This document shows positions 1 to 30,021 of a DNA stretch of 30,021 nucleotides, piece after piece. Made by a program: the position numbers and the translations under genes. The stretch's first letter is position 1; every line of letters starts with the position of its first letter. Below the pieces are notes generated by a model. The model searched no databases. It was given only the letters and a program-made list of their open reading frames with translations, and was not told the DNA's origin. This DNA comes from a virus: positions 1-30,021 of IMG/VR virus record IMGVR_UViG_3300043468_000075, one strand, 5' to 3'.

Positions 1-1
1 G

Positions 2-79
2 AGCGGAGAAGAAGATAAAGAGTTTGAAGATTTAAATACTATAATAGAGCCACGATGGTGGTATGTAACTAAAAGATAA
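2..79 (+). CDS. C-terminal end of an unknown protein (cut by window start)
   Basis: An open frame runs in from the left edge and stops with TAA at 77-79. The 25 visible residues are acidic at first (SGEEDKEFED) and end in a Trp-Trp-Tyr-rich tail with KR at the end. It is on the same strand as all other genes and stops 3 bases before the next ATG. Too little is present to assign a function. Confidence 0.5.
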   Translation, partial: SGEEDKEFEDLNTIIEPRWWYVTKR

Positions 80-82
80 ATT

Positions 83-262
83 ATGAAATTTATAAATATA
101 TTAGAAGTTTTAGAGCAAGAACTGGAAAGACGAATTGAAAGGTCAAAAGAAAACTATAATCTTTTTTGTGAGCAAGAGAAAATTAACAAAAAGCTAAAAG
201 CGGAAAACGAAATGTTAAGAAAAGATTTAGCAGAATTAAGTAAAGAACATTTTAAAAAATAA
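83..262 (+). CDS. small coiled-coil protein, unknown function
   Basis: A 59-residue frame starts at ATG 83, just after the stop of the preceding gene, and ends 3 bases before the next start. The protein is almost all charged helix (repeats such as LEQELERRIER and NEMLRKDLAELSKEH) with heptad-like Leu/Ile spacing, so a coiled coil is likely. It has no signal peptide or membrane segment. Its place in a tight gene row supports it being real. Function is unknown. Confidence 0.6.
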   Translation: MKFINILEVLEQELERRIERSKENYNLFCEQEKINKKLKAENEMLRKDLAELSKEHFKK

Positions 263-265
263 ACA

Positions 266-625
266 ATGGCAAAAAGAAAAGCAAAAGGTTTAGGTGACAC
301 AATCGAACAAATCACGGAAGCCACAGGAATCAAAAAGTTAGTAGAGTTTGTAGCAGGTGAGGACTGCGGATGCGAAGAGCGTAAGAAGAAGCTCAACGAA
401 TTATTCCCTTACCGAAACACGAACTGCTTAACGGAAGAAGAATACCAATGGTTAACTGAAACCAACGTACTCACTCAGGAAACATTCAAACCAAGCGAGC
501 AAACTAAACTCATCGCAATTTACAACCGTGTCTTTAACTTACGTCAAGAGCCTACTTCTTGTGCTTCTTGTTTCCGTGAGATTGTATTGAAGATGCAAAA
601 GGTATTTGAAGAGTACAAAGGATGA
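266..625 (+). CDS. conserved-looking phage protein with paired cysteines
   Basis: The 119-residue protein starts with a very basic stretch (MAKRKAKGLGD). A CGC motif is at residues 34-36, followed by EERKKKLNELFP, and a second Cys group (CASC, near residue 98) lies close to the end. The four Cys positions could bind a metal ion; that is inference. Small proteins with a CGCxxRKxxLN-like stretch are familiar near terminase genes of Bacteroidota phages, but I know no proven function. The stop overlaps the next start as ATGA. Confidence 0.75.
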   Translation: MAKRKAKGLGDTIEQITEATGIKKLVEFVAGEDCGCEERKKKLNELFPYRNTNCLTEEEYQWLTETNVLTQETFKPSEQTKLIAIYNRVFNLRQEPTSCASCFREIVLKMQKVFEEYKG

Positions 626-837
626 GATACTACATATTAGACTATGGCAAAGATTTGATTGAGTATGCCCACTCTTTATCCGAGAGGATACGAAAAGACG
701 GACACCACTTAATCGAATACTTTACAGATGCCGATGGTTTAATGTGCTTAGAAGAACTAACAGAAGACGAATTTTTAGACCACTTTAAAAAAATAAAAGA
801 TGCCTATACCGACTCCACTTCCAAAGGAGCAGAATAA
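622..837 (+). CDS. small acidic phage protein, unknown
   Basis: A 71-residue protein whose ATG overlaps the upstream TGA (ATGA), which suggests translational coupling. It is rich in Asp, Glu and Tyr, with a possible beta start (MRYYILDYG) and an acidic helical end (ELTEDEFLDHFKKIKDAY). No membrane segment or known motif is visible. The end overlaps the next gene by 38 bases. Function cannot be given. Confidence 0.65.
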   Translation: MRYYILDYGKDLIEYAHSLSERIRKDGHHLIEYFTDADGLMCLEELTEDEFLDHFKKIKDAYTDSTSKGAE

Positions 838-985
838 CGAGTTTATTCAAAGATGTATGATGGATGACACAATGTCAAGAGAGTACAGAGACATTGACCA
901 ACGCTACGCAATATGCAGAGAACAACTAACAAAACACGAACAAAATGCAAGTAAGCAAAGTAAAAATATCAGAGGTAAAAAATAA
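800..985 (+). CDS. small protein with MPIPTP start, structural-gene-associated family
   Basis: A 61-residue protein that begins MPIPTPLPKEQNNEFIQRCM and has a later YAICREQ stretch. Short domains of the form MPIPTP(x)nFxxRCM...RxAICY are common beside or fused to capsid, portal or protease genes in many phages; I recognise the pattern but not a proven function. It overlaps the upstream gene by 38 bases and the downstream methyltransferase gene by 41 bases, both in other frames, which is dense even for this genome. Confidence 0.65.
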   Translation: MPIPTPLPKEQNNEFIQRCMMDDTMSREYRDIDQRYAICREQLTKHEQNASKQSKNIRGKK

Positions 986-2147
986 CCCGAAGAACCCACG
1001 ACTAATTAAAGACGATAAGTTCAAGAAGTTAGTCAAATCAATACAAGAGTTTCCGCAGATGTTAGAGCTACGACCTATTGTAGTGGATGAGAACAACATT
1101 GTACTTGGTGGGAATATGCGTTTAAAAGCGTGTAAGGAAGCAGGTATGAAAGAGGTGTATATTGTGAAGGCTGAGAACCTAACCGAGCAACAGAAAGACG
1201 AATTTATTGTAAAAGATAACGTAGGCTTTGGAGAATGGGATTGGGATATGTTAGCTAATGAATGGGATACCGAAAAGTTAAATGATTGGGGTTTAGATTT
1301 ACCCGTTGATTTAAGCGTTCAAGAAGAACTCGAAGCTGAGGAGGATGATTACGAAATACCTAACGAAATAAACACGGACATCGTATTAGGAGATTTATTT
1401 GAAATAGGCGAACACCGTTTACTTTGTGGGGATAGTACGGATAGCGACCAAGTAGCTAAGTTAATGAATGGAGAAAAGGCTGATATGGTATTTACCGACC
1501 CTCCTTATTTAATGGATTTTACAGGAGGTATTCACGCAGATGGGAGTAAAAGTTTTAATTCTAAACACGGAGTAATTAAAAACGATAAAATGTCAAAAGA
1601 AGATGGGGATGATTTTTTAGATGCAATTAATGCCAATATACAACTATTTGTAAATGGTGCTTTTTATATTTGCTTTTATCGATTAAAATTAGGTGAATAC
1701 TTTGAGAGTTTAAAAAGAACAGGATTAGAAGTAAGAGCATTAATCACTTGGAACAAAGGAAATCACACTTTAAGTAACTCAGATTATATGTCTAAATGCG
1801 AACATATATTTTATGGATGGGTAAAAGAACATAATTTTTATGGTGGCAATAATGGAATGGATATTTGGGATATTCCAAGAACACAAAAAAACGAATTACA
1901 TCCAACTATGAAACCAATTCCTTTATGCGAGAAAGCAATATCAGATGCGAGTAAAGCAGAAGATAAAGTTTTAGATTTATTTTTAGGTTCAGGTTCTACA
2001 ATGGTAGCAGCACACCAACTTAAACGCAAATGTTACGGTATGGAATTAGACTCGAAGTATTGCCAAGTTATTTTAGAACGAATGATTAAATTAGACCCAA
2101 CTTTAAAAGTAAAGAAAAATGGAGAAGATTATACATTGTCAGTTTAA
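945..2147 (+). CDS. ParB-like domain fused to DNA methyltransferase (beta-class, N6-A or N4-C)
   Basis: The 400-residue protein has two parts. Residues 1 to about 110 look like a ParB/Spo0J-type N-terminal domain (SIQEF...RPIVVDEN...VLGGNMRLKACKEAG). Residues 145-385 are a DNA methyltransferase: DPPY at 185-188 is the catalytic motif IV, HPTMKP is at 319-324, and LDLFLGSGST at 343-352 is the S-adenosylmethionine-binding motif I. DPPY ahead of FxGxG gives the beta-class order. It would methylate an adenine or cytosine amino group in phage or host DNA. ParB-methylase fusions are often found next to phage terminase genes, as here. The target site cannot be read from the sequence. Confidence 0.9.
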   Translation: MQVSKVKISEVKNNPKNPRLIKDDKFKKLVKSIQEFPQMLELRPIVVDENNIVLGGNMRLKACKEAGMKEVYIVKAENLTEQQKDEFIVKDNVGFGEWDWDMLANEWDTEKLNDWGLDLPVDLSVQEELEAEEDDYEIPNEINTDIVLGDLFEIGEHRLLCGDSTDSDQVAKLMNGEKADMVFTDPPYLMDFTGGIHADGSKSFNSKHGVIKNDKMSKEDGDDFLDAINANIQLFVNGAFYICFYRLKLGEYFESLKRTGLEVRALITWNKGNHTLSNSDYMSKCEHIFYGWVKEHNFYGGNNGMDIWDIPRTQKNELHPTMKPIPLCEKAISDASKAEDKVLDLFLGSGSTMVAAHQLKRKCYGMELDSKYCQVILERMIKLDPTLKVKKNGEDYTLSV

Positions 2148-2280
2148 TGGAAAGGATGGTTTTCAATATGCAGACGGAGGTAAATGTTTTACTTACAACA
2201 GAAACGAAAAATCTAAAAGACGTGCTTATGTTTTAGCCACTGAACAAATGATTAAAGCAGAACACGATAAAGATAAGTAA
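2119..2280 (+). CDS. small protein overlapping the methyltransferase 3' end, unknown
   Basis: A 53-residue frame starts at ATG 2119, inside the last codons of the methyltransferase gene, and ends at TAA 2278-2280. It starts MEKIIHCQFNGKDGF, carries DGGKCFTYN in the middle, and ends in a charged helix (RAYVLATEQMIKAEHDKDK). It fills what would otherwise be an empty gap before the terminase small subunit. Two Cys are present but no metal site is clear. The balanced composition supports it being coding; function is unknown. Confidence 0.6.
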   Translation: MEKIIHCQFNGKDGFQYADGGKCFTYNRNEKSKRRAYVLATEQMIKAEHDKDK

Positions 2281-2298
2281 CACCGAAAAAACACCGAA

Positions 2299-2634
2299 AT
2301 GGCAAATGAAGATAATTTAAAGCCCGCTTGGAATAAAGGTCAAAGCGGAAACCCTAACGGCAGACCAAAAGGTGCAAAGAACCGAAGCACGATAGCACGT
2401 CAATGGTTAGAGGTAAATCAAAACCTTAAGAACCCTTTGACTGGAGAAACTGAAACGATGTCTCAAGAGGACTTAATGACCTTAGCTTTAATTAAAAAAG
2501 CACGTGAGGGAGATGTTGCAGCTTACAAGGCTTTGATGGATTCAGGTTACGGAGCTCCAGTTCAGCAGATAGAGCAAACAATTTTAGAACAACCACTATT
2601 CCCTGATGTTCAAGAGAACGACATCAATAAATAA
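2299..2634 (+). CDS. terS: terminase small subunit-like protein (DUF5681-type N-terminus)
   Basis: The 111-residue protein has the hallmark KGQSGNPNGRPKGAKNRST near residues 14-32, the DUF5681-type motif seen in proteins encoded just before large terminase genes. The rest is helical and acidic. The role would be DNA recognition at the start of packaging, together with the large subunit. The 3' end overlaps the large terminase gene by 29 bases, which fits paired expression. The assignment rests on the motif and on position; DNA binding is not shown. Confidence 0.8.
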   Translation: MANEDNLKPAWNKGQSGNPNGRPKGAKNRSTIARQWLEVNQNLKNPLTGETETMSQEDLMTLALIKKAREGDVAAYKALMDSGYGAPVQQIEQTILEQPLFPDVQENDINK

Positions 2635-3766
2635 AATACTCAGCTTAAAGAAGCGAGTTAAAATCATTCAGGGTGGTACTTCGGCAGGTAAGACATTCGG
2701 TATACTACCTATTTTGATTGACAAGGCAATACGCTATCCAAACACGGAGATAAGTATAGTAGCAGAATCAATACCTCACTTACGTAGAGGTGCTTTAAAA
2801 GACTTCCTAAAAATAATGAAATGGACTAACCGCTACATAGACGAGCAGTTCAATAAATCGTTACTTACCTACCAATTTAAAAACGGAAGTGTAATTGAGT
2901 TCTTTAGTGCAGACGATTCAAGCAAACTTAGAGGAGCAAGGAGAGACGTCCTGTACATAAACGAGTGCAACAACGTAACCTTTGATGCTTACTTAGAGCT
3001 TTCCATTCGTACAAAGAAAGAGATTTACTTAGACTTCAACCCTGCAAATGAGTTTTGGGTTCACACCGAACTAAAAGACGAACCTGACGCAGATTTCATT
3101 ATCCTTACCTACAAAGACAACGAGGCGTTAGATGAATCCATAGTACGTCAGATAGAAAAGAACCGAGACAAGGCGGCTACGTCTAACTATTGGGCAAACT
3201 GGTGGCGAGTTTACGGACTTGGAGAAGTTGGTATGCTTGAAGGAGTGATATTCGATAATTGGAAGGAGATAGACAAAGTTCCTGATGATGCAAGATTGGT
3301 AGGTATAGGACTTGACTTTGGATACACGAATGACCCTACTGCTGCTATTGAGGTTTATAATTGGAACGGAAAACGAATTGTAAACGAGATTGTTTACAGA
3401 ACAGGAATGCTAAACTCCGACATCGCTAAGGTACTTCCGTCAAGCGTTACTATCTACGCTGATTCCTCAGAGCCTAAATCCATAGACGAGATACGTAGGT
3501 TTGGAAAGACAATTAAAGGCGTTACAAAGGGCAAGGATTCAATTAAATACGGGATTGATGTAATGCAACGACAGGAGTATTTGGTTACCAAGCAAAGCAC
3601 AAACCTCATCAAGGAACTTAGAAGCTATTGTTGGGACGTAGATAAACACGGAGTAAGGCTAAATAACCCTGCAGGAGGAAACGACCACGCTATAGATGCA
3701 CTTAGATACCACGAGATGGAGAATCTCGGCTTAAATTCAAACTATGGACAATACGCAATCCGATGA
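2606..3766 (+). CDS. terL: terminase large subunit (packaging ATPase-nuclease)
   Basis: The 386-residue motor protein has both expected domains. The ATPase shows Walker A GGTSAGKT (residues 23-30), Walker B DVLYINE (114-120, with catalytic Glu120) and a coupling motif DFNPANEFW (143-151). The RNase H-like nuclease shows acidic residues in GLDFGYTNDP (Asp237), YADSSEP (Asp286) and GGNDHAIDALRY (Asp360/Asp364). It docks on the portal, pumps DNA into the prohead and cuts the concatemer. The N-terminus is short, with Walker A beginning at residue 23. The start at 2606 lies within terS and the end overlaps the next gene by 23 bases. Confidence 0.96.
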   Translation: MFKRTTSINKILSLKKRVKIIQGGTSAGKTFGILPILIDKAIRYPNTEISIVAESIPHLRRGALKDFLKIMKWTNRYIDEQFNKSLLTYQFKNGSVIEFFSADDSSKLRGARRDVLYINECNNVTFDAYLELSIRTKKEIYLDFNPANEFWVHTELKDEPDADFIILTYKDNEALDESIVRQIEKNRDKAATSNYWANWWRVYGLGEVGMLEGVIFDNWKEIDKVPDDARLVGIGLDFGYTNDPTAAIEVYNWNGKRIVNEIVYRTGMLNSDIAKVLPSSVTIYADSSEPKSIDEIRRFGKTIKGVTKGKDSIKYGIDVMQRQEYLVTKQSTNLIKELRSYCWDVDKHGVRLNNPAGGNDHAIDALRYHEMENLGLNSNYGQYAIR

Positions 3767-3926
3767 GTTGCCTAAAATGAAAGCAATAGTAGAGGAATAT
3801 ATCTACAAACGAACTGGTAAAAAGGTACATATTGTCTTTAACGATGTGTTCAGTATGCGTAAACATTCTCAAATGTTAGCACAAGCATACTCTTATGTCC
3901 TTGCTCAAGAATACAAAAACGATTAA
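3744..3926 (+). CDS. small protein after terL, unknown
   Basis: A 60-residue protein whose start lies inside the last codons of terL. It contains KMKAIVEEYIYKRTGKKVHIVFNDV-like alternating beta and helix and a C-terminal helix (MLAQAYSYVLAQEY). There is no membrane segment or known motif. It ends 15 bases before the tail chaperone start. Function is unknown. Confidence 0.65.
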   Translation: MDNTQSDELPKMKAIVEEYIYKRTGKKVHIVFNDVFSMRKHSQMLAQAYSYVLAQEYKND

Positions 3927-3941
3927 TTGACTTATAACAAT

Positions 3942-4697
3942 ATGGAAATCCAAGTAAAAGTACCTACCTCACTAAATGAAATCCCACTTAAACACTATGT
4001 GGACTTTCTAAACGTGCAGAAAGGTTCTAACGATGAGGAATTTATTGCTCAAAAAATGATTGAGATTTTCTGTGGTATCCGTTTAGCTGACGTTGCTAAG
4101 ATTAAACTTACTTCGCTCAATGAAATGGTGCTACATTTTACAAACCTATTCTCTGCAAAGCCTGAGTTTAAGCAGACGTTTAAGATTGGTGATATTGAGT
4201 TTGGATTCATTCCTAATCTTGAGGAGATTTCTTTTGGTGAATATGTTGACTTAGAGAATCACTTGCAGAGTTGGGAAACGTATAACAAAGCTATGGCGGT
4301 TATGTACCGTCCTATAAAAACACGAAGTAAAGACAAGTACGAGCTCCACGAATACACACCAAGCAAAGACCATCAAGAGTTAATGCAGTTCGCTCCACTT
4401 GATGTTTGTATAGCAGCATCGGTTTTTTTTTACAATTTAGGAAGCGAGTTACTGACGGCTACCCTGAACTATTTGGAGAAGAACCTGAAGAAGGACAAGA
4501 ACCTGTCAACGACTTTAGCGAAACAACTCAATTTGCCAAGCGATGGGGATGGTATCAGTCAATATATGGACTCGCTAAGGGAGACGTTACTAAGTTCGAT
4601 GAGATTACCAAACTTAGACTTACTAAATGTCTTACCTATCTCACCTTCGAGAAGCAAAAAAACGAAATCGAAAGACGGCAACTTGAAAGACAATTAA
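3942..4697 (+). CDS. tail assembly chaperone, unshifted (gpG-like) product
   Basis: I chose ATG 3942 (MEIQVKVPTSLNEIPLKHY); the frame is also open upstream to a TTG at 3927. The protein of 251 residues opens with a conserved-looking domain (SLNEIPLKHYVDFLN, EFGFIPNLEEISFGEYVDLE). At residues 160-163 it reads across nine T residues (4423-4431), where a -1 frameshift would switch to the other frame. Past the T run the unshifted frame stays open for about 88 more codons and ends 8 bases before the shifted frame's stop. By analogy with lambda G/GT and similar pairs, it would hold the tape measure before tube assembly. Whether the unshifted C-terminal part is a selected protein or a by-product of the overlapping frame is unclear. 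Confidence 0.7.
   Translation: MEIQVKVPTSLNEIPLKHYVDFLNVQKGSNDEEFIAQKMIEIFCGIRLADVAKIKLTSLNEMVLHFTNLFSAKPEFKQTFKIGDIEFGFIPNLEEISFGEYVDLENHLQSWETYNKAMAVMYRPIKTRSKDKYELHEYTPSKDHQELMQFAPLDVCIAASVFFYNLGSELLTATLNYLEKNLKKDKNLSTTLAKQLNLPSDGDGISQYMDSLRETLLSSMRLPNLDLLNVLPISPSRSKKTKSKDGNLKDN
4423..4431 (+). promoter_or_regulatory. likely -1 ribosomal frameshift slippery run (T9)
   Basis: The run reads G GTT TTT TTT TAC in the 0 frame, which contains a T TTT TTT heptamer suited to tandem -1 slippage. After slipping, the next codon is TTA at 4430 and the -1 frame stays open to 4705. That frame carries a better chaperone C-terminal domain than the 0 frame. I see no obvious strong stem-loop just downstream. 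Confidence 0.65.
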
Positions 4698-4705
4698 GAA
4701 GATGA
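4430..4705 (+). CDS. tail assembly chaperone, -1 frameshifted C-terminal part (gpT-like)
   Basis: This -1 frame segment has no good start of its own. It is most sensibly read as the end of a 254-residue fusion (163 codons from 3942 to 4430, then 91 from here). It has an acidic linker (GEEPEEGQEP), then WGWYQSIYGLAKGDVTKFDEI and KCLTYLTFEKQKNEIE, a pattern I associate with tail-assembly proteins of Bacteroidota phages. The stop overlaps the next gene's ATG (ATGA at 4702-4705), which fits this frame being the one that is translated to the end. The role would be loading the tail tube subunit onto the tape measure. Confidence 0.65.
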   Translation, partial: LQFRKRVTDGYPELFGEEPEEGQEPVNDFSETTQFAKRWGWYQSIYGLAKGDVTKFDEITKLRLTKCLTYLTFEKQKNEIERRQLERQLRR

Positions 4706-5352
4706 CAGGATTTTACAAAGTATTAGAATTAATTAAATGGCATTTCGACAATGACCCTATCGTAAACACAACTACGGAAGGTGACATTTTTGAGGTGGAC
4801 TTAAACAAGCAGACAATCTTTCCGCTTGTACACTTAATGACCAACAACGTATCTTTTGAGACTAACGTAGTACGCTACAATCTCTCGTTAATTGCGATGG
4901 ATGTAGTCAACATATCAAAAGAGGCTACTACTGATTTATTTAGAGGCAACAACAACGAGCAGGACGTATTAAACACTCAACTGGCAGTATTGAATCGTTG
5001 TTACGATATGATGCTTCACGGCAACTTGTGGGATTTAGAGTTTGTAGTTGACGGCAATCCTACCTGTGAGCCTTTTACGGAGAGATTCGAAAACTATATG
5101 GCAGGTTGGACAATGACATTCGATGTCTTGATTCCTAACGAGATGACCGTCTGCGATACAAGCGGTTACTCACCTTTCTGCCAACCTGCAACTGTAACGA
5201 ACTCAAACCAAAGCTATACGGCAACGGTAGTAAGTGGCGGAGTATTGACTTTACCTAACGAAACTTTGAATCTACAAATAGACGGAATCCAAGTAGCATC
5301 TTCTACTTACGCAACTTTAAGCAATCAAACATTAAATCTGATATGGCAGTAA
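4702..5352 (+). CDS. tail terminator-like structural protein
   Basis: A 216-residue protein that starts MTGFYKVLELIKWHFDND and has TTTEGDIFEVDLNKQTIFPLVH followed by a beta-rich body (VVRYNLSLIAMDVV). Proteins with this opening recur in tail modules of Bacteroidota phages and fit the small alpha/beta fold of tail terminators, though this is inference from pattern and place. From about residue 160 it carries a Thr/Ser/Asn-rich beta tail (NETLNLQIDG, NQTLNLIW), which looks like an added domain. The start overlaps the chaperone stop and the end overlaps the fibre gene by 10 bases. Confidence 0.6.
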   Translation: MTGFYKVLELIKWHFDNDPIVNTTTEGDIFEVDLNKQTIFPLVHLMTNNVSFETNVVRYNLSLIAMDVVNISKEATTDLFRGNNNEQDVLNTQLAVLNRCYDMMLHGNLWDLEFVVDGNPTCEPFTERFENYMAGWTMTFDVLIPNEMTVCDTSGYSPFCQPATVTNSNQSYTATVVSGGVLTLPNETLNLQIDGIQVASSTYATLSNQTLNLIWQ

Positions 5353-6749
5353 CTATTAACATACCATCACAAGTAAAAACCTACGCTAATTTAGCTGCAT
5401 TCCCTGCCTCAGGGAGCTTAAAAACTATTTACATAGCAGAGGACACAAACAAAACTTATCGTTGGACAGGCAGCGTTTACGTTGAGATTTCAGGAGCTGA
5501 CTTTTCAGGATATGTCCCCACATCTCGCACGCTAACAATAAACGGAGTAGCTCAAGACCTTTCCGCTGACCGCTCTTGGACGATAAGCACAGGCTTAACA
5601 GTCGGCACTACACCGATATCTTCGGGTACAATAGGACGTGTATTGTTTGAAGGTACGGGGAATGTGTTGCAGCAGAGTTCGTCTTTATTTTGGGACTCAA
5701 CGAACAACCGCTTGGGGATTGGGACGAGTACGCCTGCAAGGGCATTAGATATTGTTAAAACTATTGCAAGTGGTGCTATTGAAGGTGTTAAAATAGAGGT
5801 AAACCATAATAGTTCCACAAGTGCTGCAATTTTAGATTTTGTTCATACACAATTTGACGCTCGTGCTAGAATTCAATCTATTGCGGGAGCAGGTGGAGCA
5901 AATCCTACTTTAAGTTTTATTATTCGTTCAACAACCGCAATGAGTATTTTGCAGTCGGGTAATGTAAACATAGGCAACACAACAACCGATGCAGGCTTCC
6001 GTTTAGACGTCAATGGTACTGCGAGGGTGCAGGGGAATACGACTATTGTAGGTACGTCTTTAAGTAGCTTTTCTGTAAGCAACGGAGCAACTGCAATGAT
6101 TCAAACTGCATCAAGTGGTATTGGTTCATCTGATTTTAGATTACGTTTATTTAACAACGGAAACACGCAAACATTAGACCTTTATGGTTCGGGTGATTAT
6201 GACCATCAATCTAGACACGCTTTTAGAACTAATGGAACTGAAAGGATGCGTATATTTTCTACAGGCAACGTCCTCATCAACACCACCACAGACGCAGGCT
6301 TTAAACTTGACGTTAACGGTACTGCGAGGGTGAGTGGGAATTTATATATTGGTAATACACAAAATCAATTTGCTTCATTAAATCCTTATTTATTTTTTCA
6401 AAGAGGAGCTGGAAATGGTTTAATGTTTACGCCTGTGAATGCAATAAATGCAGCCTCTCAAAATGGCGTTGTTATAATGGATAGTATTTATGGATATGTT
6501 ACTTATGCAGGTGGTACACATACTTTTAATGCGCTTTCCATAAATACCAATATAAACACTGGAGGTTCATATAATGGAATTATAAGAGGATTCTATTATA
6601 ACCCAACACTCACCTCAATGACAGGTGTAACACACTACGCTATTCACACAACAAGCGGACGCATCCGTTTTGAAAATCTACCAACCTCAAGTGCAGGGCT
6701 TTCAGCAGGCGACATATGGAATGACGGAGGAACATTAAAAATAGTTTAA
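5343..6749 (+). CDS. repeat-containing tail fibre-like protein
   Basis: A 468-residue Gly/Thr/Asn/Ser-rich protein of fibre type. The N-terminus has an IYIAEDTNKTYRWTGSVYVE module, common at the base of fibre proteins. It then carries NRLGIGTSTPARALDI and two copies of a TTTDAGF-LDVNGTARV unit (about residues 206-232 and 307-333), all typical of beta-structured shafts. The C-terminus ends GLSAGDIWNDGGTLKIV. It likely forms a trimeric appendage for host contact; that is inference. No S74 peptidase-like chaperone end is seen. Its place between terminator-like and completion-protein genes is unusual, as fibres usually follow the tail-tip genes. Confidence 0.7.
   Translation: MAVTINIPSQVKTYANLAAFPASGSLKTIYIAEDTNKTYRWTGSVYVEISGADFSGYVPTSRTLTINGVAQDLSADRSWTISTGLTVGTTPISSGTIGRVLFEGTGNVLQQSSSLFWDSTNNRLGIGTSTPARALDIVKTIASGAIEGVKIEVNHNSSTSAAILDFVHTQFDARARIQSIAGAGGANPTLSFIIRSTTAMSILQSGNVNIGNTTTDAGFRLDVNGTARVQGNTTIVGTSLSSFSVSNGATAMIQTASSGIGSSDFRLRLFNNGNTQTLDLYGSGDYDHQSRHAFRTNGTERMRIFSTGNVLINTTTDAGFKLDVNGTARVSGNLYIGNTQNQFASLNPYLFFQRGAGNGLMFTPVNAINAASQNGVVIMDSIYGYVTYAGGTHTFNALSINTNINTGGSYNGIIRGFYYNPTLTSMTGVTHYAIHTTSGRIRFENLPTSSAGLSAGDIWNDGGTLKIV
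5958..6341 (+). repeat. two diverged copies of an ~80-bp fibre repeat
   Basis: Copy one is at about 5958-6038 and copy two at about 6262-6341. Both encode GNV..N-TTTDAGF-(R/K)LDVNGTARV-GN. They share the exact run GGTACTGCGAGGGTG, while many third codon positions differ, so the units are old rather than recently copied. Confidence 0.75.
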
Positions 6750-6759
6750 TAATAAAAAT

Positions 6760-7029
6760 ATGAAAACACAACCAACACAAGGCGTAGCAATTGAACCGAT
6801 TGTATACCCACTTAACGCAGGAACGGCTACGCAAATGTCCGTTTTAGTCCTTAACTTTACAACCGAGGCAACGACTTGCACAACGTACTGGCAGCTCCTA
6901 ACTGAAGACGGACTACAACTTTCGCAAGGTAACTACACTTTGACTGAAGAAGAGTTCGCAACTTGGGGTACTGACAACAACTACGTTAACCAAGTCGTTG
7001 CTCAAGCAATCGGAGTAGTAATCCTTTAA
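6760..7029 (+). CDS. small structural-type protein, unknown
   Basis: An 89-residue Thr-rich, beta-type protein: it starts MKTQPTQGVAIEPIVYPLNAG, has VLVLNFTTEATTCTTYWQLL in the middle and NQVVAQAIGVVIL at the end. No signal peptide or membrane segment. Short A-rich leader (AATAATAAAAATATG). It sits after the fibre gene and may be a virion or fibre-associated protein, but I do not recognise a function. Confidence 0.65.
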   Translation: MKTQPTQGVAIEPIVYPLNAGTATQMSVLVLNFTTEATTCTTYWQLLTEDGLQLSQGNYTLTEEEFATWGTDNNYVNQVVAQAIGVVIL

Positions 7030-7039
7030 AAACACGAAT

Positions 7040-7189
7040 ATGTTAACGCTATCAGAAAAACAAGTAAAGCAATTGGAAACGGTAATTAGTCAGATGCCTA
7101 CAATGTGGGGTATTCAGATTATCAACATCCTAAACGCAAAGGACGAGGAAAACACGGATGCAGAAAGCGGAAGTACAGAAGGCGCTTGA
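7040..7189 (+). CDS. small protein, unknown
   Basis: A 49-residue frame from ATG 7040 to TGA 7187-7189. It has an amphipathic helical start (MLTLSEKQVKQLETVISQMP), a Trp-containing middle and an acidic C-terminus (AKDEENTDAESGSTEGA). It fills the gap between two clear genes and overlaps the next by 32 bases. Function unknown. Confidence 0.55.
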   Translation: MLTLSEKQVKQLETVISQMPTMWGIQIINILNAKDEENTDAESGSTEGA

Positions 7190-7682
7190 GAGGTTTAGAG
7201 ACCACGTTGTAAGCGTATCTAAACGCAACCTAACGAACTCTAAAAAGAACTCGTCTAAGAAGTTGTATAACTCTATAAAGGGAAACGTCAAGGCAATGCC
7301 TAATTCGTTCTCTATGGAGTTTACGATGGAAGACTACGGAGTGTTTCAAGATGCAGGGGTGTCAGGTACGAAGAAAAAGTATAACACCCCTTATTCTTAC
7401 AAATCTAAGATGCCGCCTGCTAAGGCTTTTGATAAGTGGATAGTTCGTAAAGGACTTGCACCAAGAAAGTCGGGTGGTCAATTTACCTCACGTAAGTCGC
7501 TTGCTTTTCTGATTGCCCGAAGCGTATTTAGAAACGGAATAAAACCAAGCTTGTTTTTTACTAAACCTTTTGAGGCCGCCTACAAGAACTTACCGCAAGA
7601 ACTGGTAGAAGCATACGGACTTGACGCTATCGAATTATTCAACGAACAAATAGACCAAATTATAAAGAATGGCAACAATTAA
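7158..7682 (+). CDS. HK97 gp10-like tail completion protein
   Basis: A 174-residue basic protein with an amphipathic start (VQKALERFRDHVVSVSKRNL), LYNSIKGNVKAMPNSFSMEFTMEDYG in the middle, then FQDAGVSGTKKKY and a Lys/Arg-rich loop. The order helix, then LxxSIxxxV, then a MEDYGxxxDxGVxG strand fits the gp10/neck-protein type that joins the tail to the head. Assignment is from pattern and tail-module context, so moderate. It ends within the next gene by 14 bases. Confidence 0.6.
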   Translation: MQKAEVQKALERFRDHVVSVSKRNLTNSKKNSSKKLYNSIKGNVKAMPNSFSMEFTMEDYGVFQDAGVSGTKKKYNTPYSYKSKMPPAKAFDKWIVRKGLAPRKSGGQFTSRKSLAFLIARSVFRNGIKPSLFFTKPFEAAYKNLPQELVEAYGLDAIELFNEQIDQIIKNGNN

Positions 7683-8718
7683 TGCAAGGAGTCCATACAT
7701 CGTAACAATAAACGAAACAGGACAGATTGAGACAAAACTGCAAATCTTCCTTTGGAATGGTACAGGTTCAATGCCTGCTTCTCCTGCTTACACTTTAAGC
7801 AAGAAGATACCTTCGTCTAACAATCCTGCGACTTACTACGATGTTTCGCCTTATATCCGTGAGTATATTGACCACGACACTCTACAAACCATTACAAACA
7901 TTTTCACGGCTACTCCTTCAGCGCAATGGTGCAATGTAGGTTTAAAACTTTTCAAAAAGGTTACTACGTCTTTTGTTCAAGTGGGTTCTACGCAAACGCA
8001 TTTTGGTGTTGACGGATACGGATACTATGACGAAGGATACAACCCTGCTTTAGGTAATTACTTGCTTACTCAAGGGACTTACACTTATAACTATGATTTA
8101 GGCGGTGAGTACGGGTGGTTAACTGTGTACACAGGCAGCGGAAACTCGGTCAAATACACGAACCTATCAACAGGCGTAAGCTATACTACAGGTTTAACAA
8201 ATAACAGATGGGAAGATGTGCCGAGAGTATATCCTACTTATGCTGCGGTTGGAAACAAATTAGAAATAATTGATGGAAGTGCAAACGTATTGTTCAGAGC
8301 AACTTTTGTACCTAAAGAGGAATGTAAGTACACCCCTGTAATGGTTGACTTTGTAAATAAGTATGGTGCTTGGCAACGTGAGTGGTTTTTCAAAGCCAGC
8401 TACGATACATTGAACGTTGAAAACACGGAGTATAATTTAATGCAAGACACCTACCCTAACTACAATATTAAGGAAGGACAAAGAGAGGTGTTTAACGCCA
8501 ACGGGAAAAAGACTATCCGTGTTAATACAGATTGGGTAAGCGAAAGTTTCAAAGAGGTTATTCAGCAGTTGATGTTATCGGAAAGAATCTTGATTAACAA
8601 ACTACCTGCAAAACTAAACACCAAAAACACGGAGTTATTCAAAAGCATAAACACTCATATGATTAACTACCAACTTGAGTTCGAATATGCTTACGACGTT
8701 ATCAATTCAGTAGTGTAA
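7669..8718 (+). CDS. tail-tip or baseplate-type structural protein
   Basis: A 349-residue beta-rich protein that begins MATINARSPYIVTINETGQ. It has a Tyr/Gly-rich centre (DGYGYYDEGYNPALGNY, YNYDLGGEYGWLTVYTG). The C-terminal third is more mixed, with YGAWQREWFFKASYDTLNVE and a charged helix near the end. Proteins of this make-up occur just before the tape measure in Bacteroidota phages. No enzyme motif is seen. The stop codon TAATG overlaps the start of the next gene, which suggests the two are made together and may pair in the tail tip. Confidence 0.55.
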   Translation: MATINARSPYIVTINETGQIETKLQIFLWNGTGSMPASPAYTLSKKIPSSNNPATYYDVSPYIREYIDHDTLQTITNIFTATPSAQWCNVGLKLFKKVTTSFVQVGSTQTHFGVDGYGYYDEGYNPALGNYLLTQGTYTYNYDLGGEYGWLTVYTGSGNSVKYTNLSTGVSYTTGLTNNRWEDVPRVYPTYAAVGNKLEIIDGSANVLFRATFVPKEECKYTPVMVDFVNKYGAWQREWFFKASYDTLNVENTEYNLMQDTYPNYNIKEGQREVFNANGKKTIRVNTDWVSESFKEVIQQLMLSERILINKLPAKLNTKNTELFKSINTHMINYQLEFEYAYDVINSVV

Positions 8719-10982
8719 TGAGAAAGGTACAACTCTACATAGAAGGTAACCGCATTGAGTTATTCAATGACGAGCAGATTCAAGTTACAAGCTCTATTCA
8801 AAACGTTCAGGACATTTCTAAAACGTTTACGGATTTCTCACAAGGATTTACCGTACCTGCATCTGATGTCAACAACGCATTCTTTGAGCATTGGTATAAT
8901 TCAGATATTGACTTTACAACGGATAACAACCTACGAAAAGACGCATACATAGAAATCAACCTTACTACCTTTCGTAAGGGTAAAGTACAATTAGACGGAG
9001 CAACGCTAACTAACGGAAAGCCGAGTTCTTACAAACTAACTTTCTATGGAGAAGGGGTAACGCTTAAAGATACTTTCGGTGAGGATTTACTGTCAGATTT
9101 AGATTATTCTGATTATGCTCACGCTTTTACATCTGCTGAGGTTTTAACGCGCATAACTAACACTACTAACACTTACGATGTAAAGTACCCGCTAATCACG
9201 TCTAATCGCATTTGGCAGTATCAATCCATACCACCAAACGCACCACTACCGAACTGGTTAGTAAATACACTAACGCAAAACGATATTCATTCCAACGCAG
9301 GAGCAATATATAAAAACGAATTATTCCCTGCATTTAGAGTTGCGCGAATTTTTGATTTAATTGAAGCGAAGTACGGAATAACTTTTAATGGCGCCTTCTT
9401 GCAAGATGAGCGTTTTACTAATTTGTTTTTATGGTATAAAGGCAAAGAGGTTTTGGTTCAGTATTCAACTGCTTACAACCTTACTGCTAATACAATTACT
9501 CCTACGTTCACAAACTACGATTTAACGAACACTTACACATCAGCTACAAACTCAGTACAAATACAAGAGCTTGCAGGTGTAATTACGCATCGTTTAATTT
9601 ACGAGGTAACCGCAACTACGACTTCGGCAAATTATAGCATTGACATATATCAAAACGGAAACTTGTACAATACAATTACAGGTTTCGGCACGGGAGTTTA
9701 CACCTTAGATACAATAAACCAAACTTCAGGCTTAGATGTTACTTATACTTTTCAAATTAGAACACAAGGAGCTAACGTAATTAATTCTCGATTAAAATAC
9801 GAGGTTGACTACATTACTGCAGGTTCGGTAAACACGGACTACTTGACGGTAGTTTATACTGCGCTTACTGTTAGCTTATCAATTGACCTTGCAGCAAACG
9901 CACCTGTAATGAAGATAGCAGATTTCTTCTCAGGAATCCTAAAGACTTTCAATATGACTACCTACTCAATCACGGACGGAGAATATTGGGTAGAGCCATT
10001 AGATGACTGGTATAGCAAAGGCGCAGTTGTAGACGTTAGTAAGTACGTTGATGTCAACACGATTGAACAGGCAAGAATGCCTCTCTACAAAAACATTACT
10101 TTTAAATATCAAGATTCAGAATCTTTCCTTAACAAGAATTTCTCACAAACATTTAGCCGTAAATACGGAGATACAACTTATCAGTATAACTATGACGGCG
10201 GTGATTTTGTAGTTGAGCTTCCATTTGAAAACTTATTGCAGCAGAAATTTACAGGCACTGATTTACAGGTAGGATACTCACTTAACGGAGAGTTCGCGCC
10301 TTACATACCTAAGCCAGTTCTATTGTATCAATACACGAACAAAACTTGTAGTTTTAAATTTCATAACGATGGCGGAGGTCATACAACAGTTACAAGCTAC
10401 ACGCCATTCGGTCAAGACTTGATTTACAACGCCACGAACTACACTTTAAACTTTGCACCTGAGACAAGCTCACTATTATCAACACCTATACAAAATACAC
10501 TTTTCGCTAATTACTACTTCAGCTACTTATACAATCTTTATAATTTAAAGCAGCGTTTGGTTAACGTAAAGGCAAGACTACCTGTGAGCCTACTAACAGG
10601 ATTGCAGTTAAACGATAGACTTGTAATTAGAGATAGAAGGTACATCATTAACGAAATGAAAACGAACCTAACGACAGGAGACGCAGACTTACAACTTATC
10701 TTAGATTTTAGACCAATCGTAAACTCTACAAACCCTGCTCCTAAGGTATCAACGGGAGGCGGTACGATAAAATACATCATTAACCTACCAAACAACGCAG
10801 TAGAGGCTGCCTTTACTTGCGCAACGGCTGGTGTATCATTCAGTCCAAATCCGATGACTGCAAGTGGCATCTTAACTATCACTTTGCCAAGTGGCGCAGC
10901 AGGTACGGTATACACAATCACGGTTACATACTTATATTTAGACGGAAGCACAACAACGGAATCTTTTTATATTATACAATGA
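8718..10982 (+). CDS. large tail-tip/baseplate structural protein
   Basis: At 754 residues this is the largest protein in the window. The N-terminus reads MRKVQLYIEGNRIELFNDEQIQVTSSIQNVQDISKTFTDFSQGF, a start I associate with distal tail proteins of Bacteroidota phages. The middle is long, Thr/Asn/Tyr-rich and beta-structured. Around residues 570-670 it turns helical (YLYNLYNLKQRLVNVKARLPVSLL...LNDRLVIRDRRYII). The last ~80 residues look like a separate Ig-like domain after a Gly linker (STGGG). It probably shapes the tail tip where fibres attach; I see no peptidoglycan hydrolase motif. Confidence 0.6.
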   Translation: MRKVQLYIEGNRIELFNDEQIQVTSSIQNVQDISKTFTDFSQGFTVPASDVNNAFFEHWYNSDIDFTTDNNLRKDAYIEINLTTFRKGKVQLDGATLTNGKPSSYKLTFYGEGVTLKDTFGEDLLSDLDYSDYAHAFTSAEVLTRITNTTNTYDVKYPLITSNRIWQYQSIPPNAPLPNWLVNTLTQNDIHSNAGAIYKNELFPAFRVARIFDLIEAKYGITFNGAFLQDERFTNLFLWYKGKEVLVQYSTAYNLTANTITPTFTNYDLTNTYTSATNSVQIQELAGVITHRLIYEVTATTTSANYSIDIYQNGNLYNTITGFGTGVYTLDTINQTSGLDVTYTFQIRTQGANVINSRLKYEVDYITAGSVNTDYLTVVYTALTVSLSIDLAANAPVMKIADFFSGILKTFNMTTYSITDGEYWVEPLDDWYSKGAVVDVSKYVDVNTIEQARMPLYKNITFKYQDSESFLNKNFSQTFSRKYGDTTYQYNYDGGDFVVELPFENLLQQKFTGTDLQVGYSLNGEFAPYIPKPVLLYQYTNKTCSFKFHNDGGGHTTVTSYTPFGQDLIYNATNYTLNFAPETSSLLSTPIQNTLFANYYFSYLYNLYNLKQRLVNVKARLPVSLLTGLQLNDRLVIRDRRYIINEMKTNLTTGDADLQLILDFRPIVNSTNPAPKVSTGGGTIKYIINLPNNAVEAAFTCATAGVSFSPNPMTASGILTITLPSGAAGTVYTITVTYLYLDGSTTTESFYIIQ

Positions 10983-11140
10983 TAAAGCAAATAATCGCAA
11001 TGCTACAACTTGACAACTTCTACGGAGAATCCGAGTTGATTGACATAGCCAAAGGAAAACACGAACTCACCACGTCTATGAAAAAAATGTGGAAACAAGG
11101 AAAACGTGAAATAATCAATAAGAGAAATGGCAGAGGTTAA
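10979..11140 (+). CDS. small basic protein before tape measure, unknown
   Basis: A 53-residue protein starting at ATG 10979, which overlaps the upstream TGA as ATGA; a longer in-frame start at 10817 would lie inside the tail-tip gene and is less likely. It has an acidic/helical start (IIAMLQLDNFYGESELIDIAKGK) and a basic end (MKKMWKQGKREIINKRNGRG). It overlaps the tape measure start by 14 bases. It might act with the tape measure, but this is only from position. Confidence 0.6.
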   Translation: MIKQIIAMLQLDNFYGESELIDIAKGKHELTTSMKKMWKQGKREIINKRNGRG

Positions 11141-13034
11141 AACTATAAAAATAGACGTAGATACTAAACAGGCAGTTAATGCAATGGAGAACCTCTCCAA
11201 AGCTACTAACGATGTTAACAAAAGTTTTGAGGAAGTCTATGGAGACTTACAACCACTTACCACTCGTATGGGTGAGGCTGAAGATAGGTTGTATGAATTA
11301 GCCAACGCAGGTCAAACGGCAACTCAAGAGTATCAAGACCTATTAGAAACCGTAGGTAACTATCGCAAAGTCCAAATCCAAACGGATATGGCGGTGGATG
11401 CTGCTGCCACTACTATGACTCAAAAGTTAGGCGGTGCGCTTGGTGGTGCTACGGCAGGTTTTGAATTGATGCAGGGAGTTATGGGTACTTTTGGTGCTGA
11501 ATCTCAAGAAGTAGAAAAACTACTCCTTAAGGTTCAGTCTGCAATGGCTATCTCTCAAGGTATTCAAGGTGTAAGAGAGGCTATTCCTGCTATTACTGCT
11601 TTTGGCACTGCTATAAAAACACAAGCTATCGCAGCTCTAACAACTTTAAAAGGAGCATTGATTGCAACTGGTATTGGTGCGCTTGTAGTTGCGTTGGGAT
11701 TCGCAGCAAATGCTATGGGATTGTTTTCTGATTCAAGTGAAGATGCAGAGAAAAAACAAAAGAAACTTGATGACCAATTAGAAAAAACCAATAAATCACT
11801 TGAAGAACAAAGGAACTTTTATGATAAGTTATCAGCATCAATGGAGCAAAGCACTCGAAAACAAATTCTCGATGCTCGTAAACGTGGTGCAACTGAAGAG
11901 GAAATAACAGATATTACTACAAAGGGAATTGAAAGACGTATAGAGCTTTTAAAGATTGAAGAAGAACAGGCTCGCAAAACTATGCTTCAAAAGTCGAAGG
12001 ATAGAAATGCTAGCTATAAGGAATATGAAGCAGCAGACGACGCATATCAAGCCGCTATAAAGCGAACTGAGGAACTACAATTACAACTTGATGAGCAGAG
12101 ACAAGCTGAAAAAGAAGCTCAAGACCAAATTAATAAAGATAATGCAAAAGCCAATAAGGAAAAACGAAAAGAGGAATTAGCTAAACTTAGAGAATACAAT
12201 CGTGAGGCAACTGATTTATTTAAGTCTGAATACGAAAAACAAGTACGAGATATTAGAGAAAAGTACGCTGAACAAATTGCACTTGCCAAAAAATACAAAC
12301 AAGATACAACTGCTTTAGAAGCTGCCCAAACTCAAGAGCTTGAAGACGCCTTAGATAAGTCTATGAAATCTTTAGAGACTTTGTCTTTACAAAAGGTTCA
12401 AATTCAACAAAGAGATTTAGGCACTTTACAAGGTTCTATCAATCAAGAGTTAAAATTAAAACAAGAGGCAGCAGATTTAGAGTTACTTCAACTACAAGTT
12501 AAAGCGCAACGAGCAAGAAAAATAGAAGAGCAATCTCAATCGTTTAAAGTTAAAGCAGTACAAGACGGATTAAGCGCCATTGCTTCTATTACAGAACTAT
12601 TCGGTAAGAAATCAGAGAAAGCGGCTAAACGTGCTTTCCAAGTTCAAAAGGCTGCAAATATGGCAAGTGCTTTAATCTCTACTTATCAAAACGCAACGGC
12701 TGCTTATGCTTCTCAGTTTACTCCCTTACCTACACCTGACTCACCCATTCGTGGAGGCATTGCCGCAGGCATTGCGGTAGCAACAGGCTTGGCTAATGTG
12801 GCAAAAATTGCTCAACAAAAATTTGAATCACCAAGTACAGGCGGTGGAGGAGGAAGCACAGGAAGCGCTGGTGGCGGCGGAGTAATGTCTCCAAACTTTA
12901 ACATCGTAGGTAACTCAGGATTCAATCAGTTAGCACAAATCCAACAACAACCAATCCAAGCGTATGTAGTGAGTGGTGAGGTAACATCTGCTCAGGCACT
13001 CGATAGAAATAGAATTAAAAACGCAACATTGTAA
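11127..13034 (+). CDS. tape measure protein
   Basis: A 635-residue, mostly helical protein. It has an N-terminal IDVDTKQAVNAMENLSKAT segment, a hydrophobic Ala/Gly stretch at 166-200 (ALIATGIGALVVALGFAANAM) and long coiled coil from about 205 to 500 (DAEKKQKKLDDQLEKTNKSL). A Gly-rich linker lies at about 572-585, and the end YVVSGEVTSAQALDRNRIKN is common in such proteins of this host group. It sets tail length; at about 0.15 nm per residue the tail would be roughly 95 nm. The hydrophobic segment may help DNA pass the inner membrane. It is small for a tape measure but complete. Confidence 0.88.
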   Translation: MAEVKTIKIDVDTKQAVNAMENLSKATNDVNKSFEEVYGDLQPLTTRMGEAEDRLYELANAGQTATQEYQDLLETVGNYRKVQIQTDMAVDAAATTMTQKLGGALGGATAGFELMQGVMGTFGAESQEVEKLLLKVQSAMAISQGIQGVREAIPAITAFGTAIKTQAIAALTTLKGALIATGIGALVVALGFAANAMGLFSDSSEDAEKKQKKLDDQLEKTNKSLEEQRNFYDKLSASMEQSTRKQILDARKRGATEEEITDITTKGIERRIELLKIEEEQARKTMLQKSKDRNASYKEYEAADDAYQAAIKRTEELQLQLDEQRQAEKEAQDQINKDNAKANKEKRKEELAKLREYNREATDLFKSEYEKQVRDIREKYAEQIALAKKYKQDTTALEAAQTQELEDALDKSMKSLETLSLQKVQIQQRDLGTLQGSINQELKLKQEAADLELLQLQVKAQRARKIEEQSQSFKVKAVQDGLSAIASITELFGKKSEKAAKRAFQVQKAANMASALISTYQNATAAYASQFTPLPTPDSPIRGGIAAGIAVATGLANVAKIAQQKFESPSTGGGGGSTGSAGGGGVMSPNFNIVGNSGFNQLAQIQQQPIQAYVVSGEVTSAQALDRNRIKNATL

Positions 13035-13055
13035 CACATTTCAACTTTTTGAATT

Positions 13056-13631
13056 ATGACAACCCTTGAATTAGTAATCGACGAAAAAGACTTCCAAAGC
13101 GGTATCAATGCCGTTTCAGTAGTGGAAGCACCTGCGATTGAGGAGAACTTCATCGCCTTAGCAAAACACGAAGTAGAACTTAAAGAAATTGACACCGAGA
13201 AACGTATCCTAATGGGTGCTGCTCTTATCCCTAACAAGAAGATTTACCGCAGAAACAAAGAGGAGGAGTTCTATATCTACTTTTCGGAGGACACCGTGCG
13301 TAAAGCTATGGAGTTATTCTTCAAGAAAGGAAACCAAAACAACGCTACCTACGAACACAAAGACGCAATCAAAGGAATGAGTGTAGTAGAATCGTGGCTA
13401 ATCGAAGACGAAAAGATGGACAAAAGCCAGTTGTACGGATTTAACCTACCAAAAGGAACTTGGATGATTTCTATGAAGGTAGACAACGATGAGGTTTGGC
13501 AAGACGTAAAAGACGGCAAGATAAAAGGATTCTCAATTGAGGGATACTTTGCTGACAAGATGCCTGAATCACCTCGTGAGGAGCAAGAAAAACACGCAAT
13601 TATCGAACAACTTAAAAACTTACTAAAATAA
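13056..13631 (+). CDS. prohead protease, XkdF-type serine protease
   Basis: A 191-residue protein of the XkdF-like (Peptidase_S78_2) type. Features are RILMGAALIPNKKIYR, ATYEHKD with the likely catalytic His101, VVESWLIEDE (Glu112), YGFNLPKGTWMISMKV, and GFSIEGYF with the likely nucleophile Ser160. It cleaves scaffold and capsid precursors during prohead maturation. A peptide IALAKHEVEL at residues 33-42 is nearly repeated in two proteins encoded just downstream. It is the first gene of the head module and follows the tape measure gene, which is an uncommon order. Confidence 0.85.
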   Translation: MTTLELVIDEKDFQSGINAVSVVEAPAIEENFIALAKHEVELKEIDTEKRILMGAALIPNKKIYRRNKEEEFYIYFSEDTVRKAMELFFKKGNQNNATYEHKDAIKGMSVVESWLIEDEKMDKSQLYGFNLPKGTWMISMKVDNDEVWQDVKDGKIKGFSIEGYFADKMPESPREEQEKHAIIEQLKNLLK

Positions 13632-13636
13632 AACTA

Positions 13637-13993
13637 ATGAATAATATCCTAAACAAAATCGCTGAAATGGAGCGTAATGCAGCAGAGATTCAAGAAGTGC
13701 AATTAGCATCACATAAAGTAGAGTTAGCATTGTTAGATGAGATACTTGACTTGAATAGAGAAGCAGGTTCATTGTTATCATTGCCAGTTATGAAAATTGC
13801 TGAACAATTATCTAAATCAATTGAACTAAATAGAAAAGGATTAGCACAAGCTGAAAAAGGTTTAAAGGCTGCTCAAGATTTAGGAGTTCAAGATGGAATT
13901 GATACTTTTAAAAGATGGGTAAAAAGTTGTACAGATGATATTAAGCGTGCTGAAAAAGGTCAAAAAATACTTGCTGATTTATCTCAAATTTAA
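13637..13993 (+). CDS. helical head-module protein, unknown
   Basis: A 118-residue, nearly all-helical protein (EMERNAAEIQEVQLASHKVELALLDEILDLNRE, and repeated QAEKGLKAAQD / RAEKGQKILAD). It begins 5 bases after the protease stop and carries the shared motif VQLASHKVEL at residues 21-30. The motif and its site between protease and capsid genes suggest a role inside the prohead, perhaps as an internal or scaffold-associated protein. That role is inference; no family was recognised. Confidence 0.7.
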   Translation: MNNILNKIAEMERNAAEIQEVQLASHKVELALLDEILDLNREAGSLLSLPVMKIAEQLSKSIELNRKGLAQAEKGLKAAQDLGVQDGIDTFKRWVKSCTDDIKRAEKGQKILADLSQI

Positions 13994-14003
13994 AAATAGA
14001 ATT

Positions 14004-14207
14004 ATGTCAAAATTCAAAACTCCAAGTAAAGCAAGTCCAAGAGCAGGCGCAAGAAGAGGTTGCCTATGCGCAGACGGAAAATACTCAACTAAGTGTTGTG
14101 ACGGAAGTTTAGAGGCACAAGGCATTGGTAAGACGGAGGGAACAGGAGATTCTGTTACTACAACCATAGTAAACGGAGTTAGAACTACGGTACGTCAAAA
14201 CGGATAA
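14004..14207 (+). CDS. small Cys-rich phage protein (CLC...CC motif)
   Basis: Starting at ATG 14004, this 67-residue protein has a basic Ser/Pro-rich N-terminus (KTPSKASPRAGARRG), then CLCADGKYSTKCCDGSLEAQGIG, and a Thr/Val-rich beta tail. I recognise the CLC-D-YS--CCDG--QAQGIG pattern as recurrent in head modules of Bacteroidota phages. The four Cys (20, 22, 31, 32) could hold a metal ion or form disulfides. An upstream in-frame start at 13935 would overlap the previous gene and is less likely. Function unknown. Confidence 0.7.
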   Translation: MSKFKTPSKASPRAGARRGCLCADGKYSTKCCDGSLEAQGIGKTEGTGDSVTTTIVNGVRTTVRQNG

Positions 14208-14243
14208 AAAGGAAACAAATCAAATTTAAATACTTGAAACATT

Positions 14244-14660
14244 ATGAACACTACAAAATCAGTTTACAACAGACTATTTAAAGAGGAAGCTACTGAGCTT
14301 GCTTCTCACGAAGTTGAATTAGCTTCGGTTCAAGATTTGGAAAAAGCAATTAAAGAAGCTACTAACCAAAGTGATGTGTATTTAAAATTACTTGGGGATA
14401 TAGATTCTTATGAAAAAGAAATTCAAGCAAAAAAACAAGCAATGCTTACAAAAGCAGAGGGCGTTAGACGTGAATTAAATAACAAAAAAAACATTTTAGG
14501 CGATACTTGGAGTGACTTTAATCAGAAAGCTAAAGAATTAGGCATTGATGCAAAAGGTATTCCTGTGTTTAAAAATGCTGATACTGCTTTTATGAAATTA
14601 GAAAAAGAATCAAGAGATTTATCGGATATAATCGTTAAAAAATTAGGCGGTAAATTTTAA
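14244..14660 (+). CDS. helical head-module protein, unknown
   Basis: A 138-residue protein rich in Lys/Glu/Ala helices. It has the shared motif ELASHEVEL at residues 18-26, and a coiled-coil centre (DSYEKEIQAKKQAMLTKAEGVRRELNNKK). It resembles the 13637 protein in its N-terminal motif but not in the rest. The location between protease and scaffold-like genes suggests a head assembly or internal virion role. This is inferred from the motif and place only. Confidence 0.7.
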   Translation: MNTTKSVYNRLFKEEATELASHEVELASVQDLEKAIKEATNQSDVYLKLLGDIDSYEKEIQAKKQAMLTKAEGVRRELNNKKNILGDTWSDFNQKAKELGIDAKGIPVFKNADTAFMKLEKESRDLSDIIVKKLGGKF

Positions 14661-14687
14661 CTCATTGCTGTAAATAAATAAAAACAA

Positions 14688-15293
14688 ATGAACGAAAAAT
14701 CAATCTTAAACAAAGTCCGCACACTTTTAGGTTTAGAAGTGAAGTTGGAAACTATGCGCCTTTCTGATGGTGTATCTATGCTTGAAGCAGAATCATTCGA
14801 AGCAGGTCAACCTGTATTTATCCTAACTGAAGACGAACAACGCATCGCACTTCCTGTAGGTGAGTATGAACTTGAGGATGGTCGTATCTTGGTAGTTATC
14901 GAAGAAGGCGTTATCGCTGACGTTCGTGAGGGTGCTGAGCCTGAAGTAGAGGTAGAAGTAGAAGACGAAGTAGAAACAGGTAAAATGCCTGAAGAAGAAA
15001 TGGCACAAGAGCCTGCTGCACCTACTGCAAAGAAAATCATTGAATCAGTAACTAAGGAATCTTTCTTTAGCGAAATCGAAGCCTTGAAAAAAGAAAACGA
15101 AGAGTTAAAGGCACAACTCGAATTGTCAAAAACTGAAGTTGCAGAAGAAGTTGCACCAGTTGAATTGAGCGAAGAGCCTAAACCTATTTCATTCAACCCT
15201 GAAAACGAAACTAAAGTAGAAGCGTTCAAAGTATCTAAGAACCGTCAACGTTCTACAATGGATTCAATCCTTGAAAAATTCAACAATATTTAA
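14688..15293 (+). CDS. capsid scaffolding-like protein
   Basis: The 201-residue acidic protein has a beta-type front part (GVSMLEAESFEAGQPVFILTEDEQRIALPVGEYELEDGRILVV), a highly acidic linker (EVEVEVEDEVETGKMPEEEM), a coiled coil (FFSEIEALKKENEELKAQLELS), and a basic C-terminal end (KVSKNRQRSTMDSILEKFNNI). Acidic, coiled-coil proteins with a short basic tail placed between protease and capsid genes are usually scaffolds; the tail would touch the capsid protein. The front half resembles a small beta domain seen in related phages. No catalytic motif. Confidence 0.7.
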   Translation: MNEKSILNKVRTLLGLEVKLETMRLSDGVSMLEAESFEAGQPVFILTEDEQRIALPVGEYELEDGRILVVIEEGVIADVREGAEPEVEVEVEDEVETGKMPEEEMAQEPAAPTAKKIIESVTKESFFSEIEALKKENEELKAQLELSKTEVAEEVAPVELSEEPKPISFNPENETKVEAFKVSKNRQRSTMDSILEKFNNI

Positions 15294-15311
15294 TAACTAA
15301 AAAACAAAAAA

Positions 15312-15734
15312 ATGAGTACAACATTCACATCCGTGTCTAACGATGTTTTGCGTCAAGTAGGCGTAATTGAAACATTGACAGGTGCAACAACTTTAACTGC
15401 TGAAGATAGCGGTAAAGTATTTATTCTTAACGCTGCTGCAGGTGCGCAAGTTACACTTCCTGCCGTTGCTGACGCTTCAGGACATCAATACCGTTTTGTT
15501 GTAGGTGCTTTATTTGCAACTACTGCTTGGACTATCAAAGCTGCTTCTAACAAAATCCAAGGTGGTGTTATCGTAAATAGCGTTAACGTACCTGCTGCTG
15601 ACGAAAACACGATTACTTTCTCTGCTTCTGCTGATACAATCGGTGACTTCGTAGAATTAAACTGCGACGGTACAAACTGGTATGTTTTCGGTCTTGGAAC
15701 TTCTGCAGGCGCAATCACATTAACTGTAGTATAA
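15312..15734 (+). CDS. beta-rich head decoration- or fibre-like protein
   Basis: A 140-residue Ala/Thr/Val-rich protein. It contains LTAEDSGKVFILNAAAGAQVTLPAV and DFVELNCDGTNWYVFGLGT, a pattern frequent in beta-structured surface modules of phage virions, where the first part is a capped strand pair and the second a terminal NWYVFG strand. It is coded directly before the major capsid gene, so a head-decoration or head-fibre role fits. The codon choice is like that of the capsid gene (many GCT, ACT, GTT), pointing to high expression. Confidence 0.65.
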   Translation: MSTTFTSVSNDVLRQVGVIETLTGATTLTAEDSGKVFILNAAAGAQVTLPAVADASGHQYRFVVGALFATTAWTIKAASNKIQGGVIVNSVNVPAADENTITFSASADTIGDFVELNCDGTNWYVFGLGTSAGAITLTVV

Positions 15735-15757
15735 ACAAACTTAAATAATTAAATAAA

Positions 15758-16723
15758 ATGGAAAAAATTAATCTTTCGACTACTCAAAGCATCAGCACAA
15801 CATATGCTGGCGAGTTTGCAGGTAAGTACATCGCAGCAGCTTTATTGTCTGCTCCAACCCTTGACAAAGGCGGTATTACTATTATGCCTAACGTCAAATA
15901 TAAGCAGGTAATTAAGCGTGTGGCTACAGATGACATTATCCGTAACGCATCTTGCGATTTCGACCCTACATCTACAATCACTTTGACTGAGCGTATCCTT
16001 CAACCTGAGTCTTTCCAAGTTAACTTACAACTTTGTAAAACTGACTTCCGTGCAGATTGGGATGCTATCCAAATGGGTTACTCTGCATTTGACACTCTTC
16101 CTAAATCTTTCGCTGATTTCCTTATCGCACACGCTGCTGAGAAAGTTGCTGCAGGTATGGAGACTTCAATTTGGAGAGGTGTTAACGCAACTGCAGGTCA
16201 GTTCGCAGGTATTATGACACAATTGACTACTGATGCTTCTTTGCCAGCTGCACAAGAAATTGCAGGTACTACAGTAGATGCTACAAACGTTATTGCTCAA
16301 TTAGGTTCTATCGTTGATGCTTGTCCTGCTGCGGTTTACGGAAAAGAAGACCTTACTTTGTATGTATCTAACAACATCTATCGTGCTTATGTTCGTGCAT
16401 TGGGTGGCTTTGCTGCTGCAGGTGTAGGTGCTAATGGTTACGAGAACAAAGGTACAAACCAAGTTCTTGGTGACTTGTTCTTTGATGGTGTTCGTATCTT
16501 TATGGCTAACGGTCTTGCTAACAACACTGCACTTCTTGCTCAAAAATCTAACCTTTACTTCGCAACAGGTCTTTTGAACGATATGAACGAAGTTAAAGTT
16601 TTGGATATGGGTGACATTGATGGTTCACAAAACGTACGTGTAGTTATGCGCTTTACTGCTGACGCTAAATACGGTTTTGCTTCTGACGTTGTTACTTACG
16701 GTATCACAAACTCTGCTAACTAA
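15758..16723 (+). CDS. major capsid protein
   Basis: A 321-residue protein with the start ISTTYAGEFAGKYIAAALLSAPTLDKGGITIMPNVKYK, then ATDDIIRNASCDF, LTERILQPESFQVNLQLCKTDFRADWDAIQMG, ETSIWRGVNATAGQFAGI, and an IFMANGLANNTALL region near the end. I know this series as the capsid protein of Bacteroidota tailed phages, presumably of HK97 fold. Codon use is strongly biased to GCT/GTT/ACT/CTT, as expected for the most abundant protein. It lies after protease and scaffold genes and just before a strong terminator. Confidence 0.9.
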   Translation: MEKINLSTTQSISTTYAGEFAGKYIAAALLSAPTLDKGGITIMPNVKYKQVIKRVATDDIIRNASCDFDPTSTITLTERILQPESFQVNLQLCKTDFRADWDAIQMGYSAFDTLPKSFADFLIAHAAEKVAAGMETSIWRGVNATAGQFAGIMTQLTTDASLPAAQEIAGTTVDATNVIAQLGSIVDACPAAVYGKEDLTLYVSNNIYRAYVRALGGFAAAGVGANGYENKGTNQVLGDLFFDGVRIFMANGLANNTALLAQKSNLYFATGLLNDMNEVKVLDMGDIDGSQNVRVVMRFTADAKYGFASDVVTYGITNSAN

Positions 16724-16746
16724 TCTTAGCTTAACTTAAACTACAG

Positions 16747-16771
16747 GGGAGGGCAAGTCCCTCCCTTTTTT
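16747..16771 (+). terminator. intrinsic terminator after capsid gene
   Basis: GGGAGGG (16747-16753) pairs perfectly with CCCTCCC (16759-16765) across a 5-base loop, followed by six T. It lies 23 bases after the capsid stop. It should reduce transcription into the tail-tube-like gene, so that gene depends on readthrough or an unseen promoter. Confidence 0.9.
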
Positions 16772-16793
16772 ATAACATTTAAAAACTAAAAAT

Positions 16794-17351
16794 ATGTCTT
16801 GTGAAGTTGCAAATGGTCGCTTAGAAGTATGTAAAGACGCAGTAGGTGGTATTGACGCTATCTACTTCATCAATTACGGAGACTTCTCTTCCGCTGACGT
16901 TGCTTATGTAGCTGGTACTGATACCATCGATACAATTGCTAACGTTGCTAATCTATACAAATACGAACTCAAAGGAACTAACTCTTTTGACCAAGTATAT
17001 AACTCAAGCCGTGAGAACGGTACTACATTCGCTGAGCAAACGCTTACCGTTACCCTTAAAAAACAAGATGCTACAACGCATAAAAGTGTTAAGTTGATGG
17101 CTTACGGACGTCCTCACATCGTTGTTAAAAACCGCAATAACCAATTCTTCCTTGCAGGTTTAGAACACGGAATGGAAATCACTACTGCAAACGTATCTAA
17201 CGGAACTGCAATGGGGGACCTTAATGGTTACACATTGACTTTCGTAGGAACTGAGAAACTTTATGCTAACCTACTTGACTGCTCAAACGAGGCAGGTCTT
17301 GCAGGTGGTGCAGGTGATGTTTTCGGTGTTGCGAATATCGTTACTGTCTAA
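16794..17351 (+). CDS. putative major tail tube protein
   Basis: A 185-residue protein starting MSCEVANGRLEVCKDAVGGIDAIYFINYGDF. It has YKYELKGTNSFDQVYNSSRENGTTFAEQTLTVTLKK and ends with GTAMGDLNGYTLTFVGTEKLYANLL. The make-up (single beta-rich domain, strong expression signals, its own terminator) fits a tail tube subunit, and similar proteins are found directly after the capsid gene in phages of this type. A head protein cannot be ruled out. It stands alone between two terminators, which would allow a separately set expression level. Confidence 0.6.
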   Translation: MSCEVANGRLEVCKDAVGGIDAIYFINYGDFSSADVAYVAGTDTIDTIANVANLYKYELKGTNSFDQVYNSSRENGTTFAEQTLTVTLKKQDATTHKSVKLMAYGRPHIVVKNRNNQFFLAGLEHGMEITTANVSNGTAMGDLNGYTLTFVGTEKLYANLLDCSNEAGLAGGAGDVFGVANIVTV

Positions 17352-17374
17352 TTCGTTTTTTCATAGCGTGGAAG

Positions 17375-17398
17375 GGGAGGCTTAGGTCTCCCTTTTTT
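17375..17398 (+). terminator. intrinsic terminator after tail-tube-like gene
   Basis: GGGAGGC (17375-17381) pairs with GTCTCCC (17386-17392), with one G-T pair, around a TTAG loop and followed by six T. It lies 23 bases after the stop. The 9-mer TCATAGCGT (17361-17369) precedes it and also precedes the terminator at 22482. Confidence 0.85.
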
Positions 17399-17435
17399 AT
17401 TTGGCAACAAAACCATTCTTTTGACTTGTAGTAGT

Positions 17436-17765
17436 ATGATAGTTTTAACTACATCTACATCAGCTCAGACGTTTTCATTCATTCCTCGTGATGGGTTTAA
17501 TACAATGATTCTTACGGATGACCAAACAAATACACCTGTTACCGTAACCATCACCAGTTCAACGCAAGGAGACTACATAAACACGATAACTGCATCCTTC
17601 GCATTAAAAGAAGGACACTTCTACGACTTAGTTCTAAAACAAGGAACTACCATCGTCTACAAAGACCGAATTTTTTGTACTGACCAAAACATCGTGAACT
17701 TCTCGGTAAATTCAGGTGAGTACACTTCAAATACAACCGCAAATACATACATCGTATATGAGTAA
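17436..17765 (+). CDS. small beta-rich structural-type protein
   Basis: I place the start at ATG 17436 (MIVLTTSTSAQTFSFIPRDGF), giving 109 residues; the frame is open back to a TTG at 17421. It has VTVTITSSTQGDYINTITASFALKEGHFYDLVL and IVYKDRIFCTDQNIVNFSVNSGEY, alternating strands typical of small virion proteins. I recognise the opening as common in Bacteroidota phages before portal genes; its function is not known to me. The stop overlaps the portal start by 8 bases. Confidence 0.7.
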   Translation: MIVLTTSTSAQTFSFIPRDGFNTMILTDDQTNTPVTVTITSSTQGDYINTITASFALKEGHFYDLVLKQGTTIVYKDRIFCTDQNIVNFSVNSGEYTSNTTANTYIVYE

Positions 17766-19542
17766 CATACACGTTTTAAATCTATCTGCCTACACCGCTC
17801 CTACTATCGAAGAGAGTAAGAGAGATGCTTGGGTAAATTATGATGGTGCAGACGGAGGCAGTTACTATCAGTTTTTGATTGATAGATACACTAATTCTAC
17901 CACTAACAACGCTATTATAAACAACATCTCACGACTTATCTACGGAAAAGGACTCTCGGCTACGGATGCTAACCGCAAGCCTAACGAGTACGCTCAAATG
18001 ATGACCTTAATCTCTAAGGATTGTTTGCGTAAGATTGCTTTAGACAGAAAGTTGTTTGGTCAATTCTCTATTCAGGTACATTACAACGACAAGCACGACA
18101 AGATTCTCAAGGCTTACCATATCCCTGTTAATTTACTTCGTGCTGAGAAATGCAATAAAGACGGAGAGGTAGAAGGCTACTACTACTCGGATGATTGGTC
18201 AGACGTCAAGAAATATGTACCTAATCGCTTCCCTGCGTTTGGATTCGGTAGAGAAAAGGTTGAGATACTATTCTCAAAGCCGTATGCCGTAGGGATGAAG
18301 TATTATGCTTATCCTGACTATCAAGGCGCAGTTCCCTACGCACTTTTGGAAGAGGAAATTTCCGATTACCTAATCAACGAGGTTCAAAACGGATTCTCAG
18401 GAACTAAAGTAGTAAACTTCAATAACGGAGTGCCTACATTAGAGCAGCAAGAAATTATCTCTGCGAAGGTATTAGGCAAGTTAACTGGTTCTAAAGGTCA
18501 GAAAGTGATTGTAGCGTTCAACGACAATATGGATACTCGCACAACGGTTGAGGACATCCCTTTAAATGACGCACCTGAACACTACACATATTTAAGCGAA
18601 GAATGCTTGCGTAAGATTATGCTTGGACACAACGTCACTTCACCACTATTATTTGGTGTTGCATCGTCTAACGGATTTTCGTCTAACGCTGATGAGCTTG
18701 AGAACTCGTTTATCTTGTTCAACAATATGGTGATTAAGCCTTTCCAAGAGGAAATTATTGACGCCATTGACAAGCTATTAGCCTTTAACAACATCTCGCT
18801 TAACCTATTCTTCAAGACTCTCAAACCGCTTGAGTTTGTAGACTTGGAAAATGCAGTTACTGAAGAGCAAGTTGCAGAGGAAACAGGAACTGAGCTATCA
18901 AAACACGAAGCCTTAGACAACGAGATTGCAGATGCACTTATTGACTTAGGTGAAACCCCTAACGAGAATTGGCTTCTAATAGACGAATACCCTGTGGACT
19001 ATGACTTAGATGACCAAGAGAATGAAATGCTCTCTAACGAGCCAAAAAGCACCTTATTATCGAAAGTATATAACTTCGTAACTACAGGTTCTGCACGTCC
19101 TAACGCAAAGTCTGAGCAAGATGAAGTAATTGATGGAGTAAAGTTCATTACTCGCTATGTTTATGCAGGTGAGACAAGTTCTAAATCTCGTCAGTTCTGT
19201 CAGAAAATGATGACGGCACAAAAGATTTATCGCAAAGAGGACATTTTACAAATGGGCAATCAACCTGTAAATGCAGGATGGGGTGCTAAAGGTGCTGCTA
19301 CTTATGACGTATGGAAGTTCAAAGGCGGTGGCAATTGTCATCATCGTTGGAATAAACAAGTGTATGCAAGTTTTGAGGGTGTAGGCATTGATGTTAACTC
19401 TCCTAAAGCTAAACAAATTGCAGGTAAAAAAGCAGAGAAGTTTGGATACGTTGTTAAAAACAATGCTTTGGTATCTCAAAGACCAGTTGATATGCCTTAC
19501 AATGGCTTTTTACCTACTAACCCTATTTACGGCAAGAAATAA
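17758..19542 (+). CDS. portal protein with C-terminal Cys/His (MuF-like) domain
   Basis: The 594-residue product starts at ATG 17758; a start at 17716 would lie deep in the upstream gene. Residues 1 to about 400 look like a portal: ISRLIYGKGLSATDANRKP, LRKIALDRKLFGQFSIQVHYN, AYHIPVNLLRAEKC, PYALLEEEISDYL, and IMLGHNVTSPLLFGVASSNGFSSNADELENSF. After an acidic linker, a C-terminal domain has SRQFCQKMM, NAGWGAKGAATYDVW and KGGGNCHHRWNKQVY (Cys527, His528, His529), which resembles the conserved C/H cluster of minor head (MuF-type) proteins. It forms the ring through which DNA enters. It lies downstream of the capsid gene and some 14 kb from terL, unlike the usual terL-portal order. Confidence 0.85.
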   Translation: MSNIHVLNLSAYTAPTIEESKRDAWVNYDGADGGSYYQFLIDRYTNSTTNNAIINNISRLIYGKGLSATDANRKPNEYAQMMTLISKDCLRKIALDRKLFGQFSIQVHYNDKHDKILKAYHIPVNLLRAEKCNKDGEVEGYYYSDDWSDVKKYVPNRFPAFGFGREKVEILFSKPYAVGMKYYAYPDYQGAVPYALLEEEISDYLINEVQNGFSGTKVVNFNNGVPTLEQQEIISAKVLGKLTGSKGQKVIVAFNDNMDTRTTVEDIPLNDAPEHYTYLSEECLRKIMLGHNVTSPLLFGVASSNGFSSNADELENSFILFNNMVIKPFQEEIIDAIDKLLAFNNISLNLFFKTLKPLEFVDLENAVTEEQVAEETGTELSKHEALDNEIADALIDLGETPNENWLLIDEYPVDYDLDDQENEMLSNEPKSTLLSKVYNFVTTGSARPNAKSEQDEVIDGVKFITRYVYAGETSSKSRQFCQKMMTAQKIYRKEDILQMGNQPVNAGWGAKGAATYDVWKFKGGGNCHHRWNKQVYASFEGVGIDVNSPKAKQIAGKKAEKFGYVVKNNALVSQRPVDMPYNGFLPTNPIYGKK

Positions 19543-20042
19543 TGGCAACGGCACTACTAATCACAAGAGACGATATAGTTCGTTTTACCGCAGTCAACGG
19601 AAATGTAGATACTGATAAGTTCATTCAGTTCGTTAAGATTGCTCAGGACATCCACATACAAACATACTTAGGCACTAAACTACTTGAGAAGCTACAAACC
19701 TTGATTATTGCAGGAACGCTGACAGGTAACTATAAGACACTTACTGACACATACGTTAAGCCAATGCTCATCCATTGGAGTCTCGTTGAATATCTCCCTT
19801 TCGCAGCTTACACAATCGCCAACAAGGGCGTTTACAAGCACTCATCTGAGAACGCTGAAAACGTAGAGAAAAACGAAGTTGATTTCTTATTAGAAAAAGA
19901 GCGTCAGATTGCTCAACACTACACGGAGCGTTTCATTAGTTATATGTCTTTCAACCAAGATTTATTCCCTGAGTACAATCAGAACGTTGACCAAGATATG
20001 TACCCTGACACTACGAACAATTACACTTCTTGGTTTATATGA
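19542..20042 (+). CDS. head-tail connector (adaptor) protein
   Basis: A 166-residue, mostly helical protein: LLITRDDIVRFTAVNGNVDTDKFIQFVKIAQDIHIQTYLGTKLLEKL, then YVKPMLIHWSLVEYLPFAAYTIANKGVYKHSSENAENV and a helix NEVDFLLEKERQIAQHYTERFISYM. This layout matches gp6-like adaptors that sit below the portal ring. The start overlaps the portal stop by one base (TAATG), giving coupling between portal and adaptor. I am confident in the family type from pattern and place. Confidence 0.8.
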   Translation: MATALLITRDDIVRFTAVNGNVDTDKFIQFVKIAQDIHIQTYLGTKLLEKLQTLIIAGTLTGNYKTLTDTYVKPMLIHWSLVEYLPFAAYTIANKGVYKHSSENAENVEKNEVDFLLEKERQIAQHYTERFISYMSFNQDLFPEYNQNVDQDMYPDTTNNYTSWFI

Positions 20043-20137
20043 AAAAGAACAGACCAAAGGGTTTAAAGTATAGCCCTAAAAACACGAATGTAGAGAAGCT
20101 CCGTATTTATCTAAGCAAAAAGGAATCGAATGACTGA
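20039..20137 (+). CDS. very small basic protein, unknown
   Basis: A 32-residue frame from ATG 20039 (overlapping the connector stop as ATGA) to TGA 20135-20137. It is strongly basic (MKKNRPKGLKYSPKNTNVEKLR). It bridges what would be an 87-base gap and overlaps the next gene by 8 bases. Coding is likely from the stop/start overlaps on both sides; function unknown. Confidence 0.5.
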   Translation: MKKNRPKGLKYSPKNTNVEKLRIYLSKKESND

Positions 20138-20357
20138 GTTTGTTACCATTGTAAAAAAATACGGCGTTACAGGCGTTCTTTGCTTATGGTTGTGGCATAC
20201 GGATAACCGATTGAACAAAGTTGAGACTGCACTTTACGACTGCTACAAAGAGCAGAGTTTTAGACAAGCAACCAAAACACGAATAGACCTACCCGAAAAA
20301 CTTTTAGCCGTATTGCCAAATGATAAAAGAACTAATAAACGAAACTCTAAAGCCTAA
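20130..20357 (+). CDS. holin-like membrane protein (single membrane segment)
   Basis: A 75-residue protein with one short hydrophobic segment (YGVTGVLCLWLWH, residues 11-23) followed by an amphipathic helix (DNRLNKVETALYDCYKEQ) and a basic tail ([10 protein letters not shown]). The layout is like small BhlA-type holins and sits at the head of the lysis cluster. The segment is short and Trp-rich, so a true membrane pass is likely but not certain. It overlaps the next gene by 38 bases. Confidence 0.55.
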   Translation: MTEFVTIVKKYGVTGVLCLWLWHTDNRLNKVETALYDCYKEQSFRQATKTRIDLPEKLLAVLPNDKRTNKRNSKA

Positions 20358-20535
20358 CGGCAAATGGTCTATAAAAAGGCTATCCGCTTTTACGTCTTTT
20401 TGGATAGCGGTAATTTATGCGCTGATTCCGTTGTTTAAGCCTTTCAAAGTACACGAGTTTGTCTTTGTTGGTTTGCTTACTTACTCGGCAACTGCAATAG
20501 GTTTAACTGTATGGAGTAAAAAAATAGACAAATGA
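20320..20535 (+). CDS. holin-like protein with two membrane segments
   Basis: The 71-residue protein has a basic N-terminus ([15 protein letters not shown]) and two hydrophobic helices (about 25-40, [13 protein letters not shown]; about 48-65, [19 protein letters not shown]) and a charged end (SKKIDK). Two-pass proteins of this size next to an endolysin gene usually are holins or antiholins that time lysis in the inner membrane. The stop overlaps the endolysin start as ATGA. Confidence 0.65.
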
Positions 20536-20996
20536 TAACAACCGCACAAGCCTTAGCAAAATACGGACAACCCAACGAGACGGGAACGTATTTAACTACA
20601 ATCAAATTACCATACCCAATGCGTATAGCGTGGGACTTAGACACCAAAGTAACAAAGATGCGTTGCCATAAACTTGTCGCAGATGCGTTTTTAAGCGTGT
20701 TTAACGAACTTTTAGAGGTCTACGGGTATCAACGCCTTGTCGAGTTAGGGATAGACCTTTATGGAGGTTGTTTTAACTTTCGTAAAATGCGTGGCGGTTC
20801 GTCTTGGAGTAAGCACGCTTGGGGTATTGCCATCGACTTAGACCCTGCGAGAAATACTTTGAAGGAAACTTCTAAGACTGCACGCTTTGCACGTCCTGAG
20901 TACAAGCAAATGATTGACATTTTTTATAAACACGGATTTATTTCACTCGGTAAAGAAAAGAACTATGACTGGATGCACTTCGAGATTGGCGGTTAG
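20532..20996 (+). CDS. endolysin, M15-family peptidase
   Basis: A 154-residue zinc peptidase. It has the M15 motif [13 protein letters not shown] (His95, Asp102) and the C-terminal DWMHFEI (His149), which together give the zinc ligands and catalytic set of the VanY/D-Ala-D-Ala carboxypeptidase type. It would cut peptide bonds in host peptidoglycan at lysis. No signal peptide is seen, so release through holin pores is expected. Its last 32 bases overlap the spanin-like gene in another frame. Confidence 0.9.
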
Positions 20997-21417
20997 TTCC
21001 GTTATTTTGTCGCTTTTATTGGCAATACTTGCGACATCTTGCTCAGTAAACTACCACGTCCGTAAAGCCTTTAAAAAAGGTTATAAGTGCGACGAGGTTG
21101 CCGATACAATTCAAATAACTTCGGTCGACTCAATTCCGTACGTTTTAAGGGACTCTATTATGTGGGAAAGGGTATTAGTCCAAAAAGATACAATAGTGCG
21201 TTACAAGCGTTCTTTCGTGCCTCAAACGCGATTTGAGAAGCGTATTGAGTACAAACTAAAACGAGATACCCTACGAATGATTGAAAAAGTAGAGGTCGTC
21301 AAATGGAAAACTGAAAAGCGCAAAAATCCTAAACCGAACATATTATTGTTAGTTTTGGGATTTGTAGTAGGAATGATAACAAACTGGCTACTGCGCAACT
21401 TTAAACCAACGCTATGA
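20965..21417 (+). CDS. likely unimolecular spanin (lipoprotein with C-terminal membrane helix)
   Basis: Start ATG 20965 gives 150 residues. The N-terminus is a lipoprotein signal: polar start, hydrophobic [19 protein letters not shown] with lipid-bearing Cys26 candidate. The middle (residues 30-120) is a charged periplasmic region ([43 protein letters not shown]). A C-terminal membrane helix follows ([19 protein letters not shown], 125-143). A lipid anchor at one end and a membrane helix at the other is the layout of u-spanins, which fuse inner and outer membranes in the last step of lysis. The position right after the endolysin supports this. The lipobox is loose, which is normal for Bacteroidota. 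Confidence 0.7.
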
Positions 21418-22445
21418 GACAAACACGCTATCGCTTAAAATCAGATGAGGTAGAAATCATTGAACAATACAGAGCGATAAAAAAAGAATCTAACTCAATG
21501 GGGTTAGATGACAAGAACGTAAAACACGGATGGTTAAAATCTAAGCAGGCATCATTATTCTTTAAGAATCCAAACTTTAACGGACAAGAAGACAAGTTCA
21601 ACGAGTTCAAAGATGAGTTGTTGGAAGAGATGGAAAAGCATAGCCCTGCTTATCCTACGATAACACGAACTCAAAGCGAAGAAGGACACCTGTTAGTCAT
21701 AGACCCTGCTGACATCCACATAGGTAAACTATGCGATGCGTTTGAAACTGGTGAAGACTACAACTCTCAAATAGCCGTACAACGTGTTTTAGAAGGCGTA
21801 CAAGGCATTTTAGACAAGTCCGCAGGCTTTCATATAGACAAAATTTTATTCGTTGGTGGAAACGATATTCTACACATAGATACTCCAAGACGAACTACAA
21901 CCTCAGGCACTCCACAAGACACCGATGGGATGTGGTATCGCAATTTTTTAACCGCAAAACAATTATATGTTGACTTACTTGAAAAACTTATCGCTTTGGC
22001 TGATGTACATTTTGTGTTCAATCCTTCTAACCACGATTACACTCACGGATTCTTTCTTGCTGATTGTATCAAAACACATTTTCGCCAAGCTACAAACATT
22101 ACTTTCGACTGCTCTCTTTCACATCGCAAGGCTTTTAGATACGGAGAGAACCTCATAGGAACTACTCACGGAGATGGAGCGAAGCAGCAGGACTTACCGC
22201 TTTTGTTAGCTACTGAGTTTCCTATGGATTGGAGCTTAACCAAGCACAGGTACGTTTATATGCACCACGTTCACCATAAAATGTCTAAAGACTATCAAGG
22301 TGTTACCGTTGAATCATTGCGCTCACCATCAGGAACTGATAGCTGGCATCATAGAAACGCTTATCAACACGCTCCCAAAGCTATAGAAGGATTCCTGCAC
22401 CATAAAAAACACGGACAAATCGCACGTTTATCCCACATCTTTTAA
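21414..22445 (+). CDS. calcineurin-like metallophosphoesterase
   Basis: A 343-residue protein. After a basic helical front (QTRYRLKSDEVEIIEQYRAIKK) it shows the metallophosphoesterase series DxH (Asp98/Asp100-His102 in IDPADIHIGK), GGNDxxH (148-154), SNHDxTH (205-211), THGD (251-254) and MHHVHH (283-288). These bind two metal ions and hydrolyse phosphate esters; the substrate is not known. Genes of this kind recur in Bacteroidota phages late in the structural-lysis block. The start overlaps the spanin stop (ATGA), and the gene is followed by a terminator. Confidence 0.85.
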   Translation: MRQTRYRLKSDEVEIIEQYRAIKKESNSMGLDDKNVKHGWLKSKQASLFFKNPNFNGQEDKFNEFKDELLEEMEKHSPAYPTITRTQSEEGHLLVIDPADIHIGKLCDAFETGEDYNSQIAVQRVLEGVQGILDKSAGFHIDKILFVGGNDILHIDTPRRTTTSGTPQDTDGMWYRNFLTAKQLYVDLLEKLIALADVHFVFNPSNHDYTHGFFLADCIKTHFRQATNITFDCSLSHRKAFRYGENLIGTTHGDGAKQQDLPLLLATEFPMDWSLTKHRYVYMHHVHHKMSKDYQGVTVESLRSPSGTDSWHHRNAYQHAPKAIEGFLHHKKHGQIARLSHIF

Positions 22446-22453
22446 TATATTTG
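22446..22453 (+). promoter_or_regulatory. possible -7 box (TATATTTG) just after the phosphoesterase gene
   Basis: TATATTTGCAT here matches 11 bases of the two strong early promoters. A TTG at the expected -33 place is missing (ACG; TTTA is nearby). A transcript from here would meet a terminator within about 50 bases, so it is either a very small RNA promoter or a chance match. Confidence 0.35.
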
Positions 22454-22481
22454 CATCACCTGCCATTATTCATAGCGTAAG

Positions 22482-22507
22482 AGCCTCTTTAATCGGAGGC
22501 TTTTTTT
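22482..22507 (+). terminator. intrinsic terminator at the end of the late block
   Basis: AGCCTC (22482-22487) pairs with GAGGCT (22496-22501) around an 8-base loop, followed by a T run to 22507. It lies 36 bases after the phosphoesterase stop and separates late from early genes. TCATAGCGT stands just upstream at 22470-22478, as at the 17375 terminator. Confidence 0.85.
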
Positions 22508-22665
22508 GTTAATTATAACATACATAATCGGTAAAATTCCGACTAAATGCACATTATATTACACCTTTTCGGGTACAAAATAAGGGTAAAACCTTAAAAC
22601 GTGAAAAAAAGTTTGCTTCTACAACCCCCGTCAAATAAGGAAATCTAAAAAAATGTTAAAAAAAG
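22508..22665. other. AT-rich intergenic stretch with inverted repeats
   Basis: No gene is seen here. It holds two small inverted repeats: TCGG-N7-CCGA (22528-22542) and TAAGG-N6-CCTTA (22581-22596), with a further TAAGG near 22636. It lies between the late terminator and the first early promoter, where operators or a replication origin would be expected. Neither role is shown by the sequence. Confidence 0.35.
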
Positions 22666-22668
22666 TTG

Positions 22669-22698
22669 TTGATAATTGAAACCTTATATATATATTTG
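22669..22698 (+). promoter_or_regulatory. early promoter, Bacteroidota TTG-N19-TAnnTTTG
   Basis: TTG at 22669-22671, a 19-base spacer and TATATTTG at 22691-22698 fit the Flavobacterium-type consensus. The 17 bases from 22691 (TATATTTGCATATAACA) are identical to those at 27634. It lies 24 bases before the first early start codon. Confidence 0.85.
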
Positions 22699-22722
22699 CA
22701 TATAACATTTAAAAACAACGCT

Positions 22723-22899
22723 ATGACAAAAGACGAAATCTTAGAACTAATCTTCAACGAAGAACGAGAGCTTTACGCAGAGCTTCAAGAACAACGTAAA
22801 TACTTTGGCTATAACGACGAAGCCACGCTACACACCCAAGCGCAATGGGGAGCAATTAGTAATTTAAAAGATAAAATTTTTGACAATGAGAACAATTAA
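22723..22899 (+). CDS. small acidic early protein, unknown
   Basis: A 58-residue protein starting at ATG 22723, the first gene after the early promoter; longer starts upstream would lie inside the promoter. It is helical and acidic (DEILELIFNEERELYAELQEQRK) with an ALKDKIFDNENN-like end. The start sits in CAACGCTATG, a 10-mer found at two other starts here. As a first early gene it might act against the host, but nothing in the sequence shows it. Confidence 0.65.
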   Translation: MTKDEILELIFNEERELYAELQEQRKYFGYNDEATLHTQAQWGAISNLKDKIFDNENN

Positions 22900-23131
22900 G
22901 AAGTATTCGTTTTTGTTTAAGGACTTGAACACGGACGAAAAGCAAATCTTAGGAAGCGGAGTAGTATTTATCTTAGGTACTGTCTTTTTTATTTACTTAC
23001 TTGGGACGGCTACACCGCACCGCCAAGATGCAAAAACACGGAACTACCAAACCTATTTCAAGCCTAAGTACGAACTACCAAAGTCTTACGCTAAGTATTC
23101 GAACCACGTTTATAACTCTAAATTCAAATAA
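22886..23131 (+). CDS. small single-pass membrane protein, unknown
   Basis: An 81-residue protein from ATG 22886 (a TTG two codons earlier is also possible). It has a basic N-terminus (MRTIKKYSFLFKD), a membrane helix at about residues 24-42 (GSGVVFILGTVFFIYLLGT), and a basic, Tyr-rich C-terminal part (YQTYFKPKYELPKSYAKYSNHVY). The start overlaps the upstream gene by 14 bases. Function unknown. Confidence 0.65.
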   Translation: MRTIKKYSFLFKDLNTDEKQILGSGVVFILGTVFFIYLLGTATPHRQDAKTRNYQTYFKPKYELPKSYAKYSNHVYNSKFK

Positions 23132-23132
23132 G

Positions 23133-23441
23133 ATGATTGTTACAGAACTAAAAGACTTTGAGGTCTACCGAGACACGGACAAGAACTTTGTGTACTTATT
23201 CGTTACTCTTTGGGACGAAGGCGACACGGACACGAATGCCGAAATCTTAGCCGAATACGAAATAGAAATTTACGACTCTTATTCTAATTACAAAATCACT
23301 AAAAAGAACTACAATGAAATTCTTACCATCAAACAAACGCAAGACTGCGATGACTACCTTGAAAAAATCTACGAAGCAAACACCTTTGAAGATGCCTATG
23401 TTGAAGAATACAACGATGAGGGGACTTGGTGGTTCATTTAG
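23133..23441 (+). CDS. acidic early protein, unknown
   Basis: Starting at ATG 23133, a 102-residue protein that is very acidic (WDEGDTDTNAEILAEYEIEIYD, YVEEYNDEGTWWFI). Strands dominate the first half. An upstream in-frame start lies inside the membrane-protein gene and is less likely. Strong negative charge is seen in DNA mimics and other early phage proteins, but no specific role can be read. Confidence 0.65.
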   Translation: MIVTELKDFEVYRDTDKNFVYLFVTLWDEGDTDTNAEILAEYEIEIYDSYSNYKITKKNYNEILTIKQTQDCDDYLEKIYEANTFEDAYVEEYNDEGTWWFI

Positions 23442-23526
23442 AGACTACCAACTAAATAGGTATTGGGATAACTTTAACTTTGGTCTTTACAACCGAATTT
23501 GTGAAATTAAAATGCAAGAGCTATGA
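23416..23526 (+). CDS. very small early protein, unknown
   Basis: A 36-residue frame from ATG 23416, overlapping the upstream gene by 26 bases and the next start as ATGA. It is aromatic-rich (RDYQLNRYWDNFNFGLYNR). Earlier in-frame ATGs exist but lie well inside the upstream gene. The stop/start overlap supports translation; function unknown. Confidence 0.45.
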   Translation: MRGLGGSFRDYQLNRYWDNFNFGLYNRICEIKMQEL

Positions 23527-23711
23527 CACCTAAAGAAAAAGCAATAGAGTTATATGAAAAAATGCTTAGGGTTGAATATCCTTTAGCTGCTAAACATTGC
23601 GCATTGATTGCAGTTGATGAAGTAATTGAGGCTTTACACGAGCATCATTGGCAAAATAGACTAATAATAGATTATTGGGAAGAAGTAAAACACGAATTAG
23701 AAAAGCTATGA
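23523..23711 (+). CDS. small early protein of a recurrent phage family, unknown
   Basis: A 62-residue protein (MTPKEKAIELYEKMLRV...AAKHCALIAVDEVIEAL...YWEEVKHELEKL). I recognise this layout (TPKEKAxEL, then KxCALIAVDEIIEA, then a YWxEVKxEIEKL end) as frequent in Bacteroidota phages, without a known function. All helix, no membrane part. Both ends overlap neighbours as ATGA, which suggests coupling. Confidence 0.75.
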   Translation: MTPKEKAIELYEKMLRVEYPLAAKHCALIAVDEVIEALHEHHWQNRLIIDYWEEVKHELEKL

Positions 23712-23959
23712 CCGCAATACAAGAATTAATAAAGTTTCTGAAAAACGACAGAATGCAAAATGTTTACACAGGCGAGCAGATTATTGAACTGCTTGAGTTT
23801 AAACTTGAAAAAGAAAAGCAGCAGATAATGAAAACATATTACGATGGTTTAAGAAACATAAATGGTTTCAATTTGATTCCTATATATGAAACAACTAAAA
23901 AAGAAATAGAAAGATTTGGAGTTTACTATTACAACAAAATTAGTAAAGATGAGATATAA
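23708..23959 (+). CDS. small helical early protein, unknown
   Basis: An 83-residue protein from ATG 23708 (overlapping the upstream TGA). It has mixed charged helices (IQELIKFLKNDRMQNVYTGEQIIELLEFKLEKEKQQIM) and a Tyr-rich end (RFGVYYYNKISKDEI). No family recognised. It overlaps the next gene by 11 bases. Confidence 0.6.
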   Translation: MTAIQELIKFLKNDRMQNVYTGEQIIELLEFKLEKEKQQIMKTYYDGLRNINGFNLIPIYETTKKEIERFGVYYYNKISKDEI

Positions 23960-24101
23960 ACTAACATACCAAGTAGGACAAAAGGTAGTTCAGGAATGGA
24001 TACTTACCTCACAATCATTAGCCTATTGGAAAAAGCAGGATTTACTAAAAACAGGACAATACCAGTTAGGAAAATTTATAGTAACCCCAATAGAACCATA
24101 A
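23949..24101 (+). CDS. small beta-type early protein, unknown
   Basis: A 50-residue protein from ATG 23949 (MRYKLTYQVGQKVVQEWILTSQSLAYWKKQDLL) ending GKFIVTPIEP. It looks like a small beta-hairpin domain with a central helix. A longer start at 23916 is possible but would lie further inside the upstream gene. The stop shares a base with the next start (TAATG). Confidence 0.6.
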   Translation: MRYKLTYQVGQKVVQEWILTSQSLAYWKKQDLLKTGQYQLGKFIVTPIEP

Positions 24102-24493
24102 TGACGAAAGTAGAACTCATACAAGAGATTATAGAGCAGCACAAGCTATGGTCAAAGAATCGCAGCAGGGAGTATATTTACAAGCGTTATTACCTTTATA
24201 ATGAACTCCGTGTTTTAGGATTCTCATTAGACGAGATAGGCAAGAAGTTCGGAGGTAAACATCACGCTACAATCATTCACGGACTACGGCAACACGAAGA
24301 CTTGCACAGGTTTGGATACGAAGACTACAAGATAGCTACTAAGCAAATAGATGATGTCTTACACGGAGCTACGCTTCCTTTGATTGATGACTCACCTGAT
24401 TTAGCAAAAGACGTACTAAAGGCAAAAACTTACACCCAGTTCAAAAAGATTCAACGACATATAAAATTGGGCAAGTACGAAAATAGTTTATAG
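24101..24493 (+). CDS. DnaA domain IV-like DNA-binding protein
   Basis: A 130-residue protein from ATG 24101. Residues 36-66 read LRVLGFSLDEIGKKFGGKHHATIIHGLRQHE, which has the layout of the DnaA C-terminal DNA-binding domain (helix, helix-turn-helix with G-(K/R)-(D/H)H-(T/A)-T-(V/I)-xH). There is no AAA+ ATPase part. The N-terminus has a charged helix (SKNRSREYIYKRYYLYNEL) and the C-terminus another basic one (YTQFKKIQRHIKLGKYEN). It may bind DnaA-box-like sites at a phage origin or on the host chromosome; both are inference. It is the last gene before the small RNA region. Confidence 0.75.
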   Translation: MTKVELIQEIIEQHKLWSKNRSREYIYKRYYLYNELRVLGFSLDEIGKKFGGKHHATIIHGLRQHEDLHRFGYEDYKIATKQIDDVLHGATLPLIDDSPDLAKDVLKAKTYTQFKKIQRHIKLGKYENSL

Positions 24494-24522
24494 TTGATGC
24501 AACTTTTTTCATGGTTATACGT

Positions 24523-24530
24523 TATCTTTG
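24523..24530 (+). promoter_or_regulatory. -7 box (TATCTTTG) ahead of small RNA
   Basis: TATCTTTG fits TAnnTTTG. A TTG at the right -33 distance is not present (nearest is 24494-24496, 26 bases away), so the -33 part is weak. The expected start of RNA, about 6 bases downstream, falls at the foot of the 8-bp stem at 24541. Confidence 0.5.
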
Positions 24531-24536
24531 TAGACG

Positions 24537-24623
24537 AGTTGGCTGGACACCATAAACTCTAAGGTATTATTGACCCTTGTATTGATTCGCAAGTCCAGCC
24601 GCGATGAGATGCAGGGGTTTTTT
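24537..24623 (+). ncRNA. candidate small structured RNA with terminator
   Basis: The segment lacks a gene and has three linked signs of an RNA. A -7 box lies just upstream. A perfect 8-bp stem pairs GGCTGGAC (24541-24548) with GTCCAGCC (24593-24600). CCCTTG (24574-24579, in the loop) can pair with CAGGGG (24612-24617), which is followed by six T, so the end is an intrinsic terminator whose left arm lies within the first stem: a pseudoknot or an either/or switch. CCTTG can also pair with AAGG (24561-24564) or CAAG (24590-24593). It could be a free RNA of about 87 bases or an attenuator ahead of the replication genes. No known RNA family was recognised. Confidence 0.5.
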
Positions 24624-24642
24624 ATTTACTAAAAATTACAAA

Positions 24643-24825
24643 ATGAACGAAATTTATTTTAAATGTCAATTTAATGACAAAGACCAAATGATTGTTTCTA
24701 AAGGAGATTTTATTTGCTTTGAAATTATAGAAGGCGAACAATCAAAAACGGTTTGCATTGACATTAAACAAGCGTACACCTTAATCAAAACTTTAGAAAA
24801 TTTTAGCAATGAGCAGTTGGATTAA
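24643..24825 (+). CDS. small early protein, unknown
   Basis: A 60-residue protein from ATG 24643, the first start after the small RNA terminator (MNEIYFKCQFNDKDQMIVSKGDFICFEIIEGE). It looks like a small beta sheet with a C-terminal helix (KQAYTLIKTLENFSNEQLD). Three Cys are present. A longer start at 24604 would lie inside the terminator and is unlikely. It overlaps the next gene by 17 bases. Confidence 0.65.
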   Translation: MNEIYFKCQFNDKDQMIVSKGDFICFEIIEGEQSKTVCIDIKQAYTLIKTLENFSNEQLD

Positions 24826-25417
24826 ATTACACCGCAGTTTAAAAGACTGGGAGTGGTATGATGACCACAACGCAACACGTTTACTTTTACATTTGCTTAT
24901 TTCGGTAAATTACAAAGACAAGGAATGGAAAGGGCAAACAATAAAAGCGGGTACATACGTTACCAGTTGGGAAAATCTTTCCAAAGAAATAGGCTTATCG
25001 GTCAAGCAAACAAGGGTTGCAATGGACAAGTTAGAAAGGTCTAAAGAAGTGACACGCAACGTGACAAACAAATGGCAAGCTATAACCCTTATAAAATGGG
25101 ACAAATTGCAATGTGAAGAGGTAGAAAAGGGCAAGCAACAAGTCAAACAAAGGGCAACAACTAAAGAAAGTAAAGAAGTAAAGAATAATACTATACCTGA
25201 ATTTTCGGAGTTTTTAGCTTATGCTTTAGATAAGAAACCAAAAGTGAGTCAGATAGATTTAAGACTTAAATACGAAAGTTGGAAAGAGAGTGATTGGAGT
25301 ATAAATAGAAATGGTAAATTGCAACCTATTTCCAATTGGAAGTCTACGTTACTAAATACGCTTCCGTATATAAACGAAATATCTTATAGTTTACCATCTG
25401 AAATTTGGGAGGGATAG
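24809..25417 (+). CDS. winged-helix replication initiator-like protein
   Basis: A 202-residue protein that begins MSSWIKLHRSLKDWEWYDDHNATRLLLHLLISVNYKD, then GTYVTSWENLSKEIGLSVKQTRVAMDKLERSKEVTRNVTNKWQAITLIKW, a winged helix-turn-helix of the type at the front of phage replication (DnaD/replisome organiser-like) proteins. A charged linker (KGKQQVKQRATTKESKEVK) leads to a short C-terminal region ending with NWKSTLLNTLPYI, also usual for these. It would bind the phage origin and help load the helicase encoded 3 bases downstream. Confidence 0.75.
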   Translation: MSSWIKLHRSLKDWEWYDDHNATRLLLHLLISVNYKDKEWKGQTIKAGTYVTSWENLSKEIGLSVKQTRVAMDKLERSKEVTRNVTNKWQAITLIKWDKLQCEEVEKGKQQVKQRATTKESKEVKNNTIPEFSEFLAYALDKKPKVSQIDLRLKYESWKESDWSINRNGKLQPISNWKSTLLNTLPYINEISYSLPSEIWEG

Positions 25418-25420
25418 AAT

Positions 25421-26455
25421 ATGTACAAGAAATTAACAGACCTAAATGCTGAAATGTTTAGTATTAGACACGAAAAAGATGTAAGAGGAAAGTCAATAGG
25501 TTGGGATTGGGATATGCTACCACTTACAATCAAGGAAGGAACTACAACTTACATAGGTGCAGCTCCTGCATCAGGAAAGACGGAGTTATGGTTTGAGATA
25601 CTTATAAACCTTTCGTGTTTACACGGTTGGAATCACGTTGTATTTTCTCCTGAGACTGGAAGTAGTGCCGAGATATTTTCTGAACTATGCTACAAGTACA
25701 TAGGTAAGCCATACGTTCAAGGACAAAACTCAATGACTAACAGTGAACAAGTAAGTGCTGAAATGTTTATAAATGAGCATTTCATTGTAATTGACCCAAT
25801 TGACGAGGATTTGACTATAACTAAATTCTACCAACTTGTAGATGAGATTGAGCGCAAAGAAGGTATTAAAATCCATACCACTACGATTGACCCGTGGAAC
25901 GAGTTAACCGAGGAGTTTATTCCTGCTGATTTAGGACGTGAGGATAAATACTTGAGTAGGATTCTTGGTTTAGTTCGTAAGAACGCAAGAAAGACAGGTA
26001 GACATAACTGCGTTATAAATCACGTTAGAGACCAACCAATGGTAACTGCAATGTCAATAGCAGGAACTGAACTTAGATACTTTCCGATTCCTACGGCACG
26101 AGATTTTTCAGGCGGTCAGGTATGGTTTAGAAAGGGTTTAAGCGTATTAATTCCGTGGAGACCTCCGTATGGTTTACCTGATGCTAATGGAGTAGGTGCA
26201 GAAAAGAACGAAGTTCATTTGAAGGTGGCTAAGAGCAAGCCAAAAGGCGTATCGAAAAACGGAGTGTACAAATTATTCTTGGATGTTGAACGTTACCAGT
26301 ATTATATGCTTGACTTCAAAGGTAATCGTGTTTATGCAAACCGAGGAACTACCTACAAGAAGGAATCACAACGTAAAATTGAGATACCAAAAGACGGACA
26401 AATAGAAACTACCTCAGAGAAACTTCGTAGACTTGCAAACAAAAACCCTTTTTAA
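25421..26455 (+). CDS. DnaB-like replicative helicase / RecA-fold ATPase
   Basis: A 344-residue ATPase. It lacks the DnaB N-terminal domain and goes almost at once to the RecA-type core: GWDWDMLPLTIKEGTTTYIGAAPASGKTEL with Walker A at 46-54, HVVFSPETG (72-80), Walker B-like TTTIDPWNEL (153-162), INHVRD (199-204), and ARDFSGGQVWFRKG (226-239) near the nucleotide contact loop. This is the layout of phage DnaB/Twinkle-like helicases that unwind DNA at the fork. The gene follows the initiator-like gene directly. Confidence 0.8.
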   Translation: MYKKLTDLNAEMFSIRHEKDVRGKSIGWDWDMLPLTIKEGTTTYIGAAPASGKTELWFEILINLSCLHGWNHVVFSPETGSSAEIFSELCYKYIGKPYVQGQNSMTNSEQVSAEMFINEHFIVIDPIDEDLTITKFYQLVDEIERKEGIKIHTTTIDPWNELTEEFIPADLGREDKYLSRILGLVRKNARKTGRHNCVINHVRDQPMVTAMSIAGTELRYFPIPTARDFSGGQVWFRKGLSVLIPWRPPYGLPDANGVGAEKNEVHLKVAKSKPKGVSKNGVYKLFLDVERYQYYMLDFKGNRVYANRGTTYKKESQRKIEIPKDGQIETTSEKLRRLANKNPF

Positions 26456-26456
26456 T

Positions 26457-26753
26457 ATGGACTTATCACTTAAAATACTATGGGCTAAATCAACCGTATG
26501 GACGGTTAAAGAACGAATCAAGAACGTAAGAGAGAAACTCGAAAAGGACAAGCCTGATGCCAAAGACTACATCAACGGAGGTAAAGAAAGCGAGGCATAT
26601 TTACTTGAGACAATTCAGGTGATTAACCTACTTGAAGACGAAATAACATCTCTAAACCGAGAGCTTAACCAACTTGCAAGAAGAAACGCTCAACTGCGAG
26701 TAGCCTATCAAGAATTACAAGAAGAAATCAAATACAAAGATGCCACGATGTAA
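26457..26753 (+). CDS. coiled-coil protein, unknown
   Basis: A 98-residue protein from ATG 26457, one base after the helicase stop. It has a short mixed start (MDLSLKILWAKSTVWTVKERIKNVREKLEKDKPDAKDYINGG) and a long coiled coil (LEDEITSLNRELNQLARRNAQLRVAYQELQEEIKY). It may be an accessory of the replication set, judged only by place. The end overlaps ninG by 14 bases. Confidence 0.65.
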   Translation: MDLSLKILWAKSTVWTVKERIKNVREKLEKDKPDAKDYINGGKESEAYLLETIQVINLLEDEITSLNRELNQLARRNAQLRVAYQELQEEIKYKDATM

Positions 26754-27264
26754 GAACTGCAAGGAGAAGTTTGAACCTATCCGCTTCAATCATAAATACT
26801 GCCTGAAAGACGAGTGTGTCCGTGCTTTTGTAGCTGAGGCAAGAGAGAAGCAATGGAAGCAGACTAAAACACGAATGAAAGAAAACCTAAAAACCACCTC
26901 AGATTGGTTAAAAGAAGCCCAAGTAGTATTCAATAAGTATATAAGGGAACGTGATAAGAATAAGCCTTGTATCAGTTGCGGTTCAAAACTCGGAGATAAA
27001 TTTGACGCAGGACATTTTTGGAGTTCAGGTGGACACAAAGCAGTTACATTCAACGAAGATAACGTACACGGACAATGCGTAGCCTGTAACCAATGGAAAC
27101 ACGGAAACCTAATCAACTATCGTGAGGGTCTCTTAAAACGCATAGGAGAGTCTAAATACGAGCAATTAAGCCAACTTGCTAACCAAACACGAAGATACTC
27201 ATCAGAAGAACTAAAAGAACTAATCAAAACATACAAAAACAAGATAAAAGATGGAATACAATAG
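26740..27264 (+). CDS. ninG: NinG-family recombination protein
   Basis: A 174-residue Cys-rich protein. The N-terminus has CKNC (4-7), Cys21 and Cys26 in a zinc-ribbon-like set. After a basic helix comes the NinG core: CISCG (77-81), FDAGHFWSSGGHKAVTFNEDNVHGQCVACN (88-117), and GNLINYREGLLKRIG. The DAGH and HGQCxxCN parts match the HNH-like fold of NinG (Rap of lambda), which cuts branched DNA such as Holliday junctions and helps recombination. It would act with the ERF and exonuclease genes further on. Confidence 0.88.
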   Translation: MPRCKNCKEKFEPIRFNHKYCLKDECVRAFVAEAREKQWKQTKTRMKENLKTTSDWLKEAQVVFNKYIRERDKNKPCISCGSKLGDKFDAGHFWSSGGHKAVTFNEDNVHGQCVACNQWKHGNLINYREGLLKRIGESKYEQLSQLANQTRRYSSEELKELIKTYKNKIKDGIQ

Positions 27265-27604
27265 CGACTTCCGTTACGACCTTAAAATAGGTCAGGAGTA
27301 TGAAACCCTACTAAGCGAGGTGATAGCTTCTACAATCGAAGTTAAACGTGATTTTAAGTGCTATGAGACAGGCAATCTATTTGTAGAATACGAAAGCAGA
27401 GGCAAGAAAAGCGGAATCAGCACAACTGAAGCTAAATGGTGGGTGTATTGGTTTAGTAAAACACGAAGTATTTTGATTGAAACAAAAGAATTAAAGCAGA
27501 TGTGCAGAAAATACATAGGCACAAGTAGAGATATTTTAGGCGGAGATTCTAATACCAGTAAGGGAATCTTGCTACCGATGGAAGATTTATTAAAAAATAT
27601 TTGA
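27251..27604 (+). CDS. putative PD-(D/E)XK nuclease
   Basis: A 117-residue protein: FRYDLKIGQEYETLLSEVI, then TIEVKRDFKCYETGNLFVEYESRGKKSGISTTEAKWWVYWF. Asp10, Glu17, Glu30-Val-Lys32 and Glu45 fit the PD-(D/E)XK pattern of small phage nucleases (Holliday junction resolvase-like). It overlaps ninG by 14 bases and would process recombination or replication intermediates. Exact substrate is inferred, not shown. Confidence 0.65.
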   Translation: MEYNSDFRYDLKIGQEYETLLSEVIASTIEVKRDFKCYETGNLFVEYESRGKKSGISTTEAKWWVYWFSKTRSILIETKELKQMCRKYIGTSRDILGGDSNTSKGILLPMEDLLKNI

Positions 27605-27611
27605 AAAAATA

Positions 27612-27641
27612 TTGTAGATGTGAATATAATATCTATATTTG
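27612..27641 (+). promoter_or_regulatory. second early promoter, TTG-N19-TAnnTTTG
   Basis: TTG at 27612-27614, 19 bases, then TATATTTG at 27634-27641. Spacer length and the 17-base core with downstream CATATAACA are the same as at 22669-22707. It lies just past the nuclease gene and 22 bases before the next ATG. Confidence 0.85.
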
Positions 27642-27663
27642 CATATAACAAAACCGCAACGCT

Positions 27664-27861
27664 ATGAAAGTTACAGTAACACAAACCGAAGTTAGATACT
27701 ACGAAATCACTAAAGAAGTAGAGATGACTGCTGCTGAATACAAAGAGTATTTGAAAACAGGTATCGCTCCTGTAGAATTAGTTAACGAGTTATGTTCAGC
27801 GACAGGTGATGACTGCTACACGGACACGGAGATATTAAATACAATCATCGAAAAAGCATAA
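27664..27861 (+). CDS. small acidic protein leading the recombination operon, unknown
   Basis: A 65-residue protein starting at ATG 27664 (MKVTVTQTEVRYYEITKEVEMTAAEYKEYLKTG) with a Cys pair near the end (ELCSATGDDCYTD). Two strands then helices. The start codon lies in CAACGCTATG as for the first early gene. First gene after the promoter; function unknown. Confidence 0.65.
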   Translation: MKVTVTQTEVRYYEITKEVEMTAAEYKEYLKTGIAPVELVNELCSATGDDCYTDTEILNTIIEKA

Positions 27862-27873
27862 ATAAAACGGGGG

Positions 27874-27892
27874 GTGCGCATCCGTAACGCAC
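27874..27892 (+). promoter_or_regulatory. small hairpin in the leader of the ERF gene
   Basis: GTGCG (27874-27878) pairs with CGCAC (27888-27892) around a 9-base loop, after a GGGG run and without a T run. It is not a terminator; it may stabilise or control translation of the ERF message 16 bases downstream. Confidence 0.35.
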
Positions 27893-27907
27893 GAAAACAA
27901 AAACGCT

Positions 27908-28432
27908 ATGAAAAATTTATTTAAAAGTTTGGCAGCATTTCAGCAGGAAGTGCCAGTAATTCACAAAGCCACACAAGGCTATGGGTATTCTTACGCAGAT
28001 TTACTCAAGATTTTTGAGGTAATCAATCCTATCCTAAAGAAACACGGACTCGGATTTACCCAACAACTTACAAACCAAGAAGGGCAAAACTGCCTAAAGA
28101 CGGTTATCTTCCACGAGAGCGGTGAGTTTATGGAGTCGGTTTGTATGATTCCTTACGTTCAGCTCAAGGGTATGAATGACTATCAAGGATTTGGTTCAGG
28201 TGTGACGTACTACCGTCGTTATGCACTCAGCTCTGCACTTGGTTTAGTAACTGACAAAGACACGGACGCATCAGGTGAGCAAGTAAAGACGGAAAAGAAA
28301 CTTCCTGCAATTGACCAAAAGCGTTTCAGCGCAGCAGTACAAGCCATCGCTAAAGGAGAATACACACGAGAGAAACTCGAAACATCCTTTGCATTAACTG
28401 AAGGTCAAATTGATATGTTAAACGCACTATGA
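27908..28432 (+). CDS. ERF-family single-strand annealing protein
   Basis: A 174-residue protein of the ERF superfamily. It has YGYSYADLLKIFEVINPILKKHGLGFTQQL, LKTVIFHESGEFMESVCMIPY and QGFGSGVTYYRRYALSSALGLVTDKDTDA. These match the core of ERF proteins, which anneal single strands in phage recombination. The C-terminal ~40 residues after a linker (EQVKTEKKLPAID) form a small helical end. It is followed by its likely exonuclease partner with an ATGA overlap, as in Red/RecET-type pairs. Confidence 0.9.
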   Translation: MKNLFKSLAAFQQEVPVIHKATQGYGYSYADLLKIFEVINPILKKHGLGFTQQLTNQEGQNCLKTVIFHESGEFMESVCMIPYVQLKGMNDYQGFGSGVTYYRRYALSSALGLVTDKDTDASGEQVKTEKKLPAIDQKRFSAAVQAIAKGEYTREKLETSFALTEGQIDMLNAL

Positions 28433-29109
28433 AAGCTCTCAAGATTCGATGTTCTGCCATAGGGAAAATTATGGCAACACCACGCTCTAAAGGCGAATTA
28501 CTAAGCCAAACGGCTAAAACTTACATACACGAACTTGTGTTAGAGGAGAAATACGGCATCCGTAAGGAGTTTTCAAGCCGTTACACAGACAAAGGCAATG
28601 CAGTTGAGGATTTATCTATCTCACTTGTAAACGATGTCTTAGACGTAAAATTCATCTACAAGAACGAAGAGTATTTCGAGAACGATTGGATAAAGGGAAC
28701 ACCTGACGTAAACACGGACGATGTATTGCTTGACGTGAAATCAAGTTGGGATGCTACAACGTTTCCGTTTTTTGATACCGAAATCCCTAACAAAGACTAT
28801 TTCTATCAGCTACAGGGTTATATGTGGCTAACTGGTAAACAACAATCAATGCTTTGCTACTGCCTTGTAGATACACCTATCGAAATGGTAGAGGACGAAA
28901 TCCGCAGAGCGCATTGGAAACTACACAAGATTGAAGAGGACTACGACTTGCGTGAGGAGATTCTACGCAAACACGAGTTCAGCCAAGTGCCTAAAAACCG
29001 CAGAGTAAAAGTATTCTATGTACAAAAAGACGAAGCAGTAATCGAAGCTATCAAAGAAAAAATAGAGCTTTGCCGTGAGTATTATAACGCCCTAATTCAA
29101 TTCCTATGA
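28429..29109 (+). CDS. YqaJ/lambda-exonuclease-like nuclease
   Basis: A 226-residue PD-(D/E)XK nuclease. RCSAIGKIM (7-15) is the typical front; NAVE (Glu60), TPDV (Asp93), LDVKSSW (Asp102, Lys104) and YFYQLQGYMWLTG (Gln127 area) are the active-site series of YqaJ-type viral recombinases. It would chew one strand from double-strand ends and hand it to the ERF protein encoded just upstream. Both stop/start overlaps (ATGA) point to coupled translation. Confidence 0.85.
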   Translation: MKALKIRCSAIGKIMATPRSKGELLSQTAKTYIHELVLEEKYGIRKEFSSRYTDKGNAVEDLSISLVNDVLDVKFIYKNEEYFENDWIKGTPDVNTDDVLLDVKSSWDATTFPFFDTEIPNKDYFYQLQGYMWLTGKQQSMLCYCLVDTPIEMVEDEIRRAHWKLHKIEEDYDLREEILRKHEFSQVPKNRRVKVFYVQKDEAVIEAIKEKIELCREYYNALIQFL

Positions 29110-29318
29110 ATCAGAAAGTAGAAGACCCGATTGTCCTAAAAGTAATGAGCAAGTTTTATGACCGCTCACAAAGAGGAATTGAGAAGTATGGCACAATGTT
29201 AACACGGACTGATTTAGATGTCTTAGATTGGCTGAATCACGCTCAGGATGAAGCGATGGACTTCTGCCTGTATTTGGAGCGACTAAAAGACGAAGTAAAA
29301 CAATTTAAACAAGGATAA
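29106..29318 (+). CDS. small MazG/nucleotide-hydrolase-like phage protein
   Basis: A 70-residue protein (VLKVMSKFYDRSQRGIEKYGTMLTRTDLDVLDWLNHAQDEAMDFCLYLERLKDEV). The pattern R-x-G-x-x-KYG...DWLxHAxxEAMDxxxYLxRL is frequent in phage genomes and resembles part of MazG-like all-helical nucleotide hydrolases (Glu/Asp-rich helices). Its activity is not shown. The start overlaps the exonuclease stop. Confidence 0.7.
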   Translation: MNQKVEDPIVLKVMSKFYDRSQRGIEKYGTMLTRTDLDVLDWLNHAQDEAMDFCLYLERLKDEVKQFKQG

Positions 29319-29457
29319 GGGGTAAAAATTGCCACATATCTTAAAACGAAATGTAAACGAGAGATGCAACTGACGAGTTGAACGTAGACTGCCGTGCATT
29401 GGCTGCGGCTCTCATCGTAGGGAGATAGGTTAGCCTTCCGAGAAAAAAGGCTTTTTT
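29319..29457 (+). ncRNA. possible structured RNA region ending in a terminator
   Basis: This gap of about 158 bases (29319-29476) has no gene. It can form CAACT-GACG-AGTTG (29368-29380 area), an outer pairing of GAGAG (29361-29365) with CTCTC (29410-29414), and a GCCG/CGGC inner stem, followed by an intrinsic terminator. The 9-mer GACGAGTTG (29372-29380) also occurs in the region of the other small RNA (24533-24541). No TAnnTTTG box is seen upstream, so a leader or attenuator is as likely as a free RNA. Confidence 0.35.
29432..29457 (+). terminator. intrinsic terminator after recombination operon
   Basis: AGCCTT (29432-29437) pairs with AAGGCT (29447-29452), 9-base loop, followed by T to 29457. 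It would end the operon started at the promoter near 27640. The genes after it then need readthrough or another promoter. Confidence 0.8.
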
Positions 29458-29476
29458 AAACTAAACAACAAGAACA

Positions 29477-29635
29477 ATGAAAATAGAAATCACCCACTAC
29501 GGACACAAAGCCAGCTACGAGTTCGACCACGAGGATGTAGAGCTTGAGGACTTGATTTATCACATTGAGCAGTTGATTCGATTGACTGGCTATTCAATCA
29601 ATGGAACATTAGAAATAGTAAACGAAGAACAATGA
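29477..29635 (+). CDS. small acidic protein, unknown
   Basis: A 52-residue protein from ATG 29477 to TGA 29633-29635 (MKIEITHYGHKASYEFDHED, then an acidic helix ELEDLIYHIEQLIRLTGYSI). It starts 19 bases after the terminator T run with an A-rich leader (CAACAAGAACA). Both strands and helix pattern look like a real small domain. Function unknown. Confidence 0.6.
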   Translation: MKIEITHYGHKASYEFDHEDVELEDLIYHIEQLIRLTGYSINGTLEIVNEEQ

Positions 29636-29709
29636 ATTACGAAAACTACTACCGACTATTACACCTGTTAGCAGGAATAACTATTGGCTATTTAATTTTT
29701 ACACTATGA
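29632..29709 (+). CDS. tiny single-pass membrane protein, unknown
   Basis: A 25-residue frame from ATG 29632 (ATGA overlap with the gene before) to TGA 29707-29709 (overlap with the next). It reads MNYENYYRLLHLLAG then ITIGYLIFTL, so a short membrane segment at the end. Being linked at both ends by ATGA favours translation. Confidence 0.45.
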   Translation: MNYENYYRLLHLLAGITIGYLIFTL

Positions 29710-29813
29710 AAAAACGAAACGAAGAACGAGAATACTACGCTGCATTAGGCACAATGATACTCATTACCGTAATCAGCATTACATTAATTATCGCATTTAT
29801 CAGTAACATATAA
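29706..29813 (+). CDS. tiny membrane protein, unknown
   Basis: A 35-residue frame from ATG 29706 to TAA 29811-29813. A charged start (MKKRNEEREYY) is followed by a clear membrane helix (ALGTMILITVISITLIIAFIS). It pairs with the tiny membrane protein encoded just before. Function unknown. Confidence 0.5.
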   Translation: MKKRNEEREYYAALGTMILITVISITLIIAFISNI

Positions 29814-29823
29814 ACCCAACATA

Positions 29824-30021
29824 ATGGAAAACAAAACAAACACAGGAGCAATCTTTAAAAACGACAAAAAGACGAGCGACAAACAACCTGACTATAAAGG
29901 AAAGGTAAATGTAAACGGTAAAGAAATGGAGGTAGCTTTATGGCTAAAAGAAGGTAAAGCTGGAAAGTTCTTCTCTGCATCATTTAGCGAACCATACGTT
30001 GCACCTGAACGTGCGCCAATC
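29824..30021 (+). CDS. start of an unknown protein (cut by window end), DUF736-like feel
   Basis: ATG 29824 opens a frame that runs off the window (66 codons). It starts MENKTNTGAIFKNDKKTSDKQPDYKG and then VNVNGKEMEVALWLKEGK...FFSASFSEPYV. The GAIFKND...PDYxGKxxVNGKExxVxxW pattern is like small single-domain phage proteins related to DUF736. The leader is A-rich. No function can be given from this part. Confidence 0.65.
   Translation, partial: MENKTNTGAIFKNDKKTSDKQPDYKGKVNVNGKEMEVALWLKEGKAGKFFSASFSEPYVAPERAPI

Follow-up and report, generated by a model that had tools for sequence, protein, structure and literature searches.

A covarying kissing-loop leader RNA predicted to control replication genes in phages of aquatic Bacteroidota

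The window analysed here is the whole 30,021-nt stretch of IMG/VR virus record IMGVR_UViG_3300043468_000075. A first-pass annotation of this DNA had noticed a candidate small RNA beside the replication genes, and the location is borne out: a DnaA-C gene lies upstream, and loader and helicase genes lie downstream. The locus comprises the following features.

24101..24493, + strand: upstream gene with a DnaA C-terminal HTH domain (Pfam Bac_DnaA_C, E 2.2e-9)
24500..24530, + strand: promoter, with a -33-like CAAC at 24500-24503, a 19-nt spacer and the -7 box TATCTTTG at 24523-24530
24533..24623, + strand: structured leader RNA, predicted terminated product, from homologue pairing and a match to model R1 (94.6 bits, the window sequence itself being in the R1 seed)
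24536..24559, + strand: hairpin P1, stem 24536-24540 with 24555-24559; compensatory changes at 4 of 5 pairs
Within P1, + strand: loop L1, with the kissing word GGCTGGAC at 24541-24548 and then a conserved A-N-N-ATA tail
24541..24600, + strand: kissing stem L1:L3, GGCTGGAC (24541-24548) with GTCCAGCC (24593-24600); 6 of 8 pairs compensatory, 100% paired
24561..24571, + strand: single-stranded linker AAGGTATTATT; AAGGNATTATT is found in 101 of 112 distinct type I cores
24573..24623, + strand: terminator stem P2 and T6 tract, 24573-24582 with 24609-24618; 7 of 10 pairs compensatory
24583-24586 / 24605-24608, + strand: P2/P3 internal loop with tandem G-A
24587..24604, + strand: hairpin P3 with loop L3 AAGTCCAGCC, stem 24587-24590 with 24601-24604; 4 of 4 pairs compensatory
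24643..24825, + strand: first downstream gene, 60 aa (from the ORF list), 19 nt past the T-tract
24809..25417, + strand: DnaD-like helicase loader (phrog_2514, E 2.7e-17)
25421..26455, + strand: replicative helicase-like gene (phrog_5482, E 2.8e-37; phrog_239 primase/helicase, E 8.5e-13)

The sequence elements from which the candidate had been built are all present: the -7 box, the perfect 8-bp complement between GGCTGGAC and GTCCAGCC, and CCCTTG (24574-24579), which is complementary to CAGGGG (24612-24617) directly before the six T at 24618-24623. Folded alone, the window's copy gave a z of only -1.4, with 21 of 200 shuffles folding equally well, so that relatives had to decide whether the fold is real. 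IMG/VR relatives were reached through DnaA-C and helicase homologues and carried homologous DNA at the same site. Using nhmmer on the fetched IMG/VR loci we recovered 210 distinct copies, of which 139 have the longer form seen in the window (type I) and 71 a shorter form that occupies the same site in loci without an R1 match (type II). Within the window itself, R1 finds the element in single copy.

We aligned 20 distinct type I homologues, picked as diverse and alignable, and the structure was derived from these same sequences. Standard pairs fill 540 of the 540 cells and two-sided compensatory changes occur at 21 of 27 pairs; deriving the structure from homologues chosen in this way flatters the pairing percentage, and the compensatory changes to a lesser degree. 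Shuffles scored 0.251 and slid partners at most 0.105, against a covariation score of 0.806 for the alignment. Type II behaves similarly, with 96.5% of cells paired and 13 of 23 pairs compensatory in an alignment of 10 sequences. Comparison of the homologues confirms a folded RNA at 24533-24623, and one that extends beyond what the first-pass annotation had described. Indeed, the 8-bp pairing is genuine, but its loop-loop nature (L1 with L3) had been missed, as had helices P1 and P3. In type I, P1, the L1:L3 kiss, P2 and P3 can all form at once; about 16 distinct kissing words occur among type I copies, and the folding energy of P2 and P3 together is about -18.5 kcal/mol. Where P2 meets P3, the internal loop of type I shows tandem G-A, and that of type II reads AGUA/GAA, resembling the bacterial loop E motif.

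The earlier proposal of at least three exclusive folds is not supported. No base is used by both the 8-bp stem and CCCTTG:CAGGGG, which form a single fold and both covary in relatives. Two alternative pairings were discarded: AAGG:CCTT is conserved in relatives without covariation, and CTTG:CAAG is mostly incomplete in them. No conserved antiterminator and no mutually exclusive fold was found in type I. Because its four helices are compatible, classical attenuation by fold switching is not visible in this type.

The type I alignment also reveals the strand, since it contains 30 G-U cells and no A-C cells, as expected if the folded molecule is the + strand RNA. This bears on the idea that the element, which lies in the replication module and adjoins a DnaA-domain gene, is a single-stranded DNA origin or primosome signal and not an RNA. 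We consider this extremely improbable, as the bias in G-U cells reports RNA pairing on the + strand, the promoter and the U-tract stand at fixed distances, and the copy in Tenacibaculum phage Gundel_1 precedes a gene annotated as an antirepressor.

A -7 box of the type TAnnTTTG precedes 130 of 134 type I and 61 of 68 type II copies. The established -33 element of Flavobacterium is TTG (PMC8092290). In the leader promoters (24500-24530 in the window, and 163 distinct relatives) the usual TTG is replaced, giving the arrangement AAC-N19-TATATTTG. AAC is found 18-20 nt before the -7 box in 104 of the 163 distinct promoters, against 2.6% of the other TATATTTG octamers of the same contigs, most of which need not be promoters. 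This arrangement suggests that a distinct sigma factor or activator may serve these promoters. A TATATTTG box also stands elsewhere in the window (22446-22520), immediately after the exonuclease gene, and a GAGCCTCTTTAATCGGAGGC hairpin with a T-run comes no more than about 35 bases later; this hairpin is probably an ordinary terminator. In the leader, transcription likely starts at about 24533-24536, slightly upstream of the previously proposed 24537, because P1 starts at 24536.

Downstream, a start codon in the same direction lies no more than 47 nt from the T-tract in 210 of 210 distinct copies, with a median gap of 18 nt in type I and 11 nt in type II (19 nt in the window). The comparisons show this fixed place between the -7 box and the start codons, as well as the fold and the strand. 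The gap leaves no room for a promoter, and TAnnTTTG within the RNA body or the gap is so rare (7 of 134 type I copies, none of 68 type II copies) that a separate downstream promoter is unlikely. The intrinsic terminator predicted from P2 and T6 lies between the promoter and the first gene, so the downstream genes must be read through it.

The neighbouring genes are mostly those of replication operons, the leaders preceding loader, DUF6291, primase-like or helicase genes. Other first genes include those for DUF6291, BT4734-like/PriCT primase-like and MT-A70 proteins, and small ORFs related to the 60-aa ORF follow 24 type I copies. A DnaA-C-type gene lies upstream of 119 of 182 copies. Among pattern-found copies, a DnaA-C relative lies upstream in 57 of the 115 having an upstream ORF, and loader or helicase relatives lie within 3.5 kb in 67 of 135; all these neighbour counts are biased because the fetching of many loci relied on patterns or on nearby genes.

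The first-pass annotation had left open whether the RNA is a free pseudoknotted molecule or an attenuator. What stands is an RNA of roughly 90 nt that folds through a kissing loop and has a promoter and a terminator of its own, and of the two options we favour the attenuator, because a start codon closely follows every copy and the gap is too small for a promoter. The reading that we consider fairly probable is that of a self-kissing leader of the replication operon whose built-in terminator would attenuate the replication genes and leave an RNA of about 90 nt. The specialised promoter would start transcription at about 24533-24536; the RNA would fold into the P1 and P2/P3 hairpins, with loops L1 and L3 kissing; and P2 with U6 would terminate transcription intrinsically, 19 nt short of the first start codon, with most transcripts expected to end as the compact RNA. 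Helicase loader and helicase would then be expressed from read-through transcripts only. From this arrangement we infer transcription, termination and read-through, and with them the regulatory outcome.

The same features could instead describe a stand-alone small RNA acting in trans, in which the terminated RNA of about 90 nt is the functional product, the downstream genes are fed by leaky read-through, and L3 or the linker recognises other RNAs, of phage or host, by pairing, relatives with a site D (described below) targeting the start of their own neighbour. Its own promoter, the stem at its 5' end, the terminator at its 3' end and the very strong conservation of its body would suit such an RNA, D offers a ready antisense target, and there is a precedent in Gifsy-1 IsrK, the read-through mRNA of which is a trans target of the short RNA (PMC4825925). 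We nevertheless judge it a minority possibility: among 210 distinct copies none was found apart from a downstream start codon, no exact L3 target exists elsewhere within the window, and in the folded RNA L1 already engages L3.

In many copies the L1 word is repeated as a site D, located 0-5 nt before the ATG and complementary to the copy's own L3. D is present in most type II copies and in one type I subtype (CCTTCGAC / CTTCGAC). It was found in 47 of 67 copies with the six type II words (GTTGCAG, GTGCAG, AAGCAG, AGGCAG, ATGCAG and GAGCAG) and in 10 of 14 with CTTCGAC; the type II words have GCAG in common, so it is the two or three letters that vary which carry the agreement. Many ATGCAG copies lack D. 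The window has none either, no D-like word having turned up for its L3, and among type I words CCTTCGAC is nearly alone in having one. Wherever D occurs, L1, L3 and D agree in sequence, and L3 can pair with L1 or with D, never with both at once. This choice between L3:L1 and L3:D is the sole well-supported competition within the leader family. A Shine-Dalgarno role for AAGGA was set aside, as type II lacks AAGG. Returning to the attenuating leader, L3 would be its regulatory hub, held by L1 and, in many relatives, alternatively pairing with D at the ribosome-binding region. L3:D pairing may thereby control translation, adding a further layer to the read-through mRNA.

What sets the level of read-through may lie in the unpaired parts of the RNA. 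The conserved linker and the internal loops are the likely contact sites of a factor that would do so. In the put RNA and in the ZTP and fluoride riboswitches, termination is tuned by a bound factor or small molecule. One could thus picture the whole leader as a riboswitch-like or protein-binding antitermination element, in which a small molecule, or a factor from phage or host, on the linker and internal loop tunes termination. The invariant unpaired nucleotides fit this picture, namely the AAGGNATTATT linker and the tandem G-A or AGUA/GAA loops, but we find no association with metabolic genes, no alternative expression platform, and no occurrence outside phages within the range searched, and we hold it to be improbable.

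Kissing words vary between copies even within one contig. Most phages of about 30 kb have one copy; three contigs have two, one with both of type I (L322) and two with one of each type (L303 and L342), and the words differ between the copies in all three. We speculate, with little confidence, that the kissing words form an address code, whereby the terminated RNA would act in trans on sibling transcripts, its L3 and L1 pairing with another's L1, L3 or D, so that phage genome copy number would feed back on the expression of the replication genes and co-resident phages would be orthogonal. If true, the circuit would control copy number in the manner of a plasmid, with no antisense promoter involved.

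The leader family belongs to viruses of aquatic Bacteroidota, and cultured phages are among its carriers. Tenacibaculum phage Gundel_1 (45 bits, kiss GCTCTCAC) has a weak U-tract, TTTCTTG, and the gene downstream is the annotated antirepressor, not a replication gene; Flavobacterium phage FL-1 scores 44 bits. Phages FCL-2, FCV-1 and FCOV-S2 are carriers by anatomy: taken singly, their loop-loop word falls short of significance (8-10% of shuffles contain 7-mer matches), and their membership rests on position, promoter box, hairpins and terminator combined. The one RNA-seq data set located for F. columnare B185 comes from cultures to which no phage had been added. Gundel_1, FL-1, FCL-2 and FCV-1 are independent genomes with like folds. 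The named phages were reached via the DNA of one type I subtype and via helicase protein; DNA similarity searches of them with the window element, type II or other subtype queries gave no match. In Riemerella phage PT03, gaps viewed by eye held no member, and a pattern scan of genome contigs returned 42 stretches, none of which R1 scored as real. The 396 Flavobacteriales genomes searched gave weak matches only, with no convincing copy, and no integrase was found in 17 carrier records, which are possibly fragments. Two contigs (L205 and L192) contain remoter kissing leaders with a -7 box TATATTAG and a P1 of TTCA/TGAA, alike by eye and given no score by R1. In phage FL-1 (L494, 2345-2520) we also noted an unannotated tRNA-Leu-like sequence with a long insertion, for which ARAGORN and Rfam return nothing.

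The first-pass annotation had known of no named RNA family that fits, and no Rfam family matched: neither the window nor its relatives gave a match at the gathering score, and looser thresholds yielded none at E<=10 for the window region and none at E<=1 for three relatives. At these thresholds the c4 antisense RNA (RF01695) and known riboswitch classes had no covariance-model match. The proposed leader resembles P4 CI RNA, P1 c4 and IsrK in logic, without detectable membership. The c4 RNA of phage P1 is small, lies on its target's strand and has complementary words close to a start codon. As a comparison system, the c4 antisense RNA of P1/P7 (RF01695, listed in PMC2864571) differs from the leader in fold and host phylum and in the lack of an Rfam match here. 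P4 CI RNA (seqA/seqB/seqC) and Gifsy-1 IsrK are precedents for self-complementary phage leaders (PMC4825925). Like the leader as proposed here, P4 CI RNA belongs to a phage leader before replication genes; one of its segments is complementary to sites up- and downstream, as L3 is to L1 and D, and premature termination of the replication genes is under its control. It differs in being released by processing of a longer leader and in acting during lysogeny (PMC4825925), whereas the leader described here has its own intrinsic terminator, an internal kissing loop and Bacteroidota hosts, with integrase not found. In Gifsy-1, transcription from a phage promoter produces either IsrK as a short terminated RNA or a read-through mRNA, pairing is possible between the short RNA and the leader, and an antirepressor gene follows (PMC4825925), a neighbour that Gundel_1 also has; our leader differs in its kissing-loop architecture, its mostly replication genes and the absence of an Rfam match. 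SAM-II riboswitch leaders of metZ/metA likewise combine a pseudoknotted leader and a terminator to give an sRNA and a read-through mRNA (PMC9373788), but the present leader has no metabolic genes and no known ligand, and its terminator stem lies inside the folded element.

With its kissing-loop architecture, the leader appears to represent a family of structured RNAs in Bacteroidota phages that Rfam does not contain. To our knowledge, little is known of RNA control in the phages of this phylum, and this family appears to combine unusually clean covariation with a direct link to phage DNA replication. Since cultured phages carry the leader, how they gate their replication genes is directly testable, and the varying L1, L3 and D words could supply orthogonal regulatory parts.
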